From Caldifarciminota bacterium (GTDB lineage Bacteria > Hydrothermota > Tepidihabitantia > B3-TA06), in contig JAFGSK010000003.1 in assembly GCA_016934635.1 (NCBI GenBank), positions 62,001 to 126,000 on the forward strand: a stretch of 64,000 bases of DNA, given 5' to 3'. The first letter of the stretch is position 1; each line of letters begins with the position of its first letter. Below, piece by piece: positions 1 through 64,000 of the stretch. The notes under the pieces were generated by a model. The model did not search any database. It worked only from the letters and a program-made list of their open reading frames with translations, and had not been told where the DNA came from. The position numbers and the translations under genes were made by a program.

Positions 1-859
1 CGTTATATATGGCACGCGCGACCACGCTGCGAGGTGCCATCTCTGAGTCCGGATGGTATGAGGGCATGAATCGATTCCCGTCCGGTGTCCTGAGCAATGC
101 GCCTTCCCCCCTGACTGCCTCTGATATAAGGAAGGCTCGTCCGTCAAGTTTCACACCGTAAAAAGATGTAGGATGAAACTGGATCAGTTCCAGGTCTGAA
201 ACCTCGGCTCCGGCACGCCAGGCCATTGCCACGCCGTCTCCGGTTGCAATGGGAGGGTTGGTGGTATGTTCGTATACTCCGCAGAGTCCTCCGGTAGCGA
301 GCATTACAACCTTTGCATGAATCTCGGTGAATTCGGAGGATTCTCGATCAAATGAAAGAACCCCGCAGCACCTTCTATCGTTACTCGTAAGAAGGTCTAT
401 CACGAAATGGTGCTCCCATAAGGTTACGTTCCTGGAAGACCGCACCGCCCTTATAAGACCCCACTCTACTTTTTGACCAGTGGTGTCTGCAGCATGCACA
501 ACCCTGTGCTTGGAGTGACCACCTTCAATACCGAGATCTAGATGCCCAGATGTTTCGGAAAAGTTGATGTCCAGATTATCCAACTCTTTTACGAGTCCGG
601 GACCTTCCTCGGTCATTACCTTAACCGCTTCAAGGTTACAGAGACCGTAGCCAGCCTTAACGGTATCTTTGGAGTGTATTTCCGGTGAGTCGTCGGGGCT
701 TAATGCAGCGGCGATGCCGCCCTGGGCGTAGTTTGTGTTCGATTCGGAATCGTCCTTTTTAGTCAACACGATTACCTTCCCGTGTTTTGCCATCCTGTAG
801 GCAAACCACAAACCGGCCATACCCGATCCGACCACGAGGAAGTCAGTGTCTAATCGCAT
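1..859 (-). CDS. nadB: L-aspartate oxidase, 3' end beyond window
   Basis: The 286 residues visible are the N-terminal part of a flavoprotein that oxidises L-aspartate to iminoaspartate, the first step of de novo NAD synthesis. The ATG at 859 directly follows the stop codon of the upstream gene. The translation opens with a Rossmann FAD-binding motif (VVGSGMAGLWFAYRMA). It continues with NYAQGGIAAAL, then GGHSKHRVVHAADTTGQ, and FHPTSFYG with SEAVRGEGALL near the window edge. The serine-rich STYAQGG-like and HxRxVHAxDxTG blocks are typical of NadB rather than succinate dehydrogenase. No frameshift is seen. The C-terminal helical domain lies outside the window. No nadA or nadC is visible here. 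Confidence 0.93.
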   Translation of the reverse strand, partial: MRLDTDFLVVGSGMAGLWFAYRMAKHGKVIVLTKKDDSESNTNYAQGGIAAALSPDDSPEIHSKDTVKAGYGLCNLEAVKVMTEEGPGLVKELDNLDINFSETSGHLDLGIEGGHSKHRVVHAADTTGQKVEWGLIRAVRSSRNVTLWEHHFVIDLLTSNDRRCCGVLSFDRESSEFTEIHAKVVMLATGGLCGVYEHTTNPPIATGDGVAMAWRAGAEVSDLELIQFHPTSFYGVKLDGRAFLISEAVRGEGALLRTPDGNRFMPSYHPDSEMAPRSVVARAIYN

Positions 860-1516
860 CTACTGGAAGCGGTAGACGAGTTGAATACCGGGTATGTGGG
901 GGTCAACAGAGATCCCGAGACCAAACTTCGATTCCTTGGGCTCGGAAAAGAATCCTGCGTCAAAGGCGCTTACAACCCTGGTTAAGAGCATTAGACCCAT
1001 CAATGCCTGAGATGTCTGCCAGGCGCGGCGCATGTCGTTCCGCTCTTCAAGATAGGAAAGCCTGAGGGAATCGGTTTCCCACACCCAGGCGTCTTCCTCG
1101 ACGAAGCTGTTTTTTTCGATGTATTCCAGTTGTTTCGTTAGGTCCTTCTCGTATAGAGCACGTGCTTCCCTTGCGATACCCTGGTTATAGTCGCCTGAGG
1201 AGAGAAAACCCTCCATCGCGGCAAGATATTTATGGGAACGGTTGTCCGGGTTAGCATGCGCATGCATAATAGCTGAATAGATGGATGCCCTGCGTTTTCC
1301 TGAAGCGTCCCATCCGAAACCTGCTACTCCTGCGGCGGTTATTCCGTCCACCCATAGGAATATTTCGCCCTTTACCTTATAGCCGCGGATGAGTTCTCCG
1401 GTACCGGGTAGTAGTAAGGAGTAAAGAGGGGCAAGCCTTTGAGCACTGCTGAGTTCGGCGCTTGTTGCTACGGAAGGATCTGCACCCAGAAGAATAAAAG
1501 TTAAAATAGCGCTCAT
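860..1516 (-). CDS. small secreted/membrane protein of unknown function
   Basis: This 218-residue protein begins with a hydrophobic segment that could be a signal peptide. Residues ~29-70 then contain a glycine-rich hydrophobic stretch (LLPGTGELIRGY...WVDGITAAGVAGFG) like those of DUF5683-type proteins, in which a PGxGxxxxG motif precedes short membrane helices. The middle (about 75-150) is charged and helical. The C-terminus (GLGISVDPHIPGIQLVYRF) looks like a terminal beta-strand ending in Phe, as in outer-membrane proteins. It sits between the M6 protease and nadB on the same strand, 10 bp after the protease stop, and its TAG abuts the nadB ATG. The three are therefore probably co-transcribed. 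I do not recognise a specific function. Confidence 0.7.
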   Translation of the reverse strand: MSAILTFILLGADPSVATSAELSSAQRLAPLYSLLLPGTGELIRGYKVKGEIFLWVDGITAAGVAGFGWDASGKRRASIYSAIMHAHANPDNRSHKYLAAMEGFLSSGDYNQGIAREARALYEKDLTKQLEYIEKNSFVEEDAWVWETDSLRLSYLEERNDMRRAWQTSQALMGLMLLTRVVSAFDAGFFSEPKESKFGLGISVDPHIPGIQLVYRFQ

Positions 1517-1526
1517 CTCGACTCCT

Positions 1527-4500
1527 TTAGCGAATCACGCCAAGTTTGTAGAGTTCAACCGCTTGTTGATCGGCCATCAAGGCCTCTACCCGAACTATAT
1601 ATAATCCGGGGACAGTTCCTTCAAGAAGCTCTTCAAGCCCGATGTCGTTTACCGTGTTCGGATCGAACGAAGGCTCAACGGTCTTAAGGAGCTTGCCCGA
1701 GATGTCGATAAGTTGAACCTTGAGGTTTTCAATGTCGCCAAGCAGTGCATGAAGATACGCATTGTTACTGGCAGGGTTGGGATATACGTAGATTTCATTC
1801 AACATCGATGACGGAGGCTCTTGCGCGTTAAAACCTTCGGTTACCAGGCCTGTGTTGGCAACATCGTGCATCCATTGTCCCCACAGAACCTCTGATCCAT
1901 TCATGCGCCACACGTGTACCTTGCCGCTGTTTGCTCCGGCAATCAGTTCAAGCTTTTGATCTGAGTCCAGGTCTGCCAAGGTAAGCGCTGTGCTGTTGGC
2001 GGCCTCGCGGGTATAAAGGGTCCTGTAAGGTTCCCGATCGCCCGGCTTAACAAGATAAACGCCGTGGTTCGGGGCCGCTACTGCAATTTCAGGTTCCTTG
2101 TCTCCATTTAGATCGCCAACCACAGGAGAAGTAGAAAAAGAGAAACCATAGGTTACTTCTAGTGGATACAAGTATCCTGAGATTTCGACAAACTCAAGTT
2201 CGGTATAGGTGTCAGGAAAAACGACCGGGAAATCTGTGGCGGAGCTGCCGTTGGCATTGAGTGCCCATAGACCGTTTGCCGAGGCGAAGATAACCTCAGG
2301 CAGTCCGTCTGCATCAATGTCTGCAAGTGCAGGAGCGGAGATAGGCGAAGGGAAGACCCTGCTCGAACTATACTTGACGGTACCGTCTGTTTCAACCAGA
2401 AAGTAGCGATAATTTCCATACTCACTGACAAGGCAGATGATTTCCCTCTCACCGTCTGCGTCAAGGTCGGCAACCATAGGTGGTACAAGGCAAGGAGCAG
2501 CTCCTTCTCCAAGATCTACCGGGAAGCCTTCCAGCGTTTCCCCTTCGCCGTCGAACGCGTACAAACGTCCTGCAGATGAGAGGAGTACGAAAGTAGCCTG
2601 TGTCTCATCTAACAGTGCGAAGCCCGGTCTTATCTCTTCTCCGATTTCAATTGGGAAGCCGTCCAGTAGTTCACCTTGATAATCATAGGCGTATATGGTT
2701 CCATACTCGTCAGCGGCAAGGATTTCAAGTGAACCGTTTCCGTCGAGATCACAAAGCATAGGTGCGGTGAAATTGCGACCCTCGAGTTGTACCGGAAATC
2801 CCTGTTTCTGTGTTGCGAAGCCTGAAACCAGGTTGTCGGCGTCGTAGGCGGAAATCGTTCCGTTGGCTCCCGCTATTACTACTTCAACTAGACCGTCTGA
2901 ATCCACGTCACCTGTTGCAGCCGGCCCGGCGATCTGATCGTTGAATGCGATCAGCATCGGATTGTCAACACTACCATAAGCTGAACCGTCTGCCTCCCAT
3001 GCAAAACCGAGCCTGTTTTCTCCCTCCTCGTAGCTTGCACCGATTACCAAGAGTTCTTTTTGACCGTCGTTATTGAGGTCAATCGACTGAACCGAGGTAA
3101 CCGCGTCAAGATATACCGCTTCCTTGGGAAAACCGTGCATCTTATTATCAAAGGTGATTTCCACCCGCATTGCGGTATCTGCAGTGTCCAGGACCGTTAC
3201 CGAGATTCCTGTTTCGCCGTAGTAACCTTCTGAGGAGGGATTTGTTTCAGGACCGAAACTTGGGTTACCGCCTGTTGCAAAGAATGGATCAAACGCCGAC
3301 CCTTCGGTGGCGTAAGTGCCTGAAGTTTCGTAATACAAAAGCTCGTAATCCTGTATTCCGTCAGCCTCCTCCATATCCACCGCGTTGTGCATCCCAAAGG
3401 GGGTCCATACATTAATGTAGTTGGCGTACCCCCAATCATCAACAACATCCTCGTCCACGTGCCAGATAATAACCCCGGCTCCGGGCTGAAATGCATCGTA
3501 CTCCCCGTCTTCTACCCAGATGGGTACGCCATCCTTAACATCCACGACCAGTATCGAATCAGGCCCAACTACCGTACTTTGACGATTCTCGATAAGGAAG
3601 TACTCCCTGTACATCTCGTTGCCCCTGCTGCTGTCAATTCGGATGGGGACCATGATTAGGGTTGGACGTTCTCCTTGCTGCCATTTATCGATCCCTAACG
3701 TGTCGAACTCAGCGGAATAAAGGGTGAGCGTCGTATCCCTGGTTACGATTATCGGATCTTCCCAGCCGAACATGTAACGATGATATGGATCGTGTATGGA
3801 AGGGATCTGACCAGGGGGATAACCTAACCAGCCTCCGCCGCCCATCAATGCCCAAGATCCCATCCCCTGAGTGTTGTATTCAACGTCGTAGAGATCGTAC
3901 CCACCCAGAAGGTGGGTGAACTCATGGTACAGGAGGCCGGGTAAACCGACCATATAGCCTTCAACCCTAGGTGATTCAGGAAGAATCGAAGCTGTCGATA
4001 CCCGTACGTTTTCGTTCACCAGCGCGTAGGGCAGGCCGGTGTAGGCTTCCAAAGCACCAGGGGTTACAGTGGCCGAAGCAAGATCGCTAACGTAACCGAA
4101 CGAATAGGAGGATTGAAGGGTGCTTCCGGCATGAAAGATTACTATCATGTCGAAGGTTGTATCCAGGGTCTTAAACTGGTAATCGGAGAAATCGATATCA
4201 GGGTCTTTATCTGCGGCTAGAAGCGCGTCCCGCATAAATAATGTCAGACCTCGGTCCAGATTGCTGGTATCGCCGTAATAAGCCATCTTCTGGGGGACCT
4301 TGTAGGCTGCAAATGGTTCTTTAGGATACACGTCGTACTCTATTACCAACCTGCCCCGGGAATTCAAAAGATAGAAATTGCGTAATCCCTGCATTTGATT
4401 GGCAAAAAAGGTACGGTCGTGGGGAGGGTCGTAGTAAAGGCCGTCTGAAGGAGAACCGTATCCTTTCAGGTCCATCCTGCCGTCACCCCAGGTAGTGGAG

Positions 4501-4748
4501 TCATCGTCAGTAGGAAATTCGATTCGTATAGCCAGTACCCTCAACGTGTCGGGAACATCGACCCTGGCCTGGAGGTATTCCATTGCCGCAGCATTAACTC
4601 TGGTAGGTGTGATTGCCGAACGCTCTAGAAGACTCTGGTAGTAAGGATCTGACATGCGAGACTCGAACGGCTTTACCGGAACCTCGATCTTTGTGGCAAG
4701 AAGGGCTGCCGAGGCAACAAACCCTAGTAGGGTAATGCGTCTAATCAT
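1527..4748 (-). CDS. secreted M6-family metalloprotease with FG-GAP repeats and C-terminal sorting domain
   Basis: This 1073-residue exoprotein has an N-terminal hydrophobic signal (about 1-20). An M6 (immune inhibitor A-like) metalloprotease domain carries the zinc site HEFTHLLGGYDLYD, with the two His at ~275 and ~279 and the catalytic Glu between them. From about residue 540 to 900 there are at least seven FG-GAP/VCBS calcium-binding repeats of the type DxDxDGxxE (DLNNDGQKEL, DVDSDGLVEV, DLDGNGSLEI, DLDADGEREI, DIDADGLPEV and others), expected to form a beta-propeller. The last ~90 residues (VYPNPASNNAYL...LYIVRVEA...KLGVI) match a type IX-style (T9SS type A) C-terminal sorting domain. A GGAAGGAG Shine-Dalgarno precedes the ATG. 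It is likely an extracellular protease, exported through the Sec system and then across the outer membrane. Confidence 0.9.
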   Translation of the reverse strand: MIRRITLLGFVASAALLATKIEVPVKPFESRMSDPYYQSLLERSAITPTRVNAAAMEYLQARVDVPDTLRVLAIRIEFPTDDDSTTWGDGRMDLKGYGSPSDGLYYDPPHDRTFFANQMQGLRNFYLLNSRGRLVIEYDVYPKEPFAAYKVPQKMAYYGDTSNLDRGLTLFMRDALLAADKDPDIDFSDYQFKTLDTTFDMIVIFHAGSTLQSSYSFGYVSDLASATVTPGALEAYTGLPYALVNENVRVSTASILPESPRVEGYMVGLPGLLYHEFTHLLGGYDLYDVEYNTQGMGSWALMGGGGWLGYPPGQIPSIHDPYHRYMFGWEDPIIVTRDTTLTLYSAEFDTLGIDKWQQGERPTLIMVPIRIDSSRGNEMYREYFLIENRQSTVVGPDSILVVDVKDGVPIWVEDGEYDAFQPGAGVIIWHVDEDVVDDWGYANYINVWTPFGMHNAVDMEEADGIQDYELLYYETSGTYATEGSAFDPFFATGGNPSFGPETNPSSEGYYGETGISVTVLDTADTAMRVEITFDNKMHGFPKEAVYLDAVTSVQSIDLNNDGQKELLVIGASYEEGENRLGFAWEADGSAYGSVDNPMLIAFNDQIAGPAATGDVDSDGLVEVVIAGANGTISAYDADNLVSGFATQKQGFPVQLEGRNFTAPMLCDLDGNGSLEILAADEYGTIYAYDYQGELLDGFPIEIGEEIRPGFALLDETQATFVLLSSAGRLYAFDGEGETLEGFPVDLGEGAAPCLVPPMVADLDADGEREIICLVSEYGNYRYFLVETDGTVKYSSSRVFPSPISAPALADIDADGLPEVIFASANGLWALNANGSSATDFPVVFPDTYTELEFVEISGYLYPLEVTYGFSFSTSPVVGDLNGDKEPEIAVAAPNHGVYLVKPGDREPYRTLYTREAANSTALTLADLDSDQKLELIAGANSGKVHVWRMNGSEVLWGQWMHDVANTGLVTEGFNAQEPPSSMLNEIYVYPNPASNNAYLHALLGDIENLKVQLIDISGKLLKTVEPSFDPNTVNDIGLEELLEGTVPGLYIVRVEALMADQQAVELYKLGVIR

Positions 4749-4860
4749 ATTACTCCTTCCGTCATCTAACTTGTATTCCGCCTTCTTTTAGGCGGGTTTT
4801 CTTGGTTTGCATAAAACGCACAATGCCTCGACGACCTCCGATTCTTCTTGTCATCTTGAG

Positions 4861-4945
4861 CGGAGAGAGAGGGATTCGAACCCCCGAGACGTTGCCGCCT
4901 ACACGATTTCGAGTCGTGCGCCTTCGTCCACTCGGCCATCTCTCC
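4861..4945 (-). tRNA. tRNA-Ser (anticodon CGA)
   Basis: An 85-nt class II tRNA reads from 4945 to 4861. The acceptor stem GGAGAGA pairs with TCTCTCC, the discriminator is G, and the T-arm is GGGGGTTCGAATCCCTC-like. The anticodon arm CACGA-CTCGAAA-TCGTG puts CGA at positions 34-36. The long variable arm typical of tRNA-Ser is present. CCA is not encoded. It lies 41 bp downstream of tadA and upstream of the M6 protease gene, on the same strand. Confidence 0.96.
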
Positions 4946-4985
4946 TTTTTGCAGACACATTCGGTATGTAAAGGTGTCCACATGA

Positions 4986-5510
4986 TTAATTCTCTTCTTG
5001 TTTCTTCAAATTTCCTTTTAAGCTATCCTGGCGACGTTTCTTAAAGAACGAACGCATCAGGGCCGCAGCTTCTTCTGTAAGCAGGCCTTCAGTAATCTCA
5101 AAGGTATGATTGAGCCTTGGGTCCTGACCAATCCTGTAGAGCGAGGAAACCCCTCCAAATTTGGGATCGCGTGTACCATAGACGATGCGGGGAATACGGC
5201 TCAATAGTGCCGCTCCCGCGCACATGAAGCACGGTTCCACGGTCACGTAAAGCGTACACCCAAGAAGTCGCCAGGATTTGAGAGCCGCCTGGGCAGCGGT
5301 TATTGCAATCATCTCCGCATGGGCGGTTGCATCCTGGAGTCGTTCGGTCTGATTATGGCCCCGACCGATAATCCGACCTTCATGGATCACGACCGCTCCC
5401 ACCGGGGTTTCCCCTTCACGGTAGCCAGCCTTTGCCTCCCTCAACGCCTCACGCATCCAACGTTCGTCCTCGTTTGTCAATATCTTCTGCTCCTTGAATA
5501 CTTTGACCAC
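4986..5510 (-). CDS. tadA: tRNA-specific adenosine deaminase
   Basis: TadA deaminates A34 of tRNA-Arg(ACG) to inosine so that one tRNA can read CGU, CGC and CGA. The 174-residue protein has the cytidine-deaminase-fold zinc motif HAE (His64, catalytic Glu66) and PCFMC (Cys94 and Cys97). The flanking blocks TPVGAV, GRGHNQ and RIVYGTRDPKFGG are typical of TadA. A positively charged C-terminal tail follows (FFKKRRQDS). The promoter TTGACA-N16-TATCCT lies 45-72 bp upstream. The gene lies between tRNA-Ser(CGA) downstream and tRNA-Arg(ACG), its own substrate, about 410 bp upstream on the same strand. Confidence 0.95.
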   Translation of the reverse strand: MVKVFKEQKILTNEDERWMREALREAKAGYREGETPVGAVVIHEGRIIGRGHNQTERLQDATAHAEMIAITAAQAALKSWRLLGCTLYVTVEPCFMCAGAALLSRIPRIVYGTRDPKFGGVSSLYRIGQDPRLNHTFEITEGLLTEEAAALMRSFFKKRRQDSLKGNLKKQEEN

Positions 5511-5554
5511 GCAGGCAATATCCCTTTCATCGCACCCTTCGTCATATAACGTTA

Positions 5555-5582
5555 AGGATAGTCATAACTTGAACAGTGTCAA
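5555..5582 (-). promoter_or_regulatory. sigma-70-type promoter for tadA
   Basis: On the minus strand TTGACA (5582-5577) is followed after 16 bp by TATCCT (5560-5555). The expected transcription start is near 5548, about 38 nt before the tadA ATG. Confidence 0.6.
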
Positions 5583-5918
5583 GCCTACGAACTCCGAAGT
5601 CCTTAAGGACATTCTCACAAACCCTTCGAGCTAATACTCGGCTTTTGAAGCAGAAACACACTTAACACAAAAAAAAATCCTAATTGTACAGATGCAAATT
5701 TACTCAGCTTTCATTTATTACGAACAGGTAGCTTGTTATATGATATTCAAAAGATCCAAAGACAAGAGAATCAGGGCTATGGATGGATTATTACGTGCGT
5801 TGGTTTAAAAGCTCATTTACCGGCGAAGTCTGGTTTAGAAAAATCGAGGGTGTTTTTTTGTGCGCTTGCTTTGTAAACACATCGTATATTTCAACCAGAG
5901 GTGAAAATATGCCAAAAA
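5583..5918. other. AT-rich intergenic stretch, no gene seen
   Basis: Between the tadA promoter and tRNA-Arg the sequence is AT-rich with runs of A and no coding signal, repeat or convincing terminator that I can see. Confidence 0.5.
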
Positions 5919-5992
5919 TACGCCCGGAGGGATTCGAACCCCCAACCTTCTGATCCGTAGTCAGATGCTCTGTCCAGTTGAGCCACGGGCGC
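5919..5992 (-). tRNA. tRNA-Arg (anticodon ACG)
   Basis: A 74-nt tRNA reads from 5992 to 5919. The acceptor stem GCGCCCG pairs with CGGGCGT (the last pair is G-U) and the discriminator is A. The D-arm is GCTC...GAGC and the T-arm GGGGGTTCGAATCCCTC. The anticodon arm TCTGA-CTACGGA-TCAGA puts ACG at 34-36. This is the A34 tRNA that TadA converts to inosine, and tadA is the next gene downstream. CCA is not encoded. Confidence 0.96.
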
Positions 5993-6001
5993 AACTGAGG
6001 T

Positions 6002-6029
6002 ATTCTAGTGAAAGGAAATGATTTGTCAA
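6002..6029 (-). promoter_or_regulatory. promoter for tRNA-Arg(ACG)
   Basis: On the minus strand TTGACA (6029-6024) and TAGAAT (6007-6002) are separated by 16 bp. The expected start is a few bases upstream of the mature tRNA 5' end at 5992. Confidence 0.7.
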
Positions 6030-6169
6030 TGATCCGCATTGCTTGTAGGTTTACTCACCTTAAGCCCTGTGTATTAGATATGATCATAATCAATAATGGT
6101 CAAATCAACTAAGTTGGGTTTTTCATCGCATTTTATACTCGATAATATCCTGACTCAGAATAAAGGGAC

Positions 6170-6198
6170 TTGACATCTTGGTGAAAAATGCCTATAGT
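6170..6198 (+). promoter_or_regulatory. promoter of first BNR-propeller gene, with ~300-nt leader
   Basis: TTGACA (6170-6175) and TATAGT (6193-6198) are 17 bp apart. The next solid start codon is the ATG at 6509, leaving an untranslated leader of about 300 nt (6205-6508). A 64-codon open frame inside the leader (6289-6483) has no good ribosome site and is probably chance. I recognise no known riboswitch in the leader. Confidence 0.65.
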
Positions 6199-6508
6199 TA
6201 AGGTAGTGATACGATTCAGGGTAAGATGACAGTAAGATAAGTTAAGTGAGTCATTTTACGAAGATCAGGTCAAGTTTCTAATTCGGAGGTGCAGAAACTG
6301 AAAAGAGGATCTGGAAATGTGTCGCTGAAGCAGATAAGGAGGAGCACGGGAAACGTATATTGTCAGATGGTCTGGAACGGAAGTGCACTTAATAAGATGC
6401 ATTCAACAAGGATGAGTGTGCAAGTAAAAAATCTGTTTTTGGTGAGATGTTTCATTGGAAAAGAAATAAACAACTTAAGTTAGCATTTAAGCCTAAAGGA
6501 GGACATTA

Positions 6509-8557
6509 ATGCTCAAGAAACTAATTGTGCTGGTAACAGTAACGACTGTGGTTGCTTTAGCCGCTGGTGTTACAGCCGTTACTCCTAAAATCCAGATGGA
6601 AGGGGTACCTTTTTATGGCACTATTCCCAATGCCAAGTATCCTGATACAAGTCCGATCCAGTGGCAGAGCGGCACTGCATATCCACTTGAGATGATGATG
6701 CCTGCGACTGCGAGGCAGATTGGCCTAACCACATATGACCATCAGCAGAATGGGGCTCAAGGTAATCGTGTGGTTCCGTTTCCCTTTAACAACGATACCT
6801 GCGTTCACGTATGCTGGACATACTCGGCGGACGAAAATGAGGACCATCCCAATCGCGCCGTTTACTGGAATGTATGGTCGAACAACGCCTCGAAGGTTTA
6901 TAGTCCAACTGGAGTTAAGGCTAACCAAAACAGGGCAGGATACACGACAATGGGTATTCTTCCGGACGGCAGGGCAGTTGTCGCCTTCCACGAGTTACTA
7001 TCCTCAAGCATAACGTCCGATCCAGTATCCAAGATTGCTGTTGAAGCAGCTCCTGGTTTCCGAGTGTTCAATTCGCCTGTTCAGGTGAGCCAGAACAAGT
7101 TTAATGGGGACTGGCCAATCTGGCCGCACATCGTAATTGGCTCAGATGGCGTAATTCACGTCGTTTCCTGCAATCAGGATACATCATCCAAAGCTGTATG
7201 CTACTCCCGCTCCACGAATCAGGGCGGATCCTACTCCGAGTGGGTGCAGATCAGCGATTACGAAGGAGCCGATGTCGGAGTTGCAGTCAGCGACGACGGA
7301 TCCAAGATCGCGATAGCTTGGGTCAGGGCCCTTTTGGATAATTTTGCCCTCGGTCACGTTATGTACAGGGAATCCACAGACGGAGGTTTGACCTGGGGTG
7401 ATCCTGTGAACATTACCGAAGGTTACTATCCTGCTGACTTCCCTCCAGACGATGATATTTATCGATTGTGGGCTGATTACGCCAGTCCTTGTATCGCATA
7501 CGACAAGCAAGGTAACCTGCACATTGTTTTCGAGGAAGGTCTTTACAGGCATGGAACCGACGATCAATTCTACATCTTTCCAGGTTACTATCACCGTATA
7601 GCTTACTGGAACGAAATTACTGATGATTTTACCATACCTTCCGGTAAATTCGGCACTTACCGCCCCGTATCCGTGGATGAAGGGTCAGGAGAAACCATTC
7701 TCGATTCAACGCTTTACGACATGGCTCTCTGGGGAATGAATCCAGATGTTTACAGCTCTGATAATATCATGGAGATAGGGGCCTGGAAACCTCAGCTGTC
7801 CTTCTGGGGTAATAACCCGATCGTAGTCTTCTGTGGACAGAGGGATCCAGCTGACGCGTCCATAGCTCACATACCAAACGGCGATCTCTATGTTACTGTG
7901 TCAGACGACAACGGTCAGACATGGAAGCCAATGTTCGACTGGGATTACACCGTTGTGCCGAACAGGGCTTGGTGGCTTGCAGAAAGAGGTTGCGTGACGA
8001 ACTTGACCTCCTCTCATACACCTGAAGGCAGGCAGGGTTTCTGTGCGGACGAGCAATTCGCTACTGTCTGGCCCAGGACCACCAGAAATAATATTTTACA
8101 CGTAACCTACCAGCTTGACCGCTTCACTGGACCGGCACTGTCGAATTACCCTACCGCAGGTTACTACTCCTCAAATCCTATTATGTACATACCGGTGGAG
8201 ATGACGATAGGAACTGTAACGGGTACGTTCAATCCTGATGGTTCAGATTATCCTGTTATCGGTGTGTCTGAGACTCCTTCCGTTGCCCAGTCCAGAGTAG
8301 AGGTTTTGGGTTCCAACGTATTTACAAAATCGGTCTCCTTTGCCGTTGAATGTCCTTTAACTACCGGTTCACTCAAGATATACGATGCATCTGGTTCTCT
8401 AGTAAAGACCGTTTACGAAGGCGCGTTTACTGAATCCCAGACCTTGACCTGGGACGGTACAGATAACTTCGGCGCTAAGGTATCCAACGGTGTATACTTC
8501 TATTCGTTTATTACATCCCAGATTAACGAAAGCGGTCGACTGGTTTTGGTTCGTTAG
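6509..8557 (+). CDS. secreted Asp-box (BNR) beta-propeller protein with FlgD-like C-terminal domain, paralogue 1
   Basis: This 682-residue protein starts with a signal peptide (LIVLVTVTTVVALAAGVTA) after a strong AAAGGAGG site. The body carries sialidase-type Asp boxes (SRSTNQGGSY, ESTDGGLTW, VSDDNGQTW), consistent with a beta-propeller. I do not see a convincing set of sialidase catalytic residues, so an enzymatic role is unproven. A block YDHQQNGAQGNRVVP near residue 75 is shared by all three paralogues. The last ~80 residues (SLKIYDASGSLVKTVYEG...LTWDGTDNFG...GVYFYSF...GRLVLVR) form a FlgD-like Ig domain used as a C-terminal sorting or anchoring module. It is probably a cell-surface or secreted protein that binds or degrades polymer. 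A strong terminator follows. Confidence 0.8.
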   Translation: MLKKLIVLVTVTTVVALAAGVTAVTPKIQMEGVPFYGTIPNAKYPDTSPIQWQSGTAYPLEMMMPATARQIGLTTYDHQQNGAQGNRVVPFPFNNDTCVHVCWTYSADENEDHPNRAVYWNVWSNNASKVYSPTGVKANQNRAGYTTMGILPDGRAVVAFHELLSSSITSDPVSKIAVEAAPGFRVFNSPVQVSQNKFNGDWPIWPHIVIGSDGVIHVVSCNQDTSSKAVCYSRSTNQGGSYSEWVQISDYEGADVGVAVSDDGSKIAIAWVRALLDNFALGHVMYRESTDGGLTWGDPVNITEGYYPADFPPDDDIYRLWADYASPCIAYDKQGNLHIVFEEGLYRHGTDDQFYIFPGYYHRIAYWNEITDDFTIPSGKFGTYRPVSVDEGSGETILDSTLYDMALWGMNPDVYSSDNIMEIGAWKPQLSFWGNNPIVVFCGQRDPADASIAHIPNGDLYVTVSDDNGQTWKPMFDWDYTVVPNRAWWLAERGCVTNLTSSHTPEGRQGFCADEQFATVWPRTTRNNILHVTYQLDRFTGPALSNYPTAGYYSSNPIMYIPVEMTIGTVTGTFNPDGSDYPVIGVSETPSVAQSRVEVLGSNVFTKSVSFAVECPLTTGSLKIYDASGSLVKTVYEGAFTESQTLTWDGTDNFGAKVSNGVYFYSFITSQINESGRLVLVR

Positions 8558-8583
8558 TCTGATTTTAAACCCAATCTTACGAA

Positions 8584-8612
8584 GGGGAGAGTAGATACTC
8601 TCCCCTTTTTTT
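8584..8612 (+). terminator. rho-independent terminator after paralogue 1
   Basis: The 9-bp stem GGGGAGAGT/ACTCTCCCC (8584-8592 with 8597-8605) has a 4-nt loop and is followed by seven T (8606-8612). Confidence 0.93.
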
Positions 8613-8647
8613 ACTCCGAATAGTGCATCTGTTCAGAAGAAGAAACC

Positions 8648-8675
8648 TTGACAGGGGGCAGAGAATTCCTATAGT
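8648..8675 (+). promoter_or_regulatory. promoter of second propeller gene, with ~250-nt leader
   Basis: TTGACA (8648-8653) and TATAGT (8670-8675) are 16 bp apart. As for paralogue 1, the -10 sits in CCTATAGTTAA and a long leader (about 245 nt) separates it from the ATG at 8927. The two leaders share little other obvious sequence. Confidence 0.65.
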
Positions 8676-8926
8676 TAATATAGAAAAAGCGAATAGCGGA
8701 AGTCTAAGTGGTCAGATTAGGAATAAAGATGGAGGTGAAGAAATCAAAAAAACAATCGGGAATGTGTTCGGAAGGCAACCTTGTGTATCTAAGGATTGTA
8801 AACATCAGAGAAGAGAAAAGTGGTCTTGGAGTCCTTTGGCCGGTTGATTAAGACATGTTCCTGTAACAAACAATTTCTTTAACAACAAGGTGCAATACAT
8901 GCACTTTTGAGTTGAAGGAGGATATC

Positions 8927-10972
8927 ATGGTTAGGAAGCTTGCAGCCCTCTGGGTATTAATGGTCGTGGTCACGCCAGCTATCCAGACGGCATACGCACC
9001 TAAAATAAATGGGGAAAAAACTCTTTGGTGCGAAACAGAGAATCCTTTAGAGTTATCAAGCTGGGGAAGCGGAATGAGTTATTCAGCAGAGGCTTTGACG
9101 GCTCCTGGAGAAAGGTGTGCAGGGGTAACCTCTTACGACCATCAACAGAACGGCAGCCAGGGGAATAGGGTCGTCCCTTACAAAGATACCTGCGTACACG
9201 TATGTTGGACCTATTCGATTGATACGAGCGGTTCACATGACCACAAGGATCGCGCGGTCTATTGGAATGTTTGGTCAAATACCGCCCAAATCTTTTTTTC
9301 TAAAATAGGTGTAAAAGCCTCCGGGGTACTCAGGGCAGGTTATACCACCATGGGAGTATTACCTGATGGCAAAGCTTTAGTGGCTTTCCACGAACGACAA
9401 TCTGAACTTTCCACCGATGATCACTACTCGGTTCTTGCAATTGAGGCAGGGGCAGGTTACCGCGTATTTATGAGTGCTGAAAAGGTTAGCCTTAATAGAT
9501 CTCTAGGCGATTTTCCTGTCTGGCCTCACATAGTGGTCGGTTCTGACGGTGTGATTCATATCGTTTCATGCAATCACGATTCACTAAATCCAGGCGTAAG
9601 CTACTCTCGTTCGATTGACCAGGGTGGTTCATTTACCGAATGGTTCGGGCTCTGTAAATACGAAGGTTCGGATGTCGGACTGGCCGTATCTGATGACGGC
9701 AAGAAGATAGCTGTATCCTGGGTTGAAAAGGTCGAAGAGAATTTTAACCTAATTGGACACGTTCTTTACATGGAGTCAACAGACGGAGGTTTGACCTGGC
9801 AGGAGCCTTTATCCATCACCGCAGATATTTACCCCTCGTCTTTCCCTATGGACGATGCGTTGTTTCAAGCCTGGGCTTACTTGGGTACACCTGATGCGGT
9901 TTACGATATGAACAATAACCTCCATATAGTTTTTCAGGAAGCTTTCTGGAATCATGGAACCGACGACAAGTATTGGCTAAATACTCATTTCTTTAGCCGT
10001 ATCGTGCACTGGAGCCAGGCTACAGATGAGTTCAGCATAGCCTCGGGTAGATTCGGAACCTACGACGCCATCTTTGTCGATGAAGAAACCGGAGAACCCT
10101 ATCTCGACACCACCCTTTACGACATGGCATGGTGGGGCGCTGACGGTGGGTCAAATGGCGCACTTAACAATAATGAGTACCGGATAGGATGCTGGAAGCC
10201 TCAGATTGCAGTCTGGGAAGATAACATAGTGGTTGCATTTTGCGGTAATCGCAATCGCAAAGACTTGAGTGTAGCGGGAACAACCAACAGCGAGATATAC
10301 GTCACCGTATCAGACGATGGCGGTAGAACATGGAAGCCTATCAAGGACTTTGACTACGAAGGGAACCGACACTGGTGGCAGGCGCATCGAGGATGTCTCA
10401 ACAACGTTACATGGACCGCTACACCTGAAGCGAGAAAAGGTTACTGTGCAGATGAGGACAATCTTTCCATCTGGCCAAAGGTCTCTTCGGACGGTATTCT
10501 CCATATGACTTATATCAAGGACCTTTTTTCAGGCCCGGCTATTCCGATAAGCAAAGAGTATCCGACTGCAGGATACTACACCACTAATCCGGTCATGTAT
10601 CTGCCCCTTAAGCTCGGTGTCGGTTCGGTTTCCGGAACATTCAATCCAGACGGAACCCATTACCCGGTTGTCGGAATAGTTGAAGACCCAATTCATACCG
10701 ACATTCATCCGATTGAATTGTCAGGCTCGAACATCATATCGAATTCTGTATCTTTCAATGTATCTGTTCCAGGAGAGATCGGGTACGTAAAGCTCTTTGA
10801 TGCGTCCGGAGCGCTCGTTAAGACATTGCACGAAGGGAGGTTCTTCGAGTGCCAGACCCTAACCTGGGACGGCACCGATACCAACGGTAATAAGGTTGCT
10901 CAAGGCGTTTACTTTTATTCCTTTGTTACGCCTGAGTACAGAAAGAACGGACGTTTGATCCTGGTTCGTTAA
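8927..10972 (+). CDS. secreted Asp-box (BNR) beta-propeller protein, paralogue 2
   Basis: This 681-residue protein starts at the ATG at 8927, five bases after GAAGGAGG. An in-frame TTG 15 bp upstream overlaps that site and is unlikely to be used. It has a signal peptide (LAALWVLMVVVTPAIQTAYA), the shared YDHQQNGSQGNRVVP block, and Asp boxes SRSIDQGGSF, ESTDGGLTW and VSDDGGRTW. A FlgD-like C-terminal domain ends in VRYG-free GRLILVR. It is collinear with paralogue 1 over its whole length and clearly arose by tandem duplication. Function is unknown beyond extracellular recognition or degradation of a polymer. The last ~37 residues are almost identical to those of paralogue 3. Confidence 0.8.
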   Translation: MVRKLAALWVLMVVVTPAIQTAYAPKINGEKTLWCETENPLELSSWGSGMSYSAEALTAPGERCAGVTSYDHQQNGSQGNRVVPYKDTCVHVCWTYSIDTSGSHDHKDRAVYWNVWSNTAQIFFSKIGVKASGVLRAGYTTMGVLPDGKALVAFHERQSELSTDDHYSVLAIEAGAGYRVFMSAEKVSLNRSLGDFPVWPHIVVGSDGVIHIVSCNHDSLNPGVSYSRSIDQGGSFTEWFGLCKYEGSDVGLAVSDDGKKIAVSWVEKVEENFNLIGHVLYMESTDGGLTWQEPLSITADIYPSSFPMDDALFQAWAYLGTPDAVYDMNNNLHIVFQEAFWNHGTDDKYWLNTHFFSRIVHWSQATDEFSIASGRFGTYDAIFVDEETGEPYLDTTLYDMAWWGADGGSNGALNNNEYRIGCWKPQIAVWEDNIVVAFCGNRNRKDLSVAGTTNSEIYVTVSDDGGRTWKPIKDFDYEGNRHWWQAHRGCLNNVTWTATPEARKGYCADEDNLSIWPKVSSDGILHMTYIKDLFSGPAIPISKEYPTAGYYTTNPVMYLPLKLGVGSVSGTFNPDGTHYPVVGIVEDPIHTDIHPIELSGSNIISNSVSFNVSVPGEIGYVKLFDASGALVKTLHEGRFFECQTLTWDGTDTNGNKVAQGVYFYSFVTPEYRKNGRLILVR

Positions 10973-11089
10973 TCCGGGATCTTCAATCTGAAGCGGCCGG
11001 ATGCGCCTTGACTTGCCGGGCCGGATGGTTAGCATATATCAAGACCCTGGCTTACGCGTCTGGCCGCATGAAATCCAGAGGAGGTTAAG

Positions 11090-12970
11090 ATGCGAAAGAC
11101 AACTTTGATACTCGTGATGTTCGTCGTCACGGCAGCAGCCGCAGAAGGCGAGGAACAGGCAGGCATTACCACCTACGACCATCAGGGTAACGGCAACCAG
11201 GGCAACCGGGTGGTTCCCTTGGGTGATAGGGTAGATGTATGCTGGACACACTCGGAATCAGAAGAATCTGGTTTCCCTGACCGCAGTGTCAAGTTGAATA
11301 GATGGTTAACAGAAGATGAAGTGTTCCTTTGGGAAGACGGCATAAAGACCTCGGGAGAACACAAAGCCGGATATCCAACAATGGGAGTCCTTCCCGACGG
11401 TCGTGCGGTTATTGCCTTCCATCAGCAACTCACGGCGGAGCCAGGTTCAGAAATAGTCTGTAAGGTTGTTGTCGAGACTGCTCCTGGTTTTGGTATATTC
11501 AATACACCGGTGGTGATCGATCCTGAACCGGTTGAAGGCGGGTATCCTATATGGCCTCACTTGGTCGCAGGATCGGATAGTGTAATCCATATCGTGGTCC
11601 GGGTACCAAACGATCCGGGTGAAGCAAATCCCATATGCTATTCACGCTCTACAGATCAAGGCTTAACCTTTAGTTCATGGATCCCTCTTGTTGCAGATGC
11701 CGAGGATGCAGCCGTTGCAGTAAGCAGAGACGGAGTCAAGGTTGCCGTTGCTTGGGTAGAAAAGATAGACGAAGCTTTGGGTGCCGGACACCTGATGTAT
11801 ATCGAATCCTTGGATCATGGCCTGACCTGGAATGAGCCTGTCTGGGTGACCCAGGGGCGCTACCTGGATTCCTTCCCGGTACACGATACCACATGGCGAA
11901 TCTACGCAAAGACCAGCAATGTTGATATAGCTTATGACAACAACGATGATCTTCATGCGGCGTTTGCAGAAGGGCGTTACCTTCATAAAGCACCCGGCGA
12001 ATTTGAAACAAATGTTGGAAGTTTCAGCAGAATCATCCACTGGGATGAAACCAGTGACAGTTTCAGCCGTCCGTCAGGGCGGTACGGGACTTACAGATGG
12101 ATTACCGATGAAGAATACCCAGTTATCGATACTGCCTTGAACCATCAGGGCTGGTGGGGTGCCAATTCTGAAATATGGAACAGAGATGACCGATACTGCG
12201 GAGCATGGAATCCTCAACTGGCCTTCTGGGGTGATACGATAGTTGTTTCATTTGGCGGCAATAGACTGCCCTGGGATTTGAGTATTGCTTACTGTGTCAA
12301 CGGTGAAATCTACGTTACCGTTTCTGAAGATAATGGGTACAATTGGAAGCCGCTTGAGGGTTTTGATTGGGATGAATCCTTTAACCGCAATAATTGGTGG
12401 CGATATCACATGGCTTATGTAACCAACGTAACGAATACACAAACACCTGACGCTCGACAGGGTTTTTGCGCTGACGAAGATTTTCACTCGGTTTGGCCGT
12501 GGATTGGGGATGACAGTATCCTTCACGTTACTTACCTCAAGGATCTCTTTTCAGGACCAGCGTTGACAGGTTTTTCAACAGAAGGTTACTATACCGACAA
12601 TCCTGTAATGTATTTGCCTGTCAAGTTAAGGGTAGGTAAAGTATACGGTATACCCCCGGAAGATACAATACCGGCAGTTAAAGACAATTATGTTTCCCCA
12701 ACTTGCAGGATTGAAGTAGCAGGCCCTAATCTGTTTTCTCATAGGGTTTCTTTCAATGTAACCGGTTCTTTAACTCAAGGTTTCTTGAAGGTCTTCGATG
12801 CCGCCGGGGCACTCGTGAAGACCGTATTCGAAGGCGGGTTTACCGATTCCCAGACCCTCACCTGGGACGGCACCGATACCTACGGCAGCAAGGTTGCCCA
12901 GGGCGTGTATTTCTACTCGTTCGTTACGCCTGAGTACAGGAAAAACGGAAGATTGATTCTTATCCGTTAG
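11090..12970 (+). CDS. secreted Asp-box (BNR) beta-propeller protein, paralogue 3
   Basis: This 626-residue protein starts at an ATG preceded by GAGGAGG. The signal peptide is LILVMFVVTAAAAEG. It lacks the ~55-residue segment between signal peptide and YDHQ block that paralogues 1 and 2 have, so YDHQGNGNQGNRVVP begins near residue 27. Asp boxes include SRSTDQGLTF, ESLDHGLTW and VSEDNGYNW. The C-terminal FlgD-like domain (LTWDGTDTYGSKVAQGVYFY...GRLILIR) differs from that of paralogue 2 at only about three of the last 37 residues, although the codons differ more. The gene follows paralogue 2 by 117 bp with no strong promoter seen between them, so the two may be co-transcribed. Confidence 0.8.
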   Translation: MRKTTLILVMFVVTAAAAEGEEQAGITTYDHQGNGNQGNRVVPLGDRVDVCWTHSESEESGFPDRSVKLNRWLTEDEVFLWEDGIKTSGEHKAGYPTMGVLPDGRAVIAFHQQLTAEPGSEIVCKVVVETAPGFGIFNTPVVIDPEPVEGGYPIWPHLVAGSDSVIHIVVRVPNDPGEANPICYSRSTDQGLTFSSWIPLVADAEDAAVAVSRDGVKVAVAWVEKIDEALGAGHLMYIESLDHGLTWNEPVWVTQGRYLDSFPVHDTTWRIYAKTSNVDIAYDNNDDLHAAFAEGRYLHKAPGEFETNVGSFSRIIHWDETSDSFSRPSGRYGTYRWITDEEYPVIDTALNHQGWWGANSEIWNRDDRYCGAWNPQLAFWGDTIVVSFGGNRLPWDLSIAYCVNGEIYVTVSEDNGYNWKPLEGFDWDESFNRNNWWRYHMAYVTNVTNTQTPDARQGFCADEDFHSVWPWIGDDSILHVTYLKDLFSGPALTGFSTEGYYTDNPVMYLPVKLRVGKVYGIPPEDTIPAVKDNYVSPTCRIEVAGPNLFSHRVSFNVTGSLTQGFLKVFDAAGALVKTVFEGGFTDSQTLTWDGTDTYGSKVAQGVYFYSFVTPEYRKNGRLILIR

Positions 12971-13097
12971 AAAGGTTGGATAGGGGAGGTAAAGAGATAA
13001 ACAAGAGGGAGTATTTGATACACGAGCGTCTAATCTTTATTCCCGGTGTCTCTGTGATTCCTTCCTGATCCCTCTTAGAACACTTGAGAGGGTGTGT

Positions 13098-13832
13098 TCA
13101 GGAGTGACTCTCCAGGATACGGTTAAGTGCTGCAAGAACCTTGGCTATCCTGACCGGGGATTTCATCTGCTTATCGTACTGCTCTTTGAGAAAAGGCAGG
13201 GCCTTTTTGCCGAAGCGCTCCGCAAGAAGATCAAACTGGGCTACCCTCACGTCAACCGGGACCTTTGGATCGGTGGTTCTTTCGCAGAGCGTTCGGAAAC
13301 GGTCCTCCTCTGAAAGGGGCTTTCCGCAGCACTTTTCAGCATCCAGCAGAACTTCCTCTTTGCAGTGAGGACAGATTATGGTTTGGCTTGCACGAGAGAA
13401 AAGCTCGTCGTAGAAGAATCGAATACGCGGGCGCTTGGAGAAAAGAAAGAACGCTATCCATAGTACGGAAAGGATGATACCTGCCAGGTTATAGATGTTA
13501 AAAGGTCCGAGAAAAAGTTCCACTGCGGAAAAAACAGCCATTCCACCCAGGAAACAGAGTATAATCGTCCAGGCGAAGGGGCGTCTGACGAAGAGAAGAA
13601 ACACAACCCCGGCGTGAAGCAGGGCAAACACAATAAGAATCGCAGGGAGCGTGTTTTGGGAGATTATGTCCAATACACCGCCTACGTACATGAGCGGGAA
13701 TAGCTTGGCGAGCAATCCCACGATAAGGATGACTGCGGCTCCTTGTTGAAGCAGGAAGAGCCAGCCCAGAAACTTAAACTCACCCTGGCCTTTGGCTTCT
13801 TCAGGCGAGTAATCCTCCAATAGAGCGTTCAT
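13098..13832 (-). CDS. membrane protein with zinc-ribbon-like motif, in trehalose operon
   Basis: This 244-residue protein has about four transmembrane segments in its first 135 residues. A soluble C-terminal part follows, containing CPHC...CC (residues ~162-180), which resembles half of a zinc ribbon, and then a charged helical tail of about 60 residues. It starts at an ATG after TAGGAG, 8 bp downstream of otsB, and so is probably in the otsA-otsB transcript. I do not recognise the family. A role linked to osmotic or trehalose physiology is only suggested by position. Confidence 0.6.
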   Translation of the reverse strand: MNALLEDYSPEEAKGQGEFKFLGWLFLLQQGAAVILIVGLLAKLFPLMYVGGVLDIISQNTLPAILIVFALLHAGVVFLLFVRRPFAWTIILCFLGGMAVFSAVELFLGPFNIYNLAGIILSVLWIAFFLFSKRPRIRFFYDELFSRASQTIICPHCKEEVLLDAEKCCGKPLSEEDRFRTLCERTTDPKVPVDVRVAQFDLLAERFGKKALPFLKEQYDKQMKSPVRIAKVLAALNRILESHS

Positions 13833-13840
13833 TACTACTC

Positions 13841-14608
13841 CTATGCAAGTAATTCTTTTATAAGTTGCACAACTTCAGCAGGCGAAGCAAGCACGAAGTT
13901 TGCTTCTTTAGCGATCTTTTGTCCTACGGCAACCTTCAGCGAGTTCTCAGGCAGGGCCGTAAACGCGTCCAGATCGGTCGTATCATCCCCAAAGTAAGCC
14001 ACAAGAGCCCCGTCAGAGGGCAGGAAGTTTTCCGCCAGAAACTCTACTGCAATCCCTTTGTGCATTCCTGAAGGTCGTAATTCCAGCACCGCTTTACCTT
14101 CTATTATCTCCATCTCTTCGTAGTTCGACAGTTGCTCTGCCCGGCTGTAAAACTCTTCCTGCGCATGTTCGATTGTCGTTTTATCAGCCAATCTATAATG
14201 CATGGCAACGGCACACCCCTTGTGCTCGATAATTATTCCGGGCCAGTCCGACAATTCCTCAAGGCTGGCTGCAAACTCATCAAGATCGCGTTGGATATCC
14301 TCGTCGTCAAGGATGGATTGTTCGACTTCGCCAGGCATCTGAAGTTCGCAACCGTGACAGCCGGCAAATGCCAGAAGAATGTTAGCAGGTATGTATTCCT
14401 GCAACTCGATAAGACTGCGCCCACTCAAGATCGCAACGTTGATTGAAGGTCGTTCGACAAGTTTCCTTAAAAGAAGCTTGAGGTCCGGCGGCATCACTAT
14501 TCTGTCAGGTGTAGGCGCTATATCAACAAGGGTTCCGTCGAAATCAAATAACAATAGCAAGCCTTTACTTGACTTGAGAAGTTCCAATATTTTTTCCTTT
14601 TGAGTCAT
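13841..14608 (-). CDS. otsB: trehalose-6-phosphate phosphatase
   Basis: OtsB removes phosphate from trehalose 6-phosphate. The 255-residue HAD-superfamily protein has motif I FDFDGTLVDI with Asp22 and Asp24, motif II in VAILSGRS, a Lys in IEGKAVLELRP, and motif IV GDDTTDLDAF. The cap carries the usual trehalose-phosphatase pattern around IEHKGCAVAMHYR. The start lies 1 bp after the otsA stop, indicating tight coupling. Length and motif order are standard. Confidence 0.94.
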   Translation of the reverse strand: MTQKEKILELLKSSKGLLLLFDFDGTLVDIAPTPDRIVMPPDLKLLLRKLVERPSINVAILSGRSLIELQEYIPANILLAFAGCHGCELQMPGEVEQSILDDEDIQRDLDEFAASLEELSDWPGIIIEHKGCAVAMHYRLADKTTIEHAQEEFYSRAEQLSNYEEMEIIEGKAVLELRPSGMHKGIAVEFLAENFLPSDGALVAYFGDDTTDLDAFTALPENSLKVAVGQKIAKEANFVLASPAEVVQLIKELLA

Positions 14609-14609
14609 A

Positions 14610-16079
14610 CTATCGTCTCCGTTTTGTACCTACGGTTTTTTTATTCGGTAAATCGCCACGTAGCCTTTCCAGAAAAGCCTCGCCCCACTTGCCCACGGTG
14701 CGTCTTTTTAATCTGTTTCGCATAGCTTCCATCCGGATCATACGTTCGACCTTACTCATATTAATAGCCTCCAGCAGCCCGTTCTTGATAGATGGAATGC
14801 TGTGAGGATTAACGATCACGGCTTCTTTCATTTCCTCTGCCGCGCCTGCGAATTCAGAAAGAACGAGCATGCCTTTATCTGGTGATTGGGTCGCCGCATA
14901 CTCCTTGGCGATGAGATTCATGCCGTCCCGCAAAGGAGTAACAAGACAAACATCCGCAGCCAGATAGTAGGTAACGAGTTCTTCGAAAGGAAACGACCTG
15001 AAATAGTAACGAATCGGCGTCCATGCCGCTTTTGAAAACTTACCATTGATACGTCCAACTGCATTCTCTACTTCATGCTGCATCCTGCGATACTCCGGTA
15101 ACTGGATACGGCTGGGAACCGATATCTGCACAAAGGAAAGTTTACCGATGAAGCGAGGATTTTCCTCAAGCAGTTTTTCAATGGCCTCGAGTCGTTCGGG
15201 GATGCCCTTTGAGTAATCAAGCCTGTCAACACCGAGGATTATACGTTTGCTTCCAATCTCCGAGCGAATGCGTTTTGCAGCGTTGATGGTTTGTTCTTCT
15301 TGAGTCAACTTCTGGATACGGTAGTAATCTATACCCATGGGAAAGGCTGAAACCCTTACGCTGTGTTTGTTTCGGACAAGCCCTTTTGAAAAGGAGACAT
15401 CCCTTGCTAAAAGATTCTCCACCGCGTGCAGGAGGTTTTTAACGTAGGAATTGCAGTGAAATCCAACGAGGTCTGATCCAAGCAGGCCTTTCAGGAAATC
15501 CCTTCGCCAGGGTAGGGTGCGGAAGAGATCGAGAGGAGGAAATGGGATGTGCCAGAAAAAACCGATGCGTGAAGTAACACGAAGATTGCGGAGCATTTGA
15601 GGAACAAGCGCCAGGTGATAATCATTTACCCAAATCAGATCCGAAGGTCTGGCCTCGACTGCGACCGCTTCGGCGAATTTCCGGTTGACCTTAAAATAGC
15701 CTTCCCAGTCAGCCTCCTGAAAAATAGTTCTGCCAAGGAAGTTATGCGCCAAAGGCCAAAGTGTGCTGTTAGAGAACCCGAGATAGAAATGACGTATTTC
15801 TTCCTGATCAAGCGGGATGAGCTTGAGATCGAAGGTGGGATTATCAGGCGGTATTCGGCATATGTCGCATTCGGCAGGGGCGTTTCCCCATGCAACCCAC
15901 ATTCCCTGGGTAGAGGCAAGTACCGGTTCGAGTCCGGTGACCATTCCGCTGACGTTACGGATCATACGGATTTCCCCGTCAAGGGATTCAAGATGGTACG
16001 GACTTCTGTTCGATACCACTATCAGGCGCGGCCTGCGTATCTTCTGCCGCGCTTTGGGCTTGGTGCGGTTGTAAGCCAC
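14610..16079 (-). CDS. otsA: trehalose-6-phosphate synthase (GT20)
   Basis: OtsA transfers glucose from a nucleotide sugar to glucose 6-phosphate. The 489-residue GT20 protein shows [73 protein letters not shown] and [13 protein letters not shown] with SEFAGAAEE. Two positions differ from E. coli OtsA: NDYHL instead of HDYHL, and SGMVTGL where AGGLxxGL is usual. Donor or acceptor preference could therefore differ (glucosylglycerol-phosphate synthase is a related alternative). The adjacent phosphatase supports trehalose. The only in-frame start before the catalytic domain is GTG at 16079, which lies almost exactly at the predicted transcription start, so the mRNA may be leaderless. Confidence 0.9.
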
Positions 16080-16084
16080 GCATC

Positions 16085-16112
16085 ATCCTAATACGGAAAT
16101 ACCCCTTGTCAA
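16085..16112 (-). promoter_or_regulatory. promoter of the otsA-otsB operon
   Basis: On the minus strand TTGACA (16112-16107) and TAGGAT (16090-16085) are 16 bp apart. The expected start is near 16078, at the GTG start codon of otsA. Confidence 0.65.
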
Positions 16113-16189
16113 GTACCCTGGGGGAATTTCAGGATTTAAAGATTAGAAGATTGAGTCTCGTGGGTAGCAGCCACGCGTCGGTTCTTTCT

Positions 16190-16235
16190 GGAGGCAACTG
16201 TGTCGCCTTCACTCGCTGCAACCTGCGCCCGCAGC
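16190..16235 (+). repeat. 46-bp dispersed repeat, copy 1
   Basis: About 41 of 46 bases match the reverse complement of 38938-38983, which lies in the 5' end of the methyltransferase frame. This copy sits in the non-coding stretch 16113-16342 upstream of otsA, just before a heptamer array. Confidence 0.75.
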
Positions 16236-16255
16236 GCGTGTTTCAATCTCTCTTG

Positions 16256-16340
16256 CCGTAGGCCGTCAGCCGTAAGCTGTGAGCGGTCAGCGGTAAGCTG
16301 TATATCCTGCACTTCTCGCGGTAAGCTGTTTGTCGTAGAA
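16256..16340 (+). repeat. period-7 tandem array (consensus CNGTNAG), array 1
   Basis: From 16256 the sequence reads as consecutive heptamers: CCGTAGG, CCGTCAG, CCGTAAG, CTGTGAG, CGGTCAG, CGGTAAG, CTGTATA. After a 14-bp interruption it resumes at 16319 with CGGTAAG, CTGTTTG, TCGTAGA. The same degenerate heptamer recurs at 34243, 35364 and 44466. Confidence 0.8.
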
Positions 16341-16342
16341 GT

Positions 16343-16371
16343 TAAAAAAGGCCGGTTCGAGACCGGCCTTT
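16343..16371 (-). terminator. terminator of the C25 protease gene
   Basis: On the minus strand the stem AAAGGCCGGT/ACCGGCCTTT with a 5-nt loop (16371-16347) runs into six T, 18 bp after the stop codon at 16389. Confidence 0.88.
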
Positions 16372-16388
16372 CGACTTATTCGATAAAG

Positions 16389-18650
16389 CTATTTTACTAT
16401 TACTGCCTTGGCAGTACGTGTAAATCCGTCAGCTTTCAGGGTCATGAAGTATGAGCCTGACGCAAGATCAGCGGTGTCCCAGTCAAGGGAGTGTGTGCCT
16501 GCTGCGGTATAACCTTTCACAAGGGTTTCAACTTTACGACCGACAGCATCCCAAACCTCCAGACAAACTGAAGTCTCAGCAGGAAGACTGAATGTAACCT
16601 TGTGATTTAAATCAACCTGCAGGTTAGCCGTTGCTGCAATCAGTTTTTCTTCCTCTATACCGATGGGCAGATTCCCGTTTCTTCCGTAATGACGCAACGA
16701 AGGATCACCGAATATTACGTGTTCGTAGGTGTTTATGTAACGCTGCCAGGTGGATTTTTCCTGGTTGAAGTACTGAAGCCTTCCTGCATCGACAGCGTCG
16801 CCCAGAACATAATCGTAGGTTTCAGATTTCTTCAAGTAGTTTTCCAGAACGTAATAGTAGAGACCGTTCTGTCCTCCGTCTTCGGCGCTTAGCCATCCAT
16901 ATTTTCCAAGGGCCGAACGTGTATGGGCGACAACCGCCACAGAGCCGAAATCGAGTAGCGACTGTGCAAGGCAGGTCTTAGAATCAGGTTTTCCATTCAG
17001 ACACGAAAGCAGGAAGCCCACGCTTCCCTCGTCGGCGGTTTCAAACTTCCAGGTATCGCCAGTATTTAGGGCCAGCTTTGCTTCGATGTCAAGACCCTCT
17101 TCCGGTATTCCATCGCCGTCATCGTGCCAGACGGTGCGAAAGAAGCTGTCTTCCCATCCGTGATTATTTTCGACGAAGATACCCTCATTCCCTTTCAGGG
17201 CATCTACAAGGTTGGATCTGGTAAAGTCTGCATCGCATGTATAAGGTGATATCCCATCACCTTCTTTTTCATAAAGTGTAGTGGCATTGGAACGATCGAT
17301 AATGCCGTTATCCATAAGATGCTCCATGTAATAGCTGGCGTCGAATCCTGGACCACCGTTGCCGTTCTGGTTAGGGAACCACAGGATGCCTCCGGCAAGT
17401 ACTGAGGTTTGTTTGAAAGGGTCGTCCTTTGTATACTCGAATAGCCAGATGCGTTCGAGTATGGCAGCTATTTCCTCCGGGTCGGAATTGTTGATGCGGC
17501 CTACGTGAAGCTCCATCTCGAAGTCAGGTTCGTCCTGAGGGTCATAAAACCCGACGTAACTCATAACCTCTCCAAAGTAGGAATCACCGTCCTTATTCCA
17601 CGATTCATTGTCAGGAAGGGAAAGGTCACCGTAGTAAAGATCAGAGGGAGGTTTGTTATCTGATTCGGACCTGCAGTTATTGTTAAAAGGTGTCATAACC
17701 TTCATGGGAATGTCCCAGTCGTGACCGATTATGAAAAGGTAATCGTAGTCGGCAGCGTTTGCCCTGAGCCAGTTGCGTATCTTTTGTTCTGTGCCTTGAC
17801 CTTGGGTCGAAGCGGTGATATCTTCAGAGGTAACAACTGTGGTTTGGAAACCTGCATTGCCTTTCCACTCACGGAGCCAACATATTTTCGCCTCTGCGGA
17901 ATTTTTTAACCTGTTAGTAGTCAGAATAAGCATACGAGGTGTAGCCAGCAAACGGTTTTCTGGTTGATACCACTCCCTGGCCTGGGCTTTATTGTAGATA
18001 TGCTCAGGGATATCGGAGTATATCGTACCTTGTCTGAGGAATCGAGAGATGAATTCCGCATGTTCCTCATCTACCGGCTCGTAATGCATATCCACTGCGA
18101 TATCCTTGGCAAAAGAAACACAAGAGGTTACAGGATCATAGAAGAACGGATAAAGGGTCACGGTTACAAGGGAATACTCTCGGCGTTCTGCCTGAGAATG
18201 CACTTCGCCGTATATGGGAGAAAGTATCTCTTGTCCGGAGTATACACTTGCCTTGGTCCGAGAATAGAGGTCCATTAGTTCTTCATTGAGGGGATTTGAT
18301 GCAGAAACGGACATAGGCGGAAGGCTGGCCTCAATCAGGTATTTACCTTCGATTGCGCTGCGGGTACCTGAGAAAGCTATGCTTTCAAGCCTTGTACCGG
18401 GCGGCAAGGCGAAGGTGTAAGTCATGACAGGTAAACGGGGATAACCTATTTGTTCGCTGTAACTCGAATTATCTGTGTTAAATGATATTCTTGCTTCACC
18501 GTTTTCCAGGGATCGGATCTCGTATGTAGGCATGGTGAAATTGAAGCTGAGTTCGCCCTTCGTGGTGCACAATTCCATCTCAGCTTTTGTACTTGCTCCC
18601 AAGGGAAGCATTATTAGAACAACTCCCATAACTATGAATGCTTTTTTCAT
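16389..18650 (-). CDS. secreted gingipain-like cysteine protease (Peptidase C25) with C-terminal sorting domain
   Basis: This 753-residue exoprotein has a signal peptide (FIVMGVVLIMLPLGAS), an N-terminal prodomain-like region (about 25-235) and a caspase-like C25 domain (about 236-650). The likely catalytic dyad is His497 in VENNHGW and Cys550 in GFLLSCLNG, matching the HG and C(L/V)NG surroundings in gingipains. GDPSLRHYG near 650 is another conserved C25 block. The last ~85 residues (VSFSLPAE-like strands, WDAVGRKVETL, HSLDWDTADLASGSYFMTL, KAVIVK) form a type IX-style sorting domain. A promoter lies at 18708-18735 and a terminator follows. The protease probably acts outside the cell. Whether it matures other surface proteins, as gingipains do, cannot be told from sequence. 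Confidence 0.87.
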   Translation of the reverse strand: MKKAFIVMGVVLIMLPLGASTKAEMELCTTKGELSFNFTMPTYEIRSLENGEARISFNTDNSSYSEQIGYPRLPVMTYTFALPPGTRLESIAFSGTRSAIEGKYLIEASLPPMSVSASNPLNEELMDLYSRTKASVYSGQEILSPIYGEVHSQAERREYSLVTVTLYPFFYDPVTSCVSFAKDIAVDMHYEPVDEEHAEFISRFLRQGTIYSDIPEHIYNKAQAREWYQPENRLLATPRMLILTTNRLKNSAEAKICWLREWKGNAGFQTTVVTSEDITASTQGQGTEQKIRNWLRANAADYDYLFIIGHDWDIPMKVMTPFNNNCRSESDNKPPSDLYYGDLSLPDNESWNKDGDSYFGEVMSYVGFYDPQDEPDFEMELHVGRINNSDPEEIAAILERIWLFEYTKDDPFKQTSVLAGGILWFPNQNGNGGPGFDASYYMEHLMDNGIIDRSNATTLYEKEGDGISPYTCDADFTRSNLVDALKGNEGIFVENNHGWEDSFFRTVWHDDGDGIPEEGLDIEAKLALNTGDTWKFETADEGSVGFLLSCLNGKPDSKTCLAQSLLDFGSVAVVAHTRSALGKYGWLSAEDGGQNGLYYYVLENYLKKSETYDYVLGDAVDAGRLQYFNQEKSTWQRYINTYEHVIFGDPSLRHYGRNGNLPIGIEEEKLIAATANLQVDLNHKVTFSLPAETSVCLEVWDAVGRKVETLVKGYTAAGTHSLDWDTADLASGSYFMTLKADGFTRTAKAVIVK

Positions 18651-18707
18651 AAGTTCCTCCTTAGATTGGTCAGAAATGGCATCTGCAATTCGTCTTTCAA
18701 TTACCCT

Positions 18708-18735
18708 AGAATACTTATCTTTTTGCTTGTGTCAA
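18708..18735 (-). promoter_or_regulatory. promoter of the C25 protease gene
   Basis: TTGACA (18735-18730) and TATTCT (18713-18708) on the minus strand are 16 bp apart. It overlaps the last codon of the upstream membrane-protein gene. Confidence 0.65.
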
Positions 18736-19175
18736 GCGGATGGATAGGTTGATTGCGAATCCATAGCTTTTCGGTAGGTTACCGCTACGCCGTATCCGGA
18801 GATCGTAAACAGCAGCGCCGAAACTACCGTAACCAATCCGTCAACAAAGTAGAGACCCAAAGCTAACAGAGGTATCTGGGCAAACAATAATCCCCCGGCT
18901 ATTATTTCCAGAGCCAGATAAAGGCGGAAGCTCGTGAAGGTTTTGTATAAACGAAAACTGCGATAGGTTGCCAGGAAAAGGGTTAATGCCGCAGCGAAGA
19001 TACCCACCCAAATAAGCCCCATACTTAGTCGAATAAGCCACTGATCAATCTGGAGAAAGAATAGTATACCTTCAAGCGCTGACTTGACCGCTCCCCAGAT
19101 AAAACACCGTATCCAACCCAAGGCGCTTATCTGACGGGAAAGGCCTGAATTATATAAAGACGAGGGCGCTTTCAT
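18732..19175 (-). CDS. small integral membrane protein, unknown
   Basis: This 147-residue protein has about four hydrophobic segments (~20-45, 48-70, 80-105, 108-130) joined by short charged loops, and no recognisable motif. The ATG follows AAGGAAG. It is divergent from hsp20, and its stop overlaps the promoter of the downstream C25 protease gene. I do not recognise the family. Confidence 0.55.
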   Translation of the reverse strand: MKAPSSLYNSGLSRQISALGWIRCFIWGAVKSALEGILFFLQIDQWLIRLSMGLIWVGIFAAALTLFLATYRSFRLYKTFTSFRLYLALEIIAGGLLFAQIPLLALGLYFVDGLVTVVSALLFTISGYGVAVTYRKAMDSQSTYPSA

Positions 19176-19227
19176 TCTTCCTTAAGACGATAACCTTGCA
19201 GATGATGTTGAGAGAGGCTGATTCACC

Positions 19228-19255
19228 TTGACAAACTGTATTAGTAAACTATAAT
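19228..19255 (+). promoter_or_regulatory. promoter of hsp20
   Basis: TTGACA (19228-19233) and TATAAT (19250-19255) are 16 bp apart, a full-consensus housekeeping promoter. No CIRCE or sigma-32-type element is seen, so heat control, if any, is by another route. Confidence 0.8.
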
Positions 19256-19316
19256 ATAGTTGGAAATCAAGATCTATTGTAAATCTCAAAGCTTTTTTTG
19301 AAAGGAGGTTAGAGAG

Positions 19317-19760
19317 ATGAACAAGATCAAGAAATACGACCCCTTCTGGGGTGTCGATAGCTTCCGGCGCGACATGGATCGATTGTTCGATTCGTTCTTC
19401 GGCAACTGGCCAGGCGAGGAGTACAAAGGTTTCTGGGCTCCTGCTGTGGATGTCGAGGAAACCAAGGATTCTATCTACGTACGAGTGGAGATACCCGGGA
19501 TGAAGAAGGAAGACATAAAGATCCAGGCCGCTGGAGACACACTTGTGATTTCAGGTGAAAGACGCCACTCCTCAGAGGAGAAGGATCGTCATTTCCACCG
19601 GGTCGAACGAGCCTATGGTAAGTTCCAGAGAGCTCTGCAGTTACCTGTAGAGGTTCAATCCGACAAGGCCAAGGCTACCTACAAGGATGGCATTTTGGAA
19701 GTCAGTTTTCCAAAATCCGAGAAAGCCAAGGCCCGCGAGATCGAGATAGACGTTAAATAA
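19317..19760 (+). CDS. small heat shock protein, Hsp20/alpha-crystallin family
   Basis: This 147-residue ATP-independent holdase has an N-terminal amphipathic region (FRRDMDRLFDSFFGN), an alpha-crystallin domain from about 42 to 135 (VDVEETKDSIYVRVEIPGMKKEDI, LVISGERR, KFQRALQLP), and the A-x-x-x-GxL block ATYKDGILEVSFPK. The final tail is short (AREIEIDVK) and holds an IEI motif of the IxI type used for oligomer contacts. The start is preceded by GAAAGGAGG. The gene is monocistronic, with its own promoter and terminator. Confidence 0.95.
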   Translation: MNKIKKYDPFWGVDSFRRDMDRLFDSFFGNWPGEEYKGFWAPAVDVEETKDSIYVRVEIPGMKKEDIKIQAAGDTLVISGERRHSSEEKDRHFHRVERAYGKFQRALQLPVEVQSDKAKATYKDGILEVSFPKSEKAKAREIEIDVK

Positions 19761-19800
19761 ATGCTCCTTTTCGCTAACGCGAAAAGATCGCAAGAAACCG

Positions 19801-19826
19801 AAGGGCCGGCAAAGCCGGCCCTTTCA
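19801..19826 (+). terminator. terminator of hsp20
   Basis: The 10-bp stem AAGGGCCGGC/GCCGGCCCTT (19801-19810 with 19814-19823) has an AAA loop and is followed by a short T-rich stretch. Confidence 0.8.
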
Positions 19827-19903
19827 TTTCACCCTCTTGTACAGAGCGCATAAGATCTGAAATGAATGCGTCAGAGGTCATAATAAATTAACTCACGTGA
19901 TAT

Positions 19904-19934
19904 AAAAAAGAAGGACTGGAAAATCCAGTCCTTC
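19904..19934 (-). terminator. terminator of LVIVD lipoprotein gene 1
   Basis: On the minus strand an 11-bp perfect stem GAAGGACTGGA/TCCAGTCCTTC (19934-19924 with 19920-19910) runs into six T (19909-19904). A second, longer hairpin (19960-19974 with 19978-19992) lies between it and the stop codon at 19998. Confidence 0.88.
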
Positions 19935-19997
19935 GAAATTGCGACCTTTTTTTCAGAGTCCCCAAAGAGAAATCAAAGATTTCTTTTTGGGGTAAAT

Positions 19998-21533
19998 TTA
20001 CCACTCGATCATGGTGATAGCGTCATGCCAGTCTGCTACGATTGCCTGGAACTTGCCTCCAAAGCTTCTCACCCATACGTCCATTATCTGCTCGCCTACA
20101 TCCAGTGTGTATTTGAGTTCGGGTGCAAGAGGATTGCTGATGTTAAGAACACGAAGACCGTAAGCGCCGTCGGCAAGATAGGCTATGTTACCGAGAAGGT
20201 AAATTCCCTGGGCATCGTTTCCTCCATCATCAGTCCATTGAGCGGAAGGCGAAGGGTTGGCCTTATCCGATACATCGAGGATAACTAACCCATCCGTACC
20301 TGCGGCTAGATAGGCAAAGTTGCCGGATACGTAAACCCGGTTCGCATATCCGCCTGTCGTACGAGTGGATACGAGATTTAAGGCAGGTGTTGCTGTCGCT
20401 TGAAGTATGGCAAGTCCGCCATCACCCATGGTCACATATATGTAGCTTCCATCTACGTATATGTCGGTGGGAACATCGGGTACTTGAAGCGTGGTTTGGA
20501 GAGCAGGTGATGCAGGGTTGGTTATATCGTACCATTCCAGTGAGTGTATGCCTGCGGAAGGATCAGTTCCGCCTACAAAGGCGTTCAAGCCGTCCAGACA
20601 GACAGCTGTAGCTTCGGTAGCAAGGCTCAGTGGGGTTGAGGCAAGATACACGGGGCTTAACGGGTTTTGTATGCTGTCAGTTTCCATCCCGCCTGTACCG
20701 AATGCAGTTCCCAATATCAGACCGCCTCCACCTACCGATACGTCGTATGCCCAGTCGCCTGCAACCTGGGGGGCAATTATGGCGCCAGGGGTTAGTGTGC
20801 TGGATCCTATTCCAAATCCCCTCACACCTGCGGCACGGGCCGCGCAGAAGATATAATTGCCGACTGCTGAAAGACGTACTCCCTGGGCGCCGCCAAGGCT
20901 CTGGCCGAACAGAATGGCGAAATTATCGGTGAAGAAGGAAATCTCGTTGGAGTAGGACCTTTCTTCGGTTGGTGTTACAGTTGCTACGACATAGTAGTAC
21001 TCGGTATTGGGAAAGACGTCCATATCCTTATACACGGTATCAAGTCTGCTCGAAGTAATTTTTGCAATCATAAGATGAGGATTGGGTGAGTTTGCCCGGT
21101 ATATTTCGTAGGCTACCCAGTCGCCGTCATCGGCTGCGTTCCACGTAATGATTGCCTGTCTGGTTCCAATATCCTGTTCGTCCGGATCGAGAAGGTTGGC
21201 GCGTACCGTAACCATTAATGAAGAATCGTAGGCGTAGCCGCCCCGCTCATCAGACAACACAAGATAGAAGCGGTAATCCCCTGTTACAGCCGGCGCTATC
21301 CAGGGGAAGGACTTCCCGGTAAATACCGAGTCTGCTTGATCTACCGATTGCCAGCTGTAGACAAGGACATCGTTGTCTGCATCGACGGCGGTACACGATA
21401 TAGTAGCCGTATCACCGGGAGCAACGGTATTTGGGTTAGCAGCGACAGTGTTAATCTCGGGAACGTTATTACATCCGGTAAGTGCTATCAATACAATAGC
21501 TACTAAAGCTATAGGAATAAAAACTTTTTTCAC
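19998..21533 (-). CDS. LVIVD-repeat lipoprotein with Ig/FN3-like N-terminus, paralogue 1
   Basis: This 511-residue lipoprotein has a lipobox LTGC (Cys21). After it come a PKD/Ig-like domain (about 25-110, TATISCTAVDADND...GDYRFYLVLSDERGG) and a fibronectin type III-like domain (about 115-200, ITWNAADDGDWVAYEIYRA). The C-terminal half is a beta-propeller of LVIVD repeats (GLAILQ, GLVILDVSDKANP, GLRVLNISNPLAP). Such proteins are attached to a membrane and face outward, with a presumed binding role. A promoter (21569-21596) and terminator make it a single-gene unit. It is a paralogue of the next gene upstream with the same domain order. Confidence 0.8.
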   Translation of the reverse strand: MKKVFIPIALVAIVLIALTGCNNVPEINTVAANPNTVAPGDTATISCTAVDADNDVLVYSWQSVDQADSVFTGKSFPWIAPAVTGDYRFYLVLSDERGGYAYDSSLMVTVRANLLDPDEQDIGTRQAIITWNAADDGDWVAYEIYRANSPNPHLMIAKITSSRLDTVYKDMDVFPNTEYYYVVATVTPTEERSYSNEISFFTDNFAILFGQSLGGAQGVRLSAVGNYIFCAARAAGVRGFGIGSSTLTPGAIIAPQVAGDWAYDVSVGGGGLILGTAFGTGGMETDSIQNPLSPVYLASTPLSLATEATAVCLDGLNAFVGGTDPSAGIHSLEWYDITNPASPALQTTLQVPDVPTDIYVDGSYIYVTMGDGGLAILQATATPALNLVSTRTTGGYANRVYVSGNFAYLAAGTDGLVILDVSDKANPSPSAQWTDDGGNDAQGIYLLGNIAYLADGAYGLRVLNISNPLAPELKYTLDVGEQIMDVWVRSFGGKFQAIVADWHDAITMIEW

Positions 21534-21568
21534 TAAATCCTCCTAGTTTTTTACAAGTCTTATATAAA

Positions 21569-21596
21569 AGTGTAACCATTTTGGAATGCTTGTCAA
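21569..21596 (-). promoter_or_regulatory. promoter of LVIVD lipoprotein gene 1
   Basis: TTGACA (21596-21591) and TACACT (21574-21569) on the minus strand, 16 bp apart. Confidence 0.6.
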
Positions 21597-21628
21597 GGTT
21601 AGAGAGAAAAAGACTTAGACAATAGAAG

Positions 21629-21646
21629 AGGGGCCTTTAGGCCCCT
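21629..21646 (-). terminator. stem-loop after LVIVD lipoprotein gene 2
   Basis: AGGGGCCT and AGGCCCCT (21629-21636 and 21639-21646) form a short strong hairpin 50 bp past the stop at 21697. Its T-run is better on the plus strand than on the minus strand, so its assignment as this gene's terminator is moderate. Confidence 0.5.
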
Positions 21647-21696
21647 TTCAATTTTAATGCGTTCTTTCTTCGCCGTAGCTAGGAAAGAAGCATTCT

Positions 21697-23343
21697 TTAC
21701 CACTCTACCATGTGAATGGCGTCGTACCAGTCAACCACGATCGCTTGAGTCTTCAGTCCCTGGCTCTTTACCCAGACGTCCATCAGCCTGTAGTTGCCGG
21801 TTACGACATAATCGAAGTCTTTTGTATCCAGTAAAAAGGGTTTCATAGGATCGTTGATATCGAGTACTCTTATGCCATTCGCACCGTCAGCCAGATAGGC
21901 CCTCTTTCCTACGAAATATATACCCTGGGCATTCGTAGGGTAAGTTGGCAAATCAGGCCTTGGCCATTGTGCCGCGAGATACGGATTGTTCTTGTTCGAG
22001 ATGTCTATGACCAGGAGTCCTTCGGATGACGCGGCAACGTAGGCTTCGGTTCCGGAGACATATACCTGATTGGCTTCGTCGTTGGTAGAAACCAGACCGA
22101 CATACGAGAAAGCAGGCGCAGGCAGTATTGACCAGCGCAGGACCTCGAGACCTGCGTTTGCGACCGCGATGTAGACGTAGTTACCGTCCACGTGGATATC
22201 CTTCGGTGTGTCGTGGAGCGTATCTATAGCGTTAATCGTGTAGGTTGCATTCGGAATGTCGACCGTAACCCAGGTTATGGTATGAATGCTTGTGGCCAGG
22301 TCGGTGCATCCTATGAAGACGTCGTTTCCGTCCGCAAAGATCGCTTTTGCTTCATCTGTTGCACTTCCGGTAAGTGTTGCAGGGTCGATAAACAGGGTGT
22401 CGATCGGGGTGAGCGGGTTGGTGATTTCGTATGCCCAGTACCCTTCGATACCGAAGGCTACGTGCAGGACGTTGCCGGTGATGTATAGATCGTAGGCCCA
22501 GGCGTTGTAGTTTGTATTGGGATGAGGGATATTCGCGGCAGGGGCTGGACCGGAAGCGTTAATGGTAAAGCCCTTTACGCTTTGTTCCCTTGCTGCAACG
22601 AAGATGTAGTTGCCTGTGTTTGCCAGGCGCAGCCCGTGTCCGCCGCCCAGGGAAAGGCTTCCGAGCAGTTCGAGTCTTAAAGTAGTAGTATCGATCTGGT
22701 TCGAAAAAGCTTCATTACCGGCTGAGTCTACAGTCGCAATCTGGTAGAAGTAATCCTTACCGGGTTCGAGATCACTATCGGTGTATGTAGTGTCGTTGCG
22801 GTCGTCACCATAGTCATAGCCTATTTTTGCGATGACTTTCTTGGGTTGAGAAGAGCCGTCTCCTCGATAGACCCTGTACTCGTACCACCATTCGACCGGC
22901 GCGGCTCTCCACATCAGTTCGATTTCACTAGAGCCTACCCGTACGGCAGGAAGTAAGTGTACTGAGTCCGCTTGCATAGAGGTTCCGTTTACTACTACTG
23001 CAAGTGTATCATAAGCTATACCGCCGTAGCCGTCGGTAACGGTTAATGCGAATCGATACGTGGCTGGCATCTGCGGTGGAGTAGGAGCGGTCCAGTAAAA
23101 AGACGATGTAGTATATTGTGGTGAAACTTCATCCAAGGACGACCATTCGTAGTTTAGGGTTTGATTCGCATCAGGATCACTGACGTCACAGGATATAGTG
23201 ACCGTTGTGCCTGCCTGAACGGTGTCAGGTTCAACACCGTTGATAAAAAACCCCGCTATTAAAGGGGGGTGATTCCCACAGCCGGTTAAAACCGTTAATA
23301 AGACCGCAACTAGGGCTGCCGAAACGATTAGTCGTTTCGCCAT
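21697..23343 (-). CDS. LVIVD-repeat lipoprotein, paralogue 2
   Basis: The start is the ATG at 23343 after AAAGGAGG. The open frame extends 87 bp further upstream, but there it overlaps the promoter. The 548-residue product has a lipobox LTGC and an Ig/PKD-like domain (TVTISCDVSDPDANQTLNYEW...YRFALTVTDGYGG). A fibronectin-like domain follows (ELMWRAAPVEWWYEYRVYRG) and then an LVIVD propeller (GLEVLRW, GLLVIDISNKNNP, GIRVLDINDPMKP). Domain order and many motifs match the downstream paralogue, so these are a tandem duplication with a separate promoter for each copy. The function is unknown beyond a cell-surface propeller. Confidence 0.8.
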   Translation of the reverse strand: MAKRLIVSAALVAVLLTVLTGCGNHPPLIAGFFINGVEPDTVQAGTTVTISCDVSDPDANQTLNYEWSSLDEVSPQYTTSSFYWTAPTPPQMPATYRFALTVTDGYGGIAYDTLAVVVNGTSMQADSVHLLPAVRVGSSEIELMWRAAPVEWWYEYRVYRGDGSSQPKKVIAKIGYDYGDDRNDTTYTDSDLEPGKDYFYQIATVDSAGNEAFSNQIDTTTLRLELLGSLSLGGGHGLRLANTGNYIFVAAREQSVKGFTINASGPAPAANIPHPNTNYNAWAYDLYITGNVLHVAFGIEGYWAYEITNPLTPIDTLFIDPATLTGSATDEAKAIFADGNDVFIGCTDLATSIHTITWVTVDIPNATYTINAIDTLHDTPKDIHVDGNYVYIAVANAGLEVLRWSILPAPAFSYVGLVSTNDEANQVYVSGTEAYVAASSEGLLVIDISNKNNPYLAAQWPRPDLPTYPTNAQGIYFVGKRAYLADGANGIRVLDINDPMKPFLLDTKDFDYVVTGNYRLMDVWVKSQGLKTQAIVVDWYDAIHMVEW

Positions 23344-23401
23344 GCGACCTCCTTTAAGGATTTCCTTGACTACTAATGTTTCATGCATTTTCATATATAA
23401 A

Positions 23402-23430
23402 ATTGTAACATAATTTTCCGAGCTTGTCAA
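23402..23430 (-). promoter_or_regulatory. promoter of LVIVD lipoprotein gene 2
   Basis: TTGACA (23430-23425) and TACAAT (23407-23402) on the minus strand, 17 bp apart. It is divergent from the grpE promoter. Confidence 0.65.
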
Positions 23431-23475
23431 GCCCTCTCAGGATAATGATTTACGGTTTATTAAACCGCTTAGGGG

Positions 23476-23503
23476 TTGACGCAGCCCGCTTTCTTTCTAT
23501 AAT
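23476..23503 (+). promoter_or_regulatory. promoter of the grpE-dnaK chaperone operon
   Basis: TTGACG (23476-23481) and TATAAT (23498-23503) are 16 bp apart. The expected start is near 23510, only a few bases before the grpE ATG at 23514. This rules out the longer reading frame beginning at 23424 and suggests a leaderless or nearly leaderless transcript. Confidence 0.7.
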
Positions 23504-23513
23504 CACAAGGCAG

Positions 23514-24047
23514 ATGGTAAAAAAAGGACCCGTCACAAAAATAAAAGAAGAACTCCTGGCTAAAGAAGCAGAACTTGACGAAATAAAGACACTTATGCTT
23601 CGCAAGGCGGCGGAGTTCGACAACGCGCGCAAGCGCTGGGAACGCGAACGTAATGTCCTGGTAAGACAGGCTTCTGCCGAAGTGTTGCGTGATATGGTTG
23701 AGGTCTGGGATAATTTCGAGCGTGCCCTGGAAACGGCTGTAGAAGATAAGAATACCTTTGAGTCTTACAAGCGTGGAGTGGAGCTTATCTTTTCACAGTT
23801 CCAGGATGCGCTTGTAAGGCACGGCTTAAACCAGTATAGTTGCCTGGGCAAAGAGTTTAATCCTGCACTGGCAGAGGCTCTTGGACATTTTGAAACCGAC
23901 CAGGCCGAGCCGGGCAAGGTTGTAGATGAGTTGAAAAAAGGCTTCATGCTGGGCGATGGGGTTTTACGCCCTGCCCAGGTGATAGTTGCAAAGGAAATTA
24001 AAAAAAATCAATCCCAGGGCGATAACCCTGAGAATGAAGGAGGTTAG
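23514..24047 (+). CDS. grpE: nucleotide exchange factor GrpE
   Basis: GrpE releases ADP from DnaK. The 177-residue protein has a long N-terminal coiled coil (about residues 8-60, [30 protein letters not shown]). The GrpE core follows ([32 protein letters not shown]), and then the C-terminal beta domain ([30 protein letters not shown]). The start was placed at 23514 because the promoter -10 lies at 23498-23503 inside the longer frame. No Shine-Dalgarno precedes it. It is followed by dnaK 7 bp later. There is no hrcA next to it and no CIRCE element. Confidence 0.92.
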
Positions 24048-24054
24048 ACAGTTT

Positions 24055-26001
24055 ATGGCGAAAGTGATCGGAATTGATCTGGGAACGACCAACTCCTGCG
24101 TAGCGGTGGTCGAACACGGGCAGGCGGTTGTTATACCTAATCCTGAAGGCGGACGAACCACGCCGTCGGTCGTATCTTTCGGCAAGGAAAGGCTGGTCGG
24201 GACATTGGCCAGGCGTCAGGCTGTGCTTCATCCCGAGGAAACAATCTATTCCATCAAACGCTTCATGGGCAGACGCTTTTCTGAGGCGGAAGATGAGCGC
24301 AGGAAGGTTTCCTTTAATGTGGTACCTGCCGATAACGGGGACGCGTGGGTTGATGTAGGCGGACGGAAGATGGCCCCGCCTGAGATTTCGGCAATGGTAC
24401 TGCAGTATCTGAAGAAGGCTGCCGAGGATTACCTGGGTGAGAAGATTACCCAGGCGGTTATCAGCGTTCCGGCATACTTCAACGATTCCCAGCGACAGGC
24501 CACCAAGGATGCAGGTAAGATTGCAGGACTCGAAGTCTTAAGAATAATTAACGAGCCTACAGCGGCGGCCCTTGCCTACGGACTCGATAAACAGCGCTCG
24601 GCTAAGGTTGCTGTATACGATCTTGGTGGTGGAACCTTCGATATTTCAATCATCGAGATAGACTCCGAAGCCAAGACGATCGAGGTTCTCTCGACCAACG
24701 GCAATACACATCTGGGTGGAGACGATTTCGACCAGCGGATCATGGATTACATTATCAAGGAGTTCCAGACCGAGCACGGGGTTGATTTATCCGCAGATCG
24801 CTCCTCGCTTGCCCGCATCAAGGAAGCTGCCGAAAAGGCCAAGAAGGAGCTCTCAACCAAGTTCGAGACCACCTTGAGCCAGCCGTTTATCGCATCAGAC
24901 AAGGATAAGGGTCCGCTTCATCTTGAGATGAACATGACAAGGACAAAGCTTGAGTCCCTGGTCGGTGATCTGGTCGAGGGTACGTTCGAGCCGGTCAAAC
25001 AGGCCCTTACCGATGCCAAGCTGACCCCTTCCGACATCTCGGAAGTAATTCTTGTGGGCGGTCAGACCCGTATGCCCATGGTGCAGGAGAAGGTCAAGGA
25101 GTTCTTCGGCAAGGAGCCTCATAAGGGTCTTAATCCGGACGAGGTGGTTGCAATCGGAGCGGCCCAGGCCGCGTTTCAGGCCTCTGGACAGGCTGATCAG
25201 GAAACCTCGCTTCTCTTGCTCGACGTCACCCCGCTTTCCCTCGGTATCGAAACCCTTGGAGGGGTGATGACCACCCTTATTCCCCGCAACACAACCATAC
25301 CTACGAAGAAAGCCGAAACCTTTACCACGGCCGAGGACAGTCAACCGGCGGTTACCGTGCACGTTCTTCAGGGTGAGAGACCGATGGCAGCCGATAACCG
25401 GACACTCGGGCGTTTCAATCTCGAGGGCATTCCACCTGCCCCGCGCGGTATGCCCCAGATTGAGGTAACCTTCGACATCGACGAGAACGGCATCCTGCAC
25501 GTTTCCGCAAAGGATAAGGGAACAGGCAAGGAACAGCGAATAGCCATCACCGCCTCATCAGGGCTATCTGACGGCGAGGTCGATCGCATGGTCAAGGACG
25601 CAGAAACACACTCATCCGAAGACCGCAAGCACAAAGAGGTGATCGACGCCCGGAACAAGGCCGACGCTCTTATCTACTCAACCGAGAAGGCGATGCGGGA
25701 GTTGGGTGATAAGATATCAGAGGAAGATCGCAAGAATATCGAAGCGAAGATCGCTGAACTCAAGGAGGCAATGAAGGGAGAGGACGTAGCTCGGATTACA
25801 AAGACCCAGGATGAGCTTCAGCAGGCTTCCTACAAGATCTCCGAGATCCTTTACAAGCAGCAAGCCGGACCGCAACCAGGTGCCCAGCAAGCCCAAGCAG
25901 GACCCGAACCTCAGACAGGCCAGCCAGGTACTCAGGGCAAGGAAGCGGAAGACGTACAAGCCGACTACGAGGTTATCGACGAAGAGGAAGATAAAAAGTA
26001 G
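24055..26001 (+). CDS. dnaK: molecular chaperone DnaK (Hsp70)
   Basis: DnaK binds exposed hydrophobic peptides in an ATP-controlled cycle with DnaJ and GrpE. The 648-residue protein starts at 24055 after GAAGGAGG, with [18 protein letters not shown] at the N-terminus. The ATPase domain shows [24 protein letters not shown] and [10 protein letters not shown]. The [11 protein letters not shown] block marks the linker into the substrate-binding domain, followed by a helical lid and a Gln/Pro/Gly-rich tail ending VIDEEEDKK. Length is normal. The Shine-Dalgarno overlaps the end of grpE, so translation is probably coupled. Confidence 0.98.
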
Positions 26002-26068
26002 ATCAGTATATTGTTGTAGAATCCGAGATACCAGAATATTACTGTCAATGGTGAGGCTTTGTACTAAC

Positions 26069-26096
26069 TTGCCAAGTTCATGGGAATGACTATAAT
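26069..26096 (+). promoter_or_regulatory. internal promoter upstream of dnaJ
   Basis: TTGCCA (26069-26074) and TATAAT (26091-26096) are 16 bp apart in the 142-bp dnaK-dnaJ gap, so dnaJ may be expressed separately from dnaK. Confidence 0.55.
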
Positions 26097-26143
26097 CGTT
26101 TTAGTGTCAGGTAAAATGGATCTTACATGCTCCTGGAGAGTTA

Positions 26144-27277
26144 ATGGCTGATAAGCGAGACTACTACGAAGTGCTGGGTATAGCGCGTGGAGTATCTGAA
26201 GACGAAATTAAGAAGGCCTACCGCAAGCTTGCCCGTCAGTACCATCCTGATGCCAACCCTCGGGACAGGGAGACGGCCAGGGAGCGCTTCAAGGAGGTCT
26301 CAGAGGCATACGACGTCCTTTCAAACCCTGAAAAACGCAGGTTATACGACCAGTTCGGGCACGAGGGCGTTTCTCGCCAGTACGGGCCATCCGGTTTTAA
26401 CATGAACGATTTCTTCCGCCAGCACCGCGGCGAGTTCGAGGGTGATTCGATATTCGGGGATCTGTTTTCCAACCTTTTCGAGGGATTGTTCGGGTTTTCA
26501 CAAGGCGCAGGATTTAGCAGGCCTGATCCGCAAAGAAGGATTGGTGCTGACATCCGTATCATGGTTCATCTGGAACTCGAAGAGATAGCCGAGGGTGTTA
26601 GGAAAAAAATAAAGGTTCAGCGCTTTGATAAGTGTACCGAGTGTAACGGTAAGGGCGGCCACAATCCGGAGTCCTGTTCGGTCTGTCAGGGCAAGGGTTA
26701 CGTGGTTACCGTATCCCGTTCTTTCTTCGGTAACATCCAACAACGCCGAACCTGTCCTAACTGCGGCGGGCTCGGTGAAACTTACAAAGAACCTTGCAAG
26801 AAATGTGACCGTACCGGCAGGGTAAAGAAGACCCATACCGTTGAGATAAATGTTCCTGCCGGTGTATCCACTGGCAACTACATGAGGCTGCGGAATGAAG
26901 CCCACTGGGGTCCTGGCGGACGCGGCGACATTATCGTTGAATTTTCTGAAAAGCCTCACAACCTCTTCCGCCGCATCGGAGACGATATAATGGTCGAGTT
27001 CCCGATCTCGTTTACCACAGCCACCCTGGGAGGACAGATTGAGGTTCCTACCCTTAACGGGAAAAAGAAGGTAAAGATTCAGGCAGGAACACAGTCAGGA
27101 GCCATTTACCGCATCCGTAGACAGGGATTGGGCCACCTTGACGGGGGTAAAGGGGATCAACTGGTCAGGGTGATTGTCCATACCCCAAAAAGGCTTTCAG
27201 CCGGTCAAAAGAAGCTTTTGGAAGACCTTGGGTCAGACGACTACAGCGTCCCTGGGCCGGCTAAGCCCTCCAGATGA
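26144..27277 (+). CDS. dnaJ: chaperone protein DnaJ (Hsp40)
   Basis: This 377-residue type I J-protein has a J domain with HPD at 34-36. A Gly/Phe-rich linker (FGDLFSNLFEGLFGFSQGAGF) follows. The zinc-finger domain has four CxxC pairs (CTEC, CSVC, CPNC, CKKC) at about 165-220, and the beta-sandwich substrate domains carry VPAGVSTGNYMRLR and VPTLNGKKKVKIQAGTQSG. It stimulates DnaK ATP hydrolysis and delivers substrates. The last codon overlaps the rsmE ATG by 4 bp (ATGA), so the two genes are coupled. Confidence 0.97.
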   Translation: MADKRDYYEVLGIARGVSEDEIKKAYRKLARQYHPDANPRDRETARERFKEVSEAYDVLSNPEKRRLYDQFGHEGVSRQYGPSGFNMNDFFRQHRGEFEGDSIFGDLFSNLFEGLFGFSQGAGFSRPDPQRRIGADIRIMVHLELEEIAEGVRKKIKVQRFDKCTECNGKGGHNPESCSVCQGKGYVVTVSRSFFGNIQQRRTCPNCGGLGETYKEPCKKCDRTGRVKKTHTVEINVPAGVSTGNYMRLRNEAHWGPGGRGDIIVEFSEKPHNLFRRIGDDIMVEFPISFTTATLGGQIEVPTLNGKKKVKIQAGTQSGAIYRIRRQGLGHLDGGKGDQLVRVIVHTPKRLSAGQKKLLEDLGSDDYSVPGPAKPSR

Positions 27278-27999
27278 AGGAACTTTTCTACACTTCGCCC
27301 GAACATATCTCGGGCACAACGGTCGTGATTGAAGGTGATGAAGCAAAGCACATACTCAAGGTGAAGCGTCACAAAAAAAGTGATACTATCTTGGTTACCG
27401 ACGGGCAGGGCTCGGAATACAAGGTACTCATAAACTCAGTCTCCGAGAAGAGAATCGATGGTCAGATAATCTCTACCCGACGCAAGCCTTCCGAACCATT
27501 GCTTGAGGTTACCCTTGCATTCGGTATCATCAAGACCCCGCGGGTGGAGGTTCTGTTCGAGAAATGTACGGAGATGGGAGTCTGTGCTTTTCAGCCTCTG
27601 GCTACATCCCGTACCGTACCGCAATGGGAAGACGGGGAAAAAAAGATAGGAAGGTTCCAGCGGATCATAATCTCGGCAATGAAGCAATCGATGCGTTCGG
27701 TTGCACCACAAATTCTCCCTTTACTTGACTTGCGTGATTTTCTAACTAGAATATCAACGTATGATCATACACTGGTGGCCTGGGAAGAGGCACGGCACCA
27801 GTTGAGAGAACGACTGACCCAAAGGCGCTTGCGGCGTCTTTTGTTGGTTATAGGCCCAGAAGGCGGTTTTGCTCCTGATGAGATCGAGGAGTTGACCGTT
27901 CTGGGGGCTAAGGTTTTTTCTTTAGGGCTACGGCGCTTGCGAACAGAGACTGCGGCGATCGCGGCGTTGGCAAACGTATATAATCTGTATGACGTTTAA
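27274..27999 (+). CDS. rsmE: 16S rRNA m3U1498 methyltransferase
   Basis: RsmE methylates U1498 of 16S rRNA using SAM. The 241-residue SPOUT-class protein has an N-terminal PUA-like region (EGDEAKHILKVKRHKKSDTI) and the knot motifs LLLVIGPEGGFAPDEI and SLGLRRLRTETAAIAAL near the C-terminus. It overlaps dnaJ by 4 bp, an arrangement seen in many bacteria. About 60 bp separates it from rpsU. Confidence 0.95.
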   Translation: MKELFYTSPEHISGTTVVIEGDEAKHILKVKRHKKSDTILVTDGQGSEYKVLINSVSEKRIDGQIISTRRKPSEPLLEVTLAFGIIKTPRVEVLFEKCTEMGVCAFQPLATSRTVPQWEDGEKKIGRFQRIIISAMKQSMRSVAPQILPLLDLRDFLTRISTYDHTLVAWEEARHQLRERLTQRRLRRLLLVIGPEGGFAPDEIEELTVLGAKVFSLGLRRLRTETAAIAALANVYNLYDV

Positions 28000-28058
28000 G
28001 GAACAAAAATGTGCAATTGCAAAAACCATCTTAAAGCCACTGAAAGGAGGTGAATCTA

Positions 28059-28256
28059 TTGGCAGGTATTGAAGTGCGCGAAGGTGAATCTTTTGAAAGT
28101 TTTATGCGTAGATTCCGCAGGGCCTGTGAGAAGGCCGGTGTCTTACGTGATTTCAAGCGGCACGAGTTTTACGAAAAGCCCAGCGAGAAGCGCAAGCGTA
28201 GGATGATAGAGGCCCGTCGCAAGACGTGGCGTCGTCGTCAGAAGGAGCAGTACTGA
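28059..28256 (+). CDS. rpsU: 30S ribosomal protein S21
   Basis: This basic 65-residue protein shows the S21 pattern [33 protein letters not shown] and a poly-basic tail. TTG at 28059 is chosen because it follows AAAGGAGGTG by 7 bases. A GTG at 28050 overlaps that Shine-Dalgarno and would add LNL-type residues absent from S21. It is the first gene of the macromolecular-synthesis arrangement rpsU-dnaG-rpoD, here with mutS2 inserted. Confidence 0.93.
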
Positions 28257-28257
28257 C

Positions 28258-30570
28258 GTGATACCGCAGGAGACGTACCAACGTCTCGATTTTGCGCGCA
28301 TCTGTAACATACTGGCAGACAATTGTGCGACAGCAGGGGGAAAAAAACGTGCTAAGACGCTTGCACCCTGCCCGAGTAAAGATGTTATTGGAAGACGCTT
28401 TGCCGAGACTGAAGAAGCGCTGCTTTTTACGGAAAGCCTTCCTTTCGGTATGTGTGCTCCTGCAGATGAGCTTCTTCATGAACTTGAGGCTGAACCGCAT
28501 CTTAGACCTCAGGGATTCTTGAGATTCAATCAGGTTCTGCAAGGGGTAGGACTTATCAAACGCAGACTGAAGGCGCAAAAACCCGAACACTCAAGACTCG
28601 TTAGAGGATTTGCAGACATGATGTGCACTTTTCCCGATTTGGAGGCTCGTATTGAGACTACGATTGATGAAGAGGGTGTCAAGGAGTCTGCTTCCCCCCG
28701 ACTTGCCGAGATTCGGAGGCAAATTGCTGCAGAGCGAAATCAGATGTTGCACAGCCTGGATAAGTTGATTAAGGCAAGAACCGAGATTTTTCAGGAATCC
28801 GGTATTCACTTTCGGGAGGGACGTTTGGTCCTTGCTGTCCGACGCGACAGGGAGACCGATATTGATGGCGTCGTTCACGGAATGTCTTCGGGCGGGGCCA
28901 CCGTGTTCGTGGAGCCTTTCGATACCGTTGCTGGTAATAACCGTTTACGTAAGCTTCGTTCCGAGGAAAGCGAGGAGATTGAAAGAATATTGCGCTCTCT
29001 TGCAGATGCGGTACGGGAAAAGTTGACAGACATTCGAGCTACACTTGAGGTTGTTGAAGAACTCGATTTCATCTTCGCCCGAGCAGAATGGGCAGTAAGG
29101 TTCAAGGCATCGTCAATAGGTACGGCTGAACTTGGGCTTGAGTTTATGGATGCACGTCATCCGATGCTTTCGCTAAAACGTGAGGTGGTTCCGCTTGATA
29201 TGAGATTTGATCCCAGAACCAGGGTGCTTCTTATCTCTGGACCCAACGCCGGAGGAAAGACCGTCGTTCTCAAGACCGTTGGTTTACTTTCGATTCTTGC
29301 CGCCTGCGGCTTGCACGTACCTGCTTCACCTGATAGTCGGATACCTTTATTCAAAAGGATATTCATCGACGTGGGTGACGAGCAATCCCTGGATGACGAC
29401 CTGTCAAGCTTTACCGCACATCTTGCCAACCTGCGTAAGGTTATCGAAGAGGCGGATGAGTATTCCCTGATACTTCTCGATGAGCTCGGTTCATCCACTT
29501 CGCCAGAGGAAGGGGGTGCTCTGGGTATGGCAGTTCTCGAAGCTCTAGCAGGGAAAGGAGCAACTGTTATAGCGACAACTCATTTGGAGTCCTTGAAGTA
29601 CTTCGTTGAAGAACACGAAGGTATGCAGAACGCGGGTATGGAATTCGACGGCCGTCCCACCTACCGCTTGATTATGGGTATACCTGGGGCCTCGAATGCC
29701 CTGGAAGTGGCCGAAGAGGTGGGTTTTCCTGCGCCGGTTATAGACAAGGCCCGTAGTTACTTGCGTCCTGAACTTCTCGAATCCGCCTCGCTGATCTCAA
29801 AGCTCTCAGTGGAACACGGTAAGGCTAAAGACCTCAGAGTCGGACTCGAAAACCGGCTTGAGCAAGCAAGGATGGCCCAAAAACGTTACGAGGAATTGGA
29901 AAGAGAACTCATCAGTCGCCGCAAGGAACTGACTCTGGAGATGGTTACCGAGCGCAAGAAAATCCTGGATCAGGCGCGAAAGGATATCGAAAATTTGGTT
30001 CGCGAGATAAGGGAGGGCCAGGCCCAACGCAAAATTATCAAAAAGGCCAAGGAGTTCCTTGCCGCTGAAGCCGAGAAGCTTGAGGCCGAGGACTTCGTTG
30101 ATAGCCGTGAAGAAATACCGAGGATCAAGGTCTCGGAAGGTATGAAGGTACACGTTGAAAAGCTGAAACGAGACGGTAAAGTCCTTGAGATTATCGAACG
30201 TTCAAACGAGGCGATGGTCGAGATAGGAACGCTGCGGATGGCCGTTTCCCTAAATGAGCTTACACCCTTGCATGATGAGTCAGGACGGAAGCGCTTGAAG
30301 ATAGTAGACAGGGAAGAGGTGGATTTTAATACCCGATTGCAGCTGCGCGGCTTGTACGCAGACGAGGCTTACCAGAGGCTTTTAGATTACGTAATGGAAG
30401 CGCTCGCCTTAGGAATCAACGAAATAACCGTTGTTCACGGCAAGGGAACAGGTGTCCTGCGCAATATGGTGATGGATTTTGCTCGCAACGACCGTCACGT
30501 TGCCTCATTCAGGGTAGGCGAACCTCACGAAGGGGGCGACGGGGTAACCGTATTGAGGCTGGCTTCATGA
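28258..30570 (+). CDS. mutS2: endonuclease MutS2
   Basis: MutS2 is a MutS-like ATPase with nuclease activity, thought to act in recombination control or rescue of collided ribosomes rather than mismatch repair. The 770-residue protein lacks the MutS mismatch domain. It has a clamp and lever region, Walker A GPNAGGKT at about 328-335, a DELGSSTSPEEG Walker B region, a long coiled coil at about 520-610, and a C-terminal Smr domain (DEAYQRLLDYV...EITVVHGKGTGVLRN). The GTG start lies 1 bp after the rpsU stop, so it is coupled to rpsU. Its place between rpsU and dnaG is unusual for the classical operon. Confidence 0.95.
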   Translation: MIPQETYQRLDFARICNILADNCATAGGKKRAKTLAPCPSKDVIGRRFAETEEALLFTESLPFGMCAPADELLHELEAEPHLRPQGFLRFNQVLQGVGLIKRRLKAQKPEHSRLVRGFADMMCTFPDLEARIETTIDEEGVKESASPRLAEIRRQIAAERNQMLHSLDKLIKARTEIFQESGIHFREGRLVLAVRRDRETDIDGVVHGMSSGGATVFVEPFDTVAGNNRLRKLRSEESEEIERILRSLADAVREKLTDIRATLEVVEELDFIFARAEWAVRFKASSIGTAELGLEFMDARHPMLSLKREVVPLDMRFDPRTRVLLISGPNAGGKTVVLKTVGLLSILAACGLHVPASPDSRIPLFKRIFIDVGDEQSLDDDLSSFTAHLANLRKVIEEADEYSLILLDELGSSTSPEEGGALGMAVLEALAGKGATVIATTHLESLKYFVEEHEGMQNAGMEFDGRPTYRLIMGIPGASNALEVAEEVGFPAPVIDKARSYLRPELLESASLISKLSVEHGKAKDLRVGLENRLEQARMAQKRYEELERELISRRKELTLEMVTERKKILDQARKDIENLVREIREGQAQRKIIKKAKEFLAAEAEKLEAEDFVDSREEIPRIKVSEGMKVHVEKLKRDGKVLEIIERSNEAMVEIGTLRMAVSLNELTPLHDESGRKRLKIVDREEVDFNTRLQLRGLYADEAYQRLLDYVMEALALGINEITVVHGKGTGVLRNMVMDFARNDRHVASFRVGEPHEGGDGVTVLRLAS

Positions 30571-30649
30571 TTGGATGGATAAGCGAGAGTGGTTTCACAT
30601 TCGAGTCAGAGTTCCATTATTCGGTGATTACATATGTGAGGTTTAACCC

Positions 30650-32359
30650 ATGATTTCCCAAGATATTATCGAACGGGTTCGCTCGGAGACCGATATAGTG
30701 GGCCTTATAGGCGAGTACGTAAAACTGAAGCGGGCGGGTCGAAGTTTTGTGGGACTTTGTCCGTTTCACACCGAAAAGACACCTTCATTTAACGTGAGTC
30801 CTGATCGCCAGGCATATTATTGTTTCGGCTGCAATGCAGGCGGGAATGCCATTACCTTCATTATGAACTACGAGAACCTGAGTTTTCCAGAGGCTGTGAA
30901 ACGATTGGCAGAAAGGTTGGGTATCAGGGTTGAGTATACCGAGAAGGACGATCCAACCAAGCCTATGGTTGAAGCGCTGGAATTAGCTCACAAGCTTTAC
31001 CAGGAGACCCTGTGGTCCAAGGCAGGACTGTCCGCACAGCGCTACCTTGTCGAGCGAGGACTCAAGAAGGAAACTGTAAAATCATTTGAACTTGGACTGG
31101 TTCCCCATGACATAACAGAGCTAATCTCCCTTGCACGCGAAGCAAAGCTTACCCCAAAGGTCTTAAGTGAATCCGGTGTCCTGGGCACCAAGTCGGGTAG
31201 GTTTTACCCGTTTCTTTCAGGCAGGATCGTTTTCCCTCTTTACACGTCTGCAGGTAAGTTGGTGGGATTCTCAGGCAGGATATGGGGAGATGATCCTAAT
31301 CCAGCGAAATATGTTAATACCCCTGAGACCACGTTGTTCAAAAAGGGAAGGATTCTATACGGTCTTTCACGTGCCAGGGCTTACCTGAGGCGTGAAGGCG
31401 CAATCGTAGTAGAAGGTCAGATGGACGTGGTAAGACTTACTCAGGCAGGATTTCACAATGTTGTTGCTCCGCTCGGTACCGCGTTCACTACCGATCATGC
31501 CGGACTCTTATCCAGGTACGCCGAGAAGGTTATTCTGGTTTTCGACGGGGATGAACCGGGACGTAAGGCAGCCCGACGAGCCCTCGAGGAAGTTCTTGCA
31601 GTGGACCTCGACGTATCACTTCTTCTGCTGCCGGAAGGCGAGGACCCTGACAGCTTTCTTGGCTCTCATCCGGCATCGGAATTTCGCGATTTACTTGATA
31701 GCGCTAAGGAGCCAATACCGTTCCTTTTCCTATTAAGCAATCCCGAAGGTTCAAGCCAGCGCAGGCAAACGGCAAAACAAATGATGGCGATTATTTCAAG
31801 GGTTAGGGATAGATTACGCCGTGAACTTTATCTGGATGAGGCTGCAGAGCTTTTAAGTATCGATCGTAATGTTTTGGCAGGTCTTATGAGTTCAGACGGC
31901 AACACACGGGGTACTAAAACGTCTAATAAAGGTACCGAAACCTTGAAAAAAAAGGAGGAGCAACTTCTTCGGATGATGATTCAAGATGACGGGTTTATAC
32001 GTATTGCCGCTGAGCGACTCTCGCCGGAGGTTTTCCCTGAAGGAGATGAAAGAGAGCTTTTGAAAAGACTCTACGATTTGGTGCAGTCGCGGGATAAATT
32101 CAGCGCAGGCGAAATCCTTGATACCCTTGAACCTCGATTACGCAGCCGGGTTTCTCGATGGAGTCTATCTGAAGTGCAGTATTCACGAGATGAGTTCATT
32201 AAGGCCCTTGCCCATTATTTGTTCCGCAAGCGCAGGGATAAGTTACGCAGGGAACTAAAGGAAGCGGAGAGAGTGGGAGATACAGAGCGTGCTCGGAGTA
32301 TTCTCTCCGAGTTGAATGAGTTAGTAAAAGAAAGTAGCAAAATCTATCAGGAGATATGA
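30650..32359 (+). CDS. dnaG: DNA primase
   Basis: DnaG makes RNA primers at the replication fork. The 569-residue protein has the CHC2 zinc site (Cys37, His40, Cys58, Cys61 in [12 protein letters not shown] and [13 protein letters not shown]). The core follows ([27 protein letters not shown]), with the TOPRIM motifs VVEGQMDVV and [13 protein letters not shown], and a C-terminal helicase-interacting helical domain. It overlaps rpoD by 4 bp. Confidence 0.97.
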
Positions 32360-33999
32360 AAGAAAAACTGAATGTTCAATTAGCTGCCAGCACTACCAGA
32401 GCCGTTCAGATTGCAGAGAAGATTGTTTCCGAAATCAAAGGGCGGCTTGGTATAACCTACAAGGAGTTCGAAAGCTATTTCCCCGAGACCTACGTATCTG
32501 CCGATGAGGTAGATGAAATAATAGTAATGCTAAAGGATAAGGGTATAAAGCTGGTGGCCGAAGGTGAGACTATTCCTGATGAGACCAAGGAAAAGGCTTA
32601 CAAACTTCCCCGAGTCAAAGGACGTAAGGATTCCACCCGTTCTTACTTCAAAGAGTTAAATAAATTCGGGCTTCTTACCAAGGAAGACGAAGTGCTTTTT
32701 TCCCGCCGAATGGAAGAAGGCTACATCCAGTTGCAAAAGGAGCTTTTTGGAAGCTGTGGGATGATAGATCAACTCCTGGAACGTTGCAAGGAGGTTGAAG
32801 AAGGTCTGAGTTCGGTTGATCAATTGGCAAAACCTGATATTGACTCGGTGATCGACAAGAAACTTTATCAGCGTTGGAAACAGAGCTTTATACGTAATAG
32901 CTACAAGATCTCCGACTATAATGAACAATTACGGGAAGCGGTAAAGCGTCGTAATCGAACCAAGGAAGAAGAGGATACAATAATCAAACTTCGTGAGAAG
33001 ATCAACAAGAGGATTTCGACACTTTCCCTGCAGTCTGAGGTAATTAAGGAATACTCCGAACACTACAAACGAGAAATTGAGGAATTAGCTAAGATCAATC
33101 AACGTGTTGAGGCCTCAAAAGAAAAAGCCAAGGAAGATGATTCGTTCAAAGATCAATATCTGGAGCTTCGTTCAGAACTGCATCGGGCGGAACGAAACTT
33201 TGGGCTAACTGCTTCTGAAGCAGAAGGAAGTCAGGTAGAAGTAAAGGAAATCGAAAGAAATATTCTCGGTTCAAGGGATAGGATGATTGAAGGAAACGTG
33301 CGGCTTGTCATATCCATTGCCAAGCGTTATACGAATCGAGGACTTGAGTTCATTGATCTGATTGCAGAAGGTAACTGCGGGCTCATCAAGGCAGTAGAGA
33401 AATTCGACTACAAGAAAGGCTACAAGTTCTCAACCTACGCTACCTGGTGGATCAAACAAGCCATTACCCGCGCTATTGCAGATCAGTCCAGAACCGTAAG
33501 GGTGCCGGCTCATATCATTGACGCCATTAACAAGATCACTCGCGTCTCCAGACGATTCATCCAGAAGTACGGTCGTCTGCCTGCACCACAGGAGATAGCT
33601 CACCATCTTCCTACATTTACCGAGGATAAGGTCAAGTTCCTGACCAACATCGCGCAGTACCACGTGTCGTTAGATAAGGCAATCGACGACGACGGTTCAT
33701 CGTTCGTAGGTGATTTTATATCGGACGATAAGACGCCCGTGCCTACCTATCATGCGGCGCGATCGGTGCTGGAGACGAAGATAGACGACGCTTTGGCAAC
33801 TTTGTCAAAACGCGAGGAAACCGTTCTCCGGCTTAGGTTTGGCGTGGATGACGGGGTTCAGCGCACCCTGGAGGAGGTCGGACAGATATTCAACGTAACA
33901 AGAGAACGTATACGCCAAATAGAAGCAAAAGCGCTTAAAAAACTGAGAGATTCATCCCGCAGAAGGATATTCGATCCTTTGAAGGAACTTTTGCGCTAA
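32356..33999 (+). CDS. rpoD: primary RNA polymerase sigma factor (sigma-70)
   Basis: This 547-residue sigma factor has region 1.1 at the N-terminus and region 1.2 ([22 protein letters not shown]). A long non-conserved insert at about 120-310 is helical and charged. Region 2 ([48 protein letters not shown]) precedes region 3 and region 4 ([20 protein letters not shown] with the helix-turn-helix [18 protein letters not shown]). It reads the TTGACA/TATAAT promoters seen throughout the window. It is the last gene of the block and is followed by a terminator. Confidence 0.97.
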
Positions 34000-34021
34000 C
34001 TTCCTTCAATACGAAATTTAC

Positions 34022-34044
34022 AGCCGCCTTCGGGCGGCTTTTCT
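34022..34044 (+). terminator. terminator after rpoD
   Basis: The 7-bp stem AGCCGCC/GGCGGCT with a TTCG tetraloop (34022-34039) is followed by TTTTCT. It ends the grpE-to-rpoD block. Confidence 0.9.
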
Positions 34045-34071
34045 CTGTTCAGGGGTGAAAAATAAGCGCCC

Positions 34072-34136
34072 CAAAAGCGGGACAAAAGCATGACAAAAGC
34101 GGGACAAAAGACCCCCAAAAGTAGGACAAATAGCGA
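34072..34136. repeat. 11-bp tandem repeat (minisatellite)
   Basis: Five full 11-mers and a partial sixth lie head to tail: CAAAAGCGGGA, CAAAAGCATGA, CAAAAGCGGGA, CAAAAGACCCC, CAAAAGTAGGA, CAAATAGCGA. The array starts the accessory island right after the rpoD terminator. Confidence 0.88.
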
Positions 34137-34242
34137 CCAGGGGTCGCATGCGCCGTAGCCGCTAGAGGCGGCATGTGCCGAACTTCGTTCGGCGAGCAGG
34201 AACAGCACGGCTTGGTTGTTCGGCGGCCAGGTTACGCGTTCG

Positions 34243-34284
34243 GTTGACGGCTGACAGCTCACGGCTGACGGCTAACGGCTGATA
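34243..34284 (-). repeat. period-7 tandem array, array 2
   Basis: Six heptamers GTTGACG, GCTGACA, GCTCACG, GCTGACG, GCTAACG, GCTGATA. Read on the minus strand they match the CNGTNAG consensus of the array at 16256. The rest of 34137-34389 is repeat-like, GC-rich and non-coding. Confidence 0.82.
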
Positions 34285-34389
34285 AGGTGAAGTTCGCCGA
34301 AGGCGAGATAGTGAACAGGTGAATTGAAACACAGAGGATACGGAGAGCACAGAGGGCGGAGCGCACCCTCTCAGGGTGTTGGGCGGGTT

Positions 34390-34488
34390 CTAATCCGATC
34401 CTTCGACTATTTTTATCTCATTATCAGTGAGGCCGTATAGTTCGTAAACCAGGTTGTCAATCTCGGTGTCGGCTATTTTGTCGTTTGA
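34390..34488 (-). pseudogene. 3' remnant of a type IIG methyltransferase gene
   Basis: The minus-strand frame here ends with DTEIDNLVYELYGLTDNEIKI before a TAG stop. The methyltransferase at 36182-39037 ends with almost the same residues (DTEIDNLVYELYGLTDEEIKI), and the DNA is similar too. Only about the last 30 codons are left, with nothing upstream resembling the rest of the enzyme, so this is a decayed duplicate of a gene end. It lies just downstream of the TPR gene. Confidence 0.7.
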
Positions 34489-34513
34489 GGGCTTCGCGTA
34501 TCCGAACAACTTG

Positions 34514-35104
34514 CTACTCTTCTGTAGCCTTATCCCACCAGTCGAATTCGTCCGGGAACTTCTTGTAGTTTTCATCAAACCAATCGAACAACTCCGCATC
34601 ATAGAAGCCGCCCTTATTGAAGCGGGTCTCAAACTCCGTAAAGGTCATACCCATCCTGATTCCAAGTATCATGTTTCGCGCCCCGATGTTGTCATTTGGA
34701 TTGGTCCGAAGCAGCTTCCGCAATAGGTTAAGGGCCTCGTCCGTTTGTTTCTTGTGCCACAAAGAAACAGCCTTGTTGTAGATGGCTTTTACAATGTGCC
34801 GGTTGTCCAGCCACGCCCATTCGATAACGTCTGGCCAGTTTCCCTCCTTGTTCGTTATCAGTGATATTGCTCGTCTATAGGCCTCATCGGTTAACTTTTC
34901 AGCTTCTTTGACTTTGCCTTCATCCTGCAAAAGGTCGTTCAGGAAAAGATAGGCGTCCAAAAAGTTAGGGTCAGTCTTTATGATCTTCTTCAGCCGGAGC
35001 TTGACGATTTTAGCGTTCCGTCCGTTGTAGCTTTCACAAATATCGTAGTATTCGGCGGACGCCTTCCGTTCCTTGTCGTAGAACTCTCTGAGTTTCTTCT
35101 TCAT
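34514..35104 (-). CDS. TPR-repeat protein, unknown role
   Basis: The ATG at 35104 follows GAGGTGAAG, and a start 18 bp further upstream is less likely. The 196-residue protein is soluble and alpha-helical, with tetratricopeptide-like repeats (NAKIVKLRLKKIIKTDPNFLDAYLFLNDLL, AIYNKAVSLWHKKQTDEALNLL) spanning about residues 25-140. A conserved-looking end is rich in Phe, Trp and Asp (FDWFDENYKKFPDEFDWWD). Such proteins occur sporadically near mobile DNA. It has its own promoter (35286-35313). A remnant of a methyltransferase gene lies just downstream. Confidence 0.7.
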   Translation of the reverse strand: MKKKLREFYDKERKASAEYYDICESYNGRNAKIVKLRLKKIIKTDPNFLDAYLFLNDLLQDEGKVKEAEKLTDEAYRRAISLITNKEGNWPDVIEWAWLDNRHIVKAIYNKAVSLWHKKQTDEALNLLRKLLRTNPNDNIGARNMILGIRMGMTFTEFETRFNKGGFYDAELFDWFDENYKKFPDEFDWWDKATEE

Positions 35105-35225
35105 GCTTACTTCACCTCGCAATTGATTTTTTTATACTTTTCACTCATTTCAAGCCTAGCCCTGATGTGGAGTATGGGCAAGCGAAACTACCTTTCGTAG
35201 TTCTCATAACCCGTCCATATTTTTT

Positions 35226-35249
35226 TTGACGGACAGGAGAGTCCGTCCT
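35226..35249. repeat. palindromic hairpin upstream of TPR gene
   Basis: GACGGAC and GTCCGTC, separated by 6 nt, form a strong stem in the leader of the TPR gene. On the minus strand it is followed by A, not T, so it is not a terminator for that gene. It may be a small REP-like element. Confidence 0.5.
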
Positions 35250-35285
35250 CTACAATCCCACTGCTTCACCTTGAGATGTTTACCG

Positions 35286-35313
35286 ACTATACCAGCACGG
35301 CCGGGGTTGTCAA
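35286..35313 (-). promoter_or_regulatory. promoter of TPR gene
   Basis: TTGACA (35313-35308) and TATAGT (35291-35286) on the minus strand, 16 bp apart. The leader to the ATG is about 175 nt and holds the hairpin at 35226. Confidence 0.7.
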
Positions 35314-35363
35314 CTAAAATGAATTATCAGGAAAGGATTCGGGGGATTGGTAGGAGCACTTGG

Positions 35364-35398
35364 CGGTGAGTGGATGGTGGTATGCGGACAGCGGTAAA
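35364..35398 (+). repeat. period-7 tandem array, array 3 (degenerate)
   Basis: Five heptamers CGGTGAG, TGGATGG, TGGTATG, CGGACAG, CGGTAAA, a weaker version of the CNGTNAG pattern. Confidence 0.6.
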
Positions 35399-35454
35399 TG
35401 GAGCGCACCCTCATCGTGCCCCGTCGGGTGCACAGGGTATCGGGCAGGCTAACT

Positions 35455-35480
35455 GTAGGGGCAAATCACGATTTGCCCTA
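35455..35480. repeat. REP-like palindrome (GTAGGGGC family) downstream of RAYT gene
   Basis: TAGGGGCAAAT and ATTTGCCCTA arms flank a 3-4 nt centre, 20 bp past the RAYT stop. The GTAGGGGC core is shared with the palindromes at 35757, 36146 and 44186-44390. Confidence 0.75.
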
Positions 35481-35499
35481 TCCTCAACGTTAATTCTCT

Positions 35500-36123
35500 C
35501 TAAAGTGAAGCAATCCATTTATCGAAATCGTCTTCACCTTCCCGGGTTGGATTGTTTCTATCCAGGTGCCATCGGAAGGGATTAGTCTGGATATATTCAA
35601 AGATTCGGTTCATTGATTTCTCGATTCGAATAACGTGTTCCCAGTAGTTTCGCTGCCACACTGAAAATCCCCGGGTGTTTCTCATCTGGTTAATACGTTT
35701 GGCTGTGTTCATTTTGAACCATCCGACCAATTTGGGGATCAACATATTACGGCGGACCCGTAGGGGCGTTTGGCTGCGCCGCTTCGCGTCATGAACTGCC
35801 CCTACGGGCGGTTTGCTTACCGCCCGTACAATATTATCCCGTGCATCGGGATCCCAAATAATACATACAATCCCGTGTACGTGATTGGGCATTACAACGA
35901 ATGCAACAGATTCCGTTTTCGGGTAACGCTGCGGGATTTTATTCCAATACGATTGAACGATTTCGCCGAATTCATTTAATTTCATACCGTTATCGGAAAT
36001 TTCCCCAAAGATGCTTTCGCCGTTACGGGTGCACATGGTCAGAAAATAGCATCCGGGTTGAGAATAGTCGTAGCGTTTTAACCGGATACTACGGCGGTGG
36101 TGTTTTTCAGGGTCGTATTTCAT
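35500..36123 (-). CDS. REP-associated tyrosine transposase (RAYT, Y1/HUH family)
   Basis: This 207-residue IS200-like transposase-family protein has an N-terminal SIRLKRYDYSQPGCYFLTMCT strand region and the HUH motif in VVMPNHVHGIV. A helix containing MNTAKRINQMR follows, and then WQRNYWEHVIR, whose Tyr is the likely nucleophile, with YIQTNPFRW near the end. RAYTs nick and join single-stranded DNA at REP palindromes and are usually single-copy, domesticated genes. This gene has a GTAGGGGC palindrome on each side (35455 and 36146). A third pair of hairpins lies inside the coding region (35757-35825, about residues 100-122) and is read through in frame. No terminal inverted repeats of an insertion sequence are seen. 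Confidence 0.9.
   Translation of the reverse strand: MKYDPEKHHRRSIRLKRYDYSQPGCYFLTMCTRNGESIFGEISDNGMKLNEFGEIVQSYWNKIPQRYPKTESVAFVVMPNHVHGIVCIIWDPDARDNIVRAVSKPPVGAVHDAKRRSQTPLRVRRNMLIPKLVGWFKMNTAKRINQMRNTRGFSVWQRNYWEHVIRIEKSMNRIFEYIQTNPFRWHLDRNNPTREGEDDFDKWIASL
35757..35825. repeat. two palindromes inside the RAYT coding sequence
   Basis: CCCGTAGGGGC (35757-35767) pairs with GCCCCTACGGG (35798-35808). Next to it GGGCGGT (35806-35812) pairs with ACCGCCC (35819-35825). The first belongs to the GTAGGGGC family. Both are translated in frame as part of a loop of the RAYT protein. Confidence 0.8.
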
Positions 36124-36145
36124 AGGGGTGTTGTAGAGGTACGAT

Positions 36146-36173
36146 GTAGGGGCAGTTCATGAACTGCCCCTAC
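36146..36173. repeat. perfect 28-bp REP palindrome upstream of RAYT gene
   Basis: GTAGGGGCAGTTCA is followed directly by its exact reverse complement, 22 bp before the RAYT start. Two further half-sites ending GCCCCTAC follow at 36190-36215, up to the methyltransferase stop. Confidence 0.88.
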
Positions 36174-36181
36174 CGATAATG

Positions 36182-39037
36182 TCATGAACTGCCCCTACGT
36201 GAATCGCCCCTACGGATGATTTTAATCTCCTCATCGGTCAACCCGTACAGTTCGTAAACCAGGTTGTCTATTTCGGTGTCGGTGGCGGCAATCTGGCGTT
36301 TCAGGCGTTGGGCGGTGTCCGGCACCTTGGCGTCTGCAAGTTGCTTGTTCAGTTCCAGCATCCGCTCCACCAGTTCAACCATCCGGTCGTGGCGCTTTAT
36401 GTCCTCAGGGTCGTTAAAGTCAATGGTGGCAAAAGGCATAGAAGCCAGTTCATTTGTACCAACATTATTATTACTACTGGTTATTTTGAAACGCCACTGG
36501 AATAAATTGGAATTAAGTAAGCCTAGTAAATATTGAATATCATAATTTACCTTGCTGGTTAGGCTTATTGAATTTGTAGAATCTGCAAAATGTGTAGTTG
36601 GTTCAATTAAGGTAGCGACGATCCTTAAACGTTCATCTACACCTGTGATTCGTTGTGTTGCCAGTCTCCTTTTCAACGAATAAATATTTGACTTCCCATC
36701 TGCTAGATACTTCTTTTCATTAAACCACTCGCGTTCGCCCTGACTCAATTTAATGTGAATAAGATATTGACCGACTTCAACACCCTTTAATAATCTCGCC
36801 ATAGATGTATCACTACTTATGTATTTTCGATAAATGGTTTGGTTTATTTCGCCTCTACGAATATCGAAACAAGGTTCGTCCCCTAAACGCCTAACTTCTT
36901 TCTTTGAATGTATTTTTCGACAGAGTTCCCAATCTTTCCTAGCCACTAGAGGTATGGGAATATTATTTGGATCTAGTAATTTCAGATCAATTAATTTTAT
37001 TTCACTTTGTTGAAATGTTTCTTCAAAACTTCGACCAGGAAATACTCTCATTCTGATTTTTGCTTTTTTTTCAATTTGCTTAGTGTATTTGCTACAAGTT
37101 ATTACTGCAGTTGAGAGCTTTGCGTTTCTAAATACTCTCCTTTTGGGGTCATCCTTTTGTGGAAAACAATCTGCTAATAAATTGTTCGAACTAGTCATTA
37201 AATGCTTTCGACACTTGGCACAACTAATATCTGCTAGTAAAGAAAGTGGTATAATCATACCAAATCTCTTCTTATCCTTTAGTAAGTTAAGCGATCTAAC
37301 GATGAAAAATCTATAGAGGTTTAACTTACCACCAAGTGCAAGTTCGTATTCTGGGTTGATTCTTACGTACTCTCTCAAAATCTGATGCGGTTGGTCACTT
37401 CCCTTTCTTTCTTTTTCTAATACATCATACGGCGGATTCCCGATAACCGCGTCGAAGCCGCCTGCGCCCTGGCTTGCTTCTTCTGCCGATACGATGATAG
37501 AGTTAAGGATAGGCTCGATGCGCTCCCTGGAGACAAGGGGTGCCTTTGAGACAAGGGGTTTAAACCCCTTGTCTGTCGCAGTCGCTGTCGAATCTGCCCG
37601 GTACTTCGAGACTTCCGAGACAATGGGCTTAAGCCCATTGTCTACCTCGTCTTCGTCTGCTTCTGGGGAATGCTTCAGATGGTTGTTCTGAACGTAGTTG
37701 AGTATAGTGTAAAAGGCCTTCTCGTCTTTAATTGGCTTCCGGTTGAATTTCTGCGCCCACACCTTATTCCCTATTTCCCACCCTAACGCTTTCTGAAACT
37801 GTCTTGAGCTGTATCCTTTGATCTTACGAACATGTTCGTTAAGTTCCTGTTCGGTTTCAGCGGCAATAACCATATGCACGTGATCTGCTAAAACGTTCCA
37901 GGCAACTACCGGCACTTTATGTCTTTGACAAGCCTCTGCAATCTTTTCTGCAATCAAAACCTGATCGTCAGGCGTGAAGACAAGGGGCTTAGAGGCAAGG
38001 GGCTTAAGCCCCTTGCCCCGGGAAAGCCCCTTGTCTAACATTCTTTCTGAAATCCTGGAATTATGTGTAACGAAGGTAACGAACCAGAAATATCGCGATT
38101 CTCCAAGCATAATCTCTGCAAACTCAACATCCCAATCGAAGGCGTTAATCCGGTACTGTTCCTCGGCATCGAACATCCCGGTTTGCCTGCCCTGGTAGAA
38201 GTCCGAGCCAATCAGCGAGTTGCCGCACTTGATGTTGGAACCCAGGTCGGGCAATGCCCGCTGGTGGAACATCTGCATCTGCCGGTTCAGGGTTTCTTCG
38301 TTCTCGCCCTCCAGCACCTTGAGGAGTAAGGAGAGCTTGGTAACCTCCACCGCCTGGGGGTCTATGTCCACCCCGTAGATGTTGTTAATAAGTATCCGCT
38401 TTCGCTCCTCGGCGGTCAGCCGCCATTGTTTATCCGTAATCTGGTAGAGCTTCTTTTTGTGCTTTGCCGCGCCTTCTTCTATGTAGTAATCCCGGTGCCA
38501 GTCCAGAAGATACTGGTAAGCGCCCAAAAGGAACGAACCCGAACCGCACGCCGGGTCCAGTATCCTGAGCTTTGCAACCTGCGCCGGGGTCTTGCCCTTG
38601 CACAGCTTGCCCACGGTGTTGGCAACGATGTAGTCAACGATGTAGGTGGGGGTGTAGTAAACGCCCCCGGCCTTGCGCACCTCGGGCTTTTCTTCTATCT
38701 TCGCGTGATGCGCTTTGGTCAGCCTGATGACCTTGCCCAGGAACTGCTCGTACACCTGCCCCAGGATGTCTGCGGGAAGCACCGAGAACTCGTAAGGGCT
38801 GTCAGGATAGTAAAGATCATTGAGGATGGACTTGAGCTTGTCGTCGTCTATCTCGAGGCCCAGTGTAAGATCGTCGGGCGGTTCGTCCCGGCCCTTCTCG
38901 TCCTTGAAATGGAACAGGCCGAAGTTGTTTCCATGGAGCTGCGGGTGCAAGTCGCAGCGAGTGAAGGCGACGCAGTTGTCTCCGCAGATGACGCAGATTG
39001 ATTGAGCTAAAACCGGGGGCGCCGGGAGCAATTTCAA
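36182..39037 (-). CDS. type IIG-like N6-adenine DNA methyltransferase with in-frame HUH transposase-like domain, 5' truncated
   Basis: This 951-residue Eco57I-type methyltransferase shows the entry helix FLGKVIRLT...GGVYYTPTYIVDYIV, motif I DPACGSGSFLLGA (161-173), NIYGVDIDPQAVEV, the catalytic motif NPPY (534-537), and a C-terminal target-recognition region ending DTEIDNLVYELYGLT. Between FDWDVEFAEIM (~310) and GGFDAVIGNPPY (~527), where relatives run on directly, about 215 residues are inserted. They contain a Y1/HUH domain (WFVTFVTHNSRISERML, VVAWNVLADHVHMVI with HVH at 386-388, NYVQNNHLKH) and in-frame palindromes that read GLKPLAS, GLKPIVS and GFKPLVS. Family similarity begins only near FGLFHF (~residue 39). 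The usual N-terminal nuclease part is missing, and the first ~38 codons overlap a dispersed repeat. The TTG start is therefore uncertain, and restriction activity is unlikely unless supplied elsewhere. Confidence 0.85.
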   Translation of the reverse strand: MKLLPAPPVLAQSICVICGDNCVAFTRCDLHPQLHGNNFGLFHFKDEKGRDEPPDDLTLGLEIDDDKLKSILNDLYYPDSPYEFSVLPADILGQVYEQFLGKVIRLTKAHHAKIEEKPEVRKAGGVYYTPTYIVDYIVANTVGKLCKGKTPAQVAKLRILDPACGSGSFLLGAYQYLLDWHRDYYIEEGAAKHKKKLYQITDKQWRLTAEERKRILINNIYGVDIDPQAVEVTKLSLLLKVLEGENEETLNRQMQMFHQRALPDLGSNIKCGNSLIGSDFYQGRQTGMFDAEEQYRINAFDWDVEFAEIMLGESRYFWFVTFVTHNSRISERMLDKGLSRGKGLKPLASKPLVFTPDDQVLIAEKIAEACQRHKVPVVAWNVLADHVHMVIAAETEQELNEHVRKIKGYSSRQFQKALGWEIGNKVWAQKFNRKPIKDEKAFYTILNYVQNNHLKHSPEADEDEVDNGLKPIVSEVSKYRADSTATATDKGFKPLVSKAPLVSRERIEPILNSIIVSAEEASQGAGGFDAVIGNPPYDVLEKERKGSDQPHQILREYVRINPEYELALGGKLNLYRFFIVRSLNLLKDKKRFGMIIPLSLLADISCAKCRKHLMTSSNNLLADCFPQKDDPKRRVFRNAKLSTAVITCSKYTKQIEKKAKIRMRVFPGRSFEETFQQSEIKLIDLKLLDPNNIPIPLVARKDWELCRKIHSKKEVRRLGDEPCFDIRRGEINQTIYRKYISSDTSMARLLKGVEVGQYLIHIKLSQGEREWFNEKKYLADGKSNIYSLKRRLATQRITGVDERLRIVATLIEPTTHFADSTNSISLTSKVNYDIQYLLGLLNSNLFQWRFKITSSNNNVGTNELASMPFATIDFNDPEDIKRHDRMVELVERMLELNKQLADAKVPDTAQRLKRQIAATDTEIDNLVYELYGLTDEEIKIIRRGDSRRGSS
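37549..37574. repeat. perfect palindrome, AGACAAGGGG family
   Basis: AGACAAGGGGTTT is followed by its exact reverse complement. A half-site AGACAAGGGG lies 18 bp to the left (37531). It is translated in frame as part of the methyltransferase. Confidence 0.9.
37618..37643. repeat. perfect palindrome, AGACAATGGG variant
   Basis: AGACAATGGGCTT is followed by its exact reverse complement. It differs from the 37549 copy by paired changes that keep the symmetry. Confidence 0.9.
37978..38036. repeat. nested palindromes, AGACAAGGGG family
   Basis: The outer arms AGACAAGGGGCTT (37978-37990) and AAGCCCCTTGTCT (38024-38036) enclose a perfect 24-bp palindrome GGCAAGGGGCTT plus its complement (37994-38017). 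It encodes GLSRGKGLKPLASKPL in the HUH domain. Confidence 0.9.
38938..38983 (-). repeat. 46-bp dispersed repeat, copy 2
   Basis: This is the reverse complement of a sequence about 89% identical to 16190-16235. It covers codons ~19-34 of the methyltransferase frame, the part without family similarity. Confidence 0.75.
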
Positions 39038-39060
39038 ATATCAAAAATCAAATATCAAAT
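39033..39060. repeat. period-7 array (ATCAAAT)
   Basis: Four heptamers TTCAAAT, ATCAAAA, ATCAAAT, ATCAAAT lie at the extreme 5' end of the methyltransferase frame and overlap its TTG start codon. Confidence 0.75.
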
Positions 39061-39152
39061 GTCACCGGAGGGCGACGCTTGCGGAGTAAATTTCAAAATG
39101 ACAGGCCGCGGGCGGCAGAACGGCGCAGGCGTTTAGGGTGAACTTGAAGGGC

Positions 39153-39240
39153 TTGACAAAAGGTGAAAGTTTATTACACTTATTAGGTAAACATTTTTTT
39201 TCAAAGTCGCTGTTGACAAGTGAACTAAGGGAAGTATATT
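39153..39240 (+). promoter_or_regulatory. two tandem promoters of the unknown two-gene cassette
   Basis: P1 is TTGACA (39153-39158) and TACACT (39175-39180). P2 is TTGACA (39213-39218) and TATATT (39235-39240). Each has a 16-bp spacer. P2 lies 24 bp upstream of the ATG at 39264, so the cassette is transcribed by itself. Confidence 0.7.
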
Positions 39241-39263
39241 AACGCTAGCCAAACGAGGAGACG

Positions 39264-40463
39264 ATGAACACCAAAGATTCAGAACCAACTATCAAGACAC
39301 GACGTGAGCTTTACGACTACTATGAGATGCAAATGAATAAAGCTTACCGTGAGGTTCTGAAAGCACGTAGACTGGAGTCTGATAGTACCTTTATAAAAAC
39401 TTACATGGTGGAGTTTGACTGGGGTGAAGAGGAAAGAAAAGGGGGTGTCGATTTTCTCAGAAAAACATTAGCGTTAACGCCAACACAACATCGAAAAACA
39501 CTAGTGATGCCAACAGTCCATGAAACTGACGAAGATGGATTCTTTTCCGTTGATTGGTTAAGGAAAGATAAGAAGTTGAGGGTTTATTTTGATACTATTA
39601 CAGACCCAGATAGGCGATTTTGGTTGGCATATTCACTCTCCGACGCGAATCTGTTAGATGCCGTTATGGATAGATTAGCTATGTCTCATTCGTGTTTTGA
39701 CAGGGCTTGGCTGTGGCCGGATATTTTGAAAGAAACCCAAGCGATGGGTGAGTTTCGTGGAGTTGGCTTAGATTACGATTACCGGGCGTTTGAATCTAGA
39801 GAAGAAAAAGGGCACAGGGAATCTACGAACTATTTTAAAGTTCAAATTTGGGGTGGGCGCGAAACAGAAGAAATACTCAATTTCATTACGAAAAAATTCG
39901 AGAAAAAAACAGTACTTTCCAAAGTAAGATTAAAATATACCACGGATGGTGAATATTCCGGACACTTTGCACTTGAGGATATAAAGTACAACGGGAAGTT
40001 TACAGCCAGAGGAACGTCTTTCCAGACCCACCAGATTCTAGTGAGTAATTTACGAACCCGCTACTCAAAAATTATTAAGAGACTTGAAGAAAACTATATT
40101 ATTAGACTGAATGACGTAAAAGGGGAAGAGTCTATTGAAGGGAATCCGATTTTCTTTGACCTAAGCAGAAACCCGATAGAAAACATGGATGCTTTTTGTG
40201 ATGTCGTCTTTGCTGGTACAATGCCTTTTCGTCTTTGGGGCGTACCGTTCCCAATGGAAAACGAGCCTAATGGGAGGGTAGTTTCCGCAGTAGACCTTCA
40301 CAGTGGATCGAAATTGTTCTTTGAAATCTACCCCGATATCATTTCAGTTTACCTTTATCGTGGTGCTTGCGGGAATTCTATTGCGAGGTTTTTTACTAAT
40401 ATTCAACACAGGTTCAGTAAACTGGTTTTGGCAGAAGATAACGATGGAACCCAACTCTTTTAA
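39264..40463 (+). CDS. uncharacterised protein, first gene of a two-gene cassette
   Basis: This 399-residue soluble protein starts at an ATG after CGAGGAGA. It has no signal peptide, membrane segment or motif that I recognise. The N-terminal third is charged and helical (TIKTRRELYDYYEMQMNKAYREVLKARRLES). The middle has acidic-aromatic blocks (WLRKDKKLRVYFDTITDPDRRFWLAYSLSD, CFDRAWLWPDILKE) and the rest alternates strands and helices. Base composition is more AT-rich than the core genes, suggesting transfer. The second gene starts inside its last 20 bp, so the two products are probably translated together. Position beside a restriction-modification-type enzyme, a RAYT and a broken NYN gene makes a defence or other selfish role possible but unproven. 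Confidence 0.75.
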   Translation: MNTKDSEPTIKTRRELYDYYEMQMNKAYREVLKARRLESDSTFIKTYMVEFDWGEEERKGGVDFLRKTLALTPTQHRKTLVMPTVHETDEDGFFSVDWLRKDKKLRVYFDTITDPDRRFWLAYSLSDANLLDAVMDRLAMSHSCFDRAWLWPDILKETQAMGEFRGVGLDYDYRAFESREEKGHRESTNYFKVQIWGGRETEEILNFITKKFEKKTVLSKVRLKYTTDGEYSGHFALEDIKYNGKFTARGTSFQTHQILVSNLRTRYSKIIKRLEENYIIRLNDVKGEESIEGNPIFFDLSRNPIENMDAFCDVVFAGTMPFRLWGVPFPMENEPNGRVVSAVDLHSGSKLFFEIYPDIISVYLYRGACGNSIARFFTNIQHRFSKLVLAEDNDGTQLF

Positions 40464-41403
40464 TCTTAACGTTATAAACATCTTTGCAGGTTTAATGAAA
40501 GGCCACAAGTTTTTGCGGCCTCACTCTACGAAGATTAAAAAGTTAGGGTATACTCTTTTCAGGGTTGAAATGGATATAACTGTACCGTCTTTAGGTACAA
40601 CAAGGGTAGATGGAATCGGGCAATCTGTACAACAAAGACATACGATATTAGCAGAGTGGACGAGTAGAAACATGCCGGGTGTTGACAAGGAGAGGCAGAT
40701 AGAAAAATACTTATCGGTGACAGCAGATACTCTTTCTGCAGTAGGGGGCGTAAACCGTGAAGCTGCAACTCAGAATAGTACGTGGTTAATTTTATCGCCT
40801 GGCTCCGAAAACAACTACATGAGTTTTCTCAATGAGAAGACAAGAGATAAGTTGATGATATCTACCTTTGGAGTAAAGCAGAGTAGCGATAACGGTGCGA
40901 CCTATGGGCTGGTTTATTTTGCGGGTGAATCGCAGGATTCAGAACTTGCAAACATCCTCAAAGAGGATATCAAGGTGAGGCGTCTACCTCAAGGTTATGT
41001 AAAAGTATCAATTGATGATACGAGTCTCAAAGGTTTGGCTAATGAAGTCGTGGTTGATATAAAGACTCATTTCGTTCGTGGGAAATACGAAGTGTCCGAA
41101 GAAGACATCATTAGAGGTGTTTACAAGGAACTATGGAGGTATATTGGTCCCCGTGCAAAACACGACATTGTAAAAGGCATCAGAGGCGTCCTAAAAGAAA
41201 TGTTGAGGAAGAATTATTTAAGAGATTGGATTCAAAGAATAAGTGAAAATCCACATGTCTGGAAGATTATGATTCCTGAGAAAAAAGATATAAATCTTGT
41301 CGGGCGGCAATTCCGGATAACCTTGGAAAAATTTATTGCTGAAGTATACGGAAAAAGTCCTAGGCAAAAGGAATTATTCGAAGAAATAGACGATACTTTT
41401 TAA
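40444..41403 (+). CDS. uncharacterised protein, second gene of the cassette (possible nuclease fold)
   Basis: The open frame extends upstream to 40303, but the ATG at 40444, overlapping the end of the first gene by 20 bp, is the natural coupled start and gives 319 residues. The segment FRVEMDITVP-TRVDGIGQ-HTILAEWTS-KERQIEKYLSV has the strand-strand-helix spacing of restriction-endonuclease-like folds, with Asp in VDG and Glu in AEWTS. The usual ExK lysine is replaced by Thr, so this is only a hint. The C-terminal third is helical and basic (KHDIVKGIRGVLKEMLRKNYLRDWIQRI). No close family is recognised. It is AT-rich like its partner. Confidence 0.72.
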   Translation: MEPNSFNLNVINIFAGLMKGHKFLRPHSTKIKKLGYTLFRVEMDITVPSLGTTRVDGIGQSVQQRHTILAEWTSRNMPGVDKERQIEKYLSVTADTLSAVGGVNREAATQNSTWLILSPGSENNYMSFLNEKTRDKLMISTFGVKQSSDNGATYGLVYFAGESQDSELANILKEDIKVRRLPQGYVKVSIDDTSLKGLANEVVVDIKTHFVRGKYEVSEEDIIRGVYKELWRYIGPRAKHDIVKGIRGVLKEMLRKNYLRDWIQRISENPHVWKIMIPEKKDINLVGRQFRITLEKFIAEVYGKSPRQKELFEEIDDTF

Positions 41404-41465
41404 TCTCCCCTAACAGCTTTCGTCGCCTTCAGCAATTCTGTAGAGGTTGGAATTTCCCCGGTCTT

Positions 41466-41655
41466 CCCCGTCCCGCCGGGCACACGCTCACAGTCGGCGC
41501 CGAAGTTGCCGTCACCCTCTCCCATCGGGAGATGGATGGGGAGAGGGATGGGGCGAGGGATTAAGTACGGCACTGCAGCTCAGGCCTCTTTGTCCTTCCT
41601 CCGCTGTCTGTTAATATTCGGGTAACCCCGGCCCCTGCGTCCCGACATCCAGGCG
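41466..41655. repeat. direct repeat flanking the NYN gene, left copy
   Basis: About 190 bp, highly similar to 42458-42636 in the same orientation. It includes GGCGCCGAAGTTGCC, the hairpin-forming CCCTCTCCCATCGGGAGA stretch, GATTAAGTACGGC and CCCCTGCGTCCCGACATCC. This copy has an ~11-bp internal duplication in the GGGAGATGGATGGGG part. The stretch 41404-41816 holds this repeat and the NYN promoter. A minus-strand open frame across it (41580-42251) is a shadow. Confidence 0.88.
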
Positions 41656-41715
41656 CTCGAACGCGTCGGTCTCGCAGAGCCTGGCAACCGCGTGTCGGAT
41701 GGCACTTTTACGCTC

Positions 41716-41743
41716 TTGACAACATATGGAATTCTCCTATAAT
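41716..41743 (+). promoter_or_regulatory. promoter of the NYN gene
   Basis: TTGACA (41716-41721) and TATAAT (41738-41743), 16 bp apart, full consensus. Confidence 0.78.
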
Positions 41744-41816
41744 CAATCAAGTATGAATTGCTCCCCGCTCGACTTGCCCCTGTGGCCCGAGCGGGGTTAT
41801 CTTTATAAAGGGAGGA

Positions 41817-42446
41817 ATGACGGCTCAGGAACCGGCTAACAAAAGAATAATTGCCTTTATTGATGGGCAAAACCTCTTCCACGGGGCAAAGGAAGCATTC
41901 GGCTACACCCATCCCAACTATGACGTTCTCGCTTTGGCGAAAGCTATCTGCGCTATGCAGGGATGGGATTTCGGCAAGGTGCGCTTTTATACAGGCATAC
42001 CCGATCCATCGGACGATCCTTTCTGGCACGGCTTTTGGAGCAAGAAGTTGTTGACGATAAGCCGTCAGGGTGTTTATGTCTATTCTCGTTCGTTGCGCTA
42101 TCGAAATAAGCGCGTCAAGCTGCCGGGCGGAACCTACGCGACCTATCTGACCGGTTAAGAAAAAGGAATAGACGTCCGAATCGCCCTTGATATTATACGC
42201 ATGGCGCATCGAGGAGCCTACGACGTAGCCCTGGTGTTCAGCGAGGATCAAGACCTGTCAGAGGTGGCGGAGGAGATACGCACAATCTCCCAGGAGCAGA
42301 ATCGCTGGATAAAGATGGCCTGCGCATTTCCCTACAGCCCAACCCACAAAGCGCGAGGCATCAATAAAACCGATTGGGTTAAAATCGATAAAACGTTATA
42401 CGATTTCTGTCTCGACACGAGAGATTACCGGCCTAAATTAAAGTAG
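41817..42446 (+). pseudogene. NYN-domain (LabA/DUF88-like) putative RNase, interrupted by an in-frame stop
   Basis: Codons 1-113 encode the first half of a NYN/PIN-like domain (IIAFIDGQNLFHGAKEAFG, VRFYTGIPD, GVYVYSRSLRYRN, LPGGTYATYLTG). A TAA at 42156-42158 then interrupts the frame. The same frame continues at once with EKGIDVRIALDIIRMAHRGAYDVALVFSEDQDLSEVAEEIR and ends at 42446, exactly as NYN proteins do. One nonsense change (for example CAA to TAA) in a 209-codon gene explains this. The acidic residues of the fold (IDG, DVRIALD, EDQD) are kept on both sides. Suppression of the stop cannot be excluded. The gene has a full-consensus promoter, AGGGAGGA before the ATG, and long direct repeats on both sides. 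Confidence 0.85.
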
Positions 42447-42457
42447 AAGTCGGAATA

Positions 42458-42636
42458 CCCCTGTCCCGGCGGGCACGCACTCACCGTCGGCGCCGAAGTT
42501 GCCGTCACCCTCTCCCATCGGGAGAGGGATGGGGTGAGGGATTAAGTACGGCGCTGCAGCTCAGGCCTCTTTGTTCTTCCTCCGGCATCTGTAAATATTC
42601 GAGTAACCCCGGCCCCTGCGTCCCGACATCCAGGCG
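42458..42636. repeat. direct repeat flanking the NYN gene, right copy
   Basis: About 179 bp matching 41466-41655. A shorter related piece (CGTCCCGGGATCCAGGCGCT and following) occurs at 44377-44433 and matches 41631-41692. Confidence 0.88.
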
Positions 42637-42657
42637 GTCCAGCGTGCCCGGGTGAGA

Positions 42658-42685
42658 TTGACAAATTGAATATTTTGTGTACTAT
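42658..42685 (+). promoter_or_regulatory. promoter of propeller protein gene at 42743
   Basis: TTGACA (42658-42663) and TACTAT (42680-42685), 16 bp apart. Confidence 0.65.
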
Positions 42686-42742
42686 GGAAATCTGATTCGT
42701 GTAAAACCCTATAATCTGAGTTAAAATCTCAAGGAGTCTGTC

Positions 42743-44155
42743 ATGAGATATAGCGTTATCGCTTTGTGTCTTTTTTCAGTCTCGTTATTCGCCAACAAGG
42801 CCGAAGTAGTATCCGAGGATGTAATCCCTCGCTGGATGTCGCTCGATGCCGACACCACAGGCCGTCCGCATCTTGCTTACTACGCGATAGACGAGGCTTC
42901 GTCACCCTATTCGTGGCGCATCACATATGCAACGAAGAACGGTTCGTGGCAGAAGCTGGTTGTGGACAGCTCAAAGGCGGTATCTCACGATCCTGCGGGT
43001 CCGCCCGACGTATCGCTCGCGCTGGATGAGAACGATGTTCCTGCAATGACCTACTGGAGGGATATTACGGATGACAGTCTATGCTATGCTCACAAGGAGG
43101 GCTCCGCATGGCAGGTGGACGCGATACTTGATATCTACCCCTCGTGGCCGACGTTAAGGTTCGGCGGCGCCGTACCGTTCATCGTCTATTCCCGTTACAT
43201 CGCCGACAGCAGCTGGGTGTTCATCGGTTCGGCAGGCCAATCGCCGACAGGCTGGGTGTGGGATTCAACCGGGGTCAAGGAGCGTCTTAACCTTTCGGAC
43301 AGGATACTGGACTTCGTCTGGACCGGGTCGAACGCCGAGATACTCTACATCTATTCCTCGGGCACGGGGTACAAGCGGCTCGTGAGGCCTTTGAGCTGGG
43401 ACGGCGACTGGACTTATGCCCCGTCCATAGACTCCACTGGTTCCGATCCTCGTGAGTCGGGCGTGCACATGGCCTTGAGCCGCAGCGGTATCGTGGGCGC
43501 TTGCTTCGCGCACCAGGACAACGGCGGTTCAGGCGGACCTTACGGCCTCTACTACGTAACGCATTCGGGCTCGGGTCAGCTCGAAATAGTCGATACGATG
43601 CTTATGAAGACCGGCTCGGCCAACTCCCTGTATTGCGGCCCGGCCATCGCGTACGATACCTTGAACAGACCGCACATCGTGTACGTTTCCGAAGGCGCCT
43701 CAGGCGCATGGATACTTACTCACGCGTGGAAGCAGGGTTCCGGCTGGCAAATGGAAACACTTGATACGCTGAGCAATTCCAACCTGTTCCGTGCGGAAGT
43801 CTCGATCGATAGACTCAATCGTCTGCACGTAGCCTATATCGCGAGCAGCGGGAGCGACAACAGCCTCTATTACCTCGCGCCGGGCGGCTCAGGAGTCATC
43901 GAGGAGAAATCCGAAACCCGGGAGCCGGCGCTCGAAGCGGCATACATCCTGTCCTCAGGCGATGTCAGGTTCAACATCCCTGGAATCGATAATGCCCTGG
44001 TCGACGTGTACAACTCCACGGGCAGGCTGGTTGAAACCTTAACGATAACAGATGACTCCGGAACGTGGCATGCCGAAGGGTCACCGCAGGGTGTTTACTA
44101 CGCAAGGGTCAGAGGCGCTTCGCCGGTTGCGGCAAAGGTGGTATTGTTGAAGTAA
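42743..44155 (+). CDS. secreted beta-propeller-like protein with C-terminal sorting domain
   Basis: This 470-residue exoprotein has a signal peptide (YSVIALCLFSVSLFANKA). Repeated strands with the pattern RPHLAYY, VPAMTYW, RPHIVYV and RLHVAYI at about 60-70 residue spacing suggest a propeller. A C-terminal domain (VRFNIPGIDNALVDVYNSTGRLVETLTI...GVYYARV...KVVLLK) matches type IX-style sorting signals. It is not closely similar to the three BNR paralogues at 6509-12970. GC content looks higher than in the neighbouring accessory genes. The ATG follows AAGGAG. A palindromic region follows the stop. Confidence 0.75.
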   Translation: MRYSVIALCLFSVSLFANKAEVVSEDVIPRWMSLDADTTGRPHLAYYAIDEASSPYSWRITYATKNGSWQKLVVDSSKAVSHDPAGPPDVSLALDENDVPAMTYWRDITDDSLCYAHKEGSAWQVDAILDIYPSWPTLRFGGAVPFIVYSRYIADSSWVFIGSAGQSPTGWVWDSTGVKERLNLSDRILDFVWTGSNAEILYIYSSGTGYKRLVRPLSWDGDWTYAPSIDSTGSDPRESGVHMALSRSGIVGACFAHQDNGGSGGPYGLYYVTHSGSGQLEIVDTMLMKTGSANSLYCGPAIAYDTLNRPHIVYVSEGASGAWILTHAWKQGSGWQMETLDTLSNSNLFRAEVSIDRLNRLHVAYIASSGSDNSLYYLAPGGSGVIEEKSETREPALEAAYILSSGDVRFNIPGIDNALVDVYNSTGRLVETLTITDDSGTWHAEGSPQGVYYARVRGASPVAAKVVLLK

Positions 44156-44185
44156 GGAACTTAGAGTCGACCCACGTTCTTTTTC

Positions 44186-44390
44186 GGGGCCGGTCTGATA
44201 CCCTATGGGATAAAATTATCCCAAGGGGCACTCTGAGACCGGCCCCTACGTCTATTCTTCTCTCAAATTCAACACTCAGTCTGTAGAAGCCCGTAGGGGC
44301 CGATGTTCACGGCCCAGACGTGGGCTTCTCGTTAGGTCGGCATAAACTTACCATTCCGAGCTGACCTGAAGGTCAGCCCCTACGTCCCGG
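44186..44390. repeat. cluster of GTAGGGGC-family palindromes
   Basis: The arms GGGGCCGGTCT (44186-44196) and AGACCGGCCCC (44236-44246) enclose a second palindrome GGGATAAAATTATCCC (44207-44222). Further units are CCCGTAGGGGCC near 44290-44300 and GCTGACCTGAAGGTCAGC followed by CCCTAC at 44360-44382. These match the REP core seen around the RAYT gene 8 kb away. The cluster could also end transcription of the propeller gene. Confidence 0.7.
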
Positions 44391-44465
44391 GATCCAGGCG
44401 CTCGAACGCGCCCTTCTCGCAGAGCCCACCGCGACTGACCGGACGCCACTTGAGCCTACCTTGCA

Positions 44466-44528
44466 TTGTCAGCGGTCAGCCGTCAGCTGTGTGCTGTCAG
44501 CCGTTAGCGGTATGCGGTGAACGGTGAG
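44466..44528 (+). repeat. period-7 tandem array, array 4
   Basis: Nine consecutive heptamers TTGTCAG, CGGTCAG, CCGTCAG, CTGTGTG, CTGTCAG, CCGTTAG, CGGTATG, CGGTGAA, CGGTGAG. This is the longest and cleanest of the CNGTNAG arrays, and it ends 20 bp before the -35 of the next gene. Confidence 0.88.
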
Positions 44529-44547
44529 CGCCTGAACATCCAGGGGC

Positions 44548-44575
44548 TTGACAAGTCGAGGTTCATCCGTAGGAT
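44548..44575 (+). promoter_or_regulatory. promoter of gene at 44611
   Basis: TTGACA (44548-44553) and TAGGAT (44570-44575), 16 bp apart. Confidence 0.65.
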
Positions 44576-44610
44576 AATCGTGAGGAAAATTAATCGATGC
44601 GAGGTGAAGA

Positions 44611-45987
44611 ATGCTATACGGGTTTCCAATAGTTCTCGGATTAGTGATAAGTGGGGGAGGTTTCCAGGCGAAATTCGCCATAGAACCAGCTTTTCTGAGC
44701 AAGGAATTACCGATGCTGTCCCTTTTTTTCCCATACGGACCTGACGGCAGCTATTATTTTAACAATAGAATTTCGGCAAAGCTTGGTAAGGAATTTCAAA
44801 ATGGGTTGGTTGTGAGGGGCGTAGGTGGATTCGCGCAGTCCTTTGTGCGGAACGGGCTTTCATGCTGCGATCCTTATGGGTACACCAATTGGTTTACCCT
44901 GGAGGGTAGTTTGGGTTTAGAGCTTGGTTACCAGGTGAGATTCAGAAAGGGAAAAGGAGAACTGTTCTGCGGGCTGGAAGGGGTTTTCGCCTGGCTGGAC
45001 GGTAATCACATAGACGAGTTATATACTGAAGACTGGTCATTTTATTACGAAACCTATAATCTGCAAACTTTTGGAATAGGGCCCCAGGCCTACATAGGTT
45101 TGAGTTATCCCGTGGCAAATTTAGGTAAGGGATCCCTGCGTTTGACCACCGGTTTAAGAGGAGGTGCAATTTTTCTTGAACCGACTTACCTCGAGAGTGG
45201 AATTGCCTGGAAAGGATACCCTTCAGTCAACGGTGCAATGCCCAGATGGGGTATTTCGGTTGGCTTTGAGTTCGTTCCTGGGCAGGGCGCCGTTGACCTT
45301 GCTGATTTACCAGACTTAAGGTGTCAATACGAATTCAAGAAAGATACATTATCCACTTGTTGCTGCGTCGGTGGGTGTTGTTTATCGGGTTGCGATTGGG
45401 GCGGTAGGGAGATGATTGATATGGTACATCGATGGCCTCCGATAGTTGCACAGAGCGTTGTTACTTTCGTAATCGGGCCTGCCTTAGGCAACGCGGTGGG
45501 TATATGCGGTGCAGCAATGTTATGGGACGCCACATTCGACGACTTCCACAGGTTTCCGTTCGGGTTCGGGTTTTACATCTGGCCTGCAGTAGGTTCGGTT
45601 ATTGGGGCTTATGGATCAGGCGTCCTTTTCAACCCCGGGGGATGCCTGGGTTACACTATAGCCGGTGCTTTGACAGGTAACCTGGCAAATTTAGTTCTTA
45701 CTCAGAGTTACATAAGCATCACCGGGCGAAACACCTGGGTGGTTCGCTGGCCGCCGTTTTCAGTATCTTATAATCCCGATGTTATAGCTGTCATGGCGGT
45801 TGGTTCATTGCTTCCGGTCGCAGGTGCAGTGGTCGGCTACAACCTGAGCCTGAAGCACGCCCGGGAGTCGACACCGGATACTATGGGCTTAAGGCCAACC
45901 TGGACCGAGCGGGTGGCTGCCGATTTTAATCCTCATTTTGCCAATACTTCAGGTATAGAGATTGCGTCGGTTACGTTTGATTTCTAA
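44611..45987 (+). CDS. membrane-associated protein of unknown function with Cys cluster
   Basis: This 458-residue protein starts at an ATG after GAGGTGA. Residues 1-225 alternate short strands with Gly and aromatic residues (LGLELGYQVRF, GPQAYIGLSYPV, LRLTTGLRGGAIF, RWGISVGFEFVPG), like an outer-membrane beta-barrel. A cysteine cluster CCCVGGCCLSGC lies at 250-261. After it come several Gly/Ala-rich hydrophobic helices (IVAQSVVTFVIGPALGNAVGI, FGFGFYIWPAVGSVIGAYGSG, VMAVGSLLPVAGAVVG), and the end is ASVTFDF. The mix of barrel-like and helical segments is odd. I do not recognise the family. Confidence 0.6.
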   Translation: MLYGFPIVLGLVISGGGFQAKFAIEPAFLSKELPMLSLFFPYGPDGSYYFNNRISAKLGKEFQNGLVVRGVGGFAQSFVRNGLSCCDPYGYTNWFTLEGSLGLELGYQVRFRKGKGELFCGLEGVFAWLDGNHIDELYTEDWSFYYETYNLQTFGIGPQAYIGLSYPVANLGKGSLRLTTGLRGGAIFLEPTYLESGIAWKGYPSVNGAMPRWGISVGFEFVPGQGAVDLADLPDLRCQYEFKKDTLSTCCCVGGCCLSGCDWGGREMIDMVHRWPPIVAQSVVTFVIGPALGNAVGICGAAMLWDATFDDFHRFPFGFGFYIWPAVGSVIGAYGSGVLFNPGGCLGYTIAGALTGNLANLVLTQSYISITGRNTWVVRWPPFSVSYNPDVIAVMAVGSLLPVAGAVVGYNLSLKHARESTPDTMGLRPTWTERVAADFNPHFANTSGIEIASVTFDF

Positions 45988-46008
45988 AAACGACTCGTTC
46001 CAAATCGG

Positions 46009-46036
46009 TTGACAGACTCCTCAGAGCACCTATAAT
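46009..46036 (+). promoter_or_regulatory. promoter of gene at 46061
   Basis: TTGACA (46009-46014) and TATAAT (46031-46036), 16 bp apart, full consensus. Confidence 0.78.
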
Positions 46037-46060
46037 CAATGATAATTCAAGGAGGATCGA

Positions 46061-47182
46061 TTGGCTCATGCTTACACGCCGGGACTCAAGGTAACGGCCA
46101 GGACGAAGATCGTTAAGGAACGCAGGCTTCCGCTTCAGGGTGAAGTGGTTGTTTCCAGGGGAGACAAGGTCAAAGGCGATACCGTCGTCGCTCAAACCTC
46201 GCTTCCCGGCAACGTGACAACCCTTAATGTGGGAGCGCTTCTTGGCGTACAGCCCCATGACGTTCCCGAACTGATGCTCAAGAAGGCAGGCGAGAAAATA
46301 GTCAAGGACGAACCGATAGCCCAAAGCAAGGGACTTTTCGGTGTATTCAAGTCCACCGTTCCTTCCCCGATCACGGGTGAGATTGAAAGTATCTCTCCCA
46401 TAACCGGGCAGGTTATTCTGCGTGAACCGCCTCAGCCTGTTGAGGTCGACGCCTATGTGGACGGTCAGGTAGTCAAGATATTTGAGCAGGAAGGGGTTGA
46501 GGTGGAAACCACTGGCAGCCTTATCCAGGGCATCTTCGGTTTCGGTGGGGAACGCCGGGGCCGGATCAAGGTTGTTGCCAAGACCCGTGAAGACGTTTTG
46601 GATGCAAATTCGCTTACGGCGGAGATGAAAGGTTGTGTGGTAACCGGGGGGTCACTCGTAACCGCCGATGCGATAGAAAAGGCCGTCAGCCTGGGTATCA
46701 AGGGGCTTGTTGCAGGAGGGATAGAAGATGCCTCGATCAAAAAGGCTTTAGGATACGATATCGGCGTTGCCATTACCGGTTCCGAGTCGATCGAAGTAAC
46801 GGTTATTGTAACCGAGGGCTTCGGCAAGATGCCCATGGCTCCGCGGACTTTTGAACTTCTAAAGGAACTGGATGGAAAGCTGGCTTCCATCAACGGTGCA
46901 ACTCAGATAAGAGCAGGGGTGATGCGTCCGGAAATAATAGTTCCCGGCGCGGATCTGGTCAAGAAAGAATCAAAAAGTTCGCTTGAAGAAGGACTCAAGG
47001 TCGGGATGCAGGTGCGGATCATACGAGCCCCTCATTTCGGGAGCATCGGGTCGGTGGTAAACCTCCCGGTAAACCTTGAGGATATTGAAACCGAATCAAA
47101 AGTAAGAGTACTAGAGGTGGAACTTGAAGGGAAAAAACGCATTCGGTTGCCGCGAGCCAATGTTGAAATCATTGAAGCGTAG
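46061..47182 (+). CDS. conserved-looking hypothetical protein with KOW-like C-terminus
   Basis: The TTG start at 46061 follows AAGGAGGA. The 373-residue soluble protein has an N-terminal beta-rich part resembling barrel-sandwich/lipoyl-like folds (LPLQGEVVVSRGDKVKGDTVVAQ, VPSPITGEIESISPITGQVILREPP). A central alpha/beta domain follows (GCVVTGGSLVTADAIEKAVSLGIKGLVAGGI, GVAITGSESIEVTVIVTEGFG), and then a C-terminal KOW/SH3-like segment (GMQVRIIRAPHFGSIGSVVNLPV). There is no signal peptide. It overlaps the start of the next gene. Its function is unknown. The nucleotide-binding-like Gly loops in the middle are only suggestive. Confidence 0.65.
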   Translation: MAHAYTPGLKVTARTKIVKERRLPLQGEVVVSRGDKVKGDTVVAQTSLPGNVTTLNVGALLGVQPHDVPELMLKKAGEKIVKDEPIAQSKGLFGVFKSTVPSPITGEIESISPITGQVILREPPQPVEVDAYVDGQVVKIFEQEGVEVETTGSLIQGIFGFGGERRGRIKVVAKTREDVLDANSLTAEMKGCVVTGGSLVTADAIEKAVSLGIKGLVAGGIEDASIKKALGYDIGVAITGSESIEVTVIVTEGFGKMPMAPRTFELLKELDGKLASINGATQIRAGVMRPEIIVPGADLVKKESKSSLEEGLKVGMQVRIIRAPHFGSIGSVVNLPVNLEDIETESKVRVLEVELEGKKRIRLPRANVEIIEA

Positions 47183-48140
47183 CAGCCGCAAAAGAAATCG
47201 AAGCGCCGGTTTTGTAACAGGTGCTTTAATACTTACGTTAAGCGCTCTTTGCGGGGCGCTTAAGGCATCCCAGGGATATGCCTCGCTTAAGATCGCTGCA
47301 TGCGCACGTGAGGCAGGGATGGGTGAAGCAGGTGTTGCCGGAGCGTCTTCGGCGAGTGCGATGCGATGGAATCCGTCGCTTCTCGTGGGCGGACCTGGTC
47401 TCGAGGTATCAGTACACCACAGCAGGTGGTTTTTGGGAACGTCCCAGAGCGCCTTGCTGCTCAAACGTCAATACGGTCGACTCGCAGTAGGTGCAGAAAT
47501 ACTGTACTTCAACGGCGGCGAGATAGAACTCCGCGACAGCATCAGCTCCCCTGAACCCATCGGCACCTACGATTTCGCTGATCTTTCCTTTGGATTGGGA
47601 ATGGCGGTTGAGATAGTGCAAGGGACGCGCATAGGACTTACAGGAAGGTATTACTACGAACGTCTACAGAGCTTTTACGGCAGTTCCTGGGGGCTTGACG
47701 CAGGATTTATTTACACTCCCCTTCCAGGTTTCCAACTGGGTTTTTCGGTACTGGATTTCGGCTTCGATATGCACCTTGACGGTATGGGCTTCAAACCGCC
47801 GATGACCCTTAGGGTTGGAGGGGCCTACTCCAGGGAATGGAATGAAACCATTGCCACCGCGTTGAACATCGATTTCCTGTATCGTCCTTTCGAGAGCGAA
47901 CCAGGAGTAAGAACCGGCGTCGAGGTGAGTTTGTTCAGGTTGCTTTCGTTGAGAGCCGGTGTCAAACTGCTGAGTTCAAATGAAGATGATGAGATTGAAC
48001 TCATCTCGCCCAGCGAATTTCTTGCGTTCGGTCTGGGTATTAAGCAGAAAACGATTTCACTGGATTATGCCCTTGTTCCTTACAGCGGGTTAAACCTCGG
48101 TCTGACCCACAGGATCAGCCTTAACCTTGAATTTGACTGA
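47160..48140 (+). CDS. PorV/PorQ-like outer-membrane beta-barrel protein
   Basis: The ATG at 47160 is preferred. A TTG at 47124 would add 12 residues inside the previous gene. The 326-residue product has a basic N-terminus and hydrophobic signal ([16 protein letters not shown]). After it comes [27 protein letters not shown], the characteristic opening of UPF0164/PorV-PorQ proteins, and then repeated barrel strands ending in NLEFD. PorV proteins shuttle type IX cargo to attachment complexes, which fits the many C-terminal sorting domains in this window. It overlaps the previous gene by 23 bp, and its TGA overlaps the accA ATG (TGATG). Confidence 0.75.
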
Positions 48141-49087
48141 TGGCGGAATACTACCTTGATTTCGAGAAACCGATAGTCGAGCTCGAGAAACGAATCGACG
48201 AGTTGCACGGGCTAGAAGGGGTTTCAGACGAGATAGGGAAGCTCGAAAGACAGGTAGATAGACTACGCAAGAAGGTTTACTCACGCCTGTCCCGCTGGCA
48301 GATAGTTCAACTCGCCCGTCATCCACGCAGACCCTATACCCTTGATCTGGTTCCTTACCTTTTTACCGAGTTCACCGAACTTCACGGTGATCGGGGATAT
48401 GCTGATGACTCAGCGCTTGTGACAGGAATCGGTCGGTTTCGCGGACGCTCGGTGGCAATAGCCGGACACCAGAAAGGGCACGATACAAAGGAAAGAACGA
48501 AGCGTAACTTCGGTATGCCTCATCCTGAGGGTTATCGTAAGGCTCTTCGGATATATAACATGGCAGGACGGTTCAAACTCCCGGTAATAAACTTTGTTGA
48601 TACGCCGGGCGCTTACCCCGGGGTAGGCGCCGAGGAGCGGGGTCAGTCAGAAGCCATTGCCCGGAATCTGCAGGAGATGAGTGTCTTACGCACGCCAATC
48701 ATCGTGATAGTCACCGGGGAAGGCGGTTCAGGTGGGGCTCTGGCCATAGCCGTTGGAGACCGCATCTACATGCTTGAGTATTCCTTTTACTCGGTCATCT
48801 CCCCCGAAGGTTGCGCTTCAATCCTGTGGCGTGACAGCACAAAGGCTCCTATGGCTGCCGAGGCTCTCAAGTTTACCAGCCGTGATAACCTTGTTCACGG
48901 TGTAATTGATGACATTATTGAAGAACCTGCGGGAGGTGCGCATCGAGATTGGGCTCTTACGGCCAAGTTGATAGGCGATAAGATATCCGAGGCTCTGGCT
49001 GAGCTTGAGAAGCTGCCTGCAGATGAGCTGATCGCAAGGCGTATTGGAAAATTCAGGGCGATGGGTAAGTATAAGAATTCAAGCTGA
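48140..49087 (+). CDS. accA: acetyl-CoA carboxylase carboxyltransferase, alpha subunit
   Basis: AccA with AccD transfers CO2 from biotin to acetyl-CoA, giving malonyl-CoA for fatty-acid synthesis. The 315-residue protein has an N-terminal coiled coil ([14 protein letters not shown]...[13 protein letters not shown]), then [17 protein letters not shown] and [11 protein letters not shown]. The crotonase-fold core follows ([81 protein letters not shown]). Length is normal. It is translationally coupled to the PorV-like gene. The beta subunit is not in the window. Confidence 0.96.
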
Positions 49088-49100
49088 GGAAAGGAGATCC

Positions 49101-49157
49101 ATGAGGCGTCTTCAGGTTAGCACACGAGTAGGGCAGGAGGTAGTGTATGAGGCTTGA
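49101..49157 (+). CDS. possible 18-codon leader ORF
   Basis: AAAGGAGAT is followed after 2-3 bases by ATG and an 18-codon frame (MRRLQVSTRVGQEVVYEA) whose TGA overlaps the beginning of the DUF4388 gene (ATG 49147). The arrangement would allow translational coupling. It may also be chance, as the DUF4388 gene has its own CAGGAGGT site inside this frame. Confidence 0.3.
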   Translation: MRRLQVSTRVGQEVVYEA

Positions 49158-49689
49158 CGGTACACTTGCCGATTATCCGCTTTCCGATATACTTCAGTTG
49201 ATCTTTATGGGAAAACGTGCAGGGACGTTGCGGATCTTTTCAGGTGGCGATGAGGGAACTATCGTCTTCGGAAACAACCTTGTCAGGTACGGACAGACCA
49301 GAGAGCACAAAGGACTCAAGGCGGTCAAGAGGATTTTGAGTTGGGAAAGCGGCAAGTTCATCTTCGATACCGAGGACCTTACCGAACTCGCCGAGGAAGC
49401 AAGGATTGATCTACCGATCCAGCAGTTCATCCTTGAGGTTTCCACCGCAATAGATGAGTACGACGACCTTTTAGCCCGTATAGGAGGGCTTGAACGACGA
49501 TTGATACTTTCCCCCATGGCTCCCAAAGGTGAACCAGTTAACCTTTCACCTGAAGAGTGGCTTATAGTCGTTCACATCGGGGATGCACCTTCTATAAAGA
49601 GCCTGGAAGCCAGAATTGCAATACCCGAGTCGGAGTTGTTAAGGCTGCTTGTCCGCCTGCGTGACCGAAGGCTGATAACAATCGAGTAA
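49147..49689 (+). CDS. DUF4388 (PATAN-like) domain protein
   Basis: This 180-residue soluble protein begins with the DUF4388 signature LDGTLADYPLSDILQLIFMGKRAGTLRI. GTIVFGNNLVRYGQ and GKFIFDTEDL follow over residues 1-80. A C-terminal winged-helix-like part comes next (NLSPEEWLIVVHIGDAPSIKSLEARIAIPESELLRLLVRLRDRRLI). Proteins of this kind work in two-component or gliding/polarity signalling in several phyla. No receiver or output domain is fused. It follows accA by 59 bp. Confidence 0.82.
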   Translation: MRLDGTLADYPLSDILQLIFMGKRAGTLRIFSGGDEGTIVFGNNLVRYGQTREHKGLKAVKRILSWESGKFIFDTEDLTELAEEARIDLPIQQFILEVSTAIDEYDDLLARIGGLERRLILSPMAPKGEPVNLSPEEWLIVVHIGDAPSIKSLEARIAIPESELLRLLVRLRDRRLITIE

Positions 49690-49796
49690 TTAGGTGTATC
49701 TTCTATCGAGTTGGCGACTAAAGCGATATTTTCGCTGTTAAGGTTATGAACGGTAGTGTACGTGCCTTACATTGTTTCTTCGAACGCGCTAATAGG

Positions 49797-49824
49797 TTGA
49801 CACTTCAGATGCTCCCTGTATAAT
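49797..49824 (+). promoter_or_regulatory. promoter of the V-ATPase operon
   Basis: TTGACA (49797-49802) and TATAAT (49819-49824), 16 bp apart, full consensus. Confidence 0.8.
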
Positions 49825-49854
49825 TTCATAGAAAATTCCTACACAGGAGATGGC

Positions 49855-50184
49855 TTGAAACAAGACCTTTTAAAAGAGATTCGTAAAGCGGAAGAGCAGG
49901 CGGCACGAGAAGTTGCCAAAGCAGAAGAAAATGTGCAGAAAGAGATCGCCCAGTTGACCTTACGACTGGAGAAGGAAACCGAGAAGCTCGCGGCTGAACG
50001 GGAAGAGCAGCTCAAGCAAACCCGCCAGACCGCTAGGGCCAAGGCTGAAAACAAGGCAAAAGCCATTAAAGATGCTGCAAAAGAAGAAGCAGATAAGCTG
50101 CGTGCCAGGGCCGGGAAACGGATAACCTTGGCGGCGGAACACGCACAGAAGAAAGTGCAGGATTTGTGGGAACAGCAAGGGTAG
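49855..50184 (+). CDS. V-type ATPase peripheral-stalk subunit (G/H-like)
   Basis: This 109-residue protein is almost entirely a charged coiled coil (KAEEQAAREVAKAEENVQKEIAQLTLRLEKE...). It is the length and type of the V/A-ATPase G (AhaH) stalk subunit that pairs with subunit E. It starts with TTG after AGGAGATGG, about 30 nt past the -10 of the operon promoter. Its end overlaps the subunit I gene by 19 bp. Identification rests on coiled-coil character plus operon position. Confidence 0.75.
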   Translation: MKQDLLKEIRKAEEQAAREVAKAEENVQKEIAQLTLRLEKETEKLAAEREEQLKQTRQTARAKAENKAKAIKDAAKEEADKLRARAGKRITLAAEHAQKKVQDLWEQQG

Positions 50185-52472
50185 AGAAAGTTCTCATCGC
50201 CACTCACCTTTCGGAGCGGGATGCTTTGATGCAGAGACTGCAAGAGGAAGGTATCCTACATATAACCCGGATTGACAGAGAAGAGGAGAAGAAGAGGATC
50301 GAGGAGAAAGGCGACACCGATCTCAAGCAAACCCTCGCTTACCTCAATCAGACCACAAGTTTTCTTTCAGCTTACGCCGGGAAACGTAAGGGCGGTCTGT
50401 TTTCCACCAAACCTTCACTGCCTGCGGATGAGTTTCGACGTCGCGTGGAAGAGTTTGACCTAGAAAAAAAACTTGATTTAGTTTCCGAACTAACTGGAGC
50501 GTCAGCAGGATTGGATGCAGAAGAACGTAATCACAAGACTGCCCTGGAGCTTCTCGGTCCATGGGTTGACCTGAAACACCCTCCCTCCGATTATACGAAC
50601 TCAATCCTTACCGATGCACGGTTTCTTTTTATCTCAAACACCGAAGATGCCCAGAGCCTTCGCAAGGAGCTTGACAGCCTAGATACCGGCCTTCAGATAG
50701 TCAAGGAAGAAAACGAGACAGCCTATGCATTAGTGATATTCCCCAGGGCTGAGGAGGACGCCGTGGAGGATATCCTGAAGGCCTGCGGGGTAAAGACGGT
50801 TCAACTTGCAGGTTTTACAGAACCTGTGAAAAATGAAATCAGGAAGCGCCTGAAGCTGCTCGAAGCAATCAAAAGCGAACGTGTAAAGCTTCGTGAGAAA
50901 GCCAGCGAGATGAGTGCTGAGCTTTCAGGATTTGAGACCGCCCTTGATCTTTACGAGAACGAGGGGTATCTCAGGCAAGAGTACTCGAAGATGGATGAAT
51001 CGGAGGAGGCGGCATTTATCCAAGGATGGGTTCGCATAGACGATCGCAAGAGATTAGACGATACCGTCGCCTCGTTTTCTGCATCGGAGGTCCAGACAGT
51101 CAAGCCTCGCAAGGACGAGAAGATTCCGGTGGCTCTAGAGAATTCGGGCATAATCAAACCTTTCGAGATGATCATGAAGATGTACGGCACCCCGGACGGC
51201 ATCGAGGCCGATCCCACCCCGTTTATGGCCCCGTTCTTTGCGTTGTTCTTCGCCTTATGCCTCACCGATGCAGGATACGGCCTTGTAATGACGCTGGTAA
51301 CAGCCTATCTGATCTGGGTGAGGAAGATGAAAGGGAACCTTTTCTGGATACTGTTTTACGGCGGGATATTTACCATAGTAACCGGGGCAATGACCGGTTC
51401 ATGGTTCGGTAACATGCCTGATTTCCTCCAGATACCATGGCTTATGCAATTCCGGGACGCCTTGATCTGGTTTGATCCCCTCAAGAACCCGATGCCTTTC
51501 TTCTACCTCTCGCTTGGCCTTGGCTTTTTCCAGATGCTTTTCGGCATCGGTATCGCGGTGGTGGACGGAATCCGGACCAGGCGTTACGGAGCCGCCCTGT
51601 TTGAAAGCCTGCCGTGGTTGTTGATCTTCATCTCGGCTGCGTTCATCGCAGGCACCCTTTTCGGAATCCTGCCGGAAGCATTCAAGGGCCTGCCCCTGTT
51701 CGCAGCGATCATCCTCATCATCGTGAGTCTGGGGGTAACGCTCGTCCTCTCCAACCGTCCCGGTCCGACACCTGTGACCAGTTCCATCATCCTGTGGGCG
51801 GCGATGACCGCCGCTCTCCTGGCCGGAGCCAAGGGTATGGGGATTTTACCAATAAAAGGAATCGTCGTGAAGGGGATTCTGGTAGGCATCCTGACCATTC
51901 TCTGGCTTTACGCAGTCTACAAGGGGTTTACCGAACATACCCTGAAGATTCCGGGTATTGTGTTCGGGGTTCTGGGGCTTGCGAGTATAGGCCTGCATAT
52001 CGCAGGCTTGCTCGGTGCATTTGAGGGTGTAGCGTTTCTTCGCGGTAACCTGCTGCTCGTGATCATGTTCCTTTTGAATCTCGTTTTTGCCCTTGTTGTT
52101 CTTAAGGGATGGGGCGGGCGCATCATCTGGGGCGCATACAATATTTACTCCAACACCACCGGGGTTTTAGGGATAGTCCTTTCCTACGTGCGTCTCATGG
52201 CCCTGGGAATGGTTACCGCCGGTGTGGCCGCCGCGTTCAACCAGATAGCCTGGATGTTTACCGGGATCCCGGTTGTCTCGATTATACTGATGCTTGTGGT
52301 TTTGATTATCGGGCATGTGTACAATCTGGTCATGAGCGCTTTGAGTGGATTTGTGCACACCTTACGTTTGCAGTACGTTGAGTACCTTCCCCAGTTTTTC
52401 CAAGGAGGCGGTACTCCGTTTGAACCGTTTGAATTGAAAACCCGTTACGTCAAAGTAACAAGGAGGAAATAG
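50166..52472 (+). CDS. ntpI: V-type ATP synthase subunit I
   Basis: Subunit I (subunit a equivalent) forms the ion half-channels and the stator. The 768-residue protein has a cytoplasmic N-terminal half with two coiled-coil arms (VEKVLIATHLSERDALMQRLQEEGILHI, about 1-340). The membrane half has about eight helices (FALFFALCLTDAGYGLVMTLV, FGIGIAVVDGIRTRRYG). The key helices carry GVLGIVLSYVRLMALGMVTAGVAAAFNQIAW, whose Arg is the essential channel residue, and LVMSALSGFVHTLRLQYVEYLPQFFQGGGTPFEPF, diagnostic of the family. It starts with GTG inside the previous gene. Confidence 0.95.
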   Translation: MGTARVEKVLIATHLSERDALMQRLQEEGILHITRIDREEEKKRIEEKGDTDLKQTLAYLNQTTSFLSAYAGKRKGGLFSTKPSLPADEFRRRVEEFDLEKKLDLVSELTGASAGLDAEERNHKTALELLGPWVDLKHPPSDYTNSILTDARFLFISNTEDAQSLRKELDSLDTGLQIVKEENETAYALVIFPRAEEDAVEDILKACGVKTVQLAGFTEPVKNEIRKRLKLLEAIKSERVKLREKASEMSAELSGFETALDLYENEGYLRQEYSKMDESEEAAFIQGWVRIDDRKRLDDTVASFSASEVQTVKPRKDEKIPVALENSGIIKPFEMIMKMYGTPDGIEADPTPFMAPFFALFFALCLTDAGYGLVMTLVTAYLIWVRKMKGNLFWILFYGGIFTIVTGAMTGSWFGNMPDFLQIPWLMQFRDALIWFDPLKNPMPFFYLSLGLGFFQMLFGIGIAVVDGIRTRRYGAALFESLPWLLIFISAAFIAGTLFGILPEAFKGLPLFAAIILIIVSLGVTLVLSNRPGPTPVTSSIILWAAMTAALLAGAKGMGILPIKGIVVKGILVGILTILWLYAVYKGFTEHTLKIPGIVFGVLGLASIGLHIAGLLGAFEGVAFLRGNLLLVIMFLLNLVFALVVLKGWGGRIIWGAYNIYSNTTGVLGIVLSYVRLMALGMVTAGVAAAFNQIAWMFTGIPVVSIILMLVVLIIGHVYNLVMSALSGFVHTLRLQYVEYLPQFFQGGGTPFEPFELKTRYVKVTRRK

Positions 52473-52964
<492 letters not shown>

Positions 52965-52966
52965 AG

Positions 52967-53527
52967 ATGTCTTCCAACAAGGTAAGCGCCAAGATTATAT
53001 CCGACGCAAGGGCGAGGGTGAGTGAGATCGAGGCTGATTACATCAAGCGCAAGGCAAAACTCTCCAAAGAAAGCAAGGAGCACGAAGCCCTGTACCGCAA
53101 GGAGACTGCCAAGCTTGCAGCCGAAGAAGCCGAACGAATCCAACGCGAGATACTATCCGAGGCCAGGCTGGGCGCCCGCAGACAGGTTTTGGCCGTGCGG
53201 CACGAACTTATAAAGCAGGCGATTGATGAAGCGTCCAGCAAATTCACGAAATCCAGGCAATACGCGGCTATCCTGGAGCGTATCGTGAAAGAACAGGGCA
53301 AAGGAGCGCAGGTACTTCTCTCATCTTCGGATAAGAAACGTTTTAGGACATCTTCATGGGCAAAAGGGGCAAAAGAGGCGTTTATAAAAGGTGGAGTGAT
53401 TCTTCGCAGGAAAGGCTTTGATCTCAATTTCAGCCTGGACGCCGCCTTTGAGATCATGGGAGAGGGCTTGATGCTTGAGCTGGCAGAGATCCTTTTCGGC
53501 AAGCTCAAGCCTTCGAGCAACAGTTAG
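52967..53527 (+). CDS. ntpE: V-type ATP synthase subunit E
   Basis: This 186-residue peripheral-stalk subunit has a long N-terminal coiled coil (ISDARARVSEIEADYIKRKAKLSKESKEHEAL...AEEAERIQREILSEARLGARRQVL). A C-terminal globular domain follows, including GGVILRRKGFDLNFSLDAAFEIMGEGLMLELAEILFG. It starts 2 bp after the subunit K stop. A strong terminator follows, so the genes for catalytic subunits A and B and for C, D and F are not in this operon. Confidence 0.88.
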   Translation: MSSNKVSAKIISDARARVSEIEADYIKRKAKLSKESKEHEALYRKETAKLAAEEAERIQREILSEARLGARRQVLAVRHELIKQAIDEASSKFTKSRQYAAILERIVKEQGKGAQVLLSSSDKKRFRTSSWAKGAKEAFIKGGVILRRKGFDLNFSLDAAFEIMGEGLMLELAEILFGKLKPSSNS

Positions 53528-53540
53528 AACGAATAGAATG

Positions 53541-53571
53541 AAAAAAAGCCCCAGAAGGGGCTTTTTTTTTT
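53541..53571. terminator. bidirectional terminator between V-ATPase and DUF2330 genes
   Basis: GCCCC-AGAA-GGGGC is flanked by seven A on the left and at least nine T on the right. It can stop the plus-strand V-ATPase transcript and the convergent minus-strand gene whose stop is at 53577. Confidence 0.93.
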
Positions 53572-53576
53572 ATCTA

Positions 53577-54653
53577 CTACTTTCTTTTCCTCTTCCGGCG
53601 AACCCACGATATCCCGGCACACGCGCCGAACACGAAGGCCAGAGGAAGCAAGGCCAGGGCGGGTCCACCTGCAGTGTATCCATAGTAGTTTTCGGAGTCC
53701 TTTTCCGCGGCAACCATCACGAAATCCGCATCCACTTGTTCAGGGTTCCAGAAGATAGCCTCAATCCTTGTGATGAATTTCCCTTCCTCGGAGATCGCGG
53801 CGACCGCAGGAAAGTGCTTTTCAATAGAAGCGTACTCGGATTTCGTAATCTTGTTTGCGTAGGTGCAGGAGATGTCGCCGCAGCCCGTATCCACCTCGAC
53901 CCGGTGATCCGCGATAACGAACAGGAACAACTCCAGATAATCGTGATAGTAGTAGTCGTAGTAGGACGCCTCGGAGTACGGATCGTAGTAACCGTCTATC
54001 TCCGCATTAAGGGATGTTATCTTCATCGGGTAGACGATGTCAGTCGACGGAAAAATGAATTTCACAGGCTGGAGGTTGGCGTCGGAATCGGTGATTGAAT
54101 CCACGGTAAACACCACGAACACCCAGTCGCGCGATACGTAATCTGCAAAGATTTCCACCGCCCTTAGGCTGTCCTGTTCCGAGGTCGTATCGGTAGTATC
54201 CGTTATCGGGAATCCGTTGTCTTGAAGCCACGAGAAGAGATCGGCTGGGTCCTGGGCCGCGAGTGTTTTCCAGTCGAGCATTCCTACGCTTCCTTGTGAA
54301 ATTATATCGACCTGTCGTTCGCCGTTCCCGTCATAAAGGTCCCCGTAACCCGGTCCCATGCATCCGAAACCGTAACCGTAATCCGGGTTTGACATATCGA
54401 GTATTTCCTCGAACAGGTCGATCGTATCTTCACCGATCTCAGGTTCTTTAGGCAAGGGAACTATCCATCCGAACTCCGAGGCCTCGCCTGCAACGCGAAC
54501 CAGAAGGTGAAGTGTTTCGGTACTGCCGTCGTGTTCAATAACGGCGTACTGAAAGGGTTCGTAAACGCTCACTCCCGGAGGCGGAAATATGCCTCCGTCC
54601 GCAAAGGCTGTGGCGGCTATAGCGGCTACCATAATCGATAAAGCCCGTTTCAT
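53577..54653 (-). CDS. DUF2330 membrane-anchored exoprotein
   Basis: The ATG at 54653 follows AAAGGAGAGG, and the longer frame to 54743 overlaps the promoter. The 358-residue protein has a signal peptide (ALSIMVAAIAATAFADGG). The DUF2330 pattern follows (VYEPFQYAVIEHDGSTETLHLLVRVAGEASEFGWIVPLP...DLFEEI), then TDIVYPMKITS. The C-terminal transmembrane helix GGPALALLPLAFVFGACAGISW is followed by RRKRKRK. It is probably anchored with its main domain outside. It is a lone gene, convergent with the V-ATPase operon. Its function is unknown. Confidence 0.83.
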   Translation of the reverse strand: MKRALSIMVAAIAATAFADGGIFPPPGVSVYEPFQYAVIEHDGSTETLHLLVRVAGEASEFGWIVPLPKEPEIGEDTIDLFEEILDMSNPDYGYGFGCMGPGYGDLYDGNGERQVDIISQGSVGMLDWKTLAAQDPADLFSWLQDNGFPITDTTDTTSEQDSLRAVEIFADYVSRDWVFVVFTVDSITDSDANLQPVKFIFPSTDIVYPMKITSLNAEIDGYYDPYSEASYYDYYYHDYLELFLFVIADHRVEVDTGCGDISCTYANKITKSEYASIEKHFPAVAAISEEGKFITRIEAIFWNPEQVDADFVMVAAEKDSENYYGYTAGGPALALLPLAFVFGACAGISWVRRKRKRK

Positions 54654-54678
54654 TGCCTCTCCTTTGTTGTTTTGACCA

Positions 54679-54707
54679 AGCATACGCCTGAGGATATGGG
54701 CTGTCAA
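54679..54707 (-). promoter_or_regulatory. promoter of the DUF2330 gene
   Basis: TTGACA (54707-54702) and TATGCT (54684-54679) on the minus strand, 17 bp apart. The stretch from here to the acpP promoter (54708-55004) shows no gene or repeat. Confidence 0.65.
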
Positions 54708-55004
54708 GCCGGTAAGGGGCCTGGTTTTTATGTTGAGTATCATCTCGCCTCGGTTTAGTGAAAAGTCTTAAAAAAACTCCAGACCTCACGCATATCCCGA
54801 CTACGTATATCATTAGACCCCGATTCCCGTCACAGGTTTAATGACATTGATCCCAGTGAAAGAATGGTCAACCACTGCACTCAGAATAGAGTTGGAGCAG
54901 AGTGATATTTGATATTTTCTGGCTTGAAATCGACAACTTAACGAATATTTTGGAGGTTGAAATATATGTCAACAGAGGGTTACATTTGGAAAATTTTACT
55001 ATGC

Positions 55005-55032
55005 TTGACAAGGGGATTGTTTCCGGTAGACT
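55005..55032 (+). promoter_or_regulatory. promoter of the acpP-fabF operon
   Basis: TTGACA (55005-55010) and TAGACT (55027-55032), 16 bp apart, about 28 bp upstream of the acpP ATG. Confidence 0.65.
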
Positions 55033-55060
55033 TCGGTCTAAGACTTTAAGGAGGAAATAC

Positions 55061-55300
55061 ATGGCTCTATTCGACGATGTAAAGAACATAATCGTGGAAC
55101 AACTCCACGTGCCGCCTGAGAAGGTGACCAAGGAAGCGAAGTTTATCGACGATCTCGGTGCCGATTCCCTTGATACGGTCGAGCTTATTATGGCGTTCGA
55201 GGAAAAGTTCTCCATTGAGATCCCTGACGAAGATGCACAGAAGCTTGAAACTGTTGGCAAGGCGCTGGATTATCTGGAGAAAAAGCTCGGGGATAACTGA
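55061..55300 (+). CDS. acpP: acyl carrier protein
   Basis: This 79-residue acidic protein carries the growing acyl chain on a phosphopantetheine arm attached to Ser36 in [13 protein letters not shown]. The start at 55061 follows AAGGAGG. The longer open frame from 54902 crosses the promoter and is not used. It lies 27 bp upstream of fabF. Confidence 0.96.
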
Positions 55301-55327
55301 TTTAGGCTGCCGGCGAAGGAATATAGG

Positions 55328-56569
55328 ATGGATCGCCGAGTGGCAGTAACGGGCGTCGGATTAATAACGTCACTGGGGCTTGATACCTCAACATGTTGGA
55401 ATGGGCTTCTTGCCGGAGAGAACGGTATCAACCGGATAACGAGTTTTGATCCTTCCGAACTTGAAGTTCAGATTGCCGCCGAGGTCCGGGATTTCGACCC
55501 TACCCAGCGTATTGACTTCAAGAAGGCCAAGCGGATGGATCGGTTCTGTCAATTCGCGATCTGGAGTTCCGGGGAGGCGGTAACGGACGCAGGTATAACC
55601 TTTGATAAAGAAAACCCGGAGCGCTGTGGAGTCCTTATAGGCGTCGGTATCGGCGGTATTAAGATCTGGGAACAGGAACTTGAGAAGTTCTTTGAACGTG
55701 GACCCAATCGTGTTTCACCCATGCTTATCCCGATGATGATTCCTGATATGGCCTCGGGACTGGTTTCAATCGAATACGGCATCTGCGGACCCAACTTCTG
55801 TACTGTCTCGGCATGCGCCTCGGGTGCTCATGCCGTGGGTTGCTCTTTCGAGATGATCAAGCAGGGCAAGGCCGATTTGATGATCACCGGAGGAACTGAA
55901 GCGGCGCTCACAGCCTGCAGTGTGGCGGCTTTTGCCAATATGAGGGCTATCTCAAGAAGAAACACCGAACCCGAGCGCGCATCCAGGCCTTTCGACGCTG
56001 ACCGTGACGGTTTCGTGATAGGAGAGGGCTCGGGAATCCTCATCCTGGAGGAGTTGGAGCGCGCCCGCAAGCGGGGCGCAAGGATTTACGCCGAGATTGT
56101 CGGTTTCGGGCTTTCCGGAGACGCCTATCACATGACTGCCCCTGATCCTAATGGAAGAGGTCCAAAACTGGCGATGCGCATGGCTCTTGAAGAAGCCGCA
56201 ATCAATCCTGAAGACGTGGATTACGTAAATGCTCATGGAACCTCTACCGAACTCAACGATTCGATGGAGACGATGGCGATTCACGGGGTATTCAATACCC
56301 ATGCAGAAAAGCTCTGGGTTTCTTCGACCAAGTCAATGACCGGTCATCTGTTGGGCGGCGCCGGCGGTTTGGAGGCGGCAGTCACTGCACTTTCCATATT
56401 CACTGGTAAAGTTCACCCTACGCGCAATCTTGAAAAACCGGGTGAAGGATGTGACCTTGACTATGTGCCTGGCTCGGCAAGAGAAAAGAAGATCAATGTG
56501 GGGATATCCAATTCCTTTGGCTTTGGAGGACACAACGTAACCCTGGCATTCAAGCGCTTTGAAGGATAA
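55328..56569 (+). CDS. fabF: 3-oxoacyl-[acyl-carrier-protein] synthase II
   Basis: FabF condenses malonyl-ACP with acyl-ACP in fatty-acid elongation. The 413-residue thiolase-fold protein has the catalytic triad Cys163 (TVSACASGAHAVG), His303 (VNAHGTSTELND) and His340 (KSMTGHLLGGAGG), and ends with SNSFGFGGHN. It is in an operon with acpP. The etf genes follow 15 bp later, so they may share the transcript. Confidence 0.97.
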   Translation: MDRRVAVTGVGLITSLGLDTSTCWNGLLAGENGINRITSFDPSELEVQIAAEVRDFDPTQRIDFKKAKRMDRFCQFAIWSSGEAVTDAGITFDKENPERCGVLIGVGIGGIKIWEQELEKFFERGPNRVSPMLIPMMIPDMASGLVSIEYGICGPNFCTVSACASGAHAVGCSFEMIKQGKADLMITGGTEAALTACSVAAFANMRAISRRNTEPERASRPFDADRDGFVIGEGSGILILEELERARKRGARIYAEIVGFGLSGDAYHMTAPDPNGRGPKLAMRMALEEAAINPEDVDYVNAHGTSTELNDSMETMAIHGVFNTHAEKLWVSSTKSMTGHLLGGAGGLEAAVTALSIFTGKVHPTRNLEKPGEGCDLDYVPGSAREKKINVGISNSFGFGGHNVTLAFKRFEG

Positions 56570-56584
56570 ACTACCTCAGATAAT

Positions 56585-57379
56585 ATGAAGTTCATCGTAT
56601 GTATCAAGCAGGTGCCTGATACTACCGAAGTACGGGTTGATCCTGAAAAAAACACCCTTATCCGTGAAGGTGTGCCTGCAATGGTCAATCCCTTCGACCT
56701 TTATGCGGTCGAGGAAGCGCTTCTGTTCAAGGAAAAATTTTCAGGCGAAGTGATTGCCGTATCCATGGGCCCGCCGCAGGCTGAGCAGGCCTTAAGGGAA
56801 GTGATCTCGATGGGTGTTGATAGGGCAATCCTTATCTCGGACGTGAAATTTGCAGGCGCAGATACATGGGCCACCGCCCTGACCCTTTCTGCAGCGATCC
56901 GAAAGATCGCTGACTACGATCTCATCCTTACAGGCAAGCAGGCTGCAGACGGCGATACAGCACAGGTCGGACCCGGCATCGCCGAGTTTCTCGATATCCC
57001 GCAGGCGACCTTTGTCCGTAAGGTCGAAGAGCTTGACCCAGGAGCACGGGTTATCAGGGTTCAATCCATGTGGGAGGAAGGCTCGGAAAGACTTGAACTT
57101 CCGCTTCCCTGCCTTATCTCGACCGTGAAGGAACTAAACGAACCGCGCCTGCCCAGTCTTAGGGGAAAGATGGCGGCAAAGAAGGCCGAGATTCCTGTCT
57201 GGACGTTCGACGACCTCGACGTGAAAGAGTCAGATGTAGGACTTCAAGGCTCACCTACCCAGGTAATAAAGGTTTTCCCCCCGCCTGCTCGCGAGGAAGG
57301 CGAACTCTTCGCCGACACCGAACCCGACGAGGCCGCAAAAATAATCGCGGACAGGCTTTCCGCAAAAGGGCTCATCTGA
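56585..57379 (+). CDS. etfB: electron transfer flavoprotein, beta subunit
   Basis: EtfB pairs with EtfA to move electrons between flavin dehydrogenases and carriers. The 264-residue protein has MKFIVCIKQVPDTTEVRVDPE, NPFDLYAVEEAL, DLILTGKQAADGDTAQVGPGIAEFLDIPQ and LPCLISTVKELNEPRLPSLRGKMAAKKAEI, the standard EtfB blocks. The last base of its TGA is the first base of the etfA ATG. Confidence 0.95.
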   Translation: MKFIVCIKQVPDTTEVRVDPEKNTLIREGVPAMVNPFDLYAVEEALLFKEKFSGEVIAVSMGPPQAEQALREVISMGVDRAILISDVKFAGADTWATALTLSAAIRKIADYDLILTGKQAADGDTAQVGPGIAEFLDIPQATFVRKVEELDPGARVIRVQSMWEEGSERLELPLPCLISTVKELNEPRLPSLRGKMAAKKAEIPVWTFDDLDVKESDVGLQGSPTQVIKVFPPPAREEGELFADTEPDEAAKIIADRLSAKGLI

Positions 57380-58578
57380 TGGGATTGAAGATCGATCACG
57401 ACGCGTGCACACTTTGCGAGGAGTGCATCCCTTCCTGTCCCTTCGGGTCTCTCGAGATTCACTCAGGAAGGCTTGTTGTGCTCGAAACGTGCACCTTGTG
57501 CGGCGCCTGTGTCCCGGTTTGTCCTGTGAATGCATTAGAAGTCGAAGAGGTCGAAAGAAGCGTCGGGATTGATCCTTCCCAGTGGCGCGGCATCTGGGTT
57601 TTTGCAGAACAGCGCAGGGGCGAGATACAGTCCTGTTCGTTCGAACTGCTGGGTGCGGCCAGAGCACTTTCTGAAAAACTCAACGTGCCCGTAACGGCGG
57701 TAACAGCGGTGCTGCTTGGATCAGACGTTCGGGACCCTGCCCAGCTTCTTAAGGCAGGTGCGGACGAGGTCCTGTATGTAAAGAACGAGGAACTCTCCCG
57801 CTTCGGTGTGGAACCGTACTCGAAGGTCATCGCTCGCTTGATTACCGAACGCAAACCCGAAATATTTCTGGGTGCGGCAACCTTTATCGGTCGCTCGCTT
57901 TTTTCTAGGATAGCTGTCAAGGTTCAAGCAGGACTGACAGCAGACTGCACCGGGCTCGATATCGATACCGAAAAACGCCTGCTCCGCCAGACCAGGCCTG
58001 CGTTCGGCGGAAACATCATGGCAACCATCGTTTGTCCCGAGCACCGGCCTCAGATGGCCACTGTCCGGCCAAAGGTCATGAAACCCCTGGCCGAACCCTA
58101 CTCCTCCTCCGGAACCGTGACCGAGCTTTCCGCAGATTCCCTTACGAACCGGGTGAAGTTCCTCGAGTTCGTCCTGGACGATACCTCCCATGCGAATATC
58201 TCAGAGGCAGACATAATTGTGACCGGGGGCAGGGGCCTTCAAGACCCCAAGAACTTCTCCCTGATACAGGAGTTGGCAGATTTACTCGGAGGTGCTGTGG
58301 GCGCCTCACGCTCGGCAGTTGATGCAGGATGGATTAACTACTCGCATCAGGTCGGCCAGACCGGAAGAACCGTATCCCCGAAGATTTATATAGCGCTTGG
58401 CGTGTCAGGAGCTATCCAGCACCTTGTAGGGATGCAGTCCTCGGACTACATAATCGCGGTAAACAAGGACCCGAATGCGCCCATATTTAAGGTTGCTGAT
58501 GTGGGAATCGTCGGAGACCTGTTCGAGGTCGTTCCGCAACTCGTCTCAGAGATAAAGCAACGCAAAGGCGTCGGCTGA
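57379..58578 (+). CDS. etfA: electron transfer flavoprotein, alpha subunit with N-terminal ferredoxin domain
   Basis: The 399-residue protein starts with two 4Fe-4S motifs (Cys10, 13, 16, 20 and Cys38, 41, 44, 48: CTLCEECIPSC and CTLCGACVPVC), then the EtfA domain. C-terminal FAD-binding blocks are VTGGRGLQDPKNFSLIQELADLLGGAVGASRSAVDAGW, VSPKIYIALGVSGAIQHLVGM and INKDPNAPIF-like VNKDPNAPIFKVADVGIVGD. Ferredoxin-fused EtfA occurs in anaerobes with electron-bifurcating or ferredoxin-linked Etf systems (for example lactate or acyl-CoA dehydrogenase complexes). No partner dehydrogenase is in the window. Confidence 0.94.
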   Translation: MGLKIDHDACTLCEECIPSCPFGSLEIHSGRLVVLETCTLCGACVPVCPVNALEVEEVERSVGIDPSQWRGIWVFAEQRRGEIQSCSFELLGAARALSEKLNVPVTAVTAVLLGSDVRDPAQLLKAGADEVLYVKNEELSRFGVEPYSKVIARLITERKPEIFLGAATFIGRSLFSRIAVKVQAGLTADCTGLDIDTEKRLLRQTRPAFGGNIMATIVCPEHRPQMATVRPKVMKPLAEPYSSSGTVTELSADSLTNRVKFLEFVLDDTSHANISEADIIVTGGRGLQDPKNFSLIQELADLLGGAVGASRSAVDAGWINYSHQVGQTGRTVSPKIYIALGVSGAIQHLVGMQSSDYIIAVNKDPNAPIFKVADVGIVGDLFEVVPQLVSEIKQRKGVG

Positions 58579-58613
58579 TCGCTTCAAATCCTTAAAAAAT
58601 CCGGATATGAACC

Positions 58614-59225
58614 ATGGTTTCAGATAAAGAAAGGAAGGTAATTGTCGGGGTCGTCGGACGCCTGGGTGCGGGGAAGTCGACTTTTTCAAAGATGCTCGCC
58701 GGACACGGGGCAAGGCTCTTTGAAGCCGACAAGATTGCATGGAAGCTCTACGCAATTCCTGCGATCAAAAAAGACATCAAGGCGACATTTTCCAACAAGG
58801 TTTTTGACGAGTACGGTGAGGTTTCGAGAAGGAAGCTGGGGGAGGTAGTATTCAGCGACCCTTTGGCCCTGAGGCGACTCGACGCCATCGTGCATCCGGC
58901 TCTCGTGGGTGAGCTGGAATACATTATAGGCAAGACGCAAGAGTCTGTGGTCGTAATAGATGCCGCACTGCTCCTGGACTGGACCCTGGCCCAGAGGTGC
59001 GATCTCGTGATCGCGGTGGTTGCAGATGAGGAGACATCCATTAAACGACTGGAGCAGAAAAAGATTAGGGCCAAGCGTGCAAGGGCTGTCCTTCGCAATC
59101 AGAGGACGGAAGACGAGTTTCGGAGGCTGTGCCGGATTGTGATAGAAAACAATGGGAATCTGGAGGATTTGAAGGTCAAGGCCGGATGGGTCTGGAAGAA
59201 CTACGTTGAACCCTTGATCACCTAG
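58614..59225 (+). CDS. coaE: dephospho-CoA kinase
   Basis: CoaE phosphorylates dephospho-CoA, the last step of CoA synthesis. The 203-residue P-loop kinase has VVGRLGAGKSTFSKML (Walker A), FEADKIAWKLY (the DAD-like motif), RRKLGEVVFSDPLALRRLDAIVHPAL and a lid region with RRLEQKKIRAKRARAVLRNQ-type Arg residues. The P-loop reads GRLGAGKS where GxIGSGKS is commoner, and the usual DAD is EAD. It converges with the ABC-F gene, leaving only 2 bp between the stop codons. Confidence 0.88.
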   Translation: MVSDKERKVIVGVVGRLGAGKSTFSKMLAGHGARLFEADKIAWKLYAIPAIKKDIKATFSNKVFDEYGEVSRRKLGEVVFSDPLALRRLDAIVHPALVGELEYIIGKTQESVVVIDAALLLDWTLAQRCDLVIAVVADEETSIKRLEQKKIRAKRARAVLRNQRTEDEFRRLCRIVIENNGNLEDLKVKAGWVWKNYVEPLIT

Positions 59226-59227
59226 GG

Positions 59228-60829
59228 CTAGAAGTAGTAAGGTTTCAGGGTTTTGTTTTCGAGCAGGAAGATAGTGGATGCATGCCGGGCTATGAAGCTG
59301 CGGTCGTGAGAGATAAAAAGCATTCCTCCGGGAAAGGAATCCAGAAGGCTATCCAGGACTGTCAGGGATTCGATATCCAGATGATTTGTCGGCTCGTCCA
59401 GAAACAGGAACTCGGCTTTATCCAGGATAGCGCCTACGATTGCCGCCCGCATCAGTTCACCCCGACTCAGGGTCGACACCGGTCGAAGCGCCTTTTCGGA
59501 ACCAAGCCTTGCCGCACCAAGATACTGTCTGATCTTTGAGGCTTCGATTCCTTCACGAGTAAGATTATCCAGAAGAGTCTGGCGGCGAAAATAGGCCTCG
59601 ATGTTCTGGGGTAGGTATGAGAAATTTACATGTTTACTCAAATGAACCTTACCGGCATCCGGATGAATATCAGCAAGCAATGTTCGCATGATTGTGGTTT
59701 TTCCGGAGCCGTTCTGACCGATTATGGCAATCCTGTCCCTGGTGGTTACGCGCAGTCCGAGGTTAAGGATCACGGGTCCTTTTTTAAAACCCTTCGAAAT
59801 CCCCTCGGCGGTCACTACCAGGCGATTATTGACTTCATAGTCTTCAAAAGATAAGTGAATCTTCTTCTCAACGAAAGGTTTTTCACCGGAGAGTTCCTTG
59901 AGGGCTCTTTCTCGTCGAGCGGCTGCTGCCTTGCTGCGTTTTGCCATGCGCGCAGCACGAGAGGCAAGAAATGCTCCGTCGTATAGCTTTCGCTCTTTGC
60001 GAGCGGAGTGCTCCTTGCGTCCGGCCCAGGTCTTCCTTTGCACAACCTCGGCTTCGAGTCTTGATATCCTGCGCTCGAGATCCGCCGCGTGCTTCTTCTT
60101 TGCCTCCAGTTCAAGTTCCAGATGCGCGAGCATCTGAGAGATACCGCCGTTTACGGTTATCCCTTCGCCTCTCTGGAGATAGAGTGTCCTGTCTGCAACC
60201 CGGTCTGAAAACACCCGGTCGTGGGTTACGATAACGAAGCACCGCCCCTTCTTCTTCTCTGCAAGGACGAATTGCTCGGTAAACACCCTCATCGAGATAT
60301 CCAGGTGATTCAAAGGCTCGTCAAGAAGCAGTAGTTCGGCTTTGCTCGCAAGAAGTCTAATCAGAGCCAGGATTCGCTTTTCGCCTTCGGAAAATGTCGA
60401 AAGCCTGCGTTCGAGGTCTTCGTGACCGAAATACGATGCAATCTGCTCCAACTCGGAGGTAAGTTCGTACCCGCCCGAGTCCGCGAACAAACTGACCGAA
60501 TCTGCGAATTCAGCAGTATCCTGGGAAGATGCATTCATCTTCATATAAGCTGTGTAAATCGGCGGAGTAACGGAAAGCAGGAACTCCATCGCAGATCCCT
60601 GAAAGGCCGGGGTTTCCTGCTTCAGGAAGGCTGGTGTTGTGCCCTTGCTGAGATTAATTGTCCCGGCTGCCGGTTCTATCTCTCCTGCAATGCATGAAAG
60701 AAGGGTTGACTTTCCCGATCCGTTCGGCCCGGTTATTACCAGTACCTCTCCGGGATTGAGGTCCGTCGAAATCCCTTTGAGAAGTTCAACCGAACCGAAG
60801 TTGACCCTTAAATCCTTGACGTGAAGCAT
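59228..60829 (-). CDS. ABC-F family ATP-binding protein (ribosome-associated type)
   Basis: This 533-residue protein has two ABC ATPase domains and no membrane segments. Domain 1 has GPNGSGKST, a signature region STFSEGEKR and LLLDEPLNHLD. Domain 2 has GQNGSGKTT, STLSRGELM and FLDEPTNHLD. The linker (about 235-315) is long and basic with coiled-coil character (EAKKKHAADLERRISRLEAEVVQRK...ARMAKRSKAAAARRERALKEL), as in ABC-F proteins that reach the ribosomal P/E site. Which ABC-F subfamily it is (Uup, EttA or resistance type) I cannot decide. Confidence 0.9.
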   Translation of the reverse strand: MLHVKDLRVNFGSVELLKGISTDLNPGEVLVITGPNGSGKSTLLSCIAGEIEPAAGTINLSKGTTPAFLKQETPAFQGSAMEFLLSVTPPIYTAYMKMNASSQDTAEFADSVSLFADSGGYELTSELEQIASYFGHEDLERRLSTFSEGEKRILALIRLLASKAELLLLDEPLNHLDISMRVFTEQFVLAEKKKGRCFVIVTHDRVFSDRVADRTLYLQRGEGITVNGGISQMLAHLELELEAKKKHAADLERRISRLEAEVVQRKTWAGRKEHSARKERKLYDGAFLASRAARMAKRSKAAAARRERALKELSGEKPFVEKKIHLSFEDYEVNNRLVVTAEGISKGFKKGPVILNLGLRVTTRDRIAIIGQNGSGKTTIMRTLLADIHPDAGKVHLSKHVNFSYLPQNIEAYFRRQTLLDNLTREGIEASKIRQYLGAARLGSEKALRPVSTLSRGELMRAAIVGAILDKAEFLFLDEPTNHLDIESLTVLDSLLDSFPGGMLFISHDRSFIARHASTIFLLENKTLKPYYF

Positions 60830-60882
60830 AACCAGATTATTAGACGTTCAGAGATTAGTAAATGAGAATCATGGCCTTCTAT

Positions 60883-62430
60883 TCACTCAGGCGAATACTC
60901 GACGCGGGGAAAGAGCGCTTCGCCCTTTTGAACCTTTGAGCCGTCCTGCAGTTGTCCCCACATAACCAGTTCTTCAAACACTTTGTCCCCTGTAAGTTCC
61001 AAACCAAGCTTGGTCAGTATCTTTACCGAGGTTTCGGGCATGAAGGGCGTCAGAAATACAGCAAGGATTCTGATAACCTCAAGTAAGGCGTAAAGAACAC
61101 CGGCCAACTCCTCATGTTTTCCCTCCTTGTTCAGAGTCCACGGTGCAACCGATTCGACATAAGCATTCGCAGCGGTTACCAGTTCCCATATCTTTAAGAT
61201 TGCCTTTCGAAACCGGAAGCCCTGCATCAGTCCGGGAAGTTCGTCAGCGATACCCTCGGCAACATCGGCAAGTTTCCCCTCGTGCCCTTCAACCTTTTTC
61301 ACCACACCGTCCTGATAGCGCTCGGTCATACCCAGAACCCTTGATACCAGATTTCCCAGGTCGTTGGCCAGATCGGAGTTGATGCGCTCCACCAGAAGCT
61401 CCTCCGAGAACGAGGAGTCCAGACCGAAGCTCATCTCTCTCAAAAGAAAGTAGCGAAACTGCTCGAACCCGTACTTGAGCTTCATGTCCAGGGGCCTGAC
61501 CACGTTTCCGAGTGACTTACTCATCTTGGTTTCATCCACCTGCCAGTAGCCGTGAATCTTCAGGGTCTTATAGGGATCGAGACCCATGGCCTTGAGCATG
61601 GTCGGCCAGTATATAGCGTGCGGGATAAGGATATCCTTTGCAGTAAGATGGTGAACCACAGGCCAGTACTTGGCAAAGTTCGCGCCGTCAGGGTAACCGA
61701 TACCGGTAAGATAGTTTATGAGAGCGTCGAACCACACGTAGGTAACGTAGTTATCGTCGAACGGTAAGGGGATTCCCCAGGGCAGTCTGTCCTTGGGCCT
61801 CGAGATGCACAAGTCGGCAAGAGGGTCATCGAGGAACGAAAGTACCTTGTTTCGGTGGCGTTCAGGCTCTATAAAAGAAGGGTTTTCCTTGATGTGATTT
61901 ACCAGCCAGTCCTGGTATTTACTCATCTTGAAGAAGTAGTTTTTCTCGGCAATGTACTCGAGAGGCGTCTGATGGTCAGGACAGCGACCGTCCACCATTT
62001 CCTTCTCGGTGTAAAACCGCTCGCAGCCCACGCAGTAGTATCCGCCGTATTCCCCGAAGTAGATGTCCCCTGCATCGTAAACCTTCTTGAGAATACCTTT
62101 AACCACTTCCTCATGGTCTTTGTCAGTAGTCCTAATGAACCTGTCGTAGGTGAAGCCCAACTCCTCGAAGGTTGTTTTGAAAATCCCTGAAATCCTGTCC
62201 ACGTATTCTGCAACCTCGACCCCGGCGTCCCGGGCCACCTGCATTATCTTGTCGCCGTGCTCGTCAGTGCCTGTGAGGAAGTACACTTCCTTGCCGTAGA
62301 CCCTCCAGAACCGGGCTAGGGTGTCGGCAAGAACAGTCGTATACGTATGTCCTATGTGGGGTTCAGCGTTGACGTAGTAGATGGGCGTGGTGATATAGAA
62401 AAAGTTTTCTTCGGTTGCTTTATTTCTCAA
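60883..62430 (-). CDS. metG: methionyl-tRNA synthetase
   Basis: MetG charges tRNA-Met. The 515-residue class I enzyme has HIGH as HIGH in PHIGHTYTTV and KMSKS in DETKMSKSLGNVV. A single zinc knuckle lies in YYCVGCERFYTEKE...GRCPDH, and the anticodon-binding helical domain follows. The C-terminal EMAP/tRNA-binding extension is absent, as in the shorter bacterial form. The TTG start follows GGAGGAATAA. Confidence 0.97.
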   Translation of the reverse strand: MRNKATEENFFYITTPIYYVNAEPHIGHTYTTVLADTLARFWRVYGKEVYFLTGTDEHGDKIMQVARDAGVEVAEYVDRISGIFKTTFEELGFTYDRFIRTTDKDHEEVVKGILKKVYDAGDIYFGEYGGYYCVGCERFYTEKEMVDGRCPDHQTPLEYIAEKNYFFKMSKYQDWLVNHIKENPSFIEPERHRNKVLSFLDDPLADLCISRPKDRLPWGIPLPFDDNYVTYVWFDALINYLTGIGYPDGANFAKYWPVVHHLTAKDILIPHAIYWPTMLKAMGLDPYKTLKIHGYWQVDETKMSKSLGNVVRPLDMKLKYGFEQFRYFLLREMSFGLDSSFSEELLVERINSDLANDLGNLVSRVLGMTERYQDGVVKKVEGHEGKLADVAEGIADELPGLMQGFRFRKAILKIWELVTAANAYVESVAPWTLNKEGKHEELAGVLYALLEVIRILAVFLTPFMPETSVKILTKLGLELTGDKVFEELVMWGQLQDGSKVQKGEALFPRVEYSPE

Positions 62431-62487
62431 CTAATTATTCCTCCGATAGTCAACATGTGCAAGTTTCGGTTTCGTTTTTTATGCGAT

Positions 62488-62507
62488 CTTTTTGCGTAAG
62501 CAAAAAG
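62488..62507. repeat. hairpin upstream of metG
   Basis: CTTTTTGC and GCAAAAAG with a GTAA loop, in the metG upstream region. It may be a terminator-like or attenuator-like structure, but it has no T-run beyond the stem. Confidence 0.4.
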
Positions 62508-62549
62508 GAGCAATGAGTAAGTTTACGCAGAGTTAGGGTTGAGGCAATA

Positions 62550-62637
62550 CCCTCACCCTTGATCCCTCTCCCGGCGGGAGAGGGAAAGTATGTTCTCCTT
62601 TCCCTTCGGGACGGCCTCTGGACGGTTAGGGTGAGGG
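62550..62637. repeat. 88-bp nested palindromic element
   Basis: The outer arms CCCTCACCCT (62550-62559) and AGGGTGAGGG (62628-62637) enclose a perfect stem CCCTCTCCC-GGC-GGGAGAGGG (62564-62584). The CCCTCTCCC...GGGAGAGGG core also occurs in the direct repeats around the NYN gene. Confidence 0.85.
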
Positions 62638-62701
62638 GATAGGCCGCATTATGTTTAAAAATTCGTTGATAAATAATGTCTTCAAGAGTTTGCGGGACGG
62701 G

Positions 62702-62730
62702 TTGACAAGCGCGAGGATGCTGGGCATAAT
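62702..62730 (+). promoter_or_regulatory. promoter of the class II aldolase family gene
   Basis: TTGACA (62702-62707) and CATAAT (62725-62730), 17 bp apart, 29 bp upstream of the ATG. Confidence 0.65.
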
Positions 62731-62758
62731 CTTACGTGAAACGGATTAAGCGTGGCGT

Positions 62759-63832
62759 ATGGACAGGCAGACCCTGACCTTCAATTTCAACGGCCAGGCG
62801 TCTGCAGAACTTGATGGCCTGGTTCAGCGCCTGAGGACCGTGTTCGAGGCGAACGGGTACTGCTACGTCAAGAATACCAACACACCCCGGGTTGCACTGA
62901 ATTTCCTGTCAAATGACGGGGTAAAAGCCTATCGTCGAAATATCCCTGAAACCTTTGTGCTCTCTCTAATGGAGGTCTCAAAGGCCCCTTCCAATCCGAT
63001 TGAGGAGTGGTATCCCTACCTGGTCCGTACCCTTTCGAATATGCTGCTCGTCTATATCCCGGGAAAGCGAGCGCACTTCTTCACCCTTGACCTGGGTTAC
63101 TTTGTCGAGGATTTTTCCGAGGGCTTCTACGATCGTCTGTTCGAACGAATACACCCGATGGCCTCCTCCGTTCTGGTTGTCAAGAACAGGTTCGAGCCTG
63201 ACCTCGAACCCGAGCTCTGGAACGGGGACGAGCTTTCCGGCATGCTGAGTGAGGCAGGCAAGAAACTCGGCGAGTGGGATCTTCTGCCTGCTGCATTCCC
63301 GATAGACAAGATACTGCCGCCCAAGGATTTTCGTCACGTGCAGCGGCTTTATGGAATCGGAGGCTTATCCTATGGAAACCTGTCCGTCAGGAAGGACGAA
63401 CAACGTTTCTGGATGAGCGCTTCTGGTGTGGACAAGTCAAAACTCCGCGTCGTAGGCCGGGATATACTCATGGTCAAGGGGTACGACAGGCGTGAGAACG
63501 CAATCGTGCTTTCGGTTCCAACGATCGTCGAGCCGCGCAGGGTTTCGGTGGATGCAATCGAGCACTGGTTGATATACCAGGAACATCCAGAGGTAAAAGC
63601 AATCATCCACGTTCACGCATGGATGGAAGGTGTGCCGACCACGTTGTTTCAATACCCGTGCGGGACATACCAATTAGGCCAGGCCGTGGCCGAAAAGGTT
63701 CGCGATGCAGCTGATCCTGCGGAAACCATCGTCGGGTTAAAGAACCACGGTCTGACCGTTACAGGCCGAAGCCTTTCTCACATCCTCGAACGAATTGACG
63801 GAAAGCTCCTGAAGCACGTTCCCATGGAATGA
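62759..63832 (+). CDS. class II aldolase/adducin family protein
   Basis: The C-terminal half (about 190-345) of this 357-residue protein is a class II aldolase/adducin domain: GIGGLSYGNLSVRKDEQRFWMSASGVDK, AIIHVHAWMEG with the zinc-binding HxH, and GLKNHGLTVTGRSL with a further His. The N-terminal ~180 residues (NFNGQASAELDGLVQRLRTVFEANGYCYV...) form a separate region that I do not recognise. The substrate is unknown, and the class includes fuculose- and ribulose-phosphate aldolases and epimerases. The next gene overlaps its stop by 4 bp. Confidence 0.82.
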   Translation: MDRQTLTFNFNGQASAELDGLVQRLRTVFEANGYCYVKNTNTPRVALNFLSNDGVKAYRRNIPETFVLSLMEVSKAPSNPIEEWYPYLVRTLSNMLLVYIPGKRAHFFTLDLGYFVEDFSEGFYDRLFERIHPMASSVLVVKNRFEPDLEPELWNGDELSGMLSEAGKKLGEWDLLPAAFPIDKILPPKDFRHVQRLYGIGGLSYGNLSVRKDEQRFWMSASGVDKSKLRVVGRDILMVKGYDRRENAIVLSVPTIVEPRRVSVDAIEHWLIYQEHPEVKAIIHVHAWMEGVPTTLFQYPCGTYQLGQAVAEKVRDAADPAETIVGLKNHGLTVTGRSLSHILERIDGKLLKHVPME

Positions 63833-64000
63833 AGGCGCTTTGCTATTATCCGTCGGTACCGGCTTATCTTTTAGCTAAGGTCTTAAAAAAATCCTACCCG
63901 GTCGGATTACTTCCGCTCAGGCTTAGGGACATCCCTGAACCGGAATATCTGCCTGACTGGAAACGTATCAAGGTAAGGATGTGCGGTATCTGCGGCTCCG
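63829..64000 (+). CDS. zinc-containing alcohol dehydrogenase-like protein, 3' end beyond window
   Basis: The ATG overlaps the previous stop (ATGA). The 57 visible codons (MKALCYYPSVPAYLLAKVL...LPLRLRDIPEPEYLPDWKRIKVRMCGICGS) end in the MCGICGS motif, the catalytic-zinc cysteine region of medium-chain dehydrogenases. Coupling suggests that it and the aldolase-family protein act in one pathway. The spacer between the start and the CGICGS motif is typical of the family. Confidence 0.75.
   Translation, partial: MKALCYYPSVPAYLLAKVLKKSYPVGLLPLRLRDIPEPEYLPDWKRIKVRMCGICGS

Follow-up and report, generated by a model that had tools for sequence, protein, structure and literature searches.

We analyzed a window of 64,000 nucleotides from a Caldifarciminota bacterium, in which two overlapping genes, here called A and B, lie between a restriction-modification gene and a NYN-like gene. 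The features are given below with their positions in the window.

34000 to 46060, no strand assigned: 12-kb insertion holding the pair, between rpoD and the gene at 46061, delimited by comparison with relatives
36182 to 39037, minus strand: remnant of a type IIG restriction-modification gene, with the N-terminal nuclease half absent and an IS200-like transposase inside
39153 to 39180, plus strand: distal predicted sigma-70-like promoter, TTGACA-16-TACACT (consensus scan, 10/12)
39213 to 39240, plus strand: proximal predicted sigma-70-like promoter, TTGACA-16-TATATT (consensus scan, 11/12)
39264 to 40463, plus strand: gene A, ORF of 399 amino acids, PHROG 22469 family, C-terminal motif VDLHxG...CGNxxxRxxTNIQH
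40444 to 41403, plus strand: gene B, ORF of 319 amino acids from the ATG at 40444, PD-(D/E)xK-superfamily homologue
40609 to 40710, plus strand: nuclease-like core of B, with D56 (40609-40611), E71-W72-T73 (40654-40662), K82, Q85, K88, and Y89, from alignment with PD...ECK...Q..Y homologues
41817 to 42446, plus strand: NYN-like gene with an in-frame TAA at 42156-42158 and a weak PADLOC HEC-09 match

The ATG of B lies inside A, the two frames overlap by 20 nt, and both are intact. The sizes, overlap, and coordinates agree with those of the first-pass annotation made from the sequence, which had also described two consensus promoters ahead of the genes. Our scan recovered both sites within a region that contains nine promoter-like sites, compared with 4.5 (S.D. 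2.2) expected, and a ribosome-binding-like GAGGAG can be read at 39255-39260, ahead of the ATG of A. The promoters had been called independent; instead, both predicted sites lie upstream of A and precede the pair as a whole. The description of the genes as AT-rich holds, with a GC content of 0.405 for A and 0.397 for B, compared with 0.45-0.53 in the flanking housekeeping genes, and a GC3 of 0.39 for each, compared with 0.48-0.56.

Comparison with relatives revealed that the rpoD site, between rpoD and accA, is an insertion hotspot with defense-type turnover, being empty or holding other, partly defense-like, cargo. In a relative from the same family (G062), only 262 bp separate rpoD from the homologue of the gene at 46061, and there is no cargo. 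The corresponding gap in G057 holds one gene of 652 amino acids without a Pfam or PADLOC match (L047, 2004-3962), and that in G058 holds a TIR-domain gene and a 265-amino acid gene, the latter also without a Pfam or PADLOC match, in overlapping frames (L048, 2626-4379). In the same-genus genome G063, an intact type IIG restriction gene (L051, 4228-6945) starts 344 bp from the 46061 homologue, the rpoD side being off the contig.

This intact gene is the counterpart of the one that flanks A in the window, with 91% DNA identity over 821 bp, and the match ends shortly ahead of the A-B cassette, at 38928. The window gene, previously noted as a methyltransferase, does flank the pair as stated, but it is a truncated type IIG enzyme: the N-terminal nuclease half, of ~295 residues, is missing, and a segment of IS200-like (RAYT) transposase lies in frame inside the gene. 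The C-terminal end of the type IIG gene occurs a second time near 34390-34632. The NYN gene on the other side was also correctly placed, but it is interrupted by the single TAA, which is either a nonsense mutation or an assembly error. A 190-bp direct repeat, 86.5% identical between its copies at 41466-41658 and 42459-42639, brackets the NYN-like gene and has only one 39-bp partial match elsewhere in the genome. The Abi neighbor proposed earlier was not found, as we identified no Abi gene in the island. With the neighboring restriction-modification and NYN genes broken, the island may be decaying.

Beyond the window, A-B is a real, conserved unit with a patchy distribution in bacteria and archaea. 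A tblastn search with A identified homologues on the 58-kb element of Methanocaldococcus jannaschii and on plasmids from Halobacterium hubeiense, Lysinibacillus irui, and Metabacillus sp., and a profile search of 147 genomes of the window's phylum added three more. Wherever both genes are visible, B lies directly downstream of A in the same orientation, and the frames overlap (7/7 loci, the window included; overlaps of 4-32 nt). These loci represent three WOR-3 genomes, two Bacillota plasmids, the Halobacterium plasmid, and the M. jannaschii element, thus spanning WOR-3, Bacillota, Halobacteria, and Methanococci; an eighth A locus (G034) ends at a contig edge and was left out of the count. The A homologues are only 20-32% identical to window A despite this constant pairing, which indicates that the pairing is old and maintained. 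The pair is present in 4/147 genomes of the phylum, among which we found no B without A, and in only M. jannaschii among 14 control genomes.

In a phylogenetic tree, another copy from the same class as the window grouped with Metabacillus (100/100) and not with the window, indicating transfer between lineages, as far as a tree of eight rows with long branches can do so. Scanning the genome contigs with the A alignment returned only two already known WOR-3 loci, and a single-protein scan of these contigs with B returned no relative. We set aside a Salinibaculum match (H20), a short fragment with no partner visible, and attributed to chance the weak matches of B in another three WOR-3 genomes, which lie in frames of >1200 amino acids. 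In the distant WOR-3 lineage G017, A-B (L028, 402-4368) once more has accA and a PorV-like gene alongside it, and a ParB-like gene is adjacent; this location reflects either chance or a shared hotspot.

The two proteins had been described as lacking recognizable families. Consistent with this, window A and window B had no match in Pfam, NCBIfam, PADLOC, or PDB sequences; A, however, belongs to PHROG 22469 (HMM, E 1.2e-39), an entry without an assigned function. The most conserved part of A is its C-terminal third, where V-D-x-H and C-x-N-x3-R-x3-N are invariant in eight sequences. Across these homologues, the invariant residues are Lys-45, Glu-50, Arg-118, Asp-146, Trp-149, Asp-344, His-346, Cys-369, Asn-371, Arg-375, and Asn-379. 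An AlphaFold model of A built from only three sequences had a mean pLDDT of 56, with higher values at the C terminus, and this low-confidence model gave no Foldseek match at E <= 0.001. The Iml3/CENP-L and TplEi matches from Foldseek were discarded as weak (TM <= 0.27).

For B, the Halobacterium homologue matched PHROG 27163 (HMM, E 1.9e-8), again an entry without an assigned function, and window B fell below the match level. A nuclease-like segment lacking the catalytic Lys had been noticed in window B, and the alignment of its homologues bears this out. The motif (P)(D/E)...(E/D)CK...Q occurs in B of M. jannaschii, Halobacterium, Metabacillus, and the WOR-3 genome G078, and Lysinibacillus B carries a D...EIK form; overall, (D/E)...(E/D)xK is found in 5/7 homologues and the Gln in 7/7. 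In window B, Asp-56 and Glu-71 are present, and Thr-73 of E71-W72-T73 occupies the Lys position.

We then compared family profiles. The B-family profile matched HSDR_N_2, represented by an alignment built from the window's phylum, with an hhalign score of 42.3 (75% probability), compared with a maximum of 17.1 among 100 column shuffles, and the alignment falls on the PD...ECK...QLxxY region of B over about 75 columns. Against DUF234, a PD-(D/E)xK family, the score was 27.2 (shuffle maximum, 16.2). The A-family profile, run for comparison, scored 18.6 and 13.2 against HSDR_N_2 and DUF234, respectively. The two WOR-3 E-W-T proteins alone reached only 20.9 against HSDR_N_2 but had a 95.8% probability match to the canonical B members. 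The B family is therefore best placed in the PD-(D/E)xK nuclease superfamily, and the relatives of window B explain its missing Lys: the protein belongs to a branch of this nuclease family that has been altered. An AlphaFold model of B from 2-3 sequences (pLDDT 38) was too poor to show the fold.

The Lys-to-Thr change at residue 73 raises the question of whether the window pair is an inactive relic, with the catalytic Lys lost from B in a decaying island, as the truncated type IIG gene and the interrupted NYN gene on either side might suggest. We regard this as improbable. Both A and B retain intact frames, and B of G017, only 24% identical to window B, has the same E-W-T in an intact frame and shares with it Asp-56, Glu-71, Lys-82, Gln-85, Lys-88, and Tyr-89, suggesting that the variant is long-standing and has been maintained and does not reflect recent decay. 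These two proteins may either cut with a rearranged site, for which Lys-82 or Lys-88 in the next helix are candidates, or only bind DNA. It is also unlikely, if somewhat less so, that the pair belongs to plasmids or proviruses and works for the upkeep or replication of those elements or for their competition with others, the chromosomal copies being leftovers. Four homologous pairs do lie on plasmids or on the M. jannaschii extrachromosomal element, a count biased by the fact that a plasmid collection was searched, and A and archaeal B match PHROG families. Against such a role, we detected no A-B homologue in 50,697 phage records or in IMG/VR viral contigs, the window copy has chromosomal housekeeping genes on both sides, and the visible surroundings of the WOR-3 copies include no genes for replication or transfer.

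The overlapping genes and their shared predicted promoters would also suit a toxin-antitoxin pair, and the first-pass annotation had proposed an undescribed system of either defense or toxin-antitoxin-like type. The latter part does not fit: A and B proteins are both 300-440 amino acids long, no homologue matches a toxin or antitoxin family in Pfam, NCBIfam, or PADLOC, and there is no small antitoxin. We therefore consider a toxin-antitoxin pair very unlikely. The former part is in better agreement with our data, which reveal an undescribed, strict pair with a nuclease-derived B and defense-type turnover at its site; the defense role itself we infer from context. This context comprises the behavior of the hotspot, whose cargo in relatives includes TIR or type IIG genes, and two neighbors of the pair elsewhere: an OLD/GajA/AriA-like ATPase gene in M. 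jannaschii and PDC-S28, a helicase candidate in PADLOC, in Lysinibacillus. Against a defense role, no clear defense gene lies near the pair in the Halobacterium, G017, and G078 loci. In M. jannaschii, a large helicase is also encoded near A-B; we dropped the idea that it is a known defense subunit, as it has no PADLOC match.

On balance, we find it somewhat probable that A-B is a two-gene accessory module of defense-type hotspots, composed of a nuclease-type effector, B, and a partner, A, and probably acting in defense. In such a module, A and B would be translationally coupled and would move between genomes as one. By its PD-(D/E)xK ancestry, B would be a nucleic acid-acting effector, presumably on DNA. 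Since neither a methyltransferase nor a small antitoxin travels with the pair, A, a large family-specific partner, most likely detects the target or holds B in check and in position, possibly within an A-B complex. If B cuts, the absence of a methyltransferase implies that specificity would come from A or from the target. The outcome would be defense against phage or plasmids. A fuller version of this reading, which we advance tentatively, is that A-B is an undescribed, rare defense system of bacteria and archaea, in which a new recognition or regulatory family, A, may control the PD-(D/E)xK effector B, with a WOR-3 branch that has a displaced catalytic lysine or does not cut DNA.

Several known systems resemble the pair in part. 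The B family shares with HSDR_N_2 (PF13588) and DUF234 (PF03008) the D...(E/D)xK...Q..Y core, the stretch of about 75 columns described above. In contrast to those families, B is a stand-alone protein of 310-440 amino acids with an unrelated C-terminal part and is always paired with A, and window B has Thr in place of Lys. Gabija/Septu-type defense systems are pairs of neighboring genes found in defense islands, and at least one gene of each pair encodes a nuclease-type domain. A-B is like them in its two adjacent genes, its predicted nuclease-type domain, and its defense-island setting, but neither A nor B has an ATPase, helicase, TOPRIM, or HNH domain, and PADLOC-DB 2.0, which includes Gabija/Septu-type models, gave no meaningful match for A, B, or their homologues. 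Unlike a restriction-modification system, A-B travels with no cognate methyltransferase; none adjoins it in the annotated homologous loci, and only in the window does a type IIG gene stand beside it. Unlike type II toxin-antitoxin systems, it contains no small toxin or antitoxin of known families.

Both families were already known as PHROG catalogue entries, 22469 for A and 27163 for archaeal B; the A-B pair has no PADLOC entry. We found no paper on the pair in the open-access literature, a scope outside which most subscription papers fall. If the pair does act in defense, it would be a compact two-gene system, not yet represented in PADLOC, that spans both prokaryotic domains, and its Lys-to-Thr branch would offer a test of whether the canonical lysine is needed for a PD-(D/E)xK effector to act. 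One copy of that system would then reside on the extrachromosomal element of M. jannaschii, where its genes are still annotated as hypothetical.
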